Positions 1 through 64,000 of a DNA stretch of 64,000 nt are shown in pieces. The notes beneath the pieces were generated by a model that worked only from the letters and a program-made list of their open reading frames with translations, was not told the origin of the DNA and ran no database searches. Location of the stretch: NCBI GenBank assembly GCA_947259985.1, contig CAMYOJ010000019.1:62001-126000 (forward strand). The letters run 5' to 3'. The translations under genes and the position numbers were made by a program. Numbering within the stretch: position 1 is the stretch's first letter; every line of letters starts with the position of its first letter. The stretch is from an uncultured Woeseiaceae bacterium (lineage in GTDB: Bacteria > Pseudomonadota > Gammaproteobacteria > Steroidobacterales > Woeseiaceae).

Positions 1-150
1 GCAGCAGGCAGGCCAGGTATTGGCAAATGCCCGGTGAAGTGAGAGATTGTCGTGTCGATGCGCGCATATTTGAGACAAAAAATACGCCATATAGGCGCAT
101 TTTTCTGTGAACTAATCAATAATTTACGATTGAAACTTGAATTGGTACAA

Positions 151-2082
151 ATGACAAGTATTTGCCGGAACTTTTTTCTGCTCATCGCCCTGGCCAGCGC
201 CGCTGCCACAGCTGACGATATTTTCCCACAGCCGCCCGAACTCGAGCCGGACGTCGACTTCTGGATCTCCATTTTCACGGAATATTCGACCGATGAGGGC
301 GTGCTGCATGACAACCGCAACCTGGCCGTTGTTTATGCGCGACTGCAGATGCCGTCGAAGCTGTCGCGCCGCGAAAGACAGCGCCGCGTGGCGGCCCGTC
401 GCAAGCAATTGCAGGTCGTGTTGCAGACGCTCGCCTCCGGCAAAAGAGACAATCTCAGCGAAGAGGAAAGTCGCGTACTGGCGCTATGGCCGGACAACGT
501 GAGCAACGACACGCTGGCAGCCGCGACGAGGCGTATTCGCTTCCAGCAGGGACTCCGTGACCGTTTTCGCGAAGGACTCGAGCGCTCCGGCCGCTGGCGC
601 GCTTTTGTCAATGAGCAATTTACCGCACTCGGCGTGCCCGTGGAGATCGCGGCGTTGCCGCACGTCGAGTCGTCCTACAACCCCGATGCCCGCTCGCACG
701 TCGGCGCATCGGGCATCTGGCAGTTCACGCGCAGCACGGGTCGCCGCTTCATGCGCGTCGACCACGTCGTCGACGAACGCAACGACCCGTTTGCGGCGAC
801 TCGCGCGGCTGGCCAGCTCATGGCGTACAACTACTCGATCACGGGCAACTGGCCGATGGCCATTACGGCCTACAACCATGGGCTCGCGGGCGTGCGCCGC
901 GCGATGCGCAAGTACGGCGATACGGCCTATGTCGATATCCTCAGGAACTACAAAGGGCGTACCTTCGGTTTTGCCTCGAGGAATTTTTACGTCGCATTCC
1001 TGGCCGCCAAGGAGGTCGACCAGAACGCCGAGCGTTATTTTCCGGGAATCGTCTACGAGCAACCCACGGATTACTCGACGGCAAGCCTGCCGGCCTATGT
1101 GCCGGCACCGGAATTGACCCAGGCCCTGGGCGTTTCCCAGGTACAGCTGGCCAGGCACAACCGCGGCCTCCAGCCTACGATCTGGCAGGGCAGCAAGTAC
1201 CTGCCAAAAGGCTACGAGCTGCGACTGCCCGCCGACAGCGTTTCTCAGCCACTGGCGACGGCATTTGCGGGTTTGCCGGCCGATGTCCGTTTCGATAAGC
1301 AGCTGCCCGACATGTTCCACACGGTCGCACGCGGCGACACCTTGTCACAGATCGCGGCATCCTACGATACGCGTGTCTCGACGCTCGTGGCGCTCAATGG
1401 CCTGCGCAGCAGTCATCGCATTCGAGCCGGTCAACGACTGCGGCTCCCGGCCGCAGGCCCGGCCCCCACCGTAGCCAGTGCGGCTCCTGCAGAACCCGAG
1501 CCGGCTATCGTGGCTGCTGTCGTCGAACCCGAGCCGGCTATTGTCGCGGCTGTCGCCGAACCCGTTGTGGAGGAGGTGACGCCACCCACGATGGCGGGCG
1601 ACTACGCCAGCACCCTGATTGGCACCATCCAGACGGCGCTGTTGTCGGATCCCAGCGACTACAGCGTGGCGGCTGACAACACGATCGAGGTGCAGCCGCT
1701 CGAAACGCTGGGCCACTACGGCGACTGGCTCGAGATAAAGACGCAGCGGCTGCGCGACGTCAACGGGCTCGCATTTCGCTCGCCCGTCGAGGTCGGTCAG
1801 CGCATCAAGCTCGACCTGAACACGGTGGATGCCAGGCGTTTCGAGGAGCGCCGGATCGCCTATCACCGCACACAACAGGACAGTTTCTTCAGGCAGCACA
1901 TTATTTCGTCCGTCACCGAACATACGATCCGTCGGGGCGAGTCGATCTGGGTGCTCTCGTTGCGCGAATACGAGGTGCCGATATGGCTGTTCCGGCAATA
2001 CAACCCCGGCCTCGATCTGCATCGCGTGCGGCCCGGCACCACGGTGCAGTTTCCGGTTCTGACTGATGTCGAGCGTGGTTAA
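151..2082 (+). CDS. mltD: Membrane-bound lytic murein transglycosylase, MltD-like, with LysM repeats
   Basis: A predicted periplasmic enzyme of about 643 residues that cleaves peptidoglycan glycan strands to give 1,6-anhydro-muropeptides. After a signal peptide (hydrophobic FFLLIALASAA) comes an SLT domain with the motif ALPHVESSYNP, in which Glu173 is the expected catalytic acid, followed by GASGIWQF. Three LysM-like segments follow at about residues 389-433, 502-555 and 590-638. The linker contains a duplicated EPEPAIVAAV segment. The ATG at 151 is preferred over an in-frame ATG at 52 because it places the signal peptide at the N-terminus. The gene runs directly into a small membrane-protein gene (TAATG overlap). 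Family assignment is firm; MltD against related SLT/LysM enzymes is inferred from architecture. Confidence 0.9.
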   Translation: MTSICRNFFLLIALASAAATADDIFPQPPELEPDVDFWISIFTEYSTDEGVLHDNRNLAVVYARLQMPSKLSRRERQRRVAARRKQLQVVLQTLASGKRDNLSEEESRVLALWPDNVSNDTLAAATRRIRFQQGLRDRFREGLERSGRWRAFVNEQFTALGVPVEIAALPHVESSYNPDARSHVGASGIWQFTRSTGRRFMRVDHVVDERNDPFAATRAAGQLMAYNYSITGNWPMAITAYNHGLAGVRRAMRKYGDTAYVDILRNYKGRTFGFASRNFYVAFLAAKEVDQNAERYFPGIVYEQPTDYSTASLPAYVPAPELTQALGVSQVQLARHNRGLQPTIWQGSKYLPKGYELRLPADSVSQPLATAFAGLPADVRFDKQLPDMFHTVARGDTLSQIAASYDTRVSTLVALNGLRSSHRIRAGQRLRLPAAGPAPTVASAAPAEPEPAIVAAVVEPEPAIVAAVAEPVVEEVTPPTMAGDYASTLIGTIQTALLSDPSDYSVAADNTIEVQPLETLGHYGDWLEIKTQRLRDVNGLAFRSPVEVGQRIKLDLNTVDARRFEERRIAYHRTQQDSFFRQHIISSVTEHTIRRGESIWVLSLREYEVPIWLFRQYNPGLDLHRVRPGTTVQFPVLTDVERG

Positions 2083-2483
2083 TGCAGGACAGGGGCAAGT
2101 TCACGCTGGTGCGCCTGCTTCCTGTGGTACTCGTGACGCTGGCGGCTGCGGCCTGGTTCAATGATGTGCAGGATGGCGGTCCCTACGTGCCGCGCAATCT
2201 CCTGCCACTGCTCGTCCTTGTTCTGCTGTCCTGGTTCACGCTCCATCGCGGCGAAGGGCGATGGTCCGGCAACGGCATGCGCCTGCCGCTCGCCACGCTG
2301 GGTTTCGCGATCCCGGCTCTGGGCCTGGCGCTTTATCTGCATTACGCCTACTCCGTTAACCTCAATGACATGTTCGGCGATGCACAATTTCCTGGCCGGG
2401 TGTTCCGCTATCTGCCGGCGTACACACTGGTCGCGGGTGGCATCGGCTTTGCAATCGGCTGGATCGTCGGCCGCAACATTTAG
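2082..2483 (+). CDS. Small integral membrane protein of unknown function
   Basis: A 133-residue protein that I do not recognise. It shows about four hydrophobic segments (near residues 10-25, 39-52, 66-85 and 108-130) separated by short polar loops, one of which is RGEGRWSGNG. Its start codon overlaps the stop of the upstream transglycosylase (TAATG), so the two are probably translationally coupled and may act together in envelope maintenance; that functional link is inference only. No catalytic motif is visible. Confidence 0.7.
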   Translation: MQDRGKFTLVRLLPVVLVTLAAAAWFNDVQDGGPYVPRNLLPLLVLVLLSWFTLHRGEGRWSGNGMRLPLATLGFAIPALGLALYLHYAYSVNLNDMFGDAQFPGRVFRYLPAYTLVAGGIGFAIGWIVGRNI

Positions 2484-2557
2484 TGTGACACCGGGCGTTT
2501 TCCGCGTTGGTCAGGTTTGTTAGGCTTGTCGTATCGATTTGGTCGACACCGAGAATC

Positions 2558-3070
2558 ATGGCAGGTAACAAGATCCACAAACTGATGGCCCCCCTGGTGC
2601 TGCTGTTGCTGGTAATGCCGGCCGCGCCCGAGGCGGGCCAGTTTCCAGTGGCGGACAAGGTCGTTATCGAGAAGGCGGCCAGGCAGCTACACTTGCTGCA
2701 GAAAGGTAAAATTTTCCGTACCTTCGAGATAGCGCTCGGTATGGTGCCGGTCGGCGACAAGAAGCAGGAGGGCGATTTCAAGACGCCCGAGGGCAGTTAC
2801 CTGCTCGACGGCCGCAATCCCAACAGTGAGTTCTTCCTGTCGATTCACGTGTCCTACCCGAATCTCGTGGATCGCCGCGAGGCCGCGTCCGAGGGCATCG
2901 ACCCGGGCGGGGCGATAATGATTCATGGCCAGCCGAATGTACCGACCCGCTCCGAAGGCTACTACCGAACCCAGGATTGGACGAACGGCTGTATCGCGGT
3001 TTCCAATTCGGACATGATCGACATCTGGCTCATGACGGGCGAGAACACGCCGATTGAAATCAAGCCGTGA
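2558..3070 (+). CDS. L,D-transpeptidase family protein (YkuD domain, YafK-like)
   Basis: A predicted periplasmic enzyme of 170 residues with an N-terminal signal sequence (LMAPLVLLLLVMPAAPEAG) and a YkuD catalytic domain. The conserved IMIHGQPN and WTNGCIAVSNSDM segments supply the histidine and catalytic cysteine of L,D-transpeptidases, with TNGC in place of the common SHGC/SxGC. YafK/DpaA-type members cut or form links involving meso-diaminopimelate, for example releasing Braun-type lipoprotein; which activity applies here is not decided by sequence. The ATG at 2558 is chosen over the upstream GTG at 2507 because it begins the signal peptide. It follows the lytic transglycosylase pair, consistent with a peptidoglycan-remodelling cluster. 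Confidence 0.85.
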   Translation: MAGNKIHKLMAPLVLLLLVMPAAPEAGQFPVADKVVIEKAARQLHLLQKGKIFRTFEIALGMVPVGDKKQEGDFKTPEGSYLLDGRNPNSEFFLSIHVSYPNLVDRREAASEGIDPGGAIMIHGQPNVPTRSEGYYRTQDWTNGCIAVSNSDMIDIWLMTGENTPIEIKP

Positions 3071-3077
3071 GCAATCG

Positions 3078-4445
3078 ATGAGCGGTGAGTTCGTCGACGC
3101 CGAGGTGTGGCCGGAGGGCAGCCTCGAAGTCCTGTCACGGCTTGAAGTCGACCAGCTCAAGAACCGCGGCGCGGGAGGGCTGTACCCGCTGCTGAGGCGT
3201 TGCATGCTCGCCGTCCTCAATGCCGACAGCGACAACGACGATGCGGCCGAACTGCTGCGCGTATACAAGGACTTCGAGATCGGCTTCATCCAGCAGGATC
3301 GTGGCCTCAAGGTGTCGCTCAGGAATGCCCCGGCCGAAGCCTTCGTCGACGGCAAGATGATTCGTGGTACGCGCGAACTGCTGTTCGCCGTGCTGCGCGA
3401 TATCGTCTTCACACGCAACGAGATTCTCGAGGGCGGTCGCTTCGACCTCGACACGGGCGACGGTGTCACCAACGCCGTCTTCCATATCGTTCGCAATGCG
3501 CGCCTGCTGACCGTACCCGCCGGCGTCGACCTCGTCGTCTGCTGGGGAGGGCACGCGATAAGCCGCCACGAGTACGATTACTCGAAGCGCGTCGGCTACG
3601 AGCTGGGGCTCAGGGGCCTCAATGTAGGGACAGGCTGTGGACCTGGCGCGATGAAAGGACCCATGAAAGGCGCGACGATCGGCCATGCAAAGCAGCGCAT
3701 CGGTGGCGGTCGCTATATCGGCATCACGGAGCCCGGCATCATCGCGGCGGAATCCCCGAATCCGATCGTCAATTCGCTCGTGATAATGCCCGACATGGAA
3801 AAGCGACTCGAGGCCTTCGTGCGGGTCGGGCATGGCATCGTCGTATTTCCAGGCGGTGTCGGCACGGCCGAAGAAATACTCTATCTTTTGGGCGTGCTGC
3901 TGCATCCCGACAACACGGGCCAGCCGCTGCCTCTCATAATGACAGGGCCCAGAAGTTCCACCGACTACTTTCGCAAGATTGACGACTTTGTCGCCGCAAC
4001 CCTGGGGGAAACAGCGCGCGAGCGCTACGAGGTCATCATTGACGACCCATCCAGGGTTGCCCAGTGCATGCACGCGGGCCTGAACGACGTCCTCGCGTTT
4101 CGCAAGAAGCACGGCGATGCGTTTTATTTCAACTGGCGCCTGACGATTGCGCGCGAATTCCAGCGCCCCTTTGTCGCGACTCACGAATCGATGGCGGGTC
4201 TTGACCTGAATGAAGACCTGCCCACGCACGAACTCGCGGCCAACCTCCGAAGGGCGTTTTCAGGAATCGTCTCGGGCAACGTACGCGAAGACACGGCCGC
4301 ACTGATCGATAAAAAAGGTCCGTTCCGGATCGACGGATCGCGGCGCATCATGGATCTGCTCGACAGTCTGCTCAGCGACTTCGTCGCGCAGAAGCGCATG
4401 AAGATTTCGACGGGCGATTACCAGCCGTGCTACGTTATTAAGTAA
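3078..4445 (+). CDS. ppnN: Pyrimidine/purine-5'-nucleotide nucleosidase PpnN
   Basis: A cytosolic enzyme of 455 residues, almost the length of E. coli PpnN (YgdH). The family hydrolyses the N-glycosidic bond of nucleoside 5'-monophosphates to base plus ribose 5-phosphate and is activated by (p)ppGpp in E. coli. The Rossmann-like LOG core is seen as GGHAISRHEYDYSKRVGYE, GTGCGPGAMKGPMKGA and the hallmark PGGVGTAEE. The ATG at 3078 gives the usual N-terminus; an upstream in-frame start at 3054 would overlap the preceding gene by 17 bases. It ends about 120 bases before the next small gene. Confidence 0.93.
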   Translation: MSGEFVDAEVWPEGSLEVLSRLEVDQLKNRGAGGLYPLLRRCMLAVLNADSDNDDAAELLRVYKDFEIGFIQQDRGLKVSLRNAPAEAFVDGKMIRGTRELLFAVLRDIVFTRNEILEGGRFDLDTGDGVTNAVFHIVRNARLLTVPAGVDLVVCWGGHAISRHEYDYSKRVGYELGLRGLNVGTGCGPGAMKGPMKGATIGHAKQRIGGGRYIGITEPGIIAAESPNPIVNSLVIMPDMEKRLEAFVRVGHGIVVFPGGVGTAEEILYLLGVLLHPDNTGQPLPLIMTGPRSSTDYFRKIDDFVAATLGETARERYEVIIDDPSRVAQCMHAGLNDVLAFRKKHGDAFYFNWRLTIAREFQRPFVATHESMAGLDLNEDLPTHELAANLRRAFSGIVSGNVREDTAALIDKKGPFRIDGSRRIMDLLDSLLSDFVAQKRMKISTGDYQPCYVIK

Positions 4446-4565
4446 AACCAAGGGTTAACCTACTGAAAAATAGGTAAAAAATGACATTGCGCATTGTGAT
4501 GCAGTTCCTGTGATTTGCCGCGATTGAGATTTAACATTTGTTCAAAGGATTGACAGAGCAATCGC

Positions 4566-4832
4566 ATGCCTGACAGCAAAAACATGCCATGGGCTGACAG
4601 CTACGGTACGGAAGCCGAAGCCGATCCCAAAACCGAAGATGCCGCACTGGGTAACGAGCCGGCTGCGAACGACGCCGATGGTTGGCAGCAGTACCGGCGC
4701 TGGATATCGAAAGCACCTGCACCGCGTGGACGTCGTGCTGGCATCGACCCTTCGCTGTATACCTGGAAAGGCTATCGTGACTGGTCGGACCAGGTGAAAC
4801 GCACCTGGGCCAGGGACACCGAGGAAGACTGA
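4566..4832 (+). CDS. Small hydrophilic protein of unknown function
   Basis: An 88-residue acidic, tryptophan-rich protein with no signal peptide or membrane segment. The N-terminal 40 residues look disordered (many Ala, Asp, Glu); the C-terminal part has WQQYRRW, SLYTWKGYRDW and VKRTW and may fold or bind a partner. It is followed at once by an intrinsic terminator, and the 120-base upstream gap suggests its own promoter, supporting a real monocistronic gene. No family is recognised. Confidence 0.6.
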   Translation: MPDSKNMPWADSYGTEAEADPKTEDAALGNEPAANDADGWQQYRRWISKAPAPRGRRAGIDPSLYTWKGYRDWSDQVKRTWARDTEED

Positions 4833-4855
4833 GTCCGAAGCTTTATTGACAACGA

Positions 4856-4886
4856 AACGCCGACCTTCGGGTCGGCGTTTTTTTTT
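4856..4886 (+). terminator. Rho-independent terminator after the 88-residue gene
   Basis: A 10-bp perfect stem (AACGCCGACC / GGTCGGCGTT) closes a TTCG tetraloop and is followed by a run of T. It lies 24 bases after the stop codon of the upstream small gene. Confidence 0.92.
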
Positions 4887-4993
4887 GCCTCTGACGGCGC
4901 TCCGTTGAGTGTGACGTGGCTCGCCCGAAAATATGGAACTGCGTCTTGTTTCAGGATATTTCCCATCCCTCGAACCGGGTTTCGATGACAAGC

Positions 4994-5036
4994 TGTGATC
5001 TGTCTCACGGCTGTAGCAGATAGACAGTCTTATAGT
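4994..5036 (+). promoter_or_regulatory. Candidate class II CRP/Vfr-type promoter
   Basis: A TGTGA-N6-TCACG motif at 4994-5009, flanked by symmetric AGC/GCT, resembles the CRP/Vfr consensus. A -10-like TATAGT lies at 5031-5036. If transcription starts near 5043, the motif centre falls at about -41.5, the position of class II CRP sites overlapping the -35 region. No good -35 hexamer is present, as expected for an activator-dependent promoter. The motif is seen; regulation is inferred. Confidence 0.5.
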
Positions 5037-5070
5037 CGCTCCTAAGACTTACCAACCCCTAATTCAGAGT

Positions 5071-5262
5071 ATGTCAAATAAGTATCAAAAATCTGAATCA
5101 CCCGTCGCGGCATTGAAGAACGAGTCCGCTCGCCAGCGCTGGGAACTGTTTCATCGTGCCATCGCGCATGCCAAAGAATCCAACAACGCCTCACTTGCAG
5201 AGGCTGATACGCATGGCGGCGAAAGCGATAATGCCGGCCCATTGCTGTCGATCATTCGGTAG
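5071..5262 (+). CDS. Small soluble protein of unknown function
   Basis: A 63-residue protein with no recognised domain. Residues 15-40 (LKNESARQRWELFHRAIAHA) look like an amphipathic helix; the rest is polar and probably disordered. There is no signal peptide. It stands first in a rightward cluster with a small membrane protein nine bases downstream, about 30 bases after the predicted start of a CRP-type promoter. The ribosome-binding site is weak, so confidence that it is translated is moderate. Confidence 0.5.
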   Translation: MSNKYQKSESPVAALKNESARQRWELFHRAIAHAKESNNASLAEADTHGGESDNAGPLLSIIR

Positions 5263-5270
5263 TCTGACCC

Positions 5271-5522
5271 TTGGAACGCCTGCTGCAATACATAGATGAT
5301 ATCGACGACTTGTACGGCGCATTCGGCCTGCTCTACGAAAAGCTGCGTCGGGCGGTCCTGAAGCTGCTCACGCTGTGCGCGGGCCTCATCATCGTTGCGG
5401 CGGGCATCGCACTGGCTCTCGTGCACCCTCCAATCGCGCTTGCGACCTGCATCGTACTGTTTGTCACGCTGCTCTATCGCTCAGCCACATCGCCGGCGCG
5501 CACCAAGATACAATCGACCTGA
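5271..5522 (+). CDS. Small membrane protein with two transmembrane helices
   Basis: An 83-residue protein with an amphipathic N-terminus (ERLLQYIDDIDDLYGAFGLLYEKLRR) and two adjacent hydrophobic segments around residues 32-50 and 52-70. The only upstream start is a TTG eight bases after the previous gene's stop, and the ribosome-binding site is poor, suggesting translational coupling. The function is unknown. A short hairpin (5528-5546, GCCCAC/GTGGGC) follows the stop codon and may attenuate transcription before htpG. Confidence 0.55.
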   Translation: MERLLQYIDDIDDLYGAFGLLYEKLRRAVLKLLTLCAGLIIVAAGIALALVHPPIALATCIVLFVTLLYRSATSPARTKIQST

Positions 5523-5545
5523 ACGCCGCCCACGCCTGAGGTGGG

Positions 5546-5571
5546 CTTGAAATCATGAAATGAGTCCCTAT
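5546..5571 (+). promoter_or_regulatory. Candidate sigma32 (heat-shock) promoter for htpG
   Basis: CTTGAAA at 5546-5552 is followed after 13 bases by CCCTAT at 5566-5571, resembling the RpoH consensus CTTGAAA-N11-16-CCCCATnT. A start near 5578 would leave a leader of about 25 bases before the GTG at 5603, which has a good Shine-Dalgarno sequence. htpG is a classical RpoH target in gammaproteobacteria. The downstream half is imperfect. Confidence 0.5.
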
Positions 5572-5602
5572 CGTGACTGACTTTGGTCATGAGGTAATCG
5601 GC

Positions 5603-7453
5603 GTGCAGTCGAAACGCGAAACACTGGGTTTTCAAACGGAAGTCCGTCAGCTCCTGCAGCTGATGATCCACTCCTTGTACAGCAACAAGGAAATATTCCT
5701 GCGCGAGCTGATCTCCAACGCATCAGACGCAGCCGACAAGCTACGCTTCGAATCGCTGGCCAGCCCCGAACTGCTGGCCGAAGATACCGAGCTCGGTATC
5801 CGAATCGAAGTCGACAAGGACAAGCTCTCGGTCATCGATAACGGAATCGGCATGTCACGCGACGAGCTGATCGACAATCTGGGCACGATCGCGAGATCAG
5901 GCACCGCGGATTTTCTCAAGCAGATGACCGGCGACGAGCAACATGACGCAAGACTGATCGGCCAGTTCGGCGTTGGCTTCTATTCGAGTTTCATCGTTGC
6001 GGACAAGGTCACGGTCGAGAGTCGTCGCGCCGGATTGCCGGCCGACGAAGCAGTGCGCTGGGAATCGGACGGCCAGGGAGAATTCTCGGTCGAGAACATC
6101 GAGCGCGAGGAGCGCGGCACCCGGGTTACGCTTCATCTCAAGGAAGACGAAAAGGAATTCGCAGAAGCATTCCGCATCGAATCCCTGATACGCAAGTACT
6201 CCGATCACATCGGCTTCCCGGTTGCCCTGCTCGAGCCTGGCGCCGAAGACGCCGAAGCTCGCGTCATCAACTCGGCTACGGCGCTGTGGACGCGTTCGCG
6301 CAGCGACGTCACGGAAGAAGAGTACAAGGAATTCTACAAATACCTTTCGCATGATTTCGCGGACCCACTGGCATGGAGCCACAATCGTGTCGAAGGCAAG
6401 CGCGAATACACGAGCCTTCTGTATATTCCCGCTGCGGCACCCTTCGATCTCTGGAACCGCGAGACACCGAGAGGGCTCAAGCTCTACGTGCAGCGCGTCT
6501 TCATCATGGACGATGCCGAGCAGTTTCTGCCGCTCTATCTGCGTTTCGTCAAAGGCGTCGTCGACTCGTCCGACCTGCCGCTGAACGTGTCGCGTGAATT
6601 ATTGCAGCAGAACCCCGATCTCGCGGCCATGCGCAGTGCGCTGACGCGCCGCGTCCTCGACATGCTCGGCAAGATCGCGGGCACCGAGGATTACGAAAAA
6701 GTCTGGCAGGAATTCGGCCAGGTCCTCAAGGAGGGGCTCGTCGAAGATCACGCCAACAAGGACAAGCTGGCAAAGCTGCTGCGCTTCGCCAGCACCCATA
6801 ACGGCAATGACAAGCAGGACCAGTCGCTCCAGGACTACGTCGGGCGCGCGCCGGCCGAACAGGACAAGATCTACTACATACTCGCCGAGAACTACGCGAC
6901 GGCGGTCGCGAGCCCGCATCTCGAGCAGCTGCGCCAGCGTGGCATCGAGGTCTTGCTGCTGAGCGATCGTATCGACCCATGGGTCGTCGAGGGTCTCGGC
7001 GAATTCGACGGCAAAAAGCTGGTCGACGTTGCCCGCGCAGATCTCGATCTGCCCGAAGAGGAGGCGGCTGCAGACGATGATCACAAATCTTTGCTCGAGA
7101 AGATCCAGGGCGTTCTGAGCGACCGCATCGCAGCCGTCAATGTCAGCAAGCGGCTCGTCGAATCGCCGGCCTGCGTCGTTGCTGCCGCCGACGATATCAA
7201 TCCGCAGCTCAGGCGTATGCTCGAAGCCAGTGGCCAGGCCATCCCGGAGTCGAGGCCGATCCTCGAGATCAACGTCAGGCATCCACTGGTGGACCGCTTG
7301 TCAGCAGAAGATAATGACGAGCAATTCGAGGACCTGTCACACATCGTTCTGGATCACGCGCTTCTGGCCGAGGGCACGCAGCTCGACGATCCTGCGGCTT
7401 ATGTGCGGCGCATTAACAGGTTCCTCGTGGATTCCGGAGAAACGCATGAATAA
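5603..7453 (+). CDS. htpG: Molecular chaperone HtpG (bacterial Hsp90)
   Basis: A cytosolic ATP-dependent chaperone of about 616 residues. The N-terminal GHKL ATPase domain is clear: [45 protein letters not shown] and [10 protein letters not shown]. The middle domain ([34 protein letters not shown]) and C-terminal dimerisation domain follow. I place the start at the GTG at 5603, preceded by GAGG with 8-base spacing and giving the usual N-terminus; an in-frame GTG at 5573 would add ten residues but has no ribosome-binding site and lies within the probable sigma32 promoter. The 3' end overlaps msrB by eight bases, suggesting one stress-response operon. Confidence 0.96.
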
Positions 7454-7841
7454 GGAACAGCCAGACAAGGAATTGCGGGGGAAACTCAGCGAAGAGCAGT
7501 TCCAGGTTACACAGAACGCCGCCACTGAGCGGCCCTTCACGGGCAAGTATGTCGACCACAAGGCCGACGGCACCTACCGCTGTGTCTGCTGCGAAGCGCC
7601 GCTGTTCAGATCCGAACACAAGTACGATTCGGGCTCGGGCTGGCCGAGTTTCTGGCTGCCGCTCGCCGGCGACGCCGTGCGCAGCATCCGGGACATGAGC
7701 CACGGCATGGTGCGCACCGAGGTGGTGTGTAGCAACTGCGACGCACACCTTGGGCATGTGTTCGAGGATGGTCCGCAGCCAACAGGTCTGCGATACTGCA
7801 TCAACTCGGCATCACTCGACTTTGAGGACTCGGATCAATGA
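7446..7841 (+). CDS. msrB: Peptide-methionine (R)-S-oxide reductase MsrB
   Basis: A 131-residue repair enzyme that reduces methionine-R-sulfoxide in oxidised proteins using thioredoxin. The fold is marked by two CxxC zinc pairs (CVCCEAPL and [12 protein letters not shown]), the GSGWPSFW substrate-binding segment and the catalytic [11 protein letters not shown] near the C-terminus. No signal peptide is present, so it acts in the cytoplasm. It starts inside the end of htpG (eight-base overlap) and overlaps the next gene by ATGA, forming an htpG-msrB-FKBP proteostasis operon. Confidence 0.95.
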
Positions 7842-8338
7842 CATCGCGCTATCTGGCCATCTGTGCCTTACTGACGCTGGCCGGCTGCGGTCAGGACACC
7901 GCCACGGAGACTGACAGCGCGGCCGCGGAGGCCGAATGTCCCGAGGCGAACGCGGATGGCGTTGTCGAGATTGCGCCGGGCCTCACTGCAACGATAAGCA
8001 GCAAAGGTTACGGCCGCGCAGCAGTAGCGGGCGACTACGCCGACGTCCACACGACACTCTGGCTTTATGACGAGAACGCCGAAGGCGGTCGGGGTACCGA
8101 GATCTGGACGTCGGGTGGGGAACAACCATTCCAGTTCCAGCTGGATGCCGGGCAGGTGATCAAGGGCTGGGATCTGGGCGTTGCATGCATGCTCATCGGC
8201 GAAACACGTGAACTCAAGATCGCCCCCGAGCTTGGCTACGGCGCGCGCGGCAAACCGCCGGTTCCGCCGAATGCGACGTTGTTGTTCGAGATCGAACTCG
8301 TCAAATTGCTTAATTCCGCGGAGCTCGATTCCGACTAG
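7838..8338 (+). CDS. FKBP-type peptidyl-prolyl cis-trans isomerase lipoprotein
   Basis: A 166-residue lipoprotein with a lipobox (LLTLAGC, Cys17) followed by an acidic linker and one FKBP domain (about 45-160). Diagnostic segments are [46 protein letters not shown] and [15 protein letters not shown]. It should accelerate proline isomerisation in exported proteins at the cell envelope. The ATGA overlap with msrB shows translational coupling. Its convergent neighbour starts only one base after the stop, with no visible terminator between them. Confidence 0.9.
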
Positions 8339-9256
8339 TCAGGCGCTCCTGTCGCGCTCCAGGAGTTCGCGTGCTTGCCCGATCCAGTCTTCACGGTAGA
8401 TGCGGCTGTGGAATCCCTTCAGGCGCTGCGCTACGCGATCGATGTCGTACTCGCTCATATCCGCTATCTGTTCGAAGCGGAAAATACCCAGTTCGTTGAG
8501 CGTCTTCTCTATGGCGGGTCCGACCCCCTTGATCTTCTTGAGATTGTCTTTCGCTCCGTCGAGCGGTTCCTCCGCCGATTCGACAGTCTGCGTGGCCGCG
8601 TCGATGGGATCGTTGGATGCGTCCCGGCCATCCGTCAGCCTGTTCGGGTTGTGCACCGGTTCGATCCGCGTCTCGGCGTGATCCTCGTCCTGTTCCTGCT
8701 CAAGCTCGTTGATTCGTTCTCGCGCCGCGGCAAGTTCGGCCTCGATCTTCGCGGCTTCTTCGTCTCGCACGCGATAACGTTCGATTAGCGGCGGCAGCCT
8801 GTCTTGCCAGTTTTCGAGCTCGCGACTGAGTTGAAAGATCTTGTCATCTTTCTCCTTGAGGAGGTCGTCATCGTTGCCGCGTGTCTCCAGGTCGGTTTGC
8901 AGCTTGTCGCGCTGCGTGACGGCAGCTTCCAGATTGCTGCGAATATCCTTGATCTCTCGCTGCAGCTCGTCGCGGCGGGCGAAGGCCTCCTGGACGACTG
9001 TCGATAATTCCTTGGCGCGATTCTTGGCGTCGCGGTTCGAGGCCTGGAACTGGCTGACCTGATCCATGAGGTTCTTGTTCTGGCTGACCAGCCGTTCGTG
9101 CTCTTTGCGCTGCGCGTCGATTTGCTCCTGCCAGCCCGCGCTGACCGCGGCTTTCTCCTGTTGCGAACGATTTCCGCGAATCACCCAGCCGAGGATGATG
9201 CCGACAAGCGTTGCAGCCACGAGGAAACCGATATGTATGACCGTAATCTCAGGCAT
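8339..9256 (-). CDS. Membrane-anchored coiled-coil protein with a C-terminal helix-hairpin-helix domain
   Basis: A 305-residue protein. One N-terminal transmembrane helix (IHIGFLVAATLVGIILGWVI) is followed by a long charged coiled coil (about 30-195), an acidic linker, and a C-terminal helix-hairpin-helix domain with LKKIKGVGPAIEKTLNELGI, similar to the DNA-ligase/DUF4332-type HhH units often annotated as '5' DNA nuclease-like'. The architecture suggests a membrane tether for nucleic acid or for a protein complex; the true role is not known. Its start codon overlaps a 48-codon upstream small gene by eight bases. Confidence 0.75.
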   Translation of the reverse strand: MPEITVIHIGFLVAATLVGIILGWVIRGNRSQQEKAAVSAGWQEQIDAQRKEHERLVSQNKNLMDQVSQFQASNRDAKNRAKELSTVVQEAFARRDELQREIKDIRSNLEAAVTQRDKLQTDLETRGNDDDLLKEKDDKIFQLSRELENWQDRLPPLIERYRVRDEEAAKIEAELAAARERINELEQEQDEDHAETRIEPVHNPNRLTDGRDASNDPIDAATQTVESAEEPLDGAKDNLKKIKGVGPAIEKTLNELGIFRFEQIADMSEYDIDRVAQRLKGFHSRIYREDWIGQARELLERDRSA

Positions 9257-9395
9257 TCGTGAGTTCCGGGGCGGCCACCGAATACGCGTTCATCATGTCG
9301 AGGTATTGCTTTTCGAGGTCCATACTGGACGTCATGGCATCACCGGTTGTCGGGTCACGGTACTTCCAACGACCGTAACTATCACATAAGGTCAT
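9249..9395 (-). CDS. Small protein gene coupled to the HHH membrane protein
   Basis: A 48-residue frame beginning MTLCDSYGRWKYRDPTTGDA and ending ELTNA. Its stop overlaps the downstream gene's start by eight bases, an arrangement typical of translational coupling. The composition is protein-like, with aromatic residues, a possible helix (MDLEKQYLDMMNAY) and no low complexity. Translation could also begin at the internal ATG at 9335 (MTSSMDLEK). The ribosome-binding site before 9395 is weak. No family is recognised. Confidence 0.45.
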   Translation of the reverse strand: MTLCDSYGRWKYRDPTTGDAMTSSMDLEKQYLDMMNAYSVAAPELTNA

Positions 9396-9453
9396 AATTT
9401 TACAGTAATAACCGAGCAACAGGCCACCCGCACGGGGCGCCGCGGAGAATCAA

Positions 9454-10104
9454 ATGGCGAAAGCGCCGAATTCGGAACGGCAGTTCATCGATGGTCCGGC
9501 AGGACGACTCGAGTCCGTTCTGGAGTGGCCGGCCGAGGGCGAGATCAGCGGGACTGTGGTCGTCTGCCATCCGCATCCGCAGCACGGCGGCACGATGCAC
9601 AACAAGGTTGCCCATACGTTGGCGCGCTCATTCACGCAGATGGGCTTCGCTGCACTGAGATTCAATTTTCGCGGCACCGAACAAAGCGAAGGGCACTTCG
9701 ATGAAGGCGTTGGCGAGTTGGATGACGCGCTTGCAGCCATTGACTGGCTCGTGGCGCGCCTGCCGGGTTATCCGTTGTGGCTTGCGGGATTCTCGTTCGG
9801 TGCCGCCATCGCAGTTCGAGCCGCCGTCGCACGCGAAGTCGACGGGTTGATCAGTGTGGCACCGGCCGTATCTCGATTTGCATCGGGTCTCGACGCGCAG
9901 CCGCAATGCCCATGGCTCGTTTTGCAGGGTGACGAAGATGAGCTCGTCGGTGTGGACGAGACCGTAGACTGGTTAAACACACTGGAGCCGGGCCCGGGGC
10001 TGCAGATCTTCAGCGGCGCCGAACACTTTTTCCATGGGCGGCTGATCGATCTGCGCAAAGCTGTCGTCGCGTTCGTGGAAGAAGCGCGAGACGAACCGGC
10101 ATAA
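9454..10104 (+). CDS. Alpha/beta hydrolase of the dienelactone-hydrolase/YsgA-like group
   Basis: A 216-residue cytosolic hydrolase. The oxyanion region carries CHPHPQHGGTMHNKV, followed by FRGTEQSEG, the nucleophile elbow GFSFGA (serine), the acid region LQGDEDELV and the terminal GAEHFFHGR histidine, so the Ser-Asp-His triad is complete. This compact family is common in gammaproteobacteria and is usually annotated only as alpha/beta hydrolase; its natural ester or thioester substrate is unknown. A strong bidirectional terminator separates it from the convergent HU-like gene. Confidence 0.88.
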   Translation: MAKAPNSERQFIDGPAGRLESVLEWPAEGEISGTVVVCHPHPQHGGTMHNKVAHTLARSFTQMGFAALRFNFRGTEQSEGHFDEGVGELDDALAAIDWLVARLPGYPLWLAGFSFGAAIAVRAAVAREVDGLISVAPAVSRFASGLDAQPQCPWLVLQGDEDELVGVDETVDWLNTLEPGPGLQIFSGAEHFFHGRLIDLRKAVVAFVEEARDEPA

Positions 10105-10130
10105 AAAAAGCCGGGCGAGCCCGGCTTTTT
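10105..10130. terminator. Bidirectional intrinsic terminator between hydrolase and HU-like gene
   Basis: AAAAAGCCGGGC and GCCCGGCTTTTT form a 12-bp perfect inverted repeat with a minimal loop. A-tract and T-tract flank it on both sides, so it can end transcripts from either convergent gene. Confidence 0.9.
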
Positions 10131-10148
10131 CCATCGCGAAAGCGCGAT

Positions 10149-10469
10149 TCAGACCATGTCTTTCAGGCCCTTCAAAGCCGAAACCTTGACAACTTTGGTC
10201 GCAGGTTTCGCTTTGAACATCATCTCTTCACCCGTGAACGGGTTGACGCCCTTGCGAGCTTTGCGCGCCGGCTTCTTGACGACCCGCATCTTCAAGAGAC
10301 CGGGCACTGTGAACATGCCGGGGCCGCCGCGACCACCGAGGTTCTTCTTGATCTGGCCGTTGAGTGATTCGAATACGGCTGCAACGTCTTTACGTGTGAG
10401 ACCCGTGTCGTCGACGATCTTTGCGTAGATCTCGGACTTGGTCGGTGGCTTTTTGGTGTTTGTTGCCAT
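10149..10469 (-). CDS. HU/IHF-family DNA-binding protein
   Basis: A 106-residue basic nucleoid-associated protein. The N-terminal helical part (KSEIYAKIVDDTGLTRKDVAAVFESL) and the DNA-binding arm (ARKARKGVNPFTGEEMMFKAKPATKVVKVSALKGLKD) match the HU fold. It differs from classical HupA/HupB by an N-terminal extension and a Gly/Pro insert (GGRGGPGMFTVPGLLKMR), as in a distinct HU subfamily of gammaproteobacteria. The upstream region contains a 15-base palindrome (10520-10534, ACGGGCC-T-GGCCCGT) that might be an operator. Confidence 0.9.
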   Translation of the reverse strand: MATNTKKPPTKSEIYAKIVDDTGLTRKDVAAVFESLNGQIKKNLGGRGGPGMFTVPGLLKMRVVKKPARKARKGVNPFTGEEMMFKAKPATKVVKVSALKGLKDMV

Positions 10470-10632
10470 GAAAAACTGACTCCTGAAAAAAGAAAAACGA
10501 GCGCAAACTCGCGGCGATAACGGGCCTGGCCCGTGTCAAATGCAGCGCGACGATAACACAAGTTTTAAGGGTACGTAAGCGCAAAAACGCTTTTTTTAAA
10601 GGTTTTTTCGAGGCTTCTTATACGCCAGTAGA

Positions 10633-10654
10633 AACGGGCGCCGAAGCGCCCGTT
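10633..10654 (-). terminator. Possible terminator after the DUF4426 gene
   Basis: AACGGGCGC-cgaa-GCGCCCGTT is a 9-bp hairpin located about 22 bases after the minus-strand stop codon at 10677. The following T run is short (TTTC), so termination is probable but not strong. Confidence 0.55.
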
Positions 10655-10676
10655 GCACTGTTTCTATAGCGGCGTT

Positions 10677-11153
10677 TCAGTCCGTGTAGAACTTCCGTTG
10701 AAAGCGAATGACGTCGGATATTTGTTCCTCGCCTTCGGGTTTGACCGTGATCTCGAAGATCAGCGTTTCGCGATTTGCGATCTTGGTCTCACCGATGTAA
10801 TAGATCGCGTCCTGTTCTTTGATCTGACGCATCTCGACGTTCTTCAGTTGCTGCGTCAGGTTGCGCGTCTTCACGGCTACATCTGCGGACACCGACGTGT
10901 TATCGGATTTTCTCAGGATCGACACGTTGAGCATGGCCCGTTCGGGGCTGCGCTGGATCTGGTAAGCGCGGGCAACTTCTTGCGGTAGCTGGTCGGTGGT
11001 CTGTGCGCTGAAATGCACGACGTGATTGCCGATATCCGCCGAGCTCGCCTCAGCCGGCTGCGCTTCAGGTACGTCAGCCGAATCGCCGGGACCGCCACAC
11101 GCCGATACCAGCGCAAGAAACATCAAAGAAATCAGCGTTTTGCTTATCGTCAT
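10677..11153 (-). CDS. DUF4426 family lipoprotein
   Basis: A 158-residue lipoprotein with lipobox LALVSAC (Cys19), a short acidic linker, and a DUF4426-like domain: HVVHFSAQTTDQLPQEVARAY, RSPERAMLNVSIL and a C-terminal beta-rich segment ending in FQRKFYTD. The family is found beside yggT/metXW in pseudomonads, and here it again follows yggT. The role is unknown. The metX and metW genes found between yggT and the DUF4426 gene in P. aeruginosa are absent. Confidence 0.85.
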   Translation of the reverse strand: MTISKTLISLMFLALVSACGGPGDSADVPEAQPAEASSADIGNHVVHFSAQTTDQLPQEVARAYQIQRSPERAMLNVSILRKSDNTSVSADVAVKTRNLTQQLKNVEMRQIKEQDAIYYIGETKIANRETLIFEITVKPEGEEQISDVIRFQRKFYTD

Positions 11154-11249
11154 AACACCTGCCCCCGTTTTTCATTCACTATAAACCATTCGCGGGCGGT
11201 CGCGAAGCGTTCAAAGGGGTCCCTTGACGAGAAATTGCTTGTTGCGGTG

Positions 11250-11331
11250 CGTCGCGCCGCAGCCTGCTTCGCTCGCGGCTGCACGCGCACGGCGACGATG
11301 AGGTCTTCGCCGACCCGGCGGCAGCAGCTTT
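11250..11331 (-). pseudogene. Remnant of yggU (DUF167) after yggT
   Basis: Directly downstream of yggT, a frame reads CCRRVGEDLIVAVRVQPRAK, resembling the N-terminus of YggU/DUF167 proteins, which begin with a W/YRxxGxDLxLxxxxQPxAS-type strand and normally follow yggT. Similarity stops after about 20 residues, no start codon suits it, and the remaining conserved core (the KxR-PPxxGKAN region) is missing. I infer a decayed gene; chance resemblance is possible in a stretch this short. Confidence 0.4.
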
Positions 11332-11337
11332 GTGTCG

Positions 11338-11898
11338 CTAGATCCCTAACGGCTTGAAACCGTTGACGATGATGGTCGCCGCAAGCAGCAGGATGATCGC
11401 GAAGATCGGAGAGATGTCGAAACCGCCCATCGGCGGGAGCAAACGCCGAAAAGGCCGCAATACGGGCTCCGTGAGCGTCGTGATAATGGCGGTCGCGGGG
11501 TTGTAGGCGCCCTGTGCGATCCAGCTCAGTATGATGCGAATGAAGATCGCGTATACGAAAAGATTGATCGACAACACCCCGAGCTTGACGATCGCCGTCC
11601 CGGCGATCGCTGCGATGCCGGCTGTCTGACCAATGACGAGCAACATCAGCAGCACCGCGACGTACTGGATGATAAACGCGACGAGTACCGTTGCTGTATC
11701 CAGCCGTCCGAACGGCGGCACGATGCGTCGTACCGGGATGACGAGCGGCGATGTGAGACGCAGGATTCCCTGAGCCAGCGGATTGCGAAAATCGGCTTGA
11801 AGCCACGGCAGCCAGAAACGCAACAACAGCACGAGCAGGTAAAGGCTGGTTAGCGCGTTGATTACAAATACGATGGCGGTGGAGACGTTGGCTGGCAT
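11338..11898 (-). CDS. yggT: YggT family integral membrane protein
   Basis: A 186-residue membrane protein made of two homologous YGGT units. Each has two transmembrane segments and a proline-containing motif: LTSPLVIPVRRIVPPFGRLD in the first and LTEPVLRPFRRLLPPMGGFD in the second. Members have been linked to osmotic tolerance and respiratory or division-associated membrane complexes, but the biochemical role is not settled. The ATG at 11898 lies three bases after the proC stop, so yggS-proC-yggT form one transcript. A TTG three bases earlier is less likely as start. Confidence 0.92.
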   Translation of the reverse strand: MPANVSTAIVFVINALTSLYLLVLLLRFWLPWLQADFRNPLAQGILRLTSPLVIPVRRIVPPFGRLDTATVLVAFIIQYVAVLLMLLVIGQTAGIAAIAGTAIVKLGVLSINLFVYAIFIRIILSWIAQGAYNPATAIITTLTEPVLRPFRRLLPPMGGFDISPIFAIILLLAATIIVNGFKPLGI

Positions 11899-11901
11899 CA
11901 A

Positions 11902-12735
11902 TCAGTCCTGGCGGTGCGCCTGGTCGGCGAGGTCGACCGCACGGTCACGCGCGGCAGTAACGGCAGCGCTGAAGATATCACGGAAATTCGTACCATCGAG
12001 ATAGTCGAAAGCGGCGGCCGTCGTGCCGCCTGGTGAGCGCACCCTTGCGATCAGTGTGTCCATGCTCTCGCCCGACTGTTCCGCCATCTCGCCAGCCCCG
12101 CGAGCTGTCTCGAGCACGAGTGCCAGTGCCGAGTCGTGGTCCAGACCCATTTCCTCGGCGACTTTTACGAGCATGTCGACAAGCAGGTAGAAATAAGCCG
12201 GCCCGGTCCCGGAAACGGCCGTCACCGTGTCGATGTCGGCTTCGGTTGGTACTGCGATAACCGGACCCGTCGTCGAGATGATATTGCTGGCTGCGCGGCG
12301 TTGTTGTTTGCTGGTCCTGTCATTGGCGTACATGCCGGAGATGCCGAGGCGCAGCAGCGCCGCCTGGTTCGGCATCGCGCGCACAACCGAGAGTTCTCCA
12401 CCAAGCCATCTTTCGATGTCGCCGCTGCGCACACCGGCGGCTATCGAGATGATCAGGGGTTTGTTCTGCTGCACGGTCGCTGCCAGTGGCTTGCATACCT
12501 CGGAGAGAATCTGCGGCTTTACGGCGAGCAGGACGCATTCGGCTTCGCGAATGACGTCTTCGTTATTCTCGCGAATGACCGTTCCCGGGAATTCGCTCGC
12601 GAGGCTCTCACGATGCTCCGGCAGCGGTTCCGAAATCAGCACGTGCCGAGCCTCGTAACCGGCAGCCAGCATGCCACCGACCAGGGCCCGGGCCATGTTG
12701 CCACCGCCGATAAATGCAACTTTTCCGTAATCCAT
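11902..12735 (-). CDS. proC: Pyrroline-5-carboxylate reductase ProC
   Basis: The cytosolic last enzyme of proline synthesis, reducing 1-pyrroline-5-carboxylate with NADPH; 277 residues. The Rossmann motif VAFIGGGNMARALVGGM opens the protein. VVRAMPNQAALLRLG, AVSGTGPAYFYLLVDML and the C-terminal RVRSPGGTTAAAFDYL signature are all intact. It sits between yggS (15 bases upstream) and yggT, the conserved gammaproteobacterial order. Confidence 0.97.
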   Translation of the reverse strand: MDYGKVAFIGGGNMARALVGGMLAAGYEARHVLISEPLPEHRESLASEFPGTVIRENNEDVIREAECVLLAVKPQILSEVCKPLAATVQQNKPLIISIAAGVRSGDIERWLGGELSVVRAMPNQAALLRLGISGMYANDRTSKQQRRAASNIISTTGPVIAVPTEADIDTVTAVSGTGPAYFYLLVDMLVKVAEEMGLDHDSALALVLETARGAGEMAEQSGESMDTLIARVRSPGGTTAAAFDYLDGTNFRDIFSAAVTAARDRAVDLADQAHRQD

Positions 12736-12750
12736 CGTGTCTTCCGCTTT

Positions 12751-13434
12751 TCAGGTTCGTTCGCCGAACAGCGCCGTGCCGATGCGCACTATCGTCGCAC
12801 CCTCGAAAATGGCGGCACGAAAATCCGCGCTCATTCCCATCGACAGGGTATCTAATGTCAGTCCGCTTCGCTCGAGTTGAAGGGCCAGTTCGCGGAGCCG
12901 CGCAAACGGTTCGCGCTGCGCCTCGAAACCCTGCCGAATGGCCGGCAGGCACATGAGCCCGCGCAGGCGGATGTTCGGCAGTTCCGTGCAGGCTGCCGCA
13001 AGCTCCGGCAACCCGTCAACACTGACACCGGACTTCGTTTCCTCGGCGTCGACATTGACCTGCAGGCAGACGTTCAGCGCGGGCCGGTCATCGGGACGTT
13101 GGCTTGAGAGGCGCTTCGCGATCTTGAGCTTGTCGATTGTGTGCACCCAGTCAAAGTTTTCTGCGACGGCACGTGTTTTATTGCTCTGCAGGTGGCCGAT
13201 AAAGTGCCAGGTCAGGTCTTCAGCGGCCGTGGCATGGATCTTGTCGAGGCCTTCGTGGACGAAATTTTCGCCAAAGTCGCGCTGCCCGGCGGCGGCTGCC
13301 GCGAGAATCTTGTCAGCGGGCTGCTTTTTGCTGACGGCAAGCAATTTGACGGTGTCGGGGTCGCGACCGGCTTCGCGGGCCGCAATCGCCAGCAAATCGC
13401 TGATTAACGCCAAGTTTTTCGTGACTCTAATCAC
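12751..13434 (-). CDS. yggS: PLP homeostasis protein (YggS/PLPBP family)
   Basis: A 227-residue protein that binds pyridoxal 5'-phosphate without known catalysis and buffers cellular PLP and keto-acid/amino-acid pools. The PLP lysine is in LLAVSKKQP, followed by FGENFVHEG, WHFIGHLQSNK, VNVDAEETKSGV, and the phosphate-binding SMGMSADFRAAI and VRIGTALFGER. It starts with GTG and is transcribed divergently from pilT across an 84-base gap. It leads the yggS-proC-yggT operon. Confidence 0.95.
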   Translation of the reverse strand: MIRVTKNLALISDLLAIAAREAGRDPDTVKLLAVSKKQPADKILAAAAAGQRDFGENFVHEGLDKIHATAAEDLTWHFIGHLQSNKTRAVAENFDWVHTIDKLKIAKRLSSQRPDDRPALNVCLQVNVDAEETKSGVSVDGLPELAAACTELPNIRLRGLMCLPAIRQGFEAQREPFARLRELALQLERSGLTLDTLSMGMSADFRAAIFEGATIVRIGTALFGERT

Positions 13435-13455
13435 GTTTTGGTCCGGGTGCTTCGC

Positions 13456-13461
13456 TATACT
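13456..13461 (+). promoter_or_regulatory. Possible -10 element upstream of pilT
   Basis: TATACT lies 58 bases before the pilT start codon in the divergent yggS-pilT gap. No convincing -35 hexamer sits 16-18 bases upstream, so this is a weak prediction. Confidence 0.35.
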
Positions 13462-13518
13462 AGGCTCAATTCATTCCGGGTTATGGTAAGTCCGGACTTC
13501 AGTCAATGAGGGAGAAAT

Positions 13519-14559
13519 ATGGCCGTCGACGTTGCTCAGCTATTGTCGTTCACGGTAAAGAACAACGCCTCCGACCTGCACTTGTCAGGTGGTGTGCCGC
13601 CCATGATTCGCGTTGATGGTGACATCAAGCGGGTCAACATGCCGGCACTCACACACAAGGACGTCAATAGCATGGTGTACGACATCATGAATGACAAGCA
13701 GCGCAAGGACTACGAGGAGTTCCTGGAGACCGACTTTTCTTTCGAAATACCGAAGCTCGCACGATTTCGCGTCAATGCATTCAACCAGAACCGTGGCTCG
13801 GCCGCTGTTTTCCGCACCATTCCCTCGGAAATACTTACTCTCGATGATCTGGGCGCGCCCGCGATTTTCAAGGACATTTCGATGCATCCGCGCGGCATTG
13901 TGCTGGTCACTGGACCGACGGGTTCGGGCAAGTCGACGACGCTGGCGGCCATGGTCGATTACATCAATGAGAACAAACCCGACCACATCCTGACCATTGA
14001 GGATCCAATCGAGTTCGTGCACGAGTCGAAGAAGTCCCTGATTAACCAGCGCGAGGTGCATCGCGACACGCTCGGCTTCAACGAGGCACTGCGCTCGGCA
14101 CTGCGTGAAGACCCTGACGTCATCCTCGTAGGTGAGATGCGTGATCTCGAGACAATTCGCCTGGCGCTGACGGGCGCCGAAACGGGCCACCTGGTATTCG
14201 GTACGTTGCACACGAGTTCGGCCGCAAAGACTATCGACCGCGTCGTGGACGTGTTTCCCGCCGCTGAGAAAGAGATGGTCCGGGCCATGTTGTCCGAGTC
14301 GTTACGTGCCGTGATCTCGCAAACATTGCTCAAGAAAGTCGGCGGCGGCCGAATCGCGGCGCATGAGATCATGATTGGCACGCCGGCTATTCGAAACCTG
14401 ATTCGCGAAGGCAAGATTGCGCAGATGTACTCGGCCATTCAGACCGGTCAGGGTGCGGGTATGCATACCCTGGACCAGAATCTCCAGGAACTGTTGAAGA
14501 AAGGTCTGATCAACAAGGAAGAAGCTCGTTTCCGGGCGGTCAACAAGGAAAATTTCTAA
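13519..14559 (+). CDS. pilT: Type IV pilus retraction ATPase PilT
   Basis: A 346-residue hexameric cytoplasmic motor that depolymerises type IV pili and powers twitching. It has Walker A GPTGSGKST at 132-140, an Asp box/Walker B DPDVILVGEMRD at about 198-209, a His box AETGHLVFGTLHT and the PilT-specific AIRNLIREGK motif at 290-299, needed for retraction. A strong GAGGGAG ribosome-binding site precedes the ATG. It is first of three tandem paralogues. Confidence 0.97.
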   Translation: MAVDVAQLLSFTVKNNASDLHLSGGVPPMIRVDGDIKRVNMPALTHKDVNSMVYDIMNDKQRKDYEEFLETDFSFEIPKLARFRVNAFNQNRGSAAVFRTIPSEILTLDDLGAPAIFKDISMHPRGIVLVTGPTGSGKSTTLAAMVDYINENKPDHILTIEDPIEFVHESKKSLINQREVHRDTLGFNEALRSALREDPDVILVGEMRDLETIRLALTGAETGHLVFGTLHTSSAAKTIDRVVDVFPAAEKEMVRAMLSESLRAVISQTLLKKVGGGRIAAHEIMIGTPAIRNLIREGKIAQMYSAIQTGQGAGMHTLDQNLQELLKKGLINKEEARFRAVNKENF

Positions 14560-14604
14560 GGCTGGTGCCGGTGGCACGAGTGCCTTTCGTTGGGAGACTA
14601 GACG

Positions 14605-15762
14605 ATGGAACGCGAACAAGCGGTACGACTGACACAGAATTTGCTTCGCAAGATGGTGGAGCGCGAGGGCTCGGACCTGTTCATCACGGCCAGCTTCCCG
14701 CCCGCGATCAAGGTCGACGGCACTATTCACAAGGCAACCGACACTCCGCTGTCTTCGGATCAGGCCGCGATGATGGTGCGTTCGATCATGAACGACAAGC
14801 AGATCAAGGAATTCGACGCGACAAAAGAGTGTAATTTCGCCATCGCGCCGCAGGGCATCGGCCGCTTCCGCGTCAGTGCGTTCATCCAGCAAGGCATGAT
14901 CGGCGCCGTGTTGCGTACGATTACGACTGAAATACCGACGCTGAACGATCTCGAGCTTCCGCCGATTCTCAAGGACGTGGTCATGAACAAGCGTGGCCTG
15001 TGTATCGTCGTTGGCGGTACGGGTTCGGGTAAGTCGACCACGCTCGCTGCCATGATTGGTCATCGTAACGAAAATTCCCGCGGCCACATCATCTCTATCG
15101 AGGACCCGATCGAGTATGTTCATCCGCACCATGGCTGCGTCATTACACAGCGTGAAGTCGGCATCGATACCGAATCCTGGCACGCGGCATTGAAAAACAC
15201 GCTGCGCCAGGCGCCTGACGTTATCCTGATCGGTGAGATACGTGACAGGGAAACCATGGAGTACGGCATCCAGTTTGCTGAAACGGGCCACCTGTGCCTG
15301 GCGACGCTGCACGCCAACTCCGCGAACCAGGCGATGGACCGAATCATCAATTTCTTCCCCGAGGAGCGTCGCCAGCAGCTGCTCATGGACCTGTCGCTGA
15401 ATACCAAGGCATTCATCGCCCAGCGCCTGGTTCCGCGTGAGGGCGGTATCGGCCGGGTTGCGTCCATGGAGATCATGCTCAATACGCCGCTCGTACAGGA
15501 TTTGATCTTCAAGGGCCAGGTAGGTCAGATCAAGGAGATCATGGCCAAGTCGACTCGCCTCGGTATGCAGACCTTCGACCAGTCGCTGTTCTCCCTCTAT
15601 GAGGAAGGCACGATTTCCTACGAAGAAGCCATGCGCAACGCCGATTCGAAGAACGAACTCAGACTCAAGATCAAGCTCGAGAGCAAGCGCGACTCGTCGA
15701 TCGCCGATCAGCAGTCGGAAAGCCTGCGCATCATGGAAGAGGATACGGCTCAGACATTCTGA
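14605..15762 (+). CDS. pilU: Type IV pilus retraction ATPase PilU
   Basis: A 385-residue PilT paralogue that assists retraction under load in PilT-containing motors. It carries Walker A GGTGSGKST at 137-145, APDVILIGEIRDRETMEYG, AETGHLCLATLHANSANQAMDR, and a longer charged C-terminal extension ending EEDTAQTF, as usual for PilU. It starts 45 bases after pilT and is followed 22 bases later by a third ATPase gene, so the three are probably cotranscribed. Confidence 0.96.
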   Translation: MEREQAVRLTQNLLRKMVEREGSDLFITASFPPAIKVDGTIHKATDTPLSSDQAAMMVRSIMNDKQIKEFDATKECNFAIAPQGIGRFRVSAFIQQGMIGAVLRTITTEIPTLNDLELPPILKDVVMNKRGLCIVVGGTGSGKSTTLAAMIGHRNENSRGHIISIEDPIEYVHPHHGCVITQREVGIDTESWHAALKNTLRQAPDVILIGEIRDRETMEYGIQFAETGHLCLATLHANSANQAMDRIINFFPEERRQQLLMDLSLNTKAFIAQRLVPREGGIGRVASMEIMLNTPLVQDLIFKGQVGQIKEIMAKSTRLGMQTFDQSLFSLYEEGTISYEEAMRNADSKNELRLKIKLESKRDSSIADQQSESLRIMEEDTAQTF

Positions 15763-15784
15763 GCAGGACAGGGATCGCAATCAG

Positions 15785-16843
15785 ATGAACGTTAAACCGC
15801 TTTTCAAGCTCATGGTCGAGAAGAAGGCTTCAGACCTTTTCTTCGCGCCGTTTACCCCGGCGAAGATCAAGATCGAAGGCAAGATCATGCCCGTCAACAA
15901 GCTCGAAATGACTCCCAAGATGGTCAAGCAGGCGGCGTTCGAGCTCATGACCGAAGAACAGATGGAGCAGTTCAACCGCGATCTCGAGATCGACTTCGCC
16001 TTGTCCGAGGAAGGTCTTGGGCGCTTTCGCGTGAACGTCTTCCACCAGCGCGGTAGCGTCGCTATGGTGCTGCGTTACATCACCAATGAATTACCGACGC
16101 TCGATGAGCTGGGTATGCCAGACCAGCTCAAGGATCTCGTCATGCTGCGTCGCGGCCTTATTCTCATGGTTGGGGCGACGGGCGCCGGTAAATCGACAAC
16201 GCTTGCGGCGATGATCAACCATCGCAATGACAAGACCTCATCGCACATCATCACGATCGAGGACCCCATCGAGTTTCTGCACCCGAACAAGCAATCAATC
16301 GTCAACCAGCGCGAAGTCGGACTCGATACCGAGTCGTACTCACGCGCGCTGAAGAGTGCGGTACGTGCCGCGCCCGATGTCATCCAGATCGGCGAGATAC
16401 GAGATCTCGAGTCCATGCGCGCAGCGCTCGACATGGCGGGCACGGGTCACCTGGTGCTCGCGACGGTGCACTCCAATAACGCGGCCGAAACACTCGATCG
16501 CATCATCAACCTGTTCCCGCAGGAACAGCACTCACAGGTGTTCATGGACCTCGCGCACTACCTGCGCGCGATTCTTTCGCAGCGTCTTGTACGCGCCCGC
16601 AACGGCAAGCGCGTCGCGGCCGTCGAGCTCCTGCTCAACACGCCGCACATCAAGGACCTCATCCTCAAGGGCGACATCACGGCGGTTAAGGAAGCGCATC
16701 GCGACAGCTCGGAGCAGGGCATGCGCAATTTCGACGACGCGCTGCTGCAGCTATACAAGGACGGCACGATCACGATGGAAGAGGCGATGTCTCACGCCGA
16801 TTCGCGCGCCAACCTCGAAGCCAAGGTCAACTTCGGCGGCTAG
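15785..16843 (+). CDS. Third PilT/PilU-family ATPase (PilU-like)
   Basis: A 352-residue AAA-type secretion ATPase with Walker A GATGAGKST at 130-138, APDVIQIGEIRDLESM, AGTGHLVLATVHSNNAAETLDR and an N-terminal domain like PilT/PilU (KKASDLFFAPFTPAKIKI). It lacks the PilT AIRNLIREGK signature, having TPHIKDLILKGDI instead, so it groups by eye with PilU. It lies 22 bases after pilU; the ATG at 15785 is chosen because the upstream frame overlaps the end of pilU. A third tandem copy is more than the PilT/PilU pair of P. aeruginosa. Confidence 0.92.
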   Translation: MNVKPLFKLMVEKKASDLFFAPFTPAKIKIEGKIMPVNKLEMTPKMVKQAAFELMTEEQMEQFNRDLEIDFALSEEGLGRFRVNVFHQRGSVAMVLRYITNELPTLDELGMPDQLKDLVMLRRGLILMVGATGAGKSTTLAAMINHRNDKTSSHIITIEDPIEFLHPNKQSIVNQREVGLDTESYSRALKSAVRAAPDVIQIGEIRDLESMRAALDMAGTGHLVLATVHSNNAAETLDRIINLFPQEQHSQVFMDLAHYLRAILSQRLVRARNGKRVAAVELLLNTPHIKDLILKGDITAVKEAHRDSSEQGMRNFDDALLQLYKDGTITMEEAMSHADSRANLEAKVNFGG

Positions 16844-16909
16844 TCGATTCAGGGTCATTTCAAGCCGCGGGGGGAAAGCGGCCATTAGCCGTCTGCGCCA
16901 CTCTTCGGA

Positions 16910-16933
16910 ATGTACGCTGCCAACGCAGTACAT
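16910..16933. repeat. Inverted repeat ATGTAC-N12-GTACAT upstream of the solute-binding protein gene
   Basis: Perfect 6-bp arms separated by 12 bases lie about 27 bases upstream of the predicted -35 of the next gene. The size suits a dimeric regulator site; no regulator is assigned. Confidence 0.35.
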
Positions 16934-16959
16934 ATAGGGGCGATGTTCTGCTATTTTCG

Positions 16960-16988
16960 TTGACTCGCGCGGAGGGACACCTGATAGT
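16960..16988 (+). promoter_or_regulatory. Candidate sigma70 promoter for the amino-acid-type binding protein gene
   Basis: TTGACT at 16960-16965 and GATAGT at 16983-16988 are separated by 17 bases and lie 26 bases before the start codon. The -35 is one base from consensus; the -10 is weaker. Confidence 0.45.
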
Positions 16989-17013
16989 GTCTGCGCCAAT
17001 AACAAGGAGAACA

Positions 17014-17892
17014 ATGATGAGGCTTAGCTCTTCCGCCACGATACTGTTGCTCGCGGTCACCATGATTTTCCCCGGCCAGAACCTGCTGGCCCATGACGCA
17101 AAGGGGACGCTCGGTAAAATCAAGAGCAGCGGTGAATTCCTGATTGGCTATCACACTGATGCGAGCCCGTTGTCTTATGAGAATGCGGACGGCGAGCCAT
17201 CCGGCTATTCTGTCGATCTGTGCCGACGTATTGCGGCCGGCGTGAAAGCGCATCTCGGCAAAGAGGATATGCAAACCCGGTTCATACCCGTGCCGTCTGA
17301 GGAGCGGATTTCGGCTGTCGTCAGTGGCAAAGTACACATTCTGTGCGGCTCGACCACCATCACTCTCTCGCGCCTGGAGCAAGTCGACTTCACTGTTCCA
17401 GTATTCGTGACCGGCGGGAGTGTGCTGTCGCTCGCCGAGAGCGGGATCGAGGGATTGTCTGATCTATCCGGCAAGACAGTCGGGGTGGTCAAAGGCACAA
17501 CGACGGTTGAGCAGCTAAAGGGTCACCTCGAGCAGGACCTGATCGACGCGCAGGTCGTCATCGTGAGTGACAGGGAGAAGGGCATGGATCTGCTGAACCG
17601 CGGAGAAATCGATGCCTATGCATCGGACCAGATCGTCTTGATCGGCCAGGTGATCGAGTCAGGCTCGCCCAAGCGTTACGCTCTCGCCGATGAGACTTTT
17701 TCCTACGAGCCCTACGGTCTCGTGCTGACGCGAAATGATGCGGATTTTCGACTGGTTGCCAACAAGGCCATAAGCCAGATCTATCGCAGCGGACAGTACG
17801 TCCAGATATTCAACAAGTGGATCGGCCGGATCGGCATACAGCCACCGCCCGTGCTTGTTGCAATGTACCAACTCAATACGCTCCCGGAATAA
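17014..17892 (+). CDS. Periplasmic solute-binding protein, amino-acid type (SBP_bac_3)
   Basis: A 292-residue exported binding protein. After a signal peptide (ATILLLAVTMIFPGQNLLA) it shows the family-3 pattern: LIGYHTDASPLSYENADGEPSGYSVDL, CGSTTITLSRLEQVDFTVPVF, GKTVGVVKGTTT and FSYEPYGLVLTRND. Ligands of the family are polar amino acids or similar molecules. The AAGGAG ribosome-binding site supports the ATG at 17014. There is no permease or ATPase beside it, so it is an orphan binding protein that may share a transporter elsewhere or act in sensing. Confidence 0.88.
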   Translation: MMRLSSSATILLLAVTMIFPGQNLLAHDAKGTLGKIKSSGEFLIGYHTDASPLSYENADGEPSGYSVDLCRRIAAGVKAHLGKEDMQTRFIPVPSEERISAVVSGKVHILCGSTTITLSRLEQVDFTVPVFVTGGSVLSLAESGIEGLSDLSGKTVGVVKGTTTVEQLKGHLEQDLIDAQVVIVSDREKGMDLLNRGEIDAYASDQIVLIGQVIESGSPKRYALADETFSYEPYGLVLTRNDADFRLVANKAISQIYRSGQYVQIFNKWIGRIGIQPPPVLVAMYQLNTLPE

Positions 17893-17966
17893 CGCGAGCA
17901 ACGTCGGTCCGATTCCTGCCTGCACAGGCCGTCGATGGCAAAGCTTTGTTGGCGGCTAGAGTCGTA

Positions 17967-18860
17967 TCACTGCCACACAACGGTAGCGGCGTCGAATACG
18001 GGACCGTCCACGCAGACGCGTTTCATCGCATCGCCCTCGGGCGTCGCGATGCGCACGGCGCAACCCGCGCAGCCGCCGACGGCACAGGCCATGTATTCCT
18101 CGAGCGAGACCTGGCAGGGCAGTTTGTAGCGCGCGGCGAGATCGGCGACGGCTTTGAGCATCGGCGTCGGGCCGCAGGCGAGGACTTCGGTCCTGGCGAG
18201 CTCTGTATCTGAAAGAGTTGTCAGCCATCGGTCGGCGAGGTCGGTCACGTAGCCGGCGAAGCAACCGTCGAAACCGGAGAGCGTCGCGAGCCGCGTTGGC
18301 ACGCCCCAGCTCTCGAGCAAGGGCATGGTGCGGTTCGTGGATTTCTCCAGCCACGGCGTCTCGAGTGTTGATGGCACCAGGTCGAACGGGAACGGGATCT
18401 CGGAACCGAGTATCGCGAGTGGCGTCCATTCATGAGCGTCCTTGCGCATCCAGTCGGCAACGAAAACCATCGGTGGAATACCGACGCCACCGCCGATCAG
18501 TAGCGTGTTTGGTCGCTCAGGCGATGGCTTGAACGGCTGACCGATGGGCCCCATGGAGCTAACGGTTTCGCCGGGCGCTTTTCGGGCCAGCAGTTCAAGG
18601 CCATGACCGTGCGTTTTGTAAAGGATCTCAATCCAGTCGTCGTTCGCCCTCATTATCGACAACGGTCGGCGCATGGGCAGCGTTTCGTCGCACCTGACAT
18701 GCACGAAGCTGCCGGGCGTCGCGGCCGCCGCGCACTTGGGGACGCGAATGCGCATGACGAACTGCTCGCCGGGAAAAGCCTGGACGCTGAGTACCTCGCC
18801 GTCCTCAACGAAGATTGTGCCCCGGTTGCGCTGTGCTTGCTTTTGCGCCGCGGTCGTCAC
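17967..18860 (-). CDS. Dihydroorotate dehydrogenase electron-transfer subunit-like flavoprotein (PyrK-like)
   Basis: A 297-residue ferredoxin-reductase-type protein. The FAD-binding barrel is marked by LPMRRPLSIMRAN, the NAD-binding site by TLLIGGGVGIPPMVF, and a C-terminal 2Fe-2S cluster by CAVGGCAGCAVRI plus RVCVDGPVFDA, the PyrK signature. PyrK passes electrons from class 1B dihydroorotate dehydrogenase to NAD. No PyrDB is nearby. Its start overlaps the pyrB stop by four bases, placing it at the position of the pyrC-like gene in pseudomonads. The partner is therefore unknown. Confidence 0.85.
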   Translation of the reverse strand: MTTAAQKQAQRNRGTIFVEDGEVLSVQAFPGEQFVMRIRVPKCAAAATPGSFVHVRCDETLPMRRPLSIMRANDDWIEILYKTHGHGLELLARKAPGETVSSMGPIGQPFKPSPERPNTLLIGGGVGIPPMVFVADWMRKDAHEWTPLAILGSEIPFPFDLVPSTLETPWLEKSTNRTMPLLESWGVPTRLATLSGFDGCFAGYVTDLADRWLTTLSDTELARTEVLACGPTPMLKAVADLAARYKLPCQVSLEEYMACAVGGCAGCAVRIATPEGDAMKRVCVDGPVFDAATVVWQ

Positions 18861-19855
18861 CGCGCCGCCATCGTCTTGCCGACGCGATCGAGTACCGCCA
18901 TGCGCACGGCGACACCGTTGGTCACCTGTCGCGTGATTACGGACCGCGGCCCGTCGGCCAGCGAGCCTTCGATTTCGATGCCGCGGTTCATCGGTCCCGG
19001 GTGCATAACGATCGCATCGGGTTTCGCATGCATCATGCTCTCGTGACTGATGCCGAAGTTGGCGAAGTACTCGTCAATACCCGGGATACCGTCGAGATTG
19101 CCGATGCGCTCGCGCTGAATCCTGAGCGCCATGACGACGTCGGCATCCCTGATGCCTTCCTTGAGATTGTCGCTGATGATCGCGCCCGGGACCGATTCGG
19201 GATCGGGCGCCAGCACGGCCGGAGAGATCAATCGCAATTCGCCGACGCCCAGCGTCGTCAGCGCCTGCGAGGTCGACATCGCGACACGCGAATGCCGAAT
19301 GTCACCGACGATCGCGACGGCGAGATTTTCGAAACTGTCCTTGTGCTGGCGAATAGTCAACACGTCGAGCAGGCCCTGCGTCGGGTGTGACACGTCGGAT
19401 TCGCCGGCGTTCAGGATGCTCACGTGATCGAGGACGTGACGCGCAATATACGCGGGCACGCCGGCGCTCGCGTCGCGTACCACCATGACGTCGACCTGCA
19501 TGGCTTCGAGCGTGTATATCGTGTCGAGGATACTCTCGCCCTTTTTGCGTGACGAGGTGTTTACGTCAAGATTGAGAACATCGGCACCGAGGCGTTTACC
19601 TGCGAGATCGAATGATGCGCGCGTACGCGTGCTCGCCTCGAAAAACAGGTTGGCAACTGTGCGGCCGGCCAGGACGCGGCTGCGGGCCGGCTGGCTGCCC
19701 GGTGCCGTCAGGTAGCCCTCGGCATCGTCGAGCATGTCGATGAGCAGGCCCTTGTCGAGGCCCTTGAGTGTCAGCAGGTGGCGAAGCTTGCCGTTGGCGT
19801 CAAGCTGCAGAGAGGCTTCGTCCTGGAGATCGGTTCTTGGTTCGATGGCATTCAT
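18857..19855 (-). CDS. pyrB: Aspartate carbamoyltransferase catalytic subunit PyrB
   Basis: The first committed enzyme of pyrimidine synthesis, joining carbamoyl phosphate and aspartate; 332 residues. Carbamoyl-phosphate motif FFEASTRTRASF, the lysine-bearing SSRKKGESILDT, the HPTQGLLDVLTI motif, and the aspartate-side VMALRIQRER and MHPGPMNRGIEI are present. The regulatory chain PyrI is not adjacent. It lies 12 bases after ruvX and overlaps the PyrK-like gene by ATGA. The pyrR gene, which lies between ruvX and pyrB in P. aeruginosa, is absent. Confidence 0.97.
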   Translation of the reverse strand: MNAIEPRTDLQDEASLQLDANGKLRHLLTLKGLDKGLLIDMLDDAEGYLTAPGSQPARSRVLAGRTVANLFFEASTRTRASFDLAGKRLGADVLNLDVNTSSRKKGESILDTIYTLEAMQVDVMVVRDASAGVPAYIARHVLDHVSILNAGESDVSHPTQGLLDVLTIRQHKDSFENLAVAIVGDIRHSRVAMSTSQALTTLGVGELRLISPAVLAPDPESVPGAIISDNLKEGIRDADVVMALRIQRERIGNLDGIPGIDEYFANFGISHESMMHAKPDAIVMHPGPMNRGIEIEGSLADGPRSVITRQVTNGVAVRMAVLDRVGKTMAAR

Positions 19856-19867
19856 CGAGGCGCAATT

Positions 19868-20293
19868 CTACCCGCATGAGAGGTATCTTTCAGCGATAAA
19901 TACAGCGGCGGCGCTGTCGATCATGTCCTTCGAGATTCGTCCCCTCGTGCCTGCCGCCCGAGCTTCCTTGAGCACGCGCTCGGCCTCGATCGAGGTGTAG
20001 CGCTCATCGACTGTCTCTATGGGCAAGCCGTAGCGTTCGAGTTCCTCGATAAACGCCCTGACATGCTCCTGCATTTCGCTCGGTGTGCCGTCGGCGTGCG
20101 CCGGCATGCCGACGACAAGCATTGTCGGGCGCCACTCCGCTACGAACTCGGCGATTCGATCGTGATCGATGACATTGTCACGGTTTGCGACGATGCCCAG
20201 GGGGCTCGCGGAACCTGTAACGTCCTGCCCGACCGCCACGCCTATACGACGCAGTCCGAAGTCGAAAGACAGAATCGTCCTCGGGGCCGTCAA
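19868..20293 (-). CDS. ruvX: Holliday junction resolvase-like protein RuvX (YqgF)
   Basis: A 141-residue RNase H-fold nuclease, implicated in 16S rRNA 5'-end processing and in recombination. Visible motifs are ILSFDFGLRRIGVAVGQ with the first catalytic Asp, VVGMPAHADGTPSEM, VDERYTSIEAE and the final DMIDSAAAVFI Asp. Its start overlaps the algH stop by ATGA, the conserved gammaproteobacterial pairing. Confidence 0.95.
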   Translation of the reverse strand: MTAPRTILSFDFGLRRIGVAVGQDVTGSASPLGIVANRDNVIDHDRIAEFVAEWRPTMLVVGMPAHADGTPSEMQEHVRAFIEELERYGLPIETVDERYTSIEAERVLKEARAAGTRGRISKDMIDSAAAVFIAERYLSCG

Positions 20294-20853
20294 GCGTGGC
20301 CCGCATCCGGTGACATGCGCGAGATATCGATGCCCAGCGTTTGCGCCGCGCAGTTCCAGCGGTCCTCGAAGGGTGTGTCGAAGACGAGCTCGGGCGTGGC
20401 CGGTACGCTGAGCCAGGAATTGGCCAGCATCTCGTTCTCGAGCTGCCCGGCTTCCCAGCCCGCATAGCCCAGGGCGACGAGTGACTTGTCGGGTCCCGTG
20501 CCGCTGGCCATCGCATCGATGACGTCGCGCGACAGCGTAAGGCGTATGTCGTCCGAAACCGGCAAAGTGTTTTCGTAGCTGTGCATTGGGCCATGCAGCA
20601 CGAATCCTCGCTCGGTGCCCACCGGGCCGCCGGACATCACGGGGTCGCCGGCGTTTGCCGGGTCCGGATCCTCGACGGAAAGCTGCTCGAACAGGCCTCT
20701 GAGCTTGAGGGTCAACGGCCGGTTGATGATGATGCCGAGCGCGCCGTCGTCGTTATGTTCACAGATCAGGGTGACCGTCGTGCTGAAATTCGGGTCCAGC
20801 ATGCCCGGCATTGCGATAAGTAGTTGATTCGTCAGAGAGCTATCGGGTCCCAT
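20290..20853 (-). CDS. algH: AlgH/YqgE family protein (UPF0301)
   Basis: A 187-residue soluble protein of the AlgH/YqgE family: LTNQLLIAMPGMLDPNFSTTV, ALGIIINRPL, VMSGGPVGTERGFVLH and GYAGWEAGQLENEMLANSWL are family signatures. In Pseudomonas it was first named as an alginate regulator, but its molecular role is uncertain. It sits in its usual place between a tonB-like gene and ruvX. Confidence 0.95.
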   Translation of the reverse strand: MGPDSSLTNQLLIAMPGMLDPNFSTTVTLICEHNDDGALGIIINRPLTLKLRGLFEQLSVEDPDPANAGDPVMSGGPVGTERGFVLHGPMHSYENTLPVSDDIRLTLSRDVIDAMASGTGPDKSLVALGYAGWEAGQLENEMLANSWLSVPATPELVFDTPFEDRWNCAAQTLGIDISRMSPDAGHA

Positions 20854-20910
20854 ACAGTCAGTATCGGCCCAAGCGTCATTCTGTACAAGCCGGGATTCAG
20901 GTCGCCCTGG

Positions 20911-21828
20911 TCAATCGGCAATAGCGGCCGTCGAGATGAGTTGCTCGGCGAACAGCCACTTGTACTCGAATCGCACCGTGTCGTACTCGGCCGCGATCTC
21001 TGGCGGGAAAGGATTGAATGGCGACGCGCGTTGCAGGATATCCAGCGCGGCGAGATCAAGCACCGTCGAGCCGCTGGTCTTGCGGATCACGGCGTCATTG
21101 AGATCTCCCGATGCGTCGATGGCCACCATGAGCGTTGGACTGCCCGAGATGCCGCCGATATCGCCGAGCTCCGGCAGATAAGCGGCGCCGACGGCCTCGA
21201 TGCGACGTTTCCAGCTGTCGAGGTAAGCGGCCACGACCGATTCCCGTGTATCGGCGCTGACAATCAGTTCGCGCGGCTCGTCGTCGTGAATCAGCATCGA
21301 CGCCCGTTCGTCCTGCGGCAGTGGCAATGTCACTTCGCTGCCGGCCTCCATCGCGATCGCCCGGCTGTCCTTGCTTTGGGGATCGGTACGCGGGTCGAGC
21401 GTTACGGCGCGATCGCTGACATTCTGCGAGGCGATGACATCGTCCGCGGCGCGTTCGTGCGCCGTCGCATCGACGAGGGCCGTGCCGTCCTCGTGCCCCG
21501 GGTTGTCGACGGGCATGGCACTCTGTAAGGGCGCGGCCGGGCGTACCTGCTCCGCCGTGTTGCCGCCACCTTGCTGGCTTGCTTGTGCGAGGTAGGCCGC
21601 GTTGTCGGGAGCATCAATCTGCTGGTCCGGGTCCGCGACGATCGTGACCTCGAGCGAAATCGCATCGGCGAACTGGTCAGTCAGCGCCGGGTTAAAGGTC
21701 ACGCCTATGATCAGGATGCCGTGGATCAGCGCCGCCAGGAACATCATGGCCGGCAGGCGATCAGGCACTTCCGGCGGCACGAGGCGCAGCTCGTCGAGGG
21801 GATCCGGGTTCAGGGCGATATTTGCCAT
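20911..21828 (-). CDS. TonB family energy transducer
   Basis: A 305-residue protein with one N-terminal transmembrane helix (MMFLAALIHGILIIGVTF), a long periplasmic linker rich in Asp, Ala and Pro, and a C-terminal TonB-like domain (YLDSWKRRIEAVGAAYLPE, TLMVAIDASGDLNDAVIRKTSG, LDLAALDILQRASPFNPFPPEI). It would couple the proton-motive force to outer-membrane receptors such as the BtuB at 36-38 kb, though that pairing is only inferred. ExbB/ExbD are not adjacent. The gene lies between gshB and algH, as in P. aeruginosa. Confidence 0.88.
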   Translation of the reverse strand: MANIALNPDPLDELRLVPPEVPDRLPAMMFLAALIHGILIIGVTFNPALTDQFADAISLEVTIVADPDQQIDAPDNAAYLAQASQQGGGNTAEQVRPAAPLQSAMPVDNPGHEDGTALVDATAHERAADDVIASQNVSDRAVTLDPRTDPQSKDSRAIAMEAGSEVTLPLPQDERASMLIHDDEPRELIVSADTRESVVAAYLDSWKRRIEAVGAAYLPELGDIGGISGSPTLMVAIDASGDLNDAVIRKTSGSTVLDLAALDILQRASPFNPFPPEIAAEYDTVRFEYKWLFAEQLISTAAIAD

Positions 21829-21944
21829 ATGCGCGCGAATGTTCCGCTTTTTTGTTTACATAAACAAGGGTTTGAACGTTCACTGTCAGTGTAGTCGCTC
21901 CGGCTCGAGCGAAATGAGACCCAGGTCACCGCTCGCAACAGCGC

Positions 21945-22904
21945 TTAAGCGAGTTTCTTCTCGATGGCGTCGAACAGAAGGCCGGCAATATTGATATCGA
22001 ACTGCCGATCGAGTTCCCTGATGCCGGTCGGACTCGTCACGTTGACCTCGGTCAGGTAGTCGCCGATGACGTCGATGCCTGCGAACAGCACGCCTGCGTC
22101 CCTGAGCACGGGCCCAACGTGCTCGCAGATGCGGAGGTCGCGGTCGGACAGGGCCTGGCCCCTCGCGTCCGCGCCTGCCACGATGTTGCCGCGATTGTCA
22201 TCATCCGATGGCACACGGGCGAGGGCATGCGGCACGGGTTCGCCGTCGATGAGCAGGATGCGCTTGTCGCCGAGCTTTATCTCGGGAATATAGACCTGCG
22301 CCATCGCAAACTGGTTGCCGAAATCCGTCAGGGTCTCGAAGATCACGTTGGCATTCTTGTCGCCGTCGTTGACCACGAAGATCGAGCGACCGCCCATGCC
22401 TTCGAGCGGTTTTACGACGATGCGTCCGTGTTGCGTCAGGAACGCCTTGATTTCGGCCATCGAACGCGTGATCAGCGTGACTGGCGTGCATTCCGGGAAC
22501 CAGGCCGTGTAAGCCTTCTCATTCATATCGCGCAGGGCCTGCGGATCGTTGACGATCAGTGCGCCGGCGAGTTTCGCGCGGTCGAGGATATAGGTCGTAT
22601 AGACATATTCCATGTCGAAAGGCGGATCCTTGCGCATCAGGATCGCGTCGAGCCCACCCAGGTCGACTTCCTGCTCGGCGCCGAGTTCGAACCAGTAGTC
22701 ACTGTAATCGTCACTTACATGCAAAAGTGTGGACCGGCCCATGGCTTTGCCCGACAACAACCTGAGATCCTTCTGCTCGAAATAGTGAATTTCGGCCGAG
22801 CGGCGCTCGGCCTCGAGCAACATCGCAAATGTGCTGTCCTTCTTCGGCGTGATCGCGTCAATGGGATCCATGACGACACCGATTTTCAAGGGGTTTGCAG
22901 CCAT
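21945..22904 (-). CDS. gshB: Glutathione synthetase GshB
   Basis: A 319-residue cytosolic ATP-grasp enzyme joining gamma-glutamylcysteine and glycine. Evidence: GVVMDPIDAITPKKDSTFAML at the N-terminus, RKDPPFDMEYVYTTYIL, the ATP-grasp VVKPLEGMGGRSIF, YIPEIKLGDKRILLIDGEPV and EVNVTSPTGIRELD. The start at 22904 (MAANPLKIG) fits the family better than an upstream ATG at 22943. It is divergent from pilG, the standard arrangement. Glutathione use is also shown by the FrmA and GGT homologues at 45-48 kb. Confidence 0.96.
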   Translation of the reverse strand: MAANPLKIGVVMDPIDAITPKKDSTFAMLLEAERRSAEIHYFEQKDLRLLSGKAMGRSTLLHVSDDYSDYWFELGAEQEVDLGGLDAILMRKDPPFDMEYVYTTYILDRAKLAGALIVNDPQALRDMNEKAYTAWFPECTPVTLITRSMAEIKAFLTQHGRIVVKPLEGMGGRSIFVVNDGDKNANVIFETLTDFGNQFAMAQVYIPEIKLGDKRILLIDGEPVPHALARVPSDDDNRGNIVAGADARGQALSDRDLRICEHVGPVLRDAGVLFAGIDVIGDYLTEVNVTSPTGIRELDRQFDINIAGLLFDAIEKKLA

Positions 22905-23062
22905 CTTTGAGTTAAATCGCCGGTTTTGGACAGAAGCGCACAACTATACAGCGAAAATTGCCGTAAGCGCCCGAAATCTGGCGATTTTGCCCAACGCGGC
23001 GAGCGCCGTAGCGGGAGTTATGTCAATATGGTAAAAGTCGGTTTTCAACGTGGGGTAATTCG

Positions 23063-23455
23063 GTGTCAAGCAGCGCATCCCGCTCATTCAGCGGTCTCAA
23101 AATTCTTGTCGTCGACGATAGCAAGACGATTCGTCGCACAGCGGAAACCCTGTTGTCCAAAGAGGGTTGCCAGGTATTCACGGCGATCGACGGGTTCGAT
23201 GCGCTGTCCAAGATCGCCGACCATCAGCCCGACCTCATTTTTGTCGACATCATGATGCCGCGGCTCGATGGCTACGAGACTTGCTCACTCATAAAGCACA
23301 ACAAGATGTTCAAGGAAACGCCCGTCATCATGCTGTCCTCCAAGGACGGCCTGTTCGACCGCGCACGCGGCCGCATCGTGGGCTCGGAACAGTACCTGAC
23401 CAAGCCGTTCACCAAGGACGAACTGCTTGGCGCTATCTCCAACCAGATCAACTAA
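23063..23455 (+). CDS. pilG: Twitching-motility response regulator PilG
   Basis: A 130-residue single-domain CheY-like receiver with the acidic pocket LVVDDSKTIRR, phospho-acceptor Asp62 in FVDIMMPRLDGYE, Ser/Thr in VIMLSSKDG and Lys in LTKPFTKDEL. PilG in P. aeruginosa promotes pilus extension and cAMP output from the Pil-Chp system. The gene starts with GTG and begins the rightward chemosensory cluster. Confidence 0.94.
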   Translation: MSSSASRSFSGLKILVVDDSKTIRRTAETLLSKEGCQVFTAIDGFDALSKIADHQPDLIFVDIMMPRLDGYETCSLIKHNKMFKETPVIMLSSKDGLFDRARGRIVGSEQYLTKPFTKDELLGAISNQIN

Positions 23456-23467
23456 GGACTTATAAGG

Positions 23468-23833
23468 ATGGCAGTTGTTCTTATCATTGACGATTCACCG
23501 ACAGAGCTGCACCTGTTTCAGAACATGCTCGAGAAAGCCGGTTACGACACGCTCGTCGCCGACAGCGGCGAAGAAGGCATAAAGGCGGCCGCGACGGCGC
23601 GGCCCGATTGCATTCTCATGGACGTCGTTATGCCGGGCATGAATGGTTTCCAGGCGACCCGGCGTCTCACCAAGGATCCCAAGACGGCCGACATACCCGT
23701 CATCATGATCACGACCAAGGATCAGGAAACCGACAAGATCTGGGGCATGCGCCAGGGCGCTGTCGAGTACCTTGTCAAACCCGTGGCCGAAAAAGAACTC
23801 GTCGCAATGATCGATTCGGTGATGGCGGACTGA
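23468..23833 (+). CDS. pilH: Twitching-motility response regulator PilH
   Basis: A 121-residue CheY-like receiver: LIIDDSPTELHLFQNML, Asp52 in ILMDVVMPGMNGFQ, VIMITTKDQETD and YLVKPVAEKEL. In P. aeruginosa PilH acts as the counterpart of PilG, with a role in retraction or as a phosphate sink. It follows pilG by 12 bases and immediately precedes pilI. Confidence 0.94.
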   Translation: MAVVLIIDDSPTELHLFQNMLEKAGYDTLVADSGEEGIKAAATARPDCILMDVVMPGMNGFQATRRLTKDPKTADIPVIMITTKDQETDKIWGMRQGAVEYLVKPVAEKELVAMIDSVMAD

Positions 23834-24397
23834 ATGAGTAGCACCGCTGATCTTGCAGCGCTGGTAGAAGAGCCTTTCGCTCTGCTGCGGGAAATGGAGC
23901 AGCGCAGCCGGGAGGCCCACGCGGGGCAAGGCGCTGGCGCGACGTCGGCCGAATGGGTCGGCGTGGGCTTTCGCATCGGTGAAGAGCAGTTCGTTGCCAG
24001 CCGTGACGACGTGAGAGAGGTGCTGATGTTGCCCGAAGCCATGACGCGCGTGCCAGGCGCCAACCGCTGGCTGCTGGGGATTGCAAACCTGCGCGGTCAC
24101 CTCCTGCCCCTGATCGACGTGAAGCTGATGTTGGGCAGCGGCCGCACGTCGCTCAGGCGAACGACGCGCGTGATCTCGGTTAATCACCGCGAGGTGCCGG
24201 CGGGACTCGTCGTCGACGAGGTCCTCGGCTTTCGTCGCTTCATGGAGCACGAGTACAAGGACGAAGCAGCGAAAACGATCGTGCGCTGCGACAGTTTCCT
24301 GGGCGGAACCTACCAGCGTGGCGATGAAGCCTGGCCCATCTTTAACCTGTTCGATCTAGTCGAAAGCAAAACGTTTCTGCAGGCAGCTGCGGAATAA
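23834..24397 (+). CDS. pilI: CheW-like adaptor PilI
   Basis: A 187-residue coupling protein linking the receptor PilJ to the kinase ChpA. The CheW domain is shown by WVGVGFRIGEEQFVASRDDVREVL, VPGANRWLLGIANLRGHLLPLIDV and LVVDEVLGFRRF. The start codon abuts the pilH stop, and pilJ follows 15 bases later. Confidence 0.93.
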   Translation: MSSTADLAALVEEPFALLREMEQRSREAHAGQGAGATSAEWVGVGFRIGEEQFVASRDDVREVLMLPEAMTRVPGANRWLLGIANLRGHLLPLIDVKLMLGSGRTSLRRTTRVISVNHREVPAGLVVDEVLGFRRFMEHEYKDEAAKTIVRCDSFLGGTYQRGDEAWPIFNLFDLVESKTFLQAAAE

Positions 24398-24412
24398 AAG
24401 GTCCGAAATACC

Positions 24413-26416
24413 ATGGCCAATAAAACTGAAAATGCTTCTGCATTTAGAACCGTCGCGGCGCTGATCGCTTTTTGCCTTGTAGCCGCGTCCGCGCTGGTCT
24501 ACCTGCAGGCGACCAGCGGAGGCTCATCCACGACCGAGCTGGCGGCGTTATCACAGGCTGTTCCCGTACAGGCCGCTAACGTGCTCGCAGGCGAGGATGC
24601 TGCGCTCGACCGGCTTGACGGCAGCATCAAGAAGATCGCGTCGCTCAGGCGCGCCGGTGCGCCCGGAAACTCAGCCGACTGGCAGCAACTCGAGTCGCGC
24701 GCGGCCGCCATCCTGGCCAGGCGCAGCGAACTCGAGGTTGTGAAAGCTGCGGCAACGCAGATAAGCGCTGATGCAGGCGTGATTCTCGAACAGTCGAACG
24801 AGTTGCTGGATCGCTCGGGATCTACGGCCGTCATACAGGAATTTCAGCAGCGCGCGGCCCGCATTCAGGCGACTGTGGCCGATTGGCCTGACTCCAGGGA
24901 CGCAGCCGTTATCACCGAAGATGTCGCCTTCCTTCGAAATGTTGTCAATGCGCTGTCGGGCGAGGCGTCCGATCTCGACGTGCGCGCGTTGAATGCCGAG
25001 GGTCGCGAGGCGGCACTCGTGCCGATCGTCGGCAATCTCGCGAGCCTCGAAGAGCAGTCGGCTTCGCTCTCGAGCAATCTCCGGTTGCTCGCGGACCTGC
25101 CCGCCGCTCAGGCGGACCTGGCAGCCGCGGCGAACAACCTGCTGGGTTCTGCGTTCGGTTCCGAGCCTGGAGCACTGCCGTCGTTCCTCAACATGATGTT
25201 GATTCCGATAGGCGCCATGGGTCTGGCGCTGATCCTTGTTGTCGTCCTCATGTACCTGCATTCCAAGGCGTCGGTGTTCGAGAGAACGGCCAAGGAGCAG
25301 GCCGAGCAAAACGAACGCAACCAGCAGGCAATTCTGCGCTTGCTGGACGAAATGGGCAGCCTGGCTGACGGCGATCTGACGGTCGAGGCAACCGTGACCG
25401 AAGACATCACGGGAACAATCGCCGACTCGTTCAATTTCGCCATTGAGGAGCTGCGCAAACTCGTAGCGACCGTCAACGACACGGCGCTCATGGTGGATAC
25501 GGCGACCAAGCAGACTGAAAACACGGCTGCGCACCTCGCGAAAGCCGCCGACAACCAGGCCAAGGAAATCAATGCTGCAACTGAATCGATCGTTTCGATG
25601 GCGGCGTCAATTGAAGAGGTGTCCGGCAACGCCGAACGATCCTCGGACGTTGCGCGACATTCGGTCGAAGTTGCGCACAAGGGCGGTGAAGCCGTGCGCC
25701 GCACGATCGATGGAATGAATGCGATTCGCGAGACAATTCAGGAGACGTCCAAGCGCATCAAGCGACTTGGCGAGAGCTCGCAGGAAATCGGCAACATCAT
25801 CGAATTGATCAATGATATTGCCGAGCAGACCAACATCCTGGCGCTCAACGCATCGATCCAGGCGTCAATGGCCGGCGAAGCCGGCCGTGGTTTTGCCGTT
25901 GTTGCCGACGAGGTACAGCGTCTTGCCGAGCGCTCCACCAATGCGACCAAGCAAATCGAAGTGCTCGTGCGCACGATTCAGGCCGATACCAATGAGGCCG
26001 TGGTATCGATGGAACGCAGTACGACAGATGTAGTTGGCGGTGCGCTGCTTGCCGAGAACGCGGGAGCGGCGCTCGACGAAATCGAGAAGGTATCCAACCA
26101 GATCGCGAGTCTCGTTCAGAACATCTCCGGTTCGGCACGACAGCAGGCGGGTTCGGCCGCCGACGTCACGCGACGTACGACGCGCCTCAGGGAGATTGGG
26201 GACCAGACGGGCAAGGCTACGACGGCGACGGCTGCGTCAATTTCCAAACTTTCCGAACTGGCGACGCAGCTCAGAAAGACCGTCGAGGGATTCGCTCTGC
26301 CCGCGGACATGATGCAGGCGAGCGCATTGGCAAGGAGCACGATGCCGGCGGCAGCGCCGCCAGCCGCGCCGGCCAAGCCAGCCGCGCCGGCCAAGCCACA
26401 GGTGAAGGCGGGATAA
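24413..26416 (+). CDS. pilJ: Methyl-accepting chemotaxis protein PilJ
   Basis: A 667-residue inner-membrane receptor for the type IV pilus chemosensory system. Transmembrane helices are at about 11-30 and 259-284, enclosing a helical periplasmic sensor; a HAMP-like linker follows. The signalling hairpin is near 464-508 (IAEQTNILALNASIQASMAGEAGRGFAVVADEVQRL, quoted as separate conserved parts). The C-terminus is a low-complexity Ala/Pro/Lys tail without a recognisable CheR-docking pentapeptide, in line with the absence of pilK here. Confidence 0.94.
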   Translation: MANKTENASAFRTVAALIAFCLVAASALVYLQATSGGSSTTELAALSQAVPVQAANVLAGEDAALDRLDGSIKKIASLRRAGAPGNSADWQQLESRAAAILARRSELEVVKAAATQISADAGVILEQSNELLDRSGSTAVIQEFQQRAARIQATVADWPDSRDAAVITEDVAFLRNVVNALSGEASDLDVRALNAEGREAALVPIVGNLASLEEQSASLSSNLRLLADLPAAQADLAAAANNLLGSAFGSEPGALPSFLNMMLIPIGAMGLALILVVVLMYLHSKASVFERTAKEQAEQNERNQQAILRLLDEMGSLADGDLTVEATVTEDITGTIADSFNFAIEELRKLVATVNDTALMVDTATKQTENTAAHLAKAADNQAKEINAATESIVSMAASIEEVSGNAERSSDVARHSVEVAHKGGEAVRRTIDGMNAIRETIQETSKRIKRLGESSQEIGNIIELINDIAEQTNILALNASIQASMAGEAGRGFAVVADEVQRLAERSTNATKQIEVLVRTIQADTNEAVVSMERSTTDVVGGALLAENAGAALDEIEKVSNQIASLVQNISGSARQQAGSAADVTRRTTRLREIGDQTGKATTATAASISKLSELATQLRKTVEGFALPADMMQASALARSTMPAAAPPAAPAKPAAPAKPQVKAG

Positions 26417-26459
26417 AGCGATTCGAGTGCGGATCTTCGCGAGTGACACGGACGACTAG

Positions 26460-31873
<5,414 letters not shown>

Positions 31874-31877
<4 letters not shown>

Positions 31878-32344
31878 GCGCGGAAGCTGAGGAACTCTAT
31901 AGCCTGCTCGTGCCGCTGTCCGAGGACCGGCTCATCGTGCCGCGTGCTTGCGTTGCCGAGGTGGTGCGCTTTTCCAGGCCTGAGCAGGAGGCAGGTGCCG
32001 AACCCTGGATGCTCGGCAGCGTCAACTGGAATGGTCGCCCGCTGCCGGTTGTCTCGTTCGAAGGTGCGCTCGGTAATGACGTGCCGGTTCCGACTGGCCG
32101 TACACGAATCGTGGTTTTCTATGCCAATACCGGGCGCCTGAAGAACGGTTATTTCGGCGTCCTGACGCAAGGCTTCCCGCAACTCGTGCGAGTTAACAAG
32201 GACGTCCTCAAGCTCGAGTCCAAGGAGGGCTGGCCCGACGGTGCGCCCGTGCTGTGCCGCGTGCGCATGATCAATGAGTACCCGCTGATTCCTGATCTCG
32301 AGAAGCTTGAAGCGATGTTGGCCGAGGACGCGCTACAGGCCTGA
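31874..32344 (+). CDS. chpC: CheW-like protein ChpC
   Basis: A 156-residue CheW-domain protein (LYSLLVPLSEDRLIVPRACVAEVV, WMLGSVNWNGRPLPVVSFE, FGVLTQGFPQLVRV). ChpC in P. aeruginosa is a second adaptor that may link additional receptors to ChpA. Start overlaps the chpA stop by ATGA; its 3' end overlaps the convergent rsmE by 12 bases. No chpB (CheB-type methylesterase) lies between chpA and chpC, unlike P. aeruginosa. Confidence 0.85.
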
Positions 32345-33082
32345 ACTCCCGAGGTCCCCCCAGAGAGATTGCAGTATTGCAAGGGCCGCGATTGCGGCTG
32401 TTTCGGTGCGCAGTATTCTCGGGCCGATAGCGACGGGCCGAAAGCCGACCACTTCGGCATCCTCGTATTCGTTGTCGCTGAAGCCACCCTCGGGCCCGAT
32501 TAACAAACAGACTTTCGTCGGCGGCGCCGATATCGCCGCCAGCGGCATGGCAGCGCCGGGTTGCAGAATCAACTGGGCGTCGACATTCGCGGGCGCACTG
32601 CCGAACCATTCTTTCAGGGTCACGGGCGCTTCCACCAGCGGCAGTCTCACGCGGCCACACTGCTCGCAGGCGCTGGCGGCAACTTTCTGCCAGTGATCGC
32701 GGCGCTTTTCAGCGCGGCCTGAGTCGAGTTTGACGACCCCGTATTCGGTCAGCACCGGCGTGATGCGCTTGATGCCCAGTTCCGTCGCCTTTTGCACGAC
32801 GAAGTCCATTCGCTCGCCGCGCGAAATGCCCTGCACGAGGTGCACGCGGAGCTTGCTTTCAGTCTGGGCAACGGTCTGCTCGTCAATGCGAAGCGTCGCG
32901 CTGTTCTTGCCGGCACTGAGCATCGTTGCGCGGAATTCGTCGCCGTCCCCGTTGAAGACGAGCAAGGAGTCGCCGCCCCGCAGGCGCAGCACGCGAGTCA
33001 GGTAACGGGACCTGTCTGCGTCGAGCTCCATCTCGGAACCCGTCCCGTAACGGCCATCGATGTAGAGTCTGGTTCGAGGCAT
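32333..33082 (-). CDS. rsmE: 16S rRNA (uracil-1498-N3)-methyltransferase RsmE
   Basis: A 249-residue SPOUT-class methyltransferase that modifies U1498 of 16S rRNA. Evidence: a PUA-like N-terminus (DADRSRYLTRVLRLRGGDSL), then QGISRGERMDFVVQKATELGI, the knot residues LLIGPEGGFSDNEYEDAEV and LGPRILRTETA-type RILRTETAAIAAL. It is convergent with chpC and divergent from ampD (51 bases). Confidence 0.96.
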   Translation of the reverse strand: MPRTRLYIDGRYGTGSEMELDADRSRYLTRVLRLRGGDSLLVFNGDGDEFRATMLSAGKNSATLRIDEQTVAQTESKLRVHLVQGISRGERMDFVVQKATELGIKRITPVLTEYGVVKLDSGRAEKRRDHWQKVAASACEQCGRVRLPLVEAPVTLKEWFGSAPANVDAQLILQPGAAMPLAAISAPPTKVCLLIGPEGGFSDNEYEDAEVVGFRPVAIGPRILRTETAAIAALAILQSLWGDLGSSGL

Positions 33083-33133
33083 GGTTTACTATCGTTGTTC
33101 AAGAGAGGTGGCGCAACCGGATCCTTGCCGACG

Positions 33134-33703
33134 ATGCAGACAAACTTCGCAGTTCATAACGATACCGGCCTCATCGAGCCTGCGGCGCAGTGCCCAAGCC
33201 CCAACAGGGATGCACGCCCCGATGGGGCAGACCCCGAATTGGTGATTATTCACGGTATCAGCCTGCCGCCCGGCAGGTTCGGTGGCCCCGAGATCGAGGC
33301 GTTGTTTACCAATACGCTCGATTTCGATGCGCACCCCTATTTTCAGGAAATCAGCGGCCTCGAGGTATCGGCGCACTTGCTGATACGACGCGACGGTTCC
33401 GTGACTCAGTTCGTACCGTTTACCGAGCGCGCATGGCACGCCGGCGAGTCGTTTTTTCGCGGCCGTCAGCGCTGCAATGATTTCTCCATTGGCATCGAAC
33501 TCGAAGGGGAAGACGAAACGGCGTATGACGACACGCAGTACGAGGTACTGCGGGACGTGCTGCAGGCCATATTCGACGCCTATCCGGCGATTTCTGCCCG
33601 CGAGGTGGCCGGCCATTGTGACGTGGCTCCCGGTCGCAAAGTCGACCCGGGCCCTGCTTTCGACTGGCTGCGATTGTATGATGGTCTCAGGGAGCGGCGC
33701 TGA
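33134..33703 (+). CDS. ampD: 1,6-anhydro-N-acetylmuramyl-L-alanine amidase AmpD
   Basis: A 189-residue cytoplasmic zinc amidase of peptidoglycan recycling that removes the stem peptide from anhydro-muropeptides. The zinc ligands are in LVIIHGISLPPG, and HCDVAPGRKVDPGPAFDW, with the LEVSAHLLIRRDG and GIELEG segments between. The ATG at 33134 yields the standard AmpD N-terminus; the open frame extends much further upstream across rsmE but only as an antisense shadow. ampE follows, as in enterobacteria and pseudomonads. Confidence 0.95.
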   Translation: MQTNFAVHNDTGLIEPAAQCPSPNRDARPDGADPELVIIHGISLPPGRFGGPEIEALFTNTLDFDAHPYFQEISGLEVSAHLLIRRDGSVTQFVPFTERAWHAGESFFRGRQRCNDFSIGIELEGEDETAYDDTQYEVLRDVLQAIFDAYPAISAREVAGHCDVAPGRKVDPGPAFDWLRLYDGLRERR

Positions 33704-33736
33704 GCCGCTCCCGGCTGACAACAGAGCTGAATACCT

Positions 33737-34648
33737 ATGAATCTCATCGCATTGCTAATTGGGCTCGTTATCGAACGGCTTGCGACACAGCTGTTTCACT
33801 GGCGTCGCATGCGCTGGATGGATCGGATAATCGATTTCGGCTTTGAGCAGGCAAGGCGGGTGTCCAACTGGCCCACGCTGATCCCGATCATGCTGCTGGC
33901 GATTGTCCTCGTGCTGCCCGTATATGCCGTGATCTTTAGCCTCGGTGGCACGCTTGCCGGATTCACCTACCTGATTCTCGCCGTTGTTGTCCTGTTCTTC
34001 TCGCTGGGTCCCCATGACATCGGCGAGGACGCGACCGAGTACTGCCAGGCGCTTGAGTCGGAAAACGACGAAGACATCCTGCACGCGGCCAAGGCCATTG
34101 TTGAGGGCGATGTTCCCGATGATCCGCGGGAGCGCGTGCAGTGCGTCGAGGAGTCGATCTGTGTGCAGGCCAACAATCGCCTGTTCGCCGTTATATTCTG
34201 GTTCGTCGTTCTCGGGCCGCTGGCCGCCTGGGCGTACCGAGTGACCGACCTGATCCGGCGCCGGGCCGTATTCACGGTAACGCGGACCGAAGAGCCTGGT
34301 GACAACGCACTCATGATGCGCGATGCCTCTGTGGCTCTGCATGGCTGGCTGGCCTGGATTCCCGCAAGGCTGACCGCGGTCGGTTACGCGACGGCTGGTC
34401 ACTTCGACGAAGCGATCGCGGCCATGCGCGCGCCGACCGAGGAACGCGACGCAACGCTGTCCGAGCACAGCGAGCACCTGCTCGCACGTGTCGGTATCGC
34501 TGCGCTGGCGCTACAGGACAGGCCCGACGAGACGATCACGGAGCGCGGTGTCAGGGGTGCGGTTGCAGCGAATAAACTGGTATTCCGCCTGCTCCTGATC
34601 TGGGCCGTCGTGATCTCGGCAATGACGCTGTACGGCCTTACGCGGTGA
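33737..34648 (+). CDS. ampE: AmpE-like regulatory membrane protein
   Basis: A 303-residue inner-membrane protein of the AmpE/CobD-like family with hydrophobic segments near the N-terminus (about 48-85), the middle (about 145-170) and the extreme C-terminus (LLIWAVVISAMTLYGL). The loop FSLGPHDIGEDATEYCQALE and NRLFAVIFWFVVLGPLAAWAYRVTD are family features. AmpE is the partner of AmpD, proposed to sense or signal cell-wall turnover; its mechanism is not known. The stop overlaps the GTG of the BtuF-like gene. Confidence 0.9.
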   Translation: MNLIALLIGLVIERLATQLFHWRRMRWMDRIIDFGFEQARRVSNWPTLIPIMLLAIVLVLPVYAVIFSLGGTLAGFTYLILAVVVLFFSLGPHDIGEDATEYCQALESENDEDILHAAKAIVEGDVPDDPRERVQCVEESICVQANNRLFAVIFWFVVLGPLAAWAYRVTDLIRRRAVFTVTRTEEPGDNALMMRDASVALHGWLAWIPARLTAVGYATAGHFDEAIAAMRAPTEERDATLSEHSEHLLARVGIAALALQDRPDETITERGVRGAVAANKLVFRLLLIWAVVISAMTLYGLTR

Positions 34649-35514
34649 CGCGAGCGCTTGCGCTCGCCGGCCTGTTCGCGGCGCTCTGCGGCTGCTCCGA
34701 CGCGGCGCGCGAATCGCTCGAGACCGATACCTACCAGCGCATCGTTACACTCGCGCCCAACCTGACCGAACTCGTTTACGCGGTCGGCGCCGGAGACCGG
34801 CTCGTCGGGGTCAGCGCCTGGTCAGATTATCCTGCCGAGGTTCTCAAGCTCCCCGTCGTCGGTGATGCATTCATGGTCGACCAGGAACAACTCAACGTCG
34901 AGGTCGTGCGCACGCGCGGGCTCTCGGACGTTGCCGAAGCGCTGCAGCATGTTGGCGCGTTGACGGGAATGGTCGACGAGGCCGAGGTGGCTGCCGCAGA
35001 TTATCGTGAGCAGCTTGCGGCACTGCGTGAAGCCAATAGTGATGCCGAGCCGATCACGGTGTTCTTCCAGGTTTCGGGGAGGCCGTTGTTTACGATCAAT
35101 GCCGAGCACTACGTCAGCGAGCTCATCGAAATCTGCGGCGGCACCAATGTTTTCGACGATCTCGGCGAACTTGCACCGTCAATATCGGTTGAAGCTGTCG
35201 TCGACCGGGCGCCCGAGGTCATGCTCGCAAGCACCGACGCCGGCGATGACGCGTTCGCCGAATGGCAACGCTGGCCGACGATTCCCGCCAATCTTTACGG
35301 CAACCAGTTTCTGCTGCCGGCTGATGAGCTCGCCCGCGCCACCCCGCGGCTGATACTCGCGGGTGGTGCGATGTGCCTGGCGCTGCAGCAGGCGCGCTTC
35401 AATCGTGCGGCGTTCAGCGCGAGCGGTCCCACAGAACTTCCTGACCCGACTCGACACGCGCCAGAACACGCGCAAGGACAAACAGAAGGTCCGACAGACG
35501 ATTCAGGTACCTGA
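34645..35514 (+). CDS. btuF: BtuF-like cobalamin-binding protein with an apparent internal deletion
   Basis: A 289-residue lipoprotein or exported protein (FAALCGC) of the BtuF/FepB class (RIVTLAPNLTELVYAVGAGDRLVGVSAWSDYP, split here only by family knowledge). After DQEQL the sequence jumps directly to NVEVVRTRGLSDVAEAL: the usual strand-helix segment of roughly 25-30 residues (the 'LxPDLLLxWxSG..' region) is missing, with the frame kept. The C-terminal 35 residues overlap the adenosyltransferase gene by 101 bases. It starts with GTG overlapping the ampE stop. Its gene neighbours make vitamin B12 the likely ligand. Confidence 0.8.
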   Translation: MTRALALAGLFAALCGCSDAARESLETDTYQRIVTLAPNLTELVYAVGAGDRLVGVSAWSDYPAEVLKLPVVGDAFMVDQEQLNVEVVRTRGLSDVAEALQHVGALTGMVDEAEVAAADYREQLAALREANSDAEPITVFFQVSGRPLFTINAEHYVSELIEICGGTNVFDDLGELAPSISVEAVVDRAPEVMLASTDAGDDAFAEWQRWPTIPANLYGNQFLLPADELARATPRLILAGGAMCLALQQARFNRAAFSASGPTELPDPTRHAPEHAQGQTEGPTDDSGT

Positions 35515-35962
35515 TGACTTCGGGCCTGACGTCCTCGACACCGGCGAGCGCCTGGGTACGGCGTTCGGCGCGGCGCACGATAGTACGCGCCATGTGACAG
35601 GCCGCGGCGGCCGTTCCGCCACCCGGCAGGATGAACTCCTTGAGGCGCGGCAGGTCCGCGTTGAAGCCATCGAGATCGCTCTCGAGGCGCTCGACATAGT
35701 CCTGTTTCACGGCACTGTATCCGGGAACACTGAGTTCGCCGCCCAGCTCGAACAGGTCGTGCTGCACTTCCGTCAGGCAGCGGCGCACGTCGTCCGGAAC
35801 CGACTCGACGGCAAGTACGACACCGATCGCGCTATTGGCCTCATCGACCGTGCCATAGGCTTCGACGCGTGCGCTGTCTTTGGGCGTACGGCTACCGTCG
35901 CCGAGACCCGTCGTGCCGTCATCGCCTGTTCGTGTGTAGATCTTGCTGAGTCGGTTTCCCAC
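35414..35962 (-). CDS. Cob(I)alamin adenosyltransferase, PduO type
   Basis: A 182-residue cytosolic ATP:corrinoid adenosyltransferase that makes adenosylcobalamin from salvaged corrinoids. The N-terminal IYTRTGDDGTTGLGDGSR ATP-binding segment, VEAYGTVDEANSAIG, FILPGGG, CHMARTIVRRAERR and YLNRLSDLLFVLARVL define the family. It starts with GTG 13 bases after the btuB stop and is likely in the same riboswitch-controlled operon. Its 3' end overlaps the convergent btuF. Confidence 0.95.
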   Translation of the reverse strand: MGNRLSKIYTRTGDDGTTGLGDGSRTPKDSARVEAYGTVDEANSAIGVVLAVESVPDDVRRCLTEVQHDLFELGGELSVPGYSAVKQDYVERLESDLDGFNADLPRLKEFILPGGGTAAAACHMARTIVRRAERRTQALAGVEDVRPEVIRYLNRLSDLLFVLARVLARVESGQEVLWDRSR

Positions 35963-35975
35963 GATGTTGCTCCTG

Positions 35976-37745
35976 CTAGCGCCAGCGGTACTTGAGTTCG
36001 ACGAAGCCGCTGCGCTCCTGCATGAGGTAGTCGGCGGCGGTCTGGTAGTTGGTGTCGAACAGGTTCTCGATACGAGTATTGAGTTGCCACTGTTCGCCGA
36101 GTTGAATCTGTGCCGTCAGGTTGGTCACCACGTAGCCCGCAAGCCTGACTCCGCCGAAGTCCTCGCGATCGCCGCTCGCGAGTACCGCGATACCGAGCCG
36201 ATGCTGGCCAATATTCTGCGTAAAAGTGATTGTCGCTGACTCCTCTGCACGTCGCAGCAGGCGGCTGCCCGTCAGCGCATTTTCCGCCGACTGCTTCACG
36301 AAGTCTGCTCGCACCGCGAAACTTTCGCGGCGATACTCGTAGCCGAGTTGCGCGCCGCGAATCTCTGCCTCCTCGATGTTTCGCAGCGTAAACGTCTGCA
36401 GGTCGAATTCGATCAGGTTATCAATGTCGTTTGCGTACAGCTCGAAATCGACACTGTGATGGCCGCCTGGCGCATAGTGCAGACCGAGTTGGGCTTCGTC
36501 CGCGGTTTCCGGTTCGAGGTCAGGGTTGCCGCTAAAACCGAAGCGGTCCGTGGCGTCTGGTGCGCGAAACGCATGACCAAGACCGGCCCTGATCGTCCAT
36601 GCGTCGCTAAGCTCGAACGCATACTCCGCATTCCAGGTCGTATGATTGCCGAACGCATCGTGATCAGTCAGGCGAACGGCGGCAAACGCCTTGTGCCTGC
36701 CGATGGCGATCTGGTCCTGGACAAACACAGCGCGCACGTCCGTGTCTTCATCGAAGCCCGAGCCGAAGGAAAGTGACGTTGCCTCCTCTGCAACGGCGTA
36801 CACGCCGCCCGATACCGTGTGTTGCTCGAAGGCGTGACTGTATTGCCAGTCGAGGCTGTAGCGCTCCGACTCGACGAAGTCCGGCGATTGTTGCTGCTTG
36901 ACCTCGTCCTGCACGAAAGACAGGACGAGTTTACTGGTGCCGGCATCCGATACCCTCGTATCCAGCTCGACTGCGGTGACCGTGTTCTTGTAGTCCTGGT
37001 CCACCGGCGTCAGGAAGAAGTCGAGATACTCAACATTGCCTTCGGCGCGCCAGTGCCGCACGCTGAACTCGTGCTCGCCAAAGCGCCGAGACCCGTAAAC
37101 GTTGGCTGACAAGTTGTCGTAGCCTCGTTCAGTGTCCGAATCCACGCGCGGCGCATAGCCGTCGGTGTCCTGCCAATCCAGGTTGACGCCAAATTCGCCC
37201 GAGTCGCTTCGGTTGCCACCGGACAGCTGCCCGGATCGCGAGTCGAAGCTGCCGCGGCCGACACCGCCTTCGAAATAGCGCGCATCCGAGCGCCGCGTGA
37301 TGATATTGATCACGCCCCCGATCGCGTCAGTACCGAACAGCGCCGAGCGCGCTCCCTTGACGATTTCGACACGTTCTATGAGTTCGGGCGCGATGTTCTG
37401 CACGGCGGCGCCGCCGATCGTGCCCGGGTTCATGCGCACGCCATCGATCAGCACGAGCGTGTGATTGCTCTCGGTGCCGCGCAGGAACAGCGAAGTGGAT
37501 TGCCCGGGCCCGCCGCTGCGTCCGATGTCGATACCGGCTTCAAAACGCAGCAGCTCGGAGAGATCGGTGGCCAGGGAAAGTTCGATCTCTTCGCGCGTGA
37601 TCACCGTGACGGGAACCGTTGCATCGCGAAGCGGAATTTCGGTACGTGTCGCCGTCACTATGATCGTGTCGCCCGAAGTAATGTCGGCCGCATGCAGCAG
37701 GCCCGACACCAGTATTGCCGGCAAAATGATGACGGAAATTTTCAC
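35976..37745 (-). CDS. btuB: TonB-dependent vitamin B12 receptor BtuB
   Basis: An outer-membrane receptor of about 589 residues: signal peptide (VIILPAILVSGLLHA), TonB box-like DTIIVTATRTE, plug domain (PLRDATVPVTVITREEIE, LLRFEAGIDIGRSGGPGQ, SLFLRGTESNHTLVLIDGVRMN), and a 22-strand type barrel ending NLFDTNYQTAADYLMQERSGFVELKYRW. The GTG at 37745, preceded by AAGGA at good spacing, is favoured over the ATG at 37775, which would put polar residues before the signal peptide. A cobalamin riboswitch directly upstream confirms the substrate class. TonB energy may come from the TonB-like protein at 21 kb. Confidence 0.95.
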   Translation of the reverse strand: MKISVIILPAILVSGLLHAADITSGDTIIVTATRTEIPLRDATVPVTVITREEIELSLATDLSELLRFEAGIDIGRSGGPGQSTSLFLRGTESNHTLVLIDGVRMNPGTIGGAAVQNIAPELIERVEIVKGARSALFGTDAIGGVINIITRRSDARYFEGGVGRGSFDSRSGQLSGGNRSDSGEFGVNLDWQDTDGYAPRVDSDTERGYDNLSANVYGSRRFGEHEFSVRHWRAEGNVEYLDFFLTPVDQDYKNTVTAVELDTRVSDAGTSKLVLSFVQDEVKQQQSPDFVESERYSLDWQYSHAFEQHTVSGGVYAVAEEATSLSFGSGFDEDTDVRAVFVQDQIAIGRHKAFAAVRLTDHDAFGNHTTWNAEYAFELSDAWTIRAGLGHAFRAPDATDRFGFSGNPDLEPETADEAQLGLHYAPGGHHSVDFELYANDIDNLIEFDLQTFTLRNIEEAEIRGAQLGYEYRRESFAVRADFVKQSAENALTGSRLLRRAEESATITFTQNIGQHRLGIAVLASGDREDFGGVRLAGYVVTNLTAQIQLGEQWQLNTRIENLFDTNYQTAADYLMQERSGFVELKYRWR

Positions 37746-37789
37746 GTGTTGCGTCCTTTTGCATGCCGCCCGCACGCGTTTTTCTTAAG

Positions 37790-38008
37790 CAGCAGGCCGG
37801 TCTCCGGGCTGACGAGCGGACTTCTCCCGCCGTAGCGCCTTCCCGCGATACCACAGGCTTGCCTGAGGTTTCGCAGTGGCTCCGCGTCCGGGCGGACGCA
37901 GGGGCTACGGTTACACTCGATCACCGTTGCGGGGGCAGCGCCGGACTGGCACGAATCGTGCGACACCGGCTTCCCGTTCACCCGAAACACGCCATTTCGG
38001 GTTCACCT
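37790..38008 (-). ncRNA. Cobalamin riboswitch controlling btuB
   Basis: Read leftward, the leader shows the conserved blocks in order: GGGAAGCCGGTG with the GTGCCAGTCCGGC arm, the core GCTGCCCCCGCAACGGT, the B12-box segment GAGCCACTGCG, then GGGAAGGCG, and finally GTCAGCCCGGAGACCGGCC, which is able to pair as the terminal arm near the gene. Binding of adenosylcobalamin or a related corrinoid represses downstream expression in this class. It lies between a strong promoter (38021-38049) and the btuB ribosome-binding site. Confidence 0.95.
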
Positions 38009-38020
38009 GATGAATGGACG

Positions 38021-38049
38021 ACGATAGGCAGGTGCCGGCAGGCTGTCAA
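38021..38049 (-). promoter_or_regulatory. Sigma70 promoter of the btuB riboswitch leader
   Basis: On the minus strand TTGACA (38049-38044) and TATCGT (38026-38021) are separated by 17 bases. Transcription should start near 38014, just before the riboswitch. Confidence 0.85.
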
Positions 38050-38119
38050 GCGGGAGGCTTGTTTATTGGCGTGCATGCGGCCATAGTTCTGCCGGTCGCA
38101 GCAGAGTCCAGGTCCTATC

Positions 38120-38914
38120 GTGGCGAGTCATCCAGGAGATAATCCATCGGCGTTCCTTGCGGTTGCATTGGCTGCCGCACAACGAGCCGCGAAGATCAGC
38201 CGTGAGTATTACTCGGGCAACTTCACGGTGACGACCAAGGACGATTTGACCCCCGTCACGCAGGCCGATGTGGAATGTGAGGAGGCGATTCGTGAAACCA
38301 TCCTGGAGCGCTTTCCCGAGCACGGGTTTTACGGCGAGGAGACGGGCCAGACACGAGTGGACGCCGAGTACCTGTGGCTCGTCGATCCTATCGACGGCAC
38401 CAAGGGATTCGTACGGCAGTACCCGTTTTTCTCAACCCAGATCGCGTTGATGCGTGAGGGAGAAATTATCGTCGGTGTGTCGAGCGGCACGATGATGGAT
38501 GAACTCGCCTGGGCAGAGAAAGGCCAGGGCGCGTTTCTCAACGGCGAGCGTCTTTCGATTAGCACGATCGACGACCCGGATCGCGCGGCGGTCTCGGTGG
38601 GTAACCTGAAGTCGCTCGCGGGCAGCGCCGGATGGCCGGCCCTCGGCAGCATCGTGGAGCGCGCTGATCGCATTCGCGGGTACGGAGACTTCTATCACTA
38701 TCACCTGCTGGCTGCCGGCAAGATCGAGGCCGTTATCGAATCGGATGTCAATATCCTCGATATCGCCGCGCTGTCGATCATCGTGCGGGAATCCGGCGGC
38801 GTATTTACGGATCTCAACGGCGCTGAACCGCGACTCGAAACGCGATCGGTCCTGGCGGCGAACCCGTCGCTGCACGCGCAATACCTCGCGTTGCTAAGGG
38901 GCCACGTTCCCTGA
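38120..38914 (+). CDS. Inositol-monophosphatase family phosphatase, HisN-like
   Basis: A 264-residue magnesium-dependent phosphatase: LTPVTQADVECEEAI, GFYGEETG, the metal site WLVDPIDGTKGF, and the second site YHYHLLAAGKIEAVIESDVNILDIAAL. In this subgroup, GYGDFYHY and the DPIDGTKGFVRQ pattern resemble HisN-type histidinol-phosphatases, but CysQ or IMPase activity cannot be excluded. It starts with GTG. It is divergent from btuB and overlaps the convergent ABC ATPase gene by 21 bases. Confidence 0.85.
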   Translation: MASHPGDNPSAFLAVALAAAQRAAKISREYYSGNFTVTTKDDLTPVTQADVECEEAIRETILERFPEHGFYGEETGQTRVDAEYLWLVDPIDGTKGFVRQYPFFSTQIALMREGEIIVGVSSGTMMDELAWAEKGQGAFLNGERLSISTIDDPDRAAVSVGNLKSLAGSAGWPALGSIVERADRIRGYGDFYHYHLLAAGKIEAVIESDVNILDIAALSIIVRESGGVFTDLNGAEPRLETRSVLAANPSLHAQYLALLRGHVP

Positions 38915-39679
38915 GGCGACGTAAAGCCTGGTCGAGCGCCAGTTCACGGCCTCCATCGGCGTGCCGTAAAGCTGGCTCAATCTATCGCTATCCAGAATTT
39001 CACTCGTGTCGCCAAGGTCCCAGCGCCCGTCGCCATAAAGCAGCAGGCAGCGGTCCGCATAGCGCACGGCCAGGTTTACGTCGTGCAGGCTCGCAATCAC
39101 GCTGGCGCCGTCGTCTGCCTTGTTGCGAAACAACTGCAGGGCATCGAGCTGGTGTTGCGGATCGAGGTGATTGGTGGGTTCGTCGAGGAGATAGATCCGT
39201 GGTTCCTGCGTCAGCACCTGGGCGATGGCGAGTCGCCGGCGCTCTCCGCCCGACAAGGTCAGGACGTCGCGCCGCTCGAGTTCCGCGAGGCCTACGGCGG
39301 CGAGCGCCGCGTTCGCGATGTCGAAGTCGTGTCCGGTCTCCCAGTTGAAACGCCCAATATGCGGGTGGCGGCCGATCATGGCCGTGTCCAGCACGGTTGC
39401 CGGGAAAATATCGTCGACGTGCTGTGGAAGCAGCGCCAGCTGCCGGGCGATGTCATGGCGTGGGAGTTTTGCTGCATCGCTGCCGCTAACAAATATCGAC
39501 CCCGACGTGGGCGGTCGCAGGCCGGCCAGCGTATGCATCGTCAGCGTCTTGCCCGAGCCGTTCTGCCCCAGCACGGCAATCATTTCACCGCGGTCGGCGC
39601 AGAGTTCGAGCGCATCGACCAGGCATCGGCCGGCGACACTCACACTGAGGTTCTGGCAGGAGAATAAGGCGTGCTGCAT
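38894..39679 (-). CDS. ABC transporter ATP-binding protein, BtuD/FecE type
   Basis: A 261-residue ATPase: Walker A GQNGSGKTL, the Q-loop region LLPQHVDDIFPATV, signature LSGGERRRLAIAQ, Walker B IYLLDEPTNHLDPQ and H-loop VIASLHDVNLAVRYAD. The sequence type pairs with FecCD permeases for B12, haem or siderophores. Its location next to btuB/btuF suggests cobalamin import, with the permease at 51584-52573 as a candidate partner. It follows a predicted zincin gene on the same strand, 41 bases downstream. Confidence 0.88.
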   Translation of the reverse strand: MQHALFSCQNLSVSVAGRCLVDALELCADRGEMIAVLGQNGSGKTLTMHTLAGLRPPTSGSIFVSGSDAAKLPRHDIARQLALLPQHVDDIFPATVLDTAMIGRHPHIGRFNWETGHDFDIANAALAAVGLAELERRDVLTLSGGERRRLAIAQVLTQEPRIYLLDEPTNHLDPQHQLDALQLFRNKADDGASVIASLHDVNLAVRYADRCLLLYGDGRWDLGDTSEILDSDRLSQLYGTPMEAVNWRSTRLYVASGNVAP

Positions 39680-39720
39680 GCGGTGAGCCTAGCGCACGCG
39701 GCGGCCCGGCAAAAGCGCGG

Positions 39721-40491
39721 CTAATTGGCGAGGTTGATTTCGGAGGCGGTCAGGGGGCCGATAACCGCGTACTTGAGGCTTTGCGGAATGACCGCGTCGT
39801 CTTCGGCAAGCGCGATGCGCCCGCCCATGATTTCGGCATATTTCTGCGGGTACAACGGTGACTTGTCCGGTTCCGCCAGCCCGTCGGGACCAATCGGCTG
39901 GCCGCTGTCGGGACTGTACTTGTCAGTCGCGCCGAGCGTGTGCAGAAATTCGTGCGCGATGACGACATTGTTGCGGCCGCGATGCCGGCGACTGGCGTAG
40001 GCGTTGACGACGCCCACCATGCCTTTTTGAAGGCCGACCGAATTCTCGAGAACGAGCGCCGTGTCAGGCGAGTGATAGCGCACGAAAATACGTACATCCG
40101 GCTTTATCCGATCCTGGTCGTCGGTCACGCCACTGGCCCACCAGCGCATCTTCAGTGACCACATCATGACCGCGAGAGCGTTGCGAGATCCCTCGAGCTC
40201 GGGCGGCTGTTCGCGTATCGGTCGGCCGAGTTCGATGCGCACCGGGCGCGCAACGTCTTTGGCATAGCGCGACGATTCGCGCTCGAGGAAAGACTCGATG
40301 CCCGCAAAATCTCTCGCCTCGAGCTTGCTGATGTAGTCGTCGGACCTGTCGCTGCCGTCGCCGTTGATCGGGTATACCTTGACCCACAGGCTGTTGTTCC
40401 AGTCGGTGCTTCGGGCCTGCGTCAGCCACGTGCTGACAGCGACGAAAAACAGCACGAACAGCAGTATTGATATGCGAATGGCTTTGAACAT
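39721..40491 (-). CDS. Predicted exported zinc metalloprotease-like protein
   Basis: A 256-residue protein with an N-terminal hydrophobic anchor or signal (ISILLFVLFFVAVSTWL). Residues 180-192 read HEFLHTLGATDKY, an HExxHxxGxxD zinc site as in snapalysin-type or other metzincin-like enzymes, with His180, His184 and Asp190 as ligands and Glu181 as base. A later EIMGG could be the Met-turn. I know no named family; the substrate is unknown. It lies 12 bases after the amidase gene, in a leftward run ending in the ABC ATPase. Confidence 0.7.
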   Translation of the reverse strand: MFKAIRISILLFVLFFVAVSTWLTQARSTDWNNSLWVKVYPINGDGSDRSDDYISKLEARDFAGIESFLERESSRYAKDVARPVRIELGRPIREQPPELEGSRNALAVMMWSLKMRWWASGVTDDQDRIKPDVRIFVRYHSPDTALVLENSVGLQKGMVGVVNAYASRRHRGRNNVVIAHEFLHTLGATDKYSPDSGQPIGPDGLAEPDKSPLYPQKYAEIMGGRIALAEDDAVIPQSLKYAVIGPLTASEINLAN

Positions 40492-40503
40492 CAGGTGGAC
40501 CGC

Positions 40504-42036
40504 TTACTTAACGAGCTCGGGAGATTGTCTTGCCTCGGTAGCTTGCTCGAATGCGTACGCGATCTCTATGAGCTGCTTCTCATTCCAGGCCTTTCCCATG
40601 AATGAGAGACCGACCGGCAACCCCCTGACCCGTCCCGCCGGGACCGTAATGTTCGGGTAGCCGGAGATAGCAGCCAGCGATGCACTGCCAATGTGAAAAC
40701 TGTCGCCGTTCACGTGATCGATAGTCCAGGCCGGACCGTTGGTCGGTGCTATCAGGGCATCAAGCTGATGTTCCGCCAGTGCGTCGTCGAGGCTGCTGCG
40801 CGCCAGGTGCTTGCTGGTATTGAGTGACTCGAGGTAGGCGGGATCGGTCAGAGGTCCTTTGGCCTCGGCCTCGATTAAGATGTCCTGGCCAAATATAGGC
40901 ATCACGTCATCGGCATGGACCTCGTTGAACGCGATCAGGTCGGCGAGGCTCGCCACGGGCGCAGCGGTCTTCTCGAGGTAGGCGTTCAGGTCGGCGCGAA
41001 ACTCGAACAACAGTACCTCGTATTCGGCATTCCCCATCTCCGGCGTTTCGAACTCGATGTCGTCGATGAGTTCGGCGCCCTGGCCCCTGAGCACCTCGAT
41101 ACTGCTCGACAGAATCTCATCGACCTCCGGATTCGAACCTGCACCATGGTAGGAGCGAAGGACACCGATGCGTTTTCCGCGCAAGCCATCGGCCGTTAGA
41201 TTGGCCGAGTAATCGTGGTGGATCTCGGCACCCACCGTCGCAGGATCGTCGGCGTCAACACCCGTCATTGCCGTAAGCAGAATCGCGGCATCGCGCACGG
41301 ATCTTGCCATGGGCCCGGCCGTGTCCTGGCTGTGCGCTATCGGAATGATGCCGCTGCGGCTCACGAGCCCGAGCGTCGGCTTGATGCCCACGATAGCGTT
41401 GCTACCCGACGGGCATACGACCGAGCCATCGGTTTCCGTGCCTATCGCCGCGACGGTCAGATTGGCAGCGACAGCGACAGCCGAGCCACTCGATGAACCA
41501 CATGGCGATCGCGTCGGGTCGTACGGGTTTTTCGTCTGGCCGCCGACACTGCTCCAGCCGCTTGACGAACGCCGCGAGCGGAAATTGGCCCATTCGCTGA
41601 GATTGGCTTTGCCCAGGATGACGGCACCCGCGTCGCGCAGGCGTTTGACAACAAACGCGTCTGTGGGCGGTACGTGCTCCGCAAGTGCCAGCGATCCGGC
41701 ACTCGTGTACATCTGGTCGGCCGTATCGATATTGGCTTTCAGAACGACGGGTATACCGTGCAAAGGCCCGCGCGGGCCGGAGCTTTGCCACTCTGCGTCC
41801 AGCGCACGGGCAATACTCAACGCGTCCGGGTTTACCTCGATAATAGAGTTGAGCTGAAGGCCGTCATGATCGATACGGGCGATGCGTTCCAGGTACCACT
41901 CGACCAGCTGTTCCGAACTCAGTTCGCCACGCTGCAGTTGATCATGGAGATCGGCAATGCTCGCTTCCGAGTAGTCCGCCTCACCGCCGCAAGCGGTAAG
42001 CAGGCAGCAGACAATCAAAAGCCAGGCGTGCTTCAA
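40504..42036 (-). CDS. Amidase-signature lipoprotein
   Basis: A 510-residue enzyme with a lipobox (LLIVCCLLTAC) and a full amidase-signature domain. The Ser-cisSer-Lys triad is provided by GIPVVLKANIDTA (Lys), CGSSSGSAVAVAANL (Ser) and GTETDGSVVCPS (nucleophile Ser). Such secreted amidases hydrolyse amide bonds of varied substrates; specificity cannot be read here. The only suitable start is a TTG four bases after the upstream stop codon, suggesting coupling to the methyltransferase gene. Confidence 0.9.
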   Translation of the reverse strand: MKHAWLLIVCCLLTACGGEADYSEASIADLHDQLQRGELSSEQLVEWYLERIARIDHDGLQLNSIIEVNPDALSIARALDAEWQSSGPRGPLHGIPVVLKANIDTADQMYTSAGSLALAEHVPPTDAFVVKRLRDAGAVILGKANLSEWANFRSRRSSSGWSSVGGQTKNPYDPTRSPCGSSSGSAVAVAANLTVAAIGTETDGSVVCPSGSNAIVGIKPTLGLVSRSGIIPIAHSQDTAGPMARSVRDAAILLTAMTGVDADDPATVGAEIHHDYSANLTADGLRGKRIGVLRSYHGAGSNPEVDEILSSSIEVLRGQGAELIDDIEFETPEMGNAEYEVLLFEFRADLNAYLEKTAAPVASLADLIAFNEVHADDVMPIFGQDILIEAEAKGPLTDPAYLESLNTSKHLARSSLDDALAEHQLDALIAPTNGPAWTIDHVNGDSFHIGSASLAAISGYPNITVPAGRVRGLPVGLSFMGKAWNEKQLIEIAYAFEQATEARQSPELVK

Positions 42037-42040
42037 GGGC

Positions 42041-42832
42041 CTACTCGGGCTTGCGGAATCGCATCACGAAACGATCGGTCTTGCCGCGCAGCTCGGGGTC
42101 GAACACGATCCTGGCGAGATCGTCGTCAGGATTACGCAACAGGTCACTTTGCTCCTCGAGCACAAAACCGGCGGCTTCCATGCCCGCAATGACGATGGCC
42201 GGATCGATACGATGCAGGGAATTTCCGGTCTCGGCGGGAGCGCCGGCTTCGGCATAGTGATCGATGACGCCCACGATGCCGCCCGGCTTGAGGCCTTTAT
42301 GAAATTCTGCGAGCAACGCCGGCACATCGATCAATGGCCAGCCATTTTCGGCATCGTCGATGACGAGGTCGTGGTAGGACAGCACCATCATGATCGCGTC
42401 AAGAGAGCCAGCCGCAAGCGAAAGCTCGTTATTCTCGGCCATGAGTATTTCCACGTTCGGCAGGCGGTTGTTTTCATACCGGGCATTGAACTCGTCGCCG
42501 ACGAATTTCAGGTAAGCCTCGTTCGAATGCGCGACTACCTTGCCGCCGGTACCGACGACCGACGCCAGGATCTCGGTGTAGTAGCCGCCGCCCGAGAACA
42601 TATCGAGTACGGTCATGCCTTCGGTAATGCCCAGGAACTCGAGGACCTCGGCCGGCTTGCGACCCGCGTCCCTGGCGCGATCCTTCTCCGGCCGCGCGTC
42701 GTTAGCGACAGCGGCCGCGAAAACTGATAGTGGTTGCGGCTCCGTTGCGAGCTCAGTCGCCTGGTTTTCGTCGCTCGGCTGCCCGCAGGCCGCAAGAGTA
42801 GCTGCAGTGAGCAGCACGCTTAGTTTTCGCAT
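42041..42832 (-). CDS. Class I SAM methyltransferase-like lipoprotein
   Basis: A 263-residue protein with a lipoprotein signal (LSVLLTAATLAACG, Cys16) followed by a methyltransferase fold: motif I VLDMFSGGGYYTEILASVVG, motif II-like VEILMAENNELSL, and LKPGGIVGVIDHYAEAG. An exported protein has no obvious supply of S-adenosylmethionine, so activity outside the cytoplasm is puzzling; the fold may bind another ligand. Similar lipoprotein 'methyltransferases' occur in other proteobacteria. The ATG at 42832 sets the lipobox at the correct distance. Confidence 0.85.
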   Translation of the reverse strand: MRKLSVLLTAATLAACGQPSDENQATELATEPQPLSVFAAAVANDARPEKDRARDAGRKPAEVLEFLGITEGMTVLDMFSGGGYYTEILASVVGTGGKVVAHSNEAYLKFVGDEFNARYENNRLPNVEILMAENNELSLAAGSLDAIMMVLSYHDLVIDDAENGWPLIDVPALLAEFHKGLKPGGIVGVIDHYAEAGAPAETGNSLHRIDPAIVIAGMEAAGFVLEEQSDLLRNPDDDLARIVFDPELRGKTDRFVMRFRKPE

Positions 42833-42899
42833 GTTTTTCCCCAGCTTGATGACACAGGATTCGACTGCGCTACGAATCAGGAGTGCCACACATTCTGCC

Positions 42900-42928
42900 A
42901 AAGAAAAAGCCCCGCTGTGTGGCGGGGC
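42900..42928 (-). terminator. Strong intrinsic terminator of the predicted small RNA
   Basis: On the minus strand GCCCCGC-cacaca-GCGGGGC is followed by TTTTTCTTT. It lies upstream of the methyltransferase gene, so it does not end a protein-coding unit but fits the 3' end of the small RNA. Confidence 0.88.
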
Positions 42929-43100
42929 CAAATTCTCTTTTTTATCAAAAGAGGTAACTGCGAATTCGGTAATCGGTGACGAAATGTTTTTTTATTGTTA
43001 TTGGATCTTGATCTTGTTGTTTTTGTAGTTATTTTTCTTCTGGCGTCTAAATCCTGTGTCGTACCGTTTAATTACCGTGCAGCTACACTTCGCTTGGGCA
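42900..43100 (-). ncRNA. Predicted sigma54-dependent small RNA, CrcZ-like Hfq decoy candidate
   Basis: The stretch 42833-43399 holds no convincing gene. On its minus strand a sigma54 promoter (43110-43127) predicts a start near 43100 and an intrinsic terminator ends at about 42900, giving an RNA of about 200 bases. It contains an A-rich single-stranded-looking section with AACAACAA (43021-43014) and AATAACAA (43002-42995), matching the AAYAAYAA motif of Pseudomonas CrcZ/CrcY RNAs that titrate Hfq/Crc. A 7-bp hairpin CTCTTTT/AAAAGAG (42935-42953) precedes the terminator. The elements are seen; expression and function are inferred. Confidence 0.6.
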
Positions 43101-43109
43101 GAGTATTAA

Positions 43110-43127
43110 AAGCAAGACCTGTGCCAA
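43110..43127 (-). promoter_or_regulatory. Sigma54 (-24/-12) promoter
   Basis: On the minus strand TTGGCAC-AGGTC-TTGCTT matches the RpoN consensus YTGGCACG-N4-TTGCW, with GG and GC dinucleotides separated by the required ten bases. The predicted start is near 43100. Upstream repeats (43188-43202 and 43225-43235) could bind an activator. Confidence 0.85.
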
Positions 43128-43187
43128 CCATGCCCGGCGCGGCGTGAATTCAGGGTTTTAGCGATTGCTCAATCTTGTAAGCCGCCC

Positions 43188-43202
43188 AAACAGGGGGTGT
43201 TT
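43188..43202. repeat. Inverted repeat AAACA-GGGGG-TGTTT upstream of the sigma54 promoter
   Basis: Perfect 5-bp arms around GGGGG, about 90-100 bases upstream of the predicted start. The position suits an enhancer-binding activator site, but the arms are short. Confidence 0.35.
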
Positions 43203-43224
43203 TGTAAAAAATATCGACGATTTT

Positions 43225-43420
43225 GTGGGTAAAACATAATGCCGAGAGCTAAGTGCATGAGGCAAGCCTCTGATAGTTATAGAAAAAGGGAACGGGCAAA
43301 CGCATTGATGCGCAATATGGTCGAGGAAGCACGCATCAGATTATGTTTAATTTGCGTCAGGCGGTCGATTCAAGGCCGATATTCGACTGTTTTGTCAAAT
43401 TATTCGACAGTTTTACCCAC
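43225..43420. repeat. Distant inverted repeat GTGGGTAAAAC ... GTTTTACCCAC
   Basis: An 11-bp perfect inverted repeat with arms at 43225-43235 and 43410-43420, the latter at the end of the propeller-amidohydrolase gene. Between them, ATTCGACTGTTTT (43381) and ATTCGACAGTTTT (43402) form a direct repeat spaced by 21 bases, two helical turns. These may be sites for a regulator of the sigma54 promoter; that is inference. Confidence 0.45.
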
Positions 43421-45130
43421 TTTGGCGCGATCGATGAGTCCCGCCGCACTGAAAAATCGCCCGTTACGGACCACGGCAACGATTCTCGCGGCATCGCTGA
43501 TCTCGACAAGCGGATCGCCGTCGACGAAAACGAGATCCGCGACAGCGCCGACGGCGATGCGTCCCAGGAACGGATCGACGCCCAGCGCGGCGGCCGCGTT
43601 AACACCGGCTGCGCGCAATGCCTGGACGGGTTTGAGACCAGCCGCGGTCAGTGCCAGCAACTCGGCTTGCAACGCAAGGCCGGGTCGCAGCCCGTTGCCG
43701 CGGCTCGCAAGCACCATCGAGGTCATGCCGACCGCGATGCTCGGTTGTTCTGCAAAGCGCCGCGGTATCGATGCCGGCACGCCGATCAGGCCCGCTTGCC
43801 TCGATTGCAGCAGGCCGGGCAGGCCCGGCGTCATCGAATCGGCCATCGCGCCAGACTCTTCGCTTAGTTGTCCGTTATCAGCCAATACCCTGGGCCCAGG
43901 CAGTTCCTTGCTCGACCACAGCGTATTGAGGCGCTCGGCCTCAGGGCTGTCGGCGACCAGGGTAGTGACGCCCGTCGTCAGCAATAAGGGACCGAAATTC
44001 TCGTCGACGGCATTGTCGAGATCGGCTCTTGCATCGACATAACCGGGCATGACGACCAGGTCGCCCATGTCGATTACGAGCTCGCCAGGGCGTTCGCGGT
44101 GCGCTTCGACGGCCGTAATTCGTCCGCCATCTATGACAATGTCGCGGGCTGGCTGGTAAGCGCTACCCAGGCCGTCGTACAGACGCCCGGCATGAATGAT
44201 CAGGCGGCCTGGCGGCTCGTCGATGCGAGGCAAGGCGCGCCGTTCGTTATTGACAGGGGCAACTCTCGCCGGTGCCTCGAGTCTGGCGCGAAACAAGAGC
44301 GGAGACGATGACCACGAATTGAACAGGCGCTGGCGGATGCGCCCGTCGACGGCATAAATCATCGCGTGCCGATCGAGCCAGCTCACCGGAGCTTCTTCGA
44401 AGTCTTCGTTGTCCGCATAGGTCCTGACGAGTCGCGGCTCGGACAGGATCACCATTTCTATCGACGTCGCGGTACCGATGTCACGCAGGTAGGTGACAAG
44501 GCTGCCGTCGGGTCGCCAGGCGGGCGCACTAAGCCGGTCCGTTGTCGATACGAGCGTTTCGTCGGGCTGCCCCCGACGTCGTAGGACCAGCGACCAGCGC
44601 TCCTCTTCGTGATGCACAAAAACGAGATCGCGGCCGTCGGCCGACCAGGCAGGTTCGGTCTCGTCGCCAGGACGATGCGTAAGCCGCCAGTGCAAGCCCG
44701 TGGGCAGGTCCGTTTCCCAAAGGTCGAATCCGTGGCCCGTCTTGTCGCGCGCGTAGACGATGCGCTCCTGATCCGGGTGCCATGCGGGTTGCATGTCGAA
44801 AGAGCCGTCCGAGCTGAGTTTTCGGGCCCGCTGTGCGGCGAGATCATAAACCCAGATGCTGTGCGCGCCATCGGCGTTTGAATGGAATGCGATTTGCAGC
44901 GCGTCGGGCGACCATTTTGGTCGCGATGCCTTCGGCCCGCCGTTCGTTGCTCTGCTTGCTTCGCCTCCGCTGCGCGGCACGATCCAGATATCGCCAACCA
45001 GGCTGATCGCCACGCGTCCGTCGGCCGCGATATCGACGGAAAGGTTCTTACCGCGCGTGACGGTTTCCTGCGCGCTCGAGTTCAATGCGGGGAGCAGTAA
45101 GAGCGCTGCGACTATCGTGGCGCGGAACAT
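43400..45130 (-). CDS. Exported beta-propeller protein fused to a degenerate amidohydrolase domain
   Basis: A 576-residue exported protein (signal VAALLLLPALNSSA). Residues about 25-290 form TolB/WD40-like propeller repeats (PKWSPDALQIAFHS, PAWHPDQERIVYA, PAWSADGRDLVFV, PAWRPDGSLVTYL). A C-terminal amidohydrolase-like part follows (IIHAGRLYDGLG, DMGDLVVMPGYVDARADLD near residue 366, and VGAVADLVFVDGDPL). The usual HxH metal motif after 'PGxxD' is replaced by ARAD and the barrel is short, so catalytic activity is doubtful. The ATG at 45130 lies two bases after the GGT gene stop; a TTG at 45136 is an alternative start. Confidence 0.85.
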   Translation of the reverse strand: MFRATIVAALLLLPALNSSAQETVTRGKNLSVDIAADGRVAISLVGDIWIVPRSGGEASRATNGGPKASRPKWSPDALQIAFHSNADGAHSIWVYDLAAQRARKLSSDGSFDMQPAWHPDQERIVYARDKTGHGFDLWETDLPTGLHWRLTHRPGDETEPAWSADGRDLVFVHHEEERWSLVLRRRGQPDETLVSTTDRLSAPAWRPDGSLVTYLRDIGTATSIEMVILSEPRLVRTYADNEDFEEAPVSWLDRHAMIYAVDGRIRQRLFNSWSSSPLLFRARLEAPARVAPVNNERRALPRIDEPPGRLIIHAGRLYDGLGSAYQPARDIVIDGGRITAVEAHRERPGELVIDMGDLVVMPGYVDARADLDNAVDENFGPLLLTTGVTTLVADSPEAERLNTLWSSKELPGPRVLADNGQLSEESGAMADSMTPGLPGLLQSRQAGLIGVPASIPRRFAEQPSIAVGMTSMVLASRGNGLRPGLALQAELLALTAAGLKPVQALRAAGVNAAAALGVDPFLGRIAVGAVADLVFVDGDPLVEISDAARIVAVVRNGRFFSAAGLIDRAKVGKTVE

Positions 45131-45132
45131 GT

Positions 45133-46659
45133 TCAAGGCTGGCTTACGTACACTCCGCCCTCGCGCCGCGGATCTGCCGCCGCGTCGAGACCCGTCGTGC
45201 TGTCACAAAGGGCCGTGCCAACGCCGCCGAAGTACATGACGATTTTCGGGAATACAGTGACCGGCAAATCGGTTGCGGGCAGGTCGAGACCCGTCTCCGC
45301 CATGAGCCGAATCTCCTCGCCGCTCGTATCGACGTGCACGCGAGGGTGCGAAATGGCGTCCCTGAGCGGCATCTCGAGTTGCAGGTAGTTGATAAGGAAT
45401 TGTTGCAGGGCCGTCGTGATCCTGTCCGCGCCGGGGGAGCCGACCGCCAGTACGGCGCCGGGTTTACGTGCGACGCTGGGCGCCATGTTGGACGGCAGCC
45501 GCGAGCCGGGCGGCCCGGCATCGAGTCCGCGTCGGTTGAGTTCGATTTCGCCCAGGCAGTTGTTCAGCCACAGGCCCGTGCCCGGAGGCATCTCGCCGGA
45601 GCCGTAACCCGACGATGCCGTCATCGCGCAGCCGGTCCCTTCGTTGTCAACGACGGAGGTATGCACAGTGGACGCGGAAGTCCAGCGCGACAGCAGTTGG
45701 CCACTCCGGGCCGATTCCACGAGGTGCGCTGCTTCAGCCGAAACGTCGTCGGCAAAGTCGAGGTTGCGGCGCCGGAAATCGAGGCAGGCACGCTGAGCCG
45801 CGATGAGCTGCGTCAACGCCGCTTCGGTCCACCGTTGATCGGGAAGGTCGGCGCATGCCAGCAGCATCGCCGTGAGCACGCTGCCGCCGACGGCTGGTGG
45901 CGGGTTGCTCGCCAGGTGCCAGTCGCCGATATCCGCTCGCAGCGAGGGTCGTTCAACGGCCCGGTAGCTGCTGAGATCCTCTGCCGTCAGCATGCCGTTT
46001 CCGTCGCGGCAGTGATTCGATATGGCCGCGGCGATCTCGCCTTCGTAAAAAACGCGTGCCCCATTGCGGGCAATGGCGTCGAGGCTGTCGGCAAGATGCG
46101 GCACGATCACGCGATTGCCGGCGTCGAGCAGCGTGCCGTCGGCGTGATGCAGCGCGTCGAAACCGTCCTTCGAGCGATCGAAAACAACCTTGCTCGAATA
46201 GCCCAGGTAGTACCGGCAGGCCGCCGAGAGCGAAAATCCTTCACGACAGGCGCGAATCGTCGGTTCGAAGATGAGATTCCAGGGGATGCTGCCGAACTTC
46301 TTCCAGGCAAGCTCCATGGCTGCCAGCGTGCCAGGGACGGCTACCGAGCCCGGGCCGACGAGTGTCCTGATGCCACCGCCGTAATTCATCGTGACTTCGA
46401 CGGCACCCTGCCGGCGCTGATCTTCGCTGAGACCGGCACCCGGTACCGCCACGTTGCCGTCAATCGTTACCGGTTCGTCGTCCGCCGGCCATATCGTGAT
46501 GAACGCGCTGCCGCCCAGCGCGCACACGCCCGGCTCGGTATTGATCGTCAGCAATGCGGCGGCCAGCGCGCAATCGACCGCATTGCCGCCCGCGGCCGCG
46601 ACGTCACGCGCTGCGTCCGCGGCGAGCTGCGAGGTGGTGGCAACAGCGATCTGGGTCAT
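45133..46659 (-). CDS. Gamma-glutamyltransferase-like Ntn hydrolase
   Basis: A 508-residue member of the gamma-glutamyltranspeptidase family, self-cleaved before a threonine. Family features: AAAGGNAVDCALAAALL, EPGVCALGGSAFITIW, GPGSVAVPGTLAAM, then the cleavage site ASTVHTSVVD with nucleophile Thr331, followed by GYGSGEMPPGTGLWLNN and the SNMAPSV and GSPGADRI segments. The second Thr of the common TTH is Val. No signal peptide is seen, unlike periplasmic GGT, so a cytosolic relative with a different amide or glutathione-conjugate substrate is possible. Confidence 0.88.
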   Translation of the reverse strand: MTQIAVATTSQLAADAARDVAAAGGNAVDCALAAALLTINTEPGVCALGGSAFITIWPADDEPVTIDGNVAVPGAGLSEDQRRQGAVEVTMNYGGGIRTLVGPGSVAVPGTLAAMELAWKKFGSIPWNLIFEPTIRACREGFSLSAACRYYLGYSSKVVFDRSKDGFDALHHADGTLLDAGNRVIVPHLADSLDAIARNGARVFYEGEIAAAISNHCRDGNGMLTAEDLSSYRAVERPSLRADIGDWHLASNPPPAVGGSVLTAMLLACADLPDQRWTEAALTQLIAAQRACLDFRRRNLDFADDVSAEAAHLVESARSGQLLSRWTSASTVHTSVVDNEGTGCAMTASSGYGSGEMPPGTGLWLNNCLGEIELNRRGLDAGPPGSRLPSNMAPSVARKPGAVLAVGSPGADRITTALQQFLINYLQLEMPLRDAISHPRVHVDTSGEEIRLMAETGLDLPATDLPVTVFPKIVMYFGGVGTALCDSTTGLDAAADPRREGGVYVSQP

Positions 46660-46690
46660 TCAACTACCAGTGTAACCGATACGCAAAGTC

Positions 46691-47827
<1,137 letters not shown>

Positions 47828-47937
47828 TCAGTCGGTTTCACCGCATATTCGCACGATTGCCCTGCTTACAACAGTGTGTCACGCGCGACGCGCCTCCGCG
47901 TGTTCAGTTAGCGTTCATAAAATTAATAAAAACAAGT

Positions 47938-47953
47938 ACTTATATTCATAAGT
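47938..47953. repeat. Inverted repeat ACTTAT-ATTC-ATAAGT upstream of the basic secreted protein gene
   Basis: Perfect 6-bp arms with a 4-base spacer lie in an AT-rich stretch about 55 bases before the start codon and overlap a possible -10 (TATATT, 47941-47946). It could be an operator. Confidence 0.35.
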
Positions 47954-48008
47954 GGTTCATGTCGACGCCACTACTCTGGAGCCGCACTAGGACAAACCGG
48001 AGATTGAT

Positions 48009-48398
48009 ATGAACAAGATGATTACTGTAGCGCTTATTGCCGGTGGCCTGCTGCTCCTGGATTCTCCTGAGGCCGCAGCTCACAAAGAGGTACGCAATGT
48101 GTACCAGCCATCGGCCTATTATCGCGTCGAGCACAGGCGTGCCACGCACATGCCTGACTGGCTCAGGCGCGACAGGTCGTTTCGCCGCTGGTACAAACGC
48201 ACGCAACTGCGCAGGTACAGGCACATGAGCTGGCACCGGCTGTACGATATTTATCGGTGGGAACGGTATTATGCCGGCAAGCCACATCGCGGCGATCATT
48301 ACCTGCGCGATCACAAGCATCGCGACCGCAGCTACCGCGATCACGGCGATTACCGCGACGACAGGCACGGCGATCGTCGGCGCCGCAACCGGCACTAG
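48009..48398 (+). CDS. Secreted highly basic Arg/His/Tyr-rich protein
   Basis: A 129-residue protein with a signal peptide (MITVALIAGGLLLLDSPEAAA) and a mature part rich in Arg, His, Tyr, Trp and Asp, including RRWYKRTQLRRYRHMSWHRLYDIYRW and a terminal RDH/RDD repeat tail (HRDRSYRDHGDYRDD). Such RH-rich exported proteins are widespread and uncharacterised; metal or polyanion binding is a guess. A CCGGAG ribosome-binding site precedes the ATG and an intrinsic terminator follows. Confidence 0.8.
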   Translation: MNKMITVALIAGGLLLLDSPEAAAHKEVRNVYQPSAYYRVEHRRATHMPDWLRRDRSFRRWYKRTQLRRYRHMSWHRLYDIYRWERYYAGKPHRGDHYLRDHKHRDRSYRDHGDYRDDRHGDRRRRNRH

Positions 48399-48418
48399 CC
48401 GGTAAGGCTGATCGGCAA

Positions 48419-48450
48419 AAAAGCCGGCCCGTGTGCTCGGGTCGGCTTTT
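48419..48450 (+). terminator. Intrinsic terminator after the basic secreted protein gene
   Basis: AAAAGCCGGCCCG and CGGGTCGGCTTTT pair (one G-U) around a TGTGCT loop, ending in TTTT. It lies 21 bases after the stop codon. Confidence 0.88.
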
Positions 48451-48511
48451 CCTGTGTGCTGCGGTACTGTAAAACCCTACATCAGAGGCCACCGGACTAC
48501 CGCGCACAATC

Positions 48512-49597
48512 ATGAATCTCGATGAACTCCGCAACAATCTCTCAAGCGTCGACAAGAAGCTTGTGAGACTTATCGCCGAGCGACAAAAGATCGTCGCCGA
48601 AATCGGCAAGAGTAAGCTGGATTCAGGCACAGGTACCCGCGACTACGCGCGAGAGAAAGACGTGCTCGACATGGGTCGTGAGCAGGCCGAGGCACTGGGC
48701 GTCGACCCGGACCTTGCGGAGAGCGTTCTGCGGCAACTCATTCGCACGTCGCTCGAAAGCCAGGAGCGCGACCGCGTGATCGCCGAGGGCAGGGGCGACG
48801 GCCGCCGCGTGCTCGTTATCGGCGGCGCCGGCAAGATGGGTCGCTGGTTCGTCGACTTCTTCTCGTCGCAGGGCTTTGCGACGACCGTGGCGGACACGTC
48901 CGTAGACGATGCGCCTGGACAGTTCCACAACTGGACCGACGCGGGCGTGGATTACGACGTCATCGTCGTAGCGGCGCCGCTGGCTGTTTCGGGCAGGATC
49001 CTCGCGCAGCTTGCCGTACTGAAGCCCAAAGGACTCGTTTTCGATATCGGCTCCCTCAAGTCGCCGCTGATTGACGGACTCAGGGAACTGCAGTCTGCAG
49101 GATGCCGCGTTACCTCGCTGCACCCGATGTACGGGCCCGATACGCGCTTGTTGTCGGGCCGACACCTGATCTTCTGCGACGTCGGCGATGCTGACGCAAC
49201 GGCTGCCGCCAAGGAACTGTTTTCGGCAACGATGGTGGAACAACTGGACATGGGGCTCGAAGATCACGACCGCCTGATTGCCTACGTGCTGGGCCTGTCG
49301 CATGCGCTCAACATCGCGTTCTTCACGGCGCTGTCCGAAAGCGGCGAGGCTGCGCCGAAGCTCGCGCAGATGTCATCGACGACATTCGATTCGCAACTGC
49401 TCGTATCGGCGGCTGTCGCGCAGGACAACCCGCACCTGTATTTCGAGATCCAGAATCTCAACAAGTTCGGCTTGGGACCGCTTGACGCGTTGTGCGAGGC
49501 GGCGAGTCGCATTCGTGAGACTGTCGCAGGCGGCGACGAGGAGGCATTCGTGGAGCTCATGCAGAAGGGCCGCGACTATCTCGCATTGCGGGGCTGA
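48512..49597 (+). CDS. tyrA: Bifunctional chorismate mutase/prephenate dehydrogenase TyrA
   Basis: A 361-residue tyrosine-synthesis enzyme. Residues 1-90 are an AroQ-type chorismate mutase (LDELRNNLSSVDKKLVRLIAERQKIVAEIGKSK in family pattern). From about 105 a prephenate dehydrogenase begins with the NAD site VLVIGGAGKMGRWFVDFF, then DIGSLKSPL, SLHPMYGPD and LSHALNIAFFTALSE. The fused form is typical of gammaproteobacteria. A diguanylate cyclase gene follows two bases later. Confidence 0.95.
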   Translation: MNLDELRNNLSSVDKKLVRLIAERQKIVAEIGKSKLDSGTGTRDYAREKDVLDMGREQAEALGVDPDLAESVLRQLIRTSLESQERDRVIAEGRGDGRRVLVIGGAGKMGRWFVDFFSSQGFATTVADTSVDDAPGQFHNWTDAGVDYDVIVVAAPLAVSGRILAQLAVLKPKGLVFDIGSLKSPLIDGLRELQSAGCRVTSLHPMYGPDTRLLSGRHLIFCDVGDADATAAAKELFSATMVEQLDMGLEDHDRLIAYVLGLSHALNIAFFTALSESGEAAPKLAQMSSTTFDSQLLVSAAVAQDNPHLYFEIQNLNKFGLGPLDALCEAASRIRETVAGGDEEAFVELMQKGRDYLALRG

Positions 49598-49599
49598 AC

Positions 49600-50634
49600 G
49601 TGTCCGCGATCGAAGAACTGCAGGCAGAACTCGAAGCTACGCGCCAGGAGCTCGAGCTGGTCACGGCCGAAGTCGCGAGCAACGACGAAAAGATGCGGCG
49701 CACGCAGCAGCGTGAATTGCGCCTGCTACAGGCTGAGACGCTCGATGCCCTGATCTATGCGCTGATCGACGGGCTGCGCGTAAGCTACGGGCTCGATTAC
49801 GTCAGCCTGGTGCTCGCCGATCCGGACCACGACATTCGTCACCTGTTGCTCGCCAACGGAACGCCGGCGAGCGACTTCGCACACCTGGTCATGGTCGAGT
49901 CGATGACAGGGCTCGCGCCGCAGTACATTGCCCTGCGCCAGCCCTGGCTCGGGGCGTTCGCCCCATGCGATCACCAGCTCATCTGCCCGGGCGCGACTGA
50001 CATGGCCAGTATCGCGATGATTCCGTTGACGCATCGCGGCCGCCTGCTGGGCAGCATCAACCTGTGCAGCCGCGATGCCGAGCGATTCACACGCTACCAT
50101 GCGAGCGATTTCATGGCGCACCTCGGCGACGTGCTGACAGGCTGGCACAACCGACGCTACCTGAGCGTGCGCCTGATCGAGGAATTGGCGAGGGCGCGCC
50201 GCGACGGCACGCGACTCGTGTGCCTGATGCTGGACATCGATCACTTCAAGCGAGTCAACGACAACTGGGGGCATGCGGCTGGCGACGACGTGCTGCGAGA
50301 GATTGCTCAGCGGGTAGAGGGGCAAGTCAGGGCCAGCGACGTTGCGGCTCGCTACGGTGGTGAAGAGTTTGTCGTGCTGCTGCCGAATACCGACGTCGCG
50401 TCGGCGCTACTGTTGGCAGAGCGTATTCGTACGGCAATCTCCGAATTGCCTGTAAACCTCCCCAACGAAGAGGCCATAACAATCACGGCTTCGATCGGTA
50501 TCGCTGAGGTGCAGCCGGCGCCCGAAGCCGACGATCTCAAGACGGTGGGCGACTCGCTGATAGCGCGGGCGGACGTCGCCCTGTATGCCGCCAAATCCGC
50601 TGGTCGAAATCGTGTAGTCGTGGAGCAAGGGTGA
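49600..50634 (+). CDS. Diguanylate cyclase with N-terminal coiled coil and GAF/DUF484-like domain
   Basis: A 344-residue cytosolic enzyme that makes cyclic di-GMP. Residues 1-45 are a coiled coil (LQAELEATRQELELV), then a GAF/DUF484-like sensor (LDALIYALIDGLRVSYGLDYVSLVLADPD; IPLTHRGRLLGSINLCSRD), then a GGDEF domain: LMLDIDHFKRVNDNWGHAAGDDVLR, an intact inhibitory I-site RASD (244-247) and the active GGEEF (253-257). Product inhibition is therefore expected. It starts with GTG two bases after tyrA and overlaps the next gene's start. Confidence 0.94.
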   Translation: MSAIEELQAELEATRQELELVTAEVASNDEKMRRTQQRELRLLQAETLDALIYALIDGLRVSYGLDYVSLVLADPDHDIRHLLLANGTPASDFAHLVMVESMTGLAPQYIALRQPWLGAFAPCDHQLICPGATDMASIAMIPLTHRGRLLGSINLCSRDAERFTRYHASDFMAHLGDVLTGWHNRRYLSVRLIEELARARRDGTRLVCLMLDIDHFKRVNDNWGHAAGDDVLREIAQRVEGQVRASDVAARYGGEEFVVLLPNTDVASALLLAERIRTAISELPVNLPNEEAITITASIGIAEVQPAPEADDLKTVGDSLIARADVALYAAKSAGRNRVVVEQG

Positions 50635-51593
50635 TGAAGACAATGAGACTGCTGACACCAGTGATGATGCTTTTTCTGGCCGCTTGCGGCGGGGAACCGG
50701 CGGGGGAGCAGGAACGCTTCGCGCCCGTGGTCGTGTACGCGACCTACGACGATGAGGAGTACCTGGCGAGCCTGTTCAAGGACTTCACGAAGCAGACCAG
50801 AATTCCCGTGACCCTTCGGCTTGGCGAGGCGCAGCAGCTTGTTGATAACGTGATTGCCAATCGTGGCTCGCCGCCGGCCGACGTATTGTTGACGACCAGC
50901 GCTGCGGAGGCCTGGCGCGCTGCGGACGAGGGCGCTCTGAGGCCGATCGGCGCCGAGAACCTGGCCAAGGTCGCCGATTTCCTGCGCGACCCCGACGGGC
51001 TCTGGGCCGCGACGCGCATGAGTGTGACCGTTATAGTCGACGGGCCTGCACCCGCACAGGAGACGCCTGCGACCTACGCAGACCTCGGCAAGCCAGTCTA
51101 CAGCGGCAGTCTTTGCCTGGCCTCGTCGTCACTGCCCGTGAATCGATCGCTGGTCGCGATGCTGATTTCAGAGCTTGGGGAGAAGCCGGCCGAACGTGTT
51201 GTGCGCGGATGGATTCGCAACCTGGCCGTACCCGTATTCGATACCGAGGCAGAGCTTGCGGCGGCTGTCGAGGCCGGAACCTGTGGCTACGCCATCCTCT
51301 CGAGTCCGCTGGTCGTGGGAAACTGGATTCTGCCTGAACCGGCCTACGTGGATATCGAGGGCGTCGGCATCGCGCGGCACGCGCGGTATCCGCAATCGGC
51401 AGAAAAACTCGTCGACTGGTTGCTGTCGGAGGACGTGCAGGATCGCCATGCGCGCGCCATGAAAGCGTATCCCGCGGTCACAAATCTCATCCACTCGCCG
51501 CTGGCTGAGGAAATCAGCACCAGGAACGTCGGCCTCGCCGGCTGGAACGATAATGACGCCGCGTTGCTGGCGGAACGTGCCGGCTATCGATAG
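50634..51593 (+). CDS. Iron-type (FbpA-like) periplasmic binding lipoprotein
   Basis: A 319-residue lipoprotein (LLTPVMMLFLAACGG) of the extracellular solute-binding family 1/FbpA group: VVVYATYDDEEYLASLFKDFTKQT, PADVLLTTSAAEAWRAADEGAL, YADLGKPVYSGSLCLA and CGYAILSSPLVVGNW. Related proteins bind ferric iron or polyamines. The ATG at 50634 overlaps the cyclase stop; a GTG three bases earlier is the alternative. No permease or ATPase of this class is adjacent, so it is an orphan, convergent with a FecCD-type permease gene (10-base overlap). Confidence 0.85.
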   Translation: MKTMRLLTPVMMLFLAACGGEPAGEQERFAPVVVYATYDDEEYLASLFKDFTKQTRIPVTLRLGEAQQLVDNVIANRGSPPADVLLTTSAAEAWRAADEGALRPIGAENLAKVADFLRDPDGLWAATRMSVTVIVDGPAPAQETPATYADLGKPVYSGSLCLASSSLPVNRSLVAMLISELGEKPAERVVRGWIRNLAVPVFDTEAELAAAVEAGTCGYAILSSPLVVGNWILPEPAYVDIEGVGIARHARYPQSAEKLVDWLLSEDVQDRHARAMKAYPAVTNLIHSPLAEEISTRNVGLAGWNDNDAALLAERAGYR

Positions 51594-52573
51594 TGCCCCT
51601 GGCGCACACGACTCATCAATACAAGGAACAACGGCACGCCGATTGCGGCTGTCAGCGCGCCTACCGGAAGTTGTCGTGGGGCCATGATAGTCCGGGCCAT
51701 CGTGTCGGCGACGACGAGCAATGCGCCACCGGCCAGTGCCGAAGCCGGCAGTACCACACGATGGTCGCTGCCGACGACAAGGCGGACGAGGTGTGGAATG
51801 ACGAGGCCGATAAAACCGATAACACCGACTGTCGTTACCGAAAGTGCGACAGCGAGCGCCGACGCAACGAAAATCAGGTAGCGAAAATTGCGCACGGGCA
51901 GGCCAACGATTGCGGCTTGCAGTTCACCGCGGGCCAGCACATTCAGATGCCTCGCGCCGAGGGTGCCGCCCGCAACCAGCAGCAGCAGGAGCCACAGGCA
52001 GCGCTCAGGGTCGAACGCGAAACTCAGGTCGCCCATGAGCCAGAACAACATGCCGCGCAGGTTCTGATCGGGGCTCAGGGCGAGCAATAAAGTCGTTGCG
52101 GCGCTGAAGCCGGCCGCGAGCACGACGCCGGTCAGCAGCAGTCGTGTCGGCGTCCAGCTGCCGGAGCCGTGTGCTATGGCGAAGACGAGCAAGGTCGCGG
52201 CCATCGCGCCGACAAAAGCCGACAGGTCGATGAGCGCTGTCCCAAAGCCCAGCATCATTGCCAGCAGGGCAAGCACTGCTGCTCCGCCCGAGCTGCCGAG
52301 TATGTAGGGTTCGGCAAGCGGGTTCCTGAGCAAGACCTGCATCAATACGCCCGCTACGGCAAGCAGGCCTCCCACGGCGAATGCGGTCAGGGCGCGCGGC
52401 AGACGCAGGTCCACGACGAGCGACTGAATCTTCGGCGATCCTGCGCCGCGCAATGCCGTGATCATCTCGGACAGGTTTACGTCGGCACTGCCCGAAGCAA
52501 GCGCAAAGATGAACGCGAAGACCACTACAACGAGCAGTACGGCGAACAAGGCTGCGCTACGGCCTCCGGTCAC
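51584..52573 (-). CDS. FecCD/BtuC-type ABC transporter permease
   Basis: A 329-residue inner-membrane permease with about nine to ten transmembrane helices. Family features: LRLPRALTAFAVGGLLAVAGVLMQVLLRNPLAEPYILGSSGGA (known BtuC pattern), GLPVRNFRYLIF, and GVIGFIGLVIPHLVRLVVGSDHR for ATPase coupling. Substrates are cobalamin, haem or siderophores. It stands alone, so its natural partners may be the BtuF-like protein at 34.6 kb and BtuD-like ATPase at 38.9 kb. The GTG at 52573, seven bases after AGGAG, is the best start; TTG at 52579 is too close. Confidence 0.93.
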   Translation of the reverse strand: MTGGRSAALFAVLLVVVVFAFIFALASGSADVNLSEMITALRGAGSPKIQSLVVDLRLPRALTAFAVGGLLAVAGVLMQVLLRNPLAEPYILGSSGGAAVLALLAMMLGFGTALIDLSAFVGAMAATLLVFAIAHGSGSWTPTRLLLTGVVLAAGFSAATTLLLALSPDQNLRGMLFWLMGDLSFAFDPERCLWLLLLLVAGGTLGARHLNVLARGELQAAIVGLPVRNFRYLIFVASALAVALSVTTVGVIGFIGLVIPHLVRLVVGSDHRVVLPASALAGGALLVVADTMARTIMAPRQLPVGALTAAIGVPLFLVLMSRVRQGHYR

Positions 52574-52645
52574 TGACAATCTCCTGGGGCGAAATGCGAC
52601 GGATAGTGTAAAGTAAACGGCAGTTAGATTTTGAATACGGTTGCA

Positions 52646-53236
52646 ATGGGCAACGATTGGATTGACGCCGAAGGGTTTCGAGCGAACGTCGGCATCATCC
52701 TTGCGAATAACGACGACAAGCTCATGCTTGGTGGTCGGGTCGGTGCGAAAGGCTGGCAGTTCCCGCAGGGAGGGATGATCGAAGGTGAGGAACCCGTCGA
52801 TGCGATGTTTCGCGAGTTACACGAGGAGGTCGGGCTCGAGCCCGACGACGTCGAAGTGCTCGGCGTGACCTGCGACTGGTTGCGCTACACCTTGCCCGAT
52901 AAGTTCATTCGTCGACACAGCATGCCGCTTTGCATCGGGCAAAAGCAGCGCTGGTTCATGTTGCGTCTCGTGAGCGATGAAGACCGGTTGCGGTTCGATC
53001 GCTGTGAGAGACCCGAGTTCGACCGCTTTCGCTGGGTGCATTTCTGGCGGCCCGTCAATGAAGTGATCTACTTCAAGCGTCGCGTCTACGCACGGGCATT
53101 GCACGAGCTTGGGCCGTTCGTTTTCCCGGACGGCGTGCCGAAACGGCCCCGCTGGTGGCCGAAACGCTGGCGCGCGGCGTTCGACAAGGACATCGCGCGC
53201 ATGCGAGAGGCGACCGCCGAGGTTCTCAATCCGTGA
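52646..53236 (+). CDS. rppH: RNA pyrophosphohydrolase RppH
   Basis: A 196-residue Nudix hydrolase that removes pyrophosphate from 5' ends of mRNAs to start decay. RANVGIILANNDDKLMLGGRV and the Nudix box GGMIEGEEPVDAMFRELHEEVGL are intact, with WLRYTLPD and QKQRWFMLRL as in RppH. It is longer than E. coli RppH (176 residues) through a basic C-terminal tail (KRPRWWPKRW). The ATG at 52646 is chosen; a TTG at 52631 is less likely. Confidence 0.94.
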   Translation: MGNDWIDAEGFRANVGIILANNDDKLMLGGRVGAKGWQFPQGGMIEGEEPVDAMFRELHEEVGLEPDDVEVLGVTCDWLRYTLPDKFIRRHSMPLCIGQKQRWFMLRLVSDEDRLRFDRCERPEFDRFRWVHFWRPVNEVIYFKRRVYARALHELGPFVFPDGVPKRPRWWPKRWRAAFDKDIARMREATAEVLNP

Positions 53237-53306
53237 CCTGGCGCACTTCTGTTTGCCCGGGTCACCGCGTAACATAACGTCTTTTCGGGCAATAGTGGCT
53301 GACTGA

Positions 53307-54026
53307 GTGGCGTCAAAGTTCCACATACAAACGCATGGACCGGGCCGAGTCTGGGTGACTCGGGGCCTGCTACTGGGCCTGCTCGTCGTCATCGGTTACC
53401 TGGTGTTCGAATTCGGGCGAATTCAGGGGGGTTACGACGTCGTCGACGCTGCAAACGAGCGTGAGCAGTACGAAGTTCGTATCGCCGGACTCGAGGACGA
53501 AATCGTGGCGCTCGAGCAGGAAGTGGCGCTGCTCGAAACGCACCGTGAGATCGATCGTGAGGCCTACAAGGAAGTGGAAAATAGCTTGACGACCCTGCAG
53601 GCGAAGATACAGGAGCAGCGTGACGCGATCGCGTTCTACCGGGGCATCGTGTCGCCGGAAGATGGCAACAAAGGACTCAGGGTGCAGGATCTCAAGCTGA
53701 CCCGGGGCAAAGAAGAGCGCGAGTTCAACCTGCGGCTCGTGCTCGTGCAGGCCATGCGGCACGATCGCAAGGTGTCTGGCGACGTCAACCTTAGCGTCGA
53801 GGGCAGTCAGGATGGGGTCGAAAAGAGCTACGCATTCGCGGAATTGCTGCCGCCCGAAGCCAACAAGGGCTGGGCGTTCTCGTTTCGCTATTTTCAGGAT
53901 TTTGACCGGCAGCTCGTGTTGCCGGATGGTTTTACGCCCGAACGGATTCGTGTAGAAGTGCGCTCCAGGACGCGATCCATTGCGAGCATTGAAGAGAGTT
54001 TCGCCTGGGTCACGAGCCAGGGCTGA
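53307..54026 (+). CDS. Membrane-anchored coiled-coil protein, DUF6776-like
   Basis: A 239-residue protein with one N-terminal transmembrane helix (LLLGLLVVIGYLVFEFGRIQ), a coiled coil (about 48-115, VRIAGLEDEIVALEQEVALLE) and a C-terminal beta-rich domain (LRVQDLKLTRGKEEREFNLRLVLVQ ... PDGFTPERIRVEV). The family commonly precedes a bactofilin and erpA in gammaproteobacteria, as here, suggesting an envelope or cytoskeletal role that remains unproved. It starts with GTG. Confidence 0.75.
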   Translation: MASKFHIQTHGPGRVWVTRGLLLGLLVVIGYLVFEFGRIQGGYDVVDAANEREQYEVRIAGLEDEIVALEQEVALLETHREIDREAYKEVENSLTTLQAKIQEQRDAIAFYRGIVSPEDGNKGLRVQDLKLTRGKEEREFNLRLVLVQAMRHDRKVSGDVNLSVEGSQDGVEKSYAFAELLPPEANKGWAFSFRYFQDFDRQLVLPDGFTPERIRVEVRSRTRSIASIEESFAWVTSQG

Positions 54027-54065
54027 TAAATTTGGCCGCCGGATGCGGTCCTAGTGGAGAACCTG

Positions 54066-54491
54066 ATGTTTGGAAAGAAAAATAGCAGACACACCGTCGT
54101 GGAAACACTGATCGGCTCTAACAGCAAGGTCAGCGGCGACCTGCACTTCAAGGGTGGCTGCCATATCGATGGTACGGTCAACGGCAACGTCTCGGCCGAT
54201 CCGGACACCGAATCTGCACTCAGCATCAGCGATATCGGTAGCGTCGATGGTGGCGTGACGGTCCCCTACGTCGTATTGAACGGCATCGTCAAAGGCGACG
54301 TTTTTGCCAGCCAGCGCGTGGAACTCGGCCCGACCGCGCGGGTCATTGGCAATGTGTATTACAATCTGATTGAAATGGCGATTGGCGCCGAGATCAACGG
54401 CAAGCTCGTGCACCAGCCCGAGGGCCAGGTACCGTTGCTCGAGCAGACCAGTCGCATCGACGAAACAGCCGCCGTGGCGAGCGAAGCCTGA
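54066..54491 (+). CDS. Bactofilin (polymer-forming cytoskeletal protein)
   Basis: A 141-residue bactofilin, a nucleotide-independent filament protein of right-handed beta-helix fold. The repeat pattern is visible as TLIGSNSKVSGDLHFKGGCHIDGTVNGNV, IGSVDGGVTVPYVVLNGIVKGDVFASQRVELG and ARVIGNVYYNLIEMAIGAEINGKLVHQ (successive beta-helix turns). Bactofilins scaffold cell-wall enzymes and cell shape. The ATG at 54066 is preferred over the upstream GTG at 54054. Flanked by the DUF6776-like gene and erpA. Confidence 0.93.
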   Translation: MFGKKNSRHTVVETLIGSNSKVSGDLHFKGGCHIDGTVNGNVSADPDTESALSISDIGSVDGGVTVPYVVLNGIVKGDVFASQRVELGPTARVIGNVYYNLIEMAIGAEINGKLVHQPEGQVPLLEQTSRIDETAAVASEA

Positions 54492-54518
54492 TTCGCATCA
54501 CGGCACAGGGAAAAGGAC

Positions 54519-54869
54519 ATGGCAACAGCACAACAACCACCATCGAGTGTGGTATTCACAGACGCCGCCGCCCACAAGGTGAGTGAGCTAATCGCAGAGG
54601 AAGACAATCCTAACCTCATGCTCCGGGTGTTTATCTCGGGCGGAGGTTGTTCGGGATTCCAGTACGGATTTACGTTCGACGATGATGTCGAGGACGGTGA
54701 CAGCCAGGTCGAAAACCAGGGCGTGACCTTGTTGATCGACCCGATGAGCGTGCAGTACCTGATGGGTGCCGAAATCGACTACAAGGAAGACCTGCAGGGA
54801 GCGCAGTTCATAATCCGGAATCCGAATGCACAAACCACCTGCGGCTGCGGGCAATCTTTCACCGTCTGA
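54519..54869 (+). CDS. erpA: Iron-sulfur cluster insertion protein ErpA
   Basis: A 116-residue A-type carrier that delivers 4Fe-4S clusters to enzymes such as IspG. The three cluster cysteines are in [17 protein letters not shown] and TCGCGQSF, and [20 protein letters not shown] is typical. The last 44 bases overlap the N-terminal coding part of ppx in another frame. Confidence 0.96.
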
Positions 54870-56361
54870 GCTTCCCCAGCCGGAAATAATCGCGGCCGTC
54901 GATCTCGGCTCCAACAGCTTTCACATGATCGTCGGCGAGTTGCGGCATGGCCAACTCGCCGTGCTGGACCGTATTCGCGAAACGGTCAGGCTCGCAGAGG
55001 GGCTCTCCGAAAAAGGTGATATCTCCGCGGATGCGCGCAAGCGCGCAATCGATTGCCTGTCGCGTTTTGGCGAGCGGCTGCGCAACGTGCATGCGAGCAA
55101 TGTTCGGGCAGCGGGCACGAGTACGATCCGGCGCGCGCGTGAAGACTCGACGTTCATGGCCGAAGCCGAGGAAGCGTTGGGTCATCCGATCGAGATCATC
55201 TCCGGTATCGAGGAAGCGCGACTCATCTACAAAGGGGTCACCCACAGCCTGCCGCCCACGGAAGGACTGCGGCTCGTCATGGACATCGGCGGCGGCAGTA
55301 CCGAACTGATTCTCGGACAAGCGGCGCAGCCCAAGGCATTGGAGAGCCTGCACCTCGGCTGCGTGTCGATGACCGAGCGCGTGTTTGCCGATGGCAAACT
55401 TACGAAGCGACGGTTCGACACGGCACGCTTGGCAGCGCGCCTCGAACTGCGGCCGGTCAAGGCATTTTTCCGCAACGCGAACGACATACAGGCAATAGGG
55501 ACGTCCGGCACGATACGGGCGACTGAGGCCGTCGCGCGTGAACTCGGCCTCAGCGAAGGCGGCCTGACGCTGCCGATCGTCGAGCAGTTGATCGGTAAGG
55601 TCCTCGAGTTCGATGCGATCGACGAGCTGTCACTGGGTGGTCTTTCCGAACGCCGCGCGCAGGTCTGGCCCGGCGGCCTGTCAATTCTCGCCGAACTCAT
55701 CAACGTGCTGAAAATCGAGACGCTGGAGATCTCCGACGGCGCGTTGCGTGAAGGATTGTTGTACGACCTGCTCGGTCGGCTGCAGCATGAAGACGCACGA
55801 GAGCGCACCGTGCGTGCCATGGCTTCACGTTACCAGGTGGATGAGCGACAAGCCGAGCGCGTTGCGACCACGGCGGCTGACCTTTATTCGCAGTGCAAGA
55901 GCGAGTGGGGGTTTTCGGAGAAGATTGCAGGACGGGTGCTCGACTGGGCAGCGCACCTGCATGAAATTGGCCTGGATATTTCGCACGACGGTTACCAGCG
56001 TCACGGCGCGTATATCGCCGAGCATGCGGACATGCCGGGCTTCCCGCGTGCCGAGCAACGTTTTCTTGCGGTTCTGATTGGCGGCCAGCGCCACCGCATT
56101 GACACGTCGAGATTTCGGGCGCTGCCTGACTCTTGGCGCGAGGCCAGCCTGCGCCTGCTGTTGATCCTGAGGCTTGCCGTGTTACTCAACCGCAGCCGCA
56201 AGGGCACCGAGCAACCGCCGGTCAGGGTCGATGTGTCCGAAAAAGCTATCAACATCAACTTCGATGCCGACTGGCTTGCCGCCAACCCACTGACGATTGC
56301 GGACCTCGAGCGCGAGAAAGAATTCCTGTCGGAAGTCGGTTACGTGCTGGCCATTCGCTGA
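54826..56361 (+). CDS. ppx: Exopolyphosphatase Ppx/GppA
   Basis: A 511-residue enzyme that hydrolyses terminal phosphates from polyphosphate. The ASKHA ATPase-type fold shows [63 protein letters not shown] and [17 protein letters not shown]; the C-terminal HD-like domain contains [23 protein letters not shown]. The start ATG lies inside erpA (44-base overlap) with no better start downstream before the conserved Asp motif. Ppk1 at 61-63 kb is the synthetic counterpart. Confidence 0.95.
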
Positions 56362-56374
56362 AAGGAGTTTGTCC

Positions 56375-58066
56375 GTGTACCCGGAACTTCGAATACGTAT
56401 CCTGCGGTTTCTTTGTGTTGGCTTGTGTGCGCTGTCGATTGTGGCGTGCTCGGAGTCGCAAACTGAAACCGCGTCGCTCGTCGTCACGGATGCTCGCGTC
56501 TGGACAGGGGATTCAGCGCGACCCTGGGCCGAGGCGGTCGCAGTCCAGGGAGAGAACATTATTGCCGTAGGCGCTACGGCCGAAATCGATCGCCTGATCG
56601 GCCCTGGCACGCAGCTCATCGACGCCGACGGCGGAATGCTCGTCCCCGGGTTCATAGATGCTCACGTGCACTTCCTCGACGGCGGAAGCACACTCGCGTC
56701 TGTGCAGTTGCGCGATGCGCAATCGCCCGGGGAGTTCACGCGTCGGATCGCGGAGTTTGCGGGCGGGCTTGAGCCGGGCGAGTGGATTACCGGTGGCGTC
56801 TGGGACCACACTAACTGGGGCGGTGAACTACCGCACCGCGACTGGATCGACTCTGTTACTCCCGACATACCCGTATGGGTCACGAGGCTGGACGGTCACA
56901 TGGGCGTGGCTAATTCGTTGGCACTGGAGCTGGCCGGCGTGGATGCTGATACGCCCGATATCGAGGGCGGCGAAATCGTCCGTGACGACGATGGCAGTCC
57001 GACCGGCGTTCTGAAGGACAACGCCATGCGCTTCGTGTTCGATGCGATTCCCGAGCCAACGGATCGCCAGCTCGACGCAAATCTCGAGGCCGCAATGCAA
57101 TATGTCGCGAGCAATGGCGTAACCAGCGTCCACGACATGTTTGATGGCACGTTCGATAGCTGGCGCGGTCTCGATACCTATCGTCGGGCCAGGGCAAGCG
57201 ATTCATTGATAACTCGGATCTATGCGCTTACTCCGCTAAAAGAATGGCAAAAGCTCGTCGAGGACATGGCAGTCCACGGATCGGGTGATGAATGGCTGCG
57301 CACCGGTGGCGTGAAAGGCTTTATGGATGGTTCCCTGGGCTCGCACACGGCTGCTTTTCTCGAGCCCTATGCGGACACTCCGGATGACAGTGGATTCCTG
57401 CTCGATCCGGTCGATGATTTGCGTGGCTGGATAAAAGGCGCCGATGCCGCCGGCCTGCAACTCAATGTACATGCGATCGGCGACATGGCGATCCGCAGCT
57501 TGCTCGATATCTTTGATGAAGCGGCGACGGAAAATGGGTCGAAGGATCGGCGTTTTCGAATGGAACATGCGCAGCATATTCATCCGGCTGACTTGCCGCG
57601 ATTTGCCCGGCAGAACGTCATTGCGAGCATGCAGCCTTACCACGCCATCGACGATGGTCGCTGGGCCGAGGCGCTTATCGGTAAGGAACGAGCGCAAACC
57701 ACTTATGCGTTCAACTCGTTGCTCGACAGCGGCGCGCGCGTTGCCTTTGGCAGTGACTGGTACGTGGCACCGGCGTCACCGCTGGAGGGAATCTACGCCG
57801 CAGTTACGCGCCGCACGCTGGATGGCGAAAACCCCGAAGGGTGGGTGCCGTCTCAGAAGATAAGCGTCGAGGAAGCGTTGCGGGCATATACTTATGAGGC
57901 CGCGTTTGCTTCTTTCGATGAGGATCGAAAAGGGACGATCAGGCCCGGAATGCTGGCGGACATGGTGCTGATCGATCGCGACCTGACTGTTATCGCCCCG
58001 GAAGCGATTCGTGACGCAAGGGTCTTGAAGACGATTGTCGGCGGACGGACCGTATACAGTCGCTAA
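56375..58066 (+). CDS. Exported amidohydrolase, YtcJ-like (amidohydrolase 3)
   Basis: A 563-residue lipoprotein (FLCVGLCALSIVACSES) with an intact metal site HVH at 97 and 99 in VPGFIDAHVHFLDGG, TGGVWDHTNWGG, GGVKGFMDGSLGSHTA, NVHAIGDMAIRSLLDIF, FRMEHAQHI and VAFGSDWYVAPASPLEGIYAAVTRR. The family hydrolyses amides or cyclic amides; substrates are mostly unknown. Start is GTG at 56375, seven bases after a strong AAAGGAG and 13 bases after ppx; the open frame upstream to 56297 overlaps ppx and is ignored. Confidence 0.92.
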   Translation: MYPELRIRILRFLCVGLCALSIVACSESQTETASLVVTDARVWTGDSARPWAEAVAVQGENIIAVGATAEIDRLIGPGTQLIDADGGMLVPGFIDAHVHFLDGGSTLASVQLRDAQSPGEFTRRIAEFAGGLEPGEWITGGVWDHTNWGGELPHRDWIDSVTPDIPVWVTRLDGHMGVANSLALELAGVDADTPDIEGGEIVRDDDGSPTGVLKDNAMRFVFDAIPEPTDRQLDANLEAAMQYVASNGVTSVHDMFDGTFDSWRGLDTYRRARASDSLITRIYALTPLKEWQKLVEDMAVHGSGDEWLRTGGVKGFMDGSLGSHTAAFLEPYADTPDDSGFLLDPVDDLRGWIKGADAAGLQLNVHAIGDMAIRSLLDIFDEAATENGSKDRRFRMEHAQHIHPADLPRFARQNVIASMQPYHAIDDGRWAEALIGKERAQTTYAFNSLLDSGARVAFGSDWYVAPASPLEGIYAAVTRRTLDGENPEGWVPSQKISVEEALRAYTYEAAFASFDEDRKGTIRPGMLADMVLIDRDLTVIAPEAIRDARVLKTIVGGRTVYSR

Positions 58067-58202
58067 AGTCCAAGATCACAAGACGCGGAGTATTGTGACG
58101 CACATCGTCGGCCGGGCGGCCGCAATCATATCGGGTGCGGAACAATCTGAAGTGCGGATGGGTCGTGAACGGCGACTGTCTGCAAACGCATGGACTTACC
58201 GG

Positions 58203-58712
58203 TCAACGATCGTTCAACAGGACACGCAGATCCTTGTATGACGTCTCGGGCGAACGTCCTGCAGTGTCAATTGTGATCCTCGGGACGCTCCATGAATGAT
58301 ACTCCCGGGCGAGCACCTCATCCCAGGTTGAAAGCTCCAGATTGGGTATCGAGTTCGTTCTGCCTTCAACCCGACAACGATGCTCTTCGCTATCGCCGCA
58401 GACCACCTCGATATTCACGAACTCCGCACCCTCAGTTTGTGCAACGCTTTCCCACTCTCTCCGTGTAAGTTCGACTGGATTGCAGGAGTCAGCCACGACA
58501 TCCAGGCCAACTCGAAGGTTATCAGCGGCAATCCGGTAGGCGAGTCGGTATCCCTCGCCCTCAACCTGAAAATCACACAGGTCTCTCAAGGCCTGTTCGA
58601 TGGTATCGATTCTCAAGTGGACGGCTTTCAGGTCCTTAGCCAGACGCTGCGCGAGAGTAGTCTTTCCGGAAGCAGGCAAACCCGAGAATATGAAAAGTCT
58701 TGGTGCAAGCAT
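58203..58712 (-). CDS. P-loop small-molecule kinase (AAA_33/zeta-like ATP-binding protein)
   Basis: A 169-residue protein with Walker A GLPASGKTTLAQRLA near the N-terminus, LRIDTIEQAL (substrate-side Asp), VVADSCNPVELTRREW and a later arginine-containing HRCRVEGR lid. Such small kinases phosphorylate metabolites, antibiotics or nucleoside-like compounds; no substrate can be chosen. It is monocistronic and divergent from the S46 peptidase gene. The 136 bases between its stop and the upstream amidohydrolase show no clear feature. Confidence 0.8.
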   Translation of the reverse strand: MLAPRLFIFSGLPASGKTTLAQRLAKDLKAVHLRIDTIEQALRDLCDFQVEGEGYRLAYRIAADNLRVGLDVVADSCNPVELTRREWESVAQTEGAEFVNIEVVCGDSEEHRCRVEGRTNSIPNLELSTWDEVLAREYHSWSVPRITIDTAGRSPETSYKDLRVLLNDR

Positions 58713-58839
58713 CGCTGAAGAAGTTTTGGTTTCGGTAGCTTATCGCACTACTTTACACAAATCGGAGCATGCGAGTGTCTGCTCCCAGCTCACTGGCGGC
58801 CGCCTCGTGTATCATATGCCCGCCTTCATTCTGGTGAAC

Positions 58840-60909
58840 ATGATAATGACAAGACTAACAGCTGCGCTGGCAATGCTTTCCCTGCCGTTTCTTGGATATG
58901 CCGATGAGGGCATGTGGACGATCGATAACTTCCCTGCGGATACGGTCTCCGACAAATATGACGTCAGAATTGGCGACGATTGGCTGCGAAAAGCACAGCT
59001 CGCGACCACGCGTCTTGAAAACGGTTGTACCGGCTCATTCGCATCTGAAGACGGGCTTGTGTTGACCAACAATCATTGCACCTGGGGTTGCATCCGCAAC
59101 CTGAGCACAGCCGAACGCAACCTGTCCGACGAGGGCTTCATGGCTCGCGCCCGGGGCGAGGAATTGCAGTGCCCTGGACAGCAAATCTCGGTACTCGTTG
59201 ATTTCGAGGAGGTCACCGACAAGATTGCATCCGCTACAACGGGAATGGACGAGGCCGCGGCGAATGACGAGCGCAAGGCGGAGCTCACTCGCCTGGAGTC
59301 GGCCTGCGAGGCGGCATCCAAGGGCACGCGCAGCTGTGAAGCCGTCACGCTTTACAATGGTGGTCAGTACTTCATCTACGAGTACAAGCGCTACGACGAT
59401 GTAAGGCTCGTATTTGCGCCCGAACTCGATATTGCCGCGTTCGGCGGCGATCCGGACAATTTCAATTTCCCGCGCTGGTGCCTCGATATGTCGTTCCTTC
59501 GAGTCTACGAAGACGGCAAGCCGGCGCACACGCCCAATCACCTGCGATGGCGCGCAGGAGGACCCGATGCGGGCGATCCGGTTTTCATCACAGGGCACCC
59601 GGGCTCGACTGACCGCCTGCTCACGGTCGCGCAACTCAAGTTCCAGCGTGACGTCATGCTGCCGCTCTGGCTGTTGCGGTACTCGGAGTTACGCGGACGC
59701 ATGATGGCGTGGCAGGACACGAGCGAAGAGGCTGCACGTACCGTGCAGCAGCGAATCCTTGGTTATGAAAACGGCATCAAGGTTCGCCGTAACCAGCTCA
59801 AGGCCCTGCAGAACGACCGCATGATCGAGAACAAGGCGCGTGAGGAAAAATCACTGCGCGATGCCGTCGCCGCGGATCCATCGTTACAGGCCGAGTTTGG
59901 CGAGGCGTGGGAGCTAATTGACCGGTCGCTCGCAACGCATCGTAACTTCTACGAAGAGCACCTGTTCATCGAGAATGCTGCCGGCCTGGCCGGGGAGCTT
60001 TACGCTTATGCGAAGACGATCGTACGTGGCACGGCGGAGCGCGAAAAGCCGAACAGCGAACGCATTCGCACCTACACGGATACAGCATTGCCACAGCTCG
60101 AACAGCGCCTGTTTGCGGCGCGCCCGATCAACAAGGAATTCGAGGAGCTGCAACTAACGTTCTCGCTTGAGAAAATGCGCGAATGGCTCGGGCCGGACAG
60201 CCAGTGGGTGCATCGGATCCTCGGGAAGGAGGCGCCGGACGCGCTCGCCGCGAGCCTCGTTTCCGGCACGAAGCTCGACGACCCGGCGTTTCGCAAGGAG
60301 CTTTGGGAGGGCGGTGTCGATGCCGTCAACGAGAGCGACGATCCGTTGATCCGGCTTGCGGCAGCTGTCGATCCCGGCGCGCGTGCATTGCGCAAGCGCT
60401 ACGAGGATGAGGTGGAAGCGCCGCGAATTCGCGGAGAGGAGATGATCGCGGACGCGCGCTTCCGTATCTACGGCACCGACACCTATCCCGATGCCACATT
60501 CACGCTGCGCGTGACCTACGGGGCGGTAGAAGGTTGGCAGGAGCGCGGCGAAGAGGTCAAACCGTTCACCCGCACGTCGCGCTTGTTCGAGCGTGCGACG
60601 GGGCAGCGGCCGTTCATGTTGCCGGACTCATGGTCCGCGGCACGTGAGGAACTCGATTCCGAGACGCCATTCAACTTCGTAGCGACTACAGACATTACTG
60701 GCGGCAATTCCGGAAGCCCGATGATCGCAGCCGATGGTGCGCTCGTCGGTCTCGCCTTCGACGGCAATATTCACTCGATTGCTGGCGACTACTGGTTCGA
60801 CACGAGCACAAATCGTACCGTCGGCGTCAATACCGCGATCATGCTGGAGGCGCTGAAGACGGTCTACGGTGCGGACCACCTCGTCGAGGAATTGTCGCTC
60901 GTCGATTAG
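58840..60909 (+). CDS. S46 family dipeptidyl-peptidase (DPP7/DPP11-like)
   Basis: An exported serine exopeptidase of about 689 residues that releases dipeptides from peptide N-termini. Signal peptide ALAMLSLPFLGYA; triad His79 (LTNNHCTWGC), Asp204 (FGGDPDNFNFPRW) and Ser624 (ITGGNSGSPMI), spaced as in DPP7/DPP11, plus an alpha-helical insert rich in Arg and Glu. Whether it prefers hydrophobic or acidic P1 residues is not decidable by eye. The ATG at 58840 is my choice; 58846 and 58816 are possible, and the open frame to 58600 overlaps the divergent kinase gene. Confidence 0.93.
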   Translation: MIMTRLTAALAMLSLPFLGYADEGMWTIDNFPADTVSDKYDVRIGDDWLRKAQLATTRLENGCTGSFASEDGLVLTNNHCTWGCIRNLSTAERNLSDEGFMARARGEELQCPGQQISVLVDFEEVTDKIASATTGMDEAAANDERKAELTRLESACEAASKGTRSCEAVTLYNGGQYFIYEYKRYDDVRLVFAPELDIAAFGGDPDNFNFPRWCLDMSFLRVYEDGKPAHTPNHLRWRAGGPDAGDPVFITGHPGSTDRLLTVAQLKFQRDVMLPLWLLRYSELRGRMMAWQDTSEEAARTVQQRILGYENGIKVRRNQLKALQNDRMIENKAREEKSLRDAVAADPSLQAEFGEAWELIDRSLATHRNFYEEHLFIENAAGLAGELYAYAKTIVRGTAEREKPNSERIRTYTDTALPQLEQRLFAARPINKEFEELQLTFSLEKMREWLGPDSQWVHRILGKEAPDALAASLVSGTKLDDPAFRKELWEGGVDAVNESDDPLIRLAAAVDPGARALRKRYEDEVEAPRIRGEEMIADARFRIYGTDTYPDATFTLRVTYGAVEGWQERGEEVKPFTRTSRLFERATGQRPFMLPDSWSAAREELDSETPFNFVATTDITGGNSGSPMIAADGALVGLAFDGNIHSIAGDYWFDTSTNRTVGVNTAIMLEALKTVYGADHLVEELSLVD

Positions 60910-60927
60910 CGTGGGCCCGGGTTTCGG

Positions 60928-62982
60928 CTAAACCGGCGTCGTTAAGTCCTCGAGAAACGTTTCCTGCGCTGAAATACGCTCATGCTTGCCCGGCGCCAGG
61001 CGTTCGTAACTGCCGTCCCCGTTGAGTACCCAGGCCTGGCAGTTGTCGGCGAGGTAAAGTTCGAGGTGGCGACGCAGTTTGTCTTTCATCGCTTTCTGCC
61101 GTATCTCGAAGCATGATTCGTTGCGCCGGAACATGTTGCGTTCCATCCAGTCCGCGCTCGAGCAATAGAATTCCTCTTCCCCGTCGTTCAGGAAGTAATA
61201 AACCCGGGAGTGCTCCAGGAAACGACCGACAATGGATCGTACATGGATATTCTCGGACAGCCCTTTGACGCCAGGACGAAGGGAACAGATTCCTCGAACG
61301 ATAAGGTCGATCTTCACACCGGCCTGCGACGCTTCATAGAGCGCATCGATCAGCTGTTGTTCGTTGAGCGAGTTGATCTTCGCGATGATGCGCGCATTCT
61401 TGCCTGCCTTGGCATTCTCGATTTCCCGTCGAATCTTGTCCATGAGCGCGTCGAACAGGCTGAACGGCGACGCGAGCATGCGCGTCATGCCCTCCGCCTG
61501 GGTCAGGCTGGTCAGCTGCAGGAACAGCTTGTGCACGTCTTCGCCGAGGGGCTTGCCACTCGAGAGATAACCGTAGTCCGTGTACACATTTGTCGTTGCG
61601 TGATGGTAATTGCCGGTACCGAGATGCACGTAGCGAACCAGCGAGCCCGACTCGCGCCTGACAACCAGCAGCATCTTGGCGTGCGTCTTGAAACCGACGA
61701 GACCGTACACGACGTGCGCGCCTGCTTCCTGCAGCCGGTTGGCCATTGCGATGTTGGCTGCCTCGTCAAATCGGGCCATCAGCTCGATGACAACAGTCAC
61801 TTCCTTACCGGATCTTGCGGCTGTCACCAGGTGGTCAATGATCGGCGAGTCGGCGCCGGTGCGATACAGGGTTTGCTTGATTGCCAGTACGTCCGGATCT
61901 TTCGCCGCCGTCGCGATGAAGTCGATGACAGGCACGAACGACTGGTACGGGTGATGTAACAACACGTTTTTTTGCGACAAGACCGTGAAGATATCCTCGT
62001 CGCCCAGCAGTTCTTCGGGCAGACCCTGTGCGAACGGCTGGTACTGCAGGTCGGGGTGGCCCTCGATGCTGCATATCGTCGACAGGCGGTTCAGGTTGAC
62101 GGGCCCCTCGACGAGGTACATATCGAATTCCTGCAGATTGAAATGATCGAGCAGGAACTCCTGCAGGTCCTCGGGACACTGGTGGCCGATCTCCAGGCGC
62201 ACGGCGGCGCCATAGCGACTGGCCTCGAGCTGGCCTTCGAGCGCCCGAACCAGGTCGCTGACTTCCTCGTCGTCAATGTAGAGATCACTATTGCGTGTGA
62301 CGCGAAACTGGTAGCAACCGTCGACTTCCAGGCCCGGGAACAGTCGATCGACATGCACGCGGATAATCGACGACAGGAAGACGAAATGATCTTCGCCGGA
62401 TTTGCTCAGGTATTCCGGTAGCTTGATGATGCGTGGCAAGGAGCGAGGTGCCTGCACCATGCCCCGATGGCGCTGCCGGCCAAATGCGTCTCGCCCGTGC
62501 AGGCGAACGATGAAGTTGAGACTCTTGTTGAGTATGCGAGGAAACGGCCGTGACGGATCAAAGGTCAATGGCGTCAGCACAGGGACCACTTGTTCGTCAA
62601 AATATTCGCCGAGCCATTCGCGCTGCTCCTTGTTCCACTCCTGGCTCTGCACGAAGCGCACGCCTGCCTTCGTGAGCTCCGGGAACATGACTTTGTTGAG
62701 CAGCTCGTACTGCTGGCGTACGAGCTCCGCAACTTCCACATGCAAGGTGTCAAAGACATCCTTCGCCAGCAACTTCTCCGGCCCCTGCGCACGCGCGCCA
62801 AGTTCAATGCGTTGCTTTAGCCCGGCGACGCGAATCTCGAAAAACTCGTCGAGATTGGTGCAGGTGATGCACAAGAACCTGAGGCGCTCGAGCAGCGGCA
62901 CGTCGGGATCGAGCGCCTGTGCGAGCACCCGTTTGTGGAACTCGAGCAGGCTGAGTTCGCGATTAATGTAGAGGTTTTCCAT
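60928..62982 (-). CDS. ppk1: Polyphosphate kinase Ppk1
   Basis: A 684-residue enzyme that polymerises ATP gamma-phosphate into polyphosphate. N-terminal INRELSLLEFHKRVLAQA, DEFFEIRVAGLKQRIE, catalytic-domain VLLHHPYQSFVPVIDFI, VTVVIELMARFDEAANI, the active-site VHLGTGNYHHATTNVYTDYG, and GRFLEHSRVYYFLNDGEEE are conserved. It starts one base after the anmK stop (TGACATG). Convergent with the S46 peptidase gene, 18 bases apart. Confidence 0.96.
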   Translation of the reverse strand: MENLYINRELSLLEFHKRVLAQALDPDVPLLERLRFLCITCTNLDEFFEIRVAGLKQRIELGARAQGPEKLLAKDVFDTLHVEVAELVRQQYELLNKVMFPELTKAGVRFVQSQEWNKEQREWLGEYFDEQVVPVLTPLTFDPSRPFPRILNKSLNFIVRLHGRDAFGRQRHRGMVQAPRSLPRIIKLPEYLSKSGEDHFVFLSSIIRVHVDRLFPGLEVDGCYQFRVTRNSDLYIDDEEVSDLVRALEGQLEASRYGAAVRLEIGHQCPEDLQEFLLDHFNLQEFDMYLVEGPVNLNRLSTICSIEGHPDLQYQPFAQGLPEELLGDEDIFTVLSQKNVLLHHPYQSFVPVIDFIATAAKDPDVLAIKQTLYRTGADSPIIDHLVTAARSGKEVTVVIELMARFDEAANIAMANRLQEAGAHVVYGLVGFKTHAKMLLVVRRESGSLVRYVHLGTGNYHHATTNVYTDYGYLSSGKPLGEDVHKLFLQLTSLTQAEGMTRMLASPFSLFDALMDKIRREIENAKAGKNARIIAKINSLNEQQLIDALYEASQAGVKIDLIVRGICSLRPGVKGLSENIHVRSIVGRFLEHSRVYYFLNDGEEEFYCSSADWMERNMFRRNESCFEIRQKAMKDKLRRHLELYLADNCQAWVLNGDGSYERLAPGKHERISAQETFLEDLTTPV

Positions 62983-62983
62983 G

Positions 62984-64000
62984 TCAGGGAGAGTGTATCG
63001 CGCCCAGCATTACTTTGCGGCTTGCACCGGTCACACTTGGCAGATTGCCGGGCTGGTTGTTCATCCTGCGCATCGCGAGCCAGGCGAAGGCTGCCGCTTC
63101 CACCCAGTCGGGATCGAGTCCTGCCACGGCCGTCGTCTCGACTACTGTTTCGGGCAGGTTTCGGGCAAGTCGGCGCAGCAGCTCCCCGTTGTGCGCGCCA
63201 CCGCCACAGACGAACAATTCTCGCGTCTCCGGCGCATAGCGCTTGATGTCGTCGGCGATGGTCTGCGCCGTGAGCTCGCAAAGCGTGGCTTGCACGTCCC
63301 GTGGCTCGTAGTCCTGCGCATCGCGTAACGTGAGCCACTCCAGGTTGAATTCCTCGAGCCCCGTGCTTTTCGGTGGCTGCCGATCGAAGTAGCCGTATGA
63401 CAGCAGCGTCTCGAGCAGTTCTTCGATGACGGTCCCCGTGGCGGCCCACGCGCCACCGCGGTCAAAAGCTTCCTGTCGATGCATCGCGGTCCAGCGGTCC
63501 AGCAGCGTGTTGCCGGGTCCCGTATCAAATCCCGTCACAGGGGCATCGCCGGCGCCGAGTATCGTGACGTTCGCGATACCACCGATATTGAGTATTACGC
63601 GAGACTTGTCCGCGCTGGCGAACAGCCATTGGTGGAAGGGTGGCACGAGCGGCGCGCCCTGGCCGCCCGCCGCTATGTCTGCACGCCGGAAATCCGCCAC
63701 CGTCGTAACACCTGTGTCCTGGGCAATGATCGACGGGTCCCCAATCTGTATCGAAAAAGGTCGCGCGGCATCGGGCTGGTGCCTGACCGTCTGGCCGTGG
63801 CTGCCAATCGCTTCGATTGCGTCAGCAGAAACACCGGCTTCGTCCATAACGCCCAGCGCCGCATCTCGAAAGCACTCGCCGACCCAGCGATCGAGCGGGC
63901 CGATTTCGTCGACACTGCAGTCGGCGGGGTTGTTGACGGCGTGCAGAAGTTCGTTTCGCAGCTGCGCGGGGTAGGGGTGGCTCAGAGTCGCATGCAGCTC
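62984..64000 (-). CDS. anmK: Anhydro-N-acetylmuramic acid kinase AnmK (partial, cut by window end)
   Basis: The frame is open to base 64000, giving at least 338 codons of an enzyme normally about 370 residues, so the N-terminus with the ATP-binding start is outside the window. It phosphorylates and opens 1,6-anhydro-MurNAc in wall recycling. Seen: GSHGQTVRHQP, PFSIQIGDPSIIAQDTGVTTVADFRRADIAAGGQGAPLVP (family hallmark), NIGGIANVTILG, GFDTGPGNTLLD, and FVCGGGAHNGELL. It belongs functionally with AmpD and the lytic enzymes in this window. Confidence 0.95.
   Translation of the reverse strand, partial: ELHATLSHPYPAQLRNELLHAVNNPADCSVDEIGPLDRWVGECFRDAALGVMDEAGVSADAIEAIGSHGQTVRHQPDAARPFSIQIGDPSIIAQDTGVTTVADFRRADIAAGGQGAPLVPPFHQWLFASADKSRVILNIGGIANVTILGAGDAPVTGFDTGPGNTLLDRWTAMHRQEAFDRGGAWAATGTVIEELLETLLSYGYFDRQPPKSTGLEEFNLEWLTLRDAQDYEPRDVQATLCELTAQTIADDIKRYAPETRELFVCGGGAHNGELLRRLARNLPETVVETTAVAGLDPDWVEAAAFAWLAMRRMNNQPGNLPSVTGASRKVMLGAIHSP

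Follow-up and report, generated by a model that had tools for sequence, protein, structure and literature searches.

Is the gene-free stretch between two minus-strand genes of a Woeseiaceae genome transcribed into a small regulatory RNA (sRNA), and to which regulatory system would such an RNA belong? The family is common in marine sediments, and in our literature search nothing was found that joins Woeseia with Hfq or with small regulatory RNA. The question was raised by a preliminary description of the window, by which we mean the whole 64-kb stretch of DNA that was analysed. It had proposed an undescribed sRNA that is made from a sigma54 (RpoN) promoter, carries Hfq-binding motifs of the kind found in the Pseudomonas RNAs CrcZ and CrcY, and is either analogous or distantly homologous to them.

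The comparisons given below show that the element is real and conserved, a new predicted sRNA family of Woeseiaceae and of the sigma54/Hfq kind. Concerning its role, the reading that we prefer, with a probability of about 0.6, is that of a trans-acting sRNA that would act through Hfq and would belong, as a non-coding element, to the PrsR-RpoN (PEP-CTERM, exosortase) regulon of the family. This assignment is drawn from sequence comparison.

The locus and its elements

The motif TGGCAC-N5-TTGCW has a single exact match in the 64 kb, at 43126-43111 on the minus strand, where 0.06 are expected and 6 of 100 shuffles reach one. With two mismatches allowed, the sigma54 motif occurs 35 times compared to 29.3 by chance, that is, with no excess, and the terminator scan alone returned 5 terminators in 6 kb against 5.2 expected, again no excess over chance. 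Since the relaxed promoter scan and the terminator scan are both at chance level, conservation had to decide whether the element is real. The weakness of these single-sequence scans by themselves is what one would expect of a functionless chance assembly of motifs, a reading to which the conservation, the covariation and the fixed promoter geometry reported below leave a negligible probability.

The locus is flanked by a PD40/amidohydrolase gene (43400-45136, minus strand), whose stop precedes it, and by a PCMT-like methyltransferase gene (42041-42832, minus strand), whose start follows it, and the stretch between them is indeed intergenic, as had been claimed. The preliminary description was also right about the promoter with its perfect spacing, the terminator facing it on the same strand, the two AAYAAYAA motifs between them and the hairpin just before the terminator, all of which are present where it had placed them. 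The elements are, in the direction of transcription:

43393-43409, minus strand: UAS2, the distal upstream activating sequence, TGTC-N9-GACA, which overlaps the upstream gene at its stop codon
43203-43219, minus strand: UAS1, the proximal upstream activating sequence, 17 nt ending in TTTACA, fitting PEP-CTERM box motif 1
43147-43161, minus strand: IHF-like site between UAS1 and the promoter, weak in the window's genome (2 mismatches, counted by hand)
43111-43127, minus strand: sigma54 -24/-12 promoter, TTGGCAC-N5-TTGCT, assigned by motif match and conservation
42904-43100, minus strand: predicted sRNA of ~197 nt, its 5' end at ~43100 placed from the -12 box
43088-43100, minus strand: 5' tail UGCCCAAGCGAAG, mean unpaired probability 0.68
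43079-43086, minus strand: 5' strand of helix P1, pairing with 42961-42954
43071-43077, minus strand: 5' strand of helix P2, pairing with 42973-42967
43035-43054, minus strand: core block GGAUUUAGACGCCAGAAGAA, within which GGAUUU pairs with AGAUCC at 43008-43003
43013-43039, minus strand: tract of A-A-N triplets and predicted site for the distal face of Hfq; the pattern holds in 8 of 9 triplets, and UAC interrupts the run
43021-43014, minus strand: AAYAAYAA motif AACAACAA
42992-43002, minus strand: second, shorter A-A-N tract AAUAACAAUAA, assigned by sequence pattern
43002-42995, minus strand: AAYAAYAA motif AATAACAA
42967-42973, minus strand: 3' strand of helix P2, from the covariation alignment
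42954-42961, minus strand: 3' strand of helix P1, from the covariation alignment
42935-42953, minus strand: pre-terminator hairpin CUCUUUU...AAAAGAG
42900-42928, minus strand: intrinsic terminator with U tract, the U run being present in 76 of the 76 distinct loci long enough

At the locus, all Rfam matches stay below the gathering score of their family, which bears out the description of the sRNA as new; the best match, anti-hemB, has 25.1 bits (gathering score 49.5) and covers the terminator region only. Elsewhere in the window, a cobalamin riboswitch (Rfam RF00174, 85.3 bits) is found at 37778-38025 on the minus strand. Directly 3' of it lies a 599-aa gene (35976-37775, minus strand) that looks, by eye, like one for a BtuB-type TonB receptor.

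Conservation and distribution

A promoter-to-terminator conservation search in relatives had been proposed in the preliminary description as a check, and the unit is kept across Woeseiaceae. Of 60 genomes searched by BLAST with a 251-base query, 29 have the region. Apart from that of the window, these are 28 of the 36 other genomes of the same genus; none of the 23 genomes from other families of the order has it. The aligned loci keep their register from the promoter through the terminator. The core block GGAUUUAGACGCCAGAAGAA is present in 28 of the 30 loci found by BLAST, a count free of selection for the block; of the remaining two, one has a deletion and one runs into a contig end. When 84,980 species genomes were scanned for this 20-nt block, 81 stretches came up, 77 of which are the same gene. 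The other four, in two Sporosarcina, an Izemoplasmatales and a Nitrospira, are chance matches without the promoter and the 5' block. Among the 76 core-block matches listed with taxon labels, 34 are labelled Woeseia or Woeseiaceae, the others only Gammaproteobacteria, Proteobacteria or Chromatiales; the family counted below is taken to be Woeseiaceae on the strength of these labels.

A covariance model (R1) was built on 75 distinct transcripts, whose pairwise identity ranges from 67% to 98.5% with a median of 78%. In 246 genomes of the order it matched 52 of 65 Woeseiaceae, with one copy each, and 0 of 181 genomes of other families, where the figure of 65 assumes that no family member is among the 174 misses ranked after all listed same-genus and same-family misses. 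In G099, the orthologue is at 766209-766406 on the minus strand of contig 1. The model has no match in 13 of the 65 family genomes, 7 of which are at least 90% complete, and several of the family genomes without a match are small (1.3-2.0 Mb). Applied to 369 genomes of the class, it returned two Woeseiaceae genomes and one spurious terminator. Spread beyond the family was considered as well and rejected, since this spurious match, in a genome of another family (G484, 31.9 bits), has neither promoter nor core blocks.

It should be pointed out that each row of the 75-row alignment was chosen for the core key and GCCCAAGCG, so that the invariance of both in it reflects selection. Two loci at contig ends (L007 and L046), one that is too short (L069), two without the core key (L029 and L030) and exact duplicates were left out. 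The segment GCCCAAGCGAA in the 5' tail is found in 77 of 78 distinct loci, the exception (L109) having been kept out of the alignment.

On the upstream side, the neighbour is the amidohydrolase gene in each of the 28 oriented loci. The downstream gene varies: it is methyltransferase-like in 12 loci, directly an amidase in ~6 and of another family in ~7. Both neighbours are on the strand of the sRNA, and one could therefore think of a cis element that serves the downstream genes as leader or attenuator, or that comes from the 3' UTR of the amidohydrolase gene, for which the constant upstream linkage would speak. However, the downstream gene changes while promoter and terminator stay, and the position of UAS2 on the stop codon of the upstream gene can explain why this neighbour is constant despite the changing downstream gene. 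We consider the cis reading very unlikely. As a separate observation, the downstream gene differs across L001-L029 while the sRNA stays, which marks the terminator as a point of gene turnover.

RNA fold and coding test

The RNA of the window folds with an energy of −49.7 kcal mol−1 and a z-score of −5.46, and none of 200 shuffles is equally stable. In the alignment, standard pairs account for 93.6% of the cells, and two-sided changes are seen in 16 of 44 pairs. The observed values for cells paired, two-sided cells and covariation score are reached by 0 of 500 shuffles each, that for pairs with two-sided change by 2 of 500 and that for pair types by 1 of 500. When the alignment is slid as a control, the paired cells drop to 34-50%. 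For helix P1, 97.7% of the cells are paired and 3 of 8 pairs are changed on both sides. The long-range helix P2 has two-sided changes in 7 of 7 pairs, yet it is the least kept (83.4% of cells paired). Run unaided, RNAalifold gives P1, P4 and the terminator together with a small competing hairpin in the P2 3' region, and it predicts neither P2 nor the pre-terminator hairpin.

Over the family, the mean unpaired probability is 0.93 for the A-A-N tract, 0.85 for the second tract and 0.68 for the 5' tail. We have also considered a coding role. No conserved open reading frame was found, and the A-A-N frame extends to an upstream ATG, GTG or TTG in no more than 3 of the 75 RNAs. In 59 of 75, a frame of at least 8 aa starts from a CTG or TTG in P1, but these frames vary from row to row in length and sequence, and the coding reading was rejected.

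Promoter and enhancers

The -24/-12 site is present in 78 of 78 distinct loci, as TGGCAC in 63 and as TGGCAT in 15. UAS1, a 17-mer of the form YGTCG...TTTACA, was found in 71 of 75 scored loci, 69 of which have it 91-93 nt before TGGCA; in the window it lies ~93 nt before the -24 box, with a spacer of ~75 nt to the sigma54 motif. UAS2 (TGTCGAATAATTTGACA and variants) is located 260-310 nt upstream in 62 of the 75 scored loci and 207-241 nt upstream in six more, and the two sequences are both in their main distance ranges in 58 loci. The IHF-like site has a fixed place, with at most one mismatch to the IHF consensus in 59 of 77 loci compared to 7.4% of mononucleotide shuffles.

The arrangement resembles the PEP-CTERM box. 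According to Haft et al. 2006 (PMC1569441), motif 1 of this box is 17 nt long, ends in TTTACA and is sometimes repeated; it is followed after 32-92 nt by a sigma54 motif 2 and then by PEP-CTERM genes, in Proteobacteria. UAS1 and its spacer fit this published definition (with UAS1 in 71 of 75 loci). The likeness to the PrsK/PrsR/PrsT regulon thus consists of a motif 1 ending in TTTACA, the ~75-nt spacer and the sigma54 motif 2 (PMC1569441), with the difference that the product here is an RNA and not a PEP-CTERM protein.

A promoter module shared with PEP-CTERM and PagP-like genes

A search of seven family genomes for the UAS pattern gave 109 occurrences, of which 12 are the sRNA's own sites; the 97 others were all examined. 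A sigma54-like box lies 40-112 nt past the UAS at 13 of the 97, compared to 0, 1, 1 and 2 in four control windows; the count underlying these 13 modules is 14, including one of the sRNA's own. Nine of the 13 modules precede genes with a PEP-CTERM signal over the cut-off (PF07589; L156 and L347-L354), in four of the seven genomes (G023, G015, G030 and G099). PagP-like genes that pass their cut-off (PF07017) follow three modules, namely L138 in G027, L285 in G023 and L147 in the window's own genome, and the remaining module stands before a gene for a PLP-dependent enzyme (L160/L355). The UAS is also present at a tenth PEP-CTERM gene (L163), there without a good sigma54 box. In three of the seven genomes, the window's own (G000), G010 and G027, the exact UAS pattern led to no PEP-CTERM gene, and G010 encodes an XrtA/PEP-CTERM export protein (L151). 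In four family genomes without the sRNA, 0 of 17 sigma54-pattern matches come with a UAS or a PEP-CTERM gene, a weak result as most of these matches are intragenic.

The UAS in front of PagP-like genes suggests that lipid A palmitoylation could be part of the exosortase regulon in Woeseiaceae. A PagP-like gene with a PEP-CTERM box UAS is also found in a fourth genome (L342), where the spacing to the sigma54 box is larger.

The shared promoter modules, which would wire the sRNA to the exosortase regulon, are the strongest of the new results, while its mode of action is the weakest. For a PEP-CTERM gene of Aquincola, RpoN dependence has been demonstrated (PMC9850573). The sRNA reading of the preliminary description is supported; it had missed the enhancers and the promoter module shared with PEP-CTERM genes. 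This common module points to matrix or envelope control as the probable setting, rather than carbon catabolite control.

Candidate activators

We now consider which protein could act at the UAS. In the published account of the PEP-CTERM regulon, PrsR is proposed as the binder of motif 1 on the basis of a phylogenetic profile (PMC1569441). PrsR (TIGR02915, cut-off 502.6 bits) is encoded in G027 with 701.5 bits and in G099 with 717.7 bits. It is absent among the 9 strong activator-domain matches of the window's own genome, which is 82% complete and has 4 weak matches outside the scan. Among six proteins scanned near PrsR, there was no match to PrsK, PrsT or an exosortase.

In both G027 and G099, a GlrR-like sigma54 activator adjoins PrsR (619 and 634 bits, against a cut-off of 763), the two genes being convergent (L344:9289-12292 in G027, L345:16790-19625 in G099), and cross-talk between the PrsR and GlrR-like systems is possible. 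A further candidate is a PAS-domain sigma54 activator (L178:661-2457 and orthologues), which is found in 23 of 27 family genomes, also in genomes of 1.4-1.5 Mb with few other activator candidates. As the regulator of the sRNA it was rejected, being near-universal and retained where the sRNA is missing.

One may ask whether a GlrR-like or PAS-domain regulator takes the place of PrsR, in which case the likeness to the PEP-CTERM box would come from related binding sites. The published GlrR site, TGTC-N10-GACA (PMC4987338), is near to the TGTC-N9-GACA of UAS2, and GlrR-like proteins are encoded right beside PrsR. The PAS regulator is on the same contig as the sRNA in several genomes, and the missing PrsR of the window's genome would also fit. 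Against this stands the fact that the same 17-nt UAS, with matching spacing, precedes PEP-CTERM genes and ends in TTTACA like the published motif, and that the PAS regulator persists in family genomes that lack the sRNA. We regard activation by one of these other proteins as unlikely, and PrsR as the better candidate.

The Hfq pattern

Allowing overlapping matches, AAYAAYAA occurs on average 3.16 times per RNA compared to 0.07 times in dinucleotide shuffles, an enrichment of ~44-fold. At least two motifs are present in 68 of 75 RNAs, and the motifs fall in the two tracts. Alignment columns 70-96 read AAG AAN AAN AAN NAN AAN AAN AAN AAG. The first two positions of 8 of these 9 triplets are conserved in 95-100% of the rows, and the third letter is free or almost free in the five inner conserved triplets. 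In 62 of 75 rows there are 8 or 9 A-R-N triplets in register. An unbroken run of at least 6 A-R-N triplets is found in only 29 of 75 RNAs, compared to 1.9% of shuffles, because the triplet at columns 82-84 usually begins with U; the window's own RNA has this interruption. For comparison, the amiE site of P. aeruginosa in the Hfq/Crc structure is described as six such triplets (PMC6422490).

The genome of the window encodes both Hfq (102.6 bits) and RpoN. The distal-pocket residues of this Hfq look like those of E. coli. The A-A-N tract has the pattern preferred by the distal face of Hfq, and the loop looks built to hold the protein.

Relation to CrcZ and other sigma54-dependent sRNAs

The likeness to CrcZ and CrcY of Pseudomonas and Azotobacter consists of the sequence features of a sigma54 promoter with an IHF-like site and enhancers, of A-R-N tracts and of an own terminator, and we take it as an analogy. 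CrcZ is described as combining sigma54, IHF, a response regulator and A-rich Hfq sites (PMC8395346, PMC8871633), with IHF being used at crcZ (PMC8395346). Homology was rejected, the CrcZ model RF01675 giving only a partial match of 8.1 bits against a gathering score of 95. Of the CrcZ link that had been proposed, the analogy is thus retained and the homology is not.

There are also differences. The RNA here has ~197 nt, while CrcZ has 407-426 nt and several A-rich tracts (PMC6422490, PMC8395346). The CbrB subsites at crcZ, TGTTAC, are non-palindromic (PMC6296734), and they differ from the UAS here. Neither is the setting of the CrcZ type: the neighbours are the amidohydrolase and methyltransferase or amidase genes and not cbrB, and no clear Crc was found. 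The nearest Crc relative, encoded in G027, reaches 319 bits with a solved exodeoxyribonuclease and 263 bits with Crc. It aligns unchanged at the CGDWNIAH-like and SDHAPL stretches, which we take to be catalytic in Crc relatives, and in its sequence it resembles an active nuclease.

Other sRNAs can be compared as well. GlmY and GlmZ of Enterobacteriaceae are sigma54-dependent sRNAs with TGTC...GACA enhancers (PMC4987338), where the site spacing is N10 compared to N9 in UAS2. Neither of the two is among the Rfam matches. The Qrr RNAs of Vibrio, controlled by LuxO, are RpoN-dependent trans-acting sRNAs tied to a response regulator, and are likened here by description. So is NrsZ of Pseudomonas, an RpoN-dependent trans-acting sRNA tied to a response regulator (PMC8395346) and controlled by NtrC. 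The locus presents a predicted layout of sigma54, enhancer, IHF, sRNA and Hfq outside the CbrAB setting of Pseudomonas.

Proposed mode of action

In the mechanism that we propose, PrsR would bind one or two of the 17-nt PEP-CTERM boxes and IHF would bend the DNA, as judged from the motifs. The sigma54 RNA polymerase would then make the ~200-nt RNA alongside the PEP-CTERM matrix proteins and the PagP-like lipid A enzyme. The second step has comparative support in the form of the conserved fold, in which the long-range stem would hold open the A-A-N loop ahead of the U-tract terminator. Next, the distal face of Hfq would presumably take up the A-A-N tract, and its proximal face the U tract. In the last and weakest step, the Hfq-bound RNA may alter the translation of other mRNAs while the matrix programme is on. 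The likelier route for this would be short base pairing through the invariant unpaired segments (the 5' GCCCAAGCGAAG and GACGCCAG), to which keeping Hfq off A-rich leaders, in the fashion of CrcZ, could be an addition.

The alternative to base pairing is a CrcZ-like decoy, in which the sRNA would mainly occupy the distal face of Hfq and thereby relieve the repression of mRNAs with A-rich leaders. The ~44-fold excess of AAYAAYAA, the openness of both A-A-N tracts in the fold, and the layout of sigma54 promoter, IHF-like site and enhancers as described for crcZ are all in line with it. Furthermore, an exact 11-nt complement of the 5' tail was found 46 times in 18 genomes, 15 of these being the sRNA gene itself, compared to 57 times for the reversed control. 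This lack of enrichment counts against base pairing and speaks for the decoy. However, the ~200 nt hold a single long tract, which as a rule has one interruption, and a single short one, and the decoy leaves the invariant non-A segments unexplained; the nuclease-like score of the nearest Crc relative is a further point against it. We lean slightly towards base pairing, because Hfq binding does not call for the strictly conserved positions outside the A-rich tract and because there would be room on the tracts for no more than one or two Hfq hexamers, and we consider a pure decoy doubtful.

A broader reading, which we put forward tentatively and hold at somewhat below even odds, is that the RNA forms a post-transcriptional arm of the exosortase/PEP-CTERM regulon. 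A Woeseiaceae-specific, PrsR/RpoN-driven Hfq RNA would re-route Hfq, with the result that metabolism would change over in step with matrix-protein export and lipid A palmitoylation. It would represent a convergent use of the CrcZ design, for surface life and not for the carbon source. In the papers considered in a non-exhaustive literature search (PMC1569441, PMC9850573), the exosortase regulon is described by protein genes, and the conserved RNA would be its first non-coding member. It would also offer a testable point of entry to the link between matrix export and the other functions of the cell.

Other sigma54 sites in the family

Finally, we have also considered PilR and FleQ as activators. 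Both were rejected, as the sites beside the pilin gene and the flagellar-type regulators differ in spacing or orientation. At three loci (L181, L179 and L183) the gene after a PilR-like regulator is pilin-like and has a sigma54 promoter of its own, both names being given by eye. In a family genome of 1.4 Mb (G198), an intergenic sigma54 site (L266) lies upstream of a gene whose product resembles, by its sequence, the urease accessory protein UreD.
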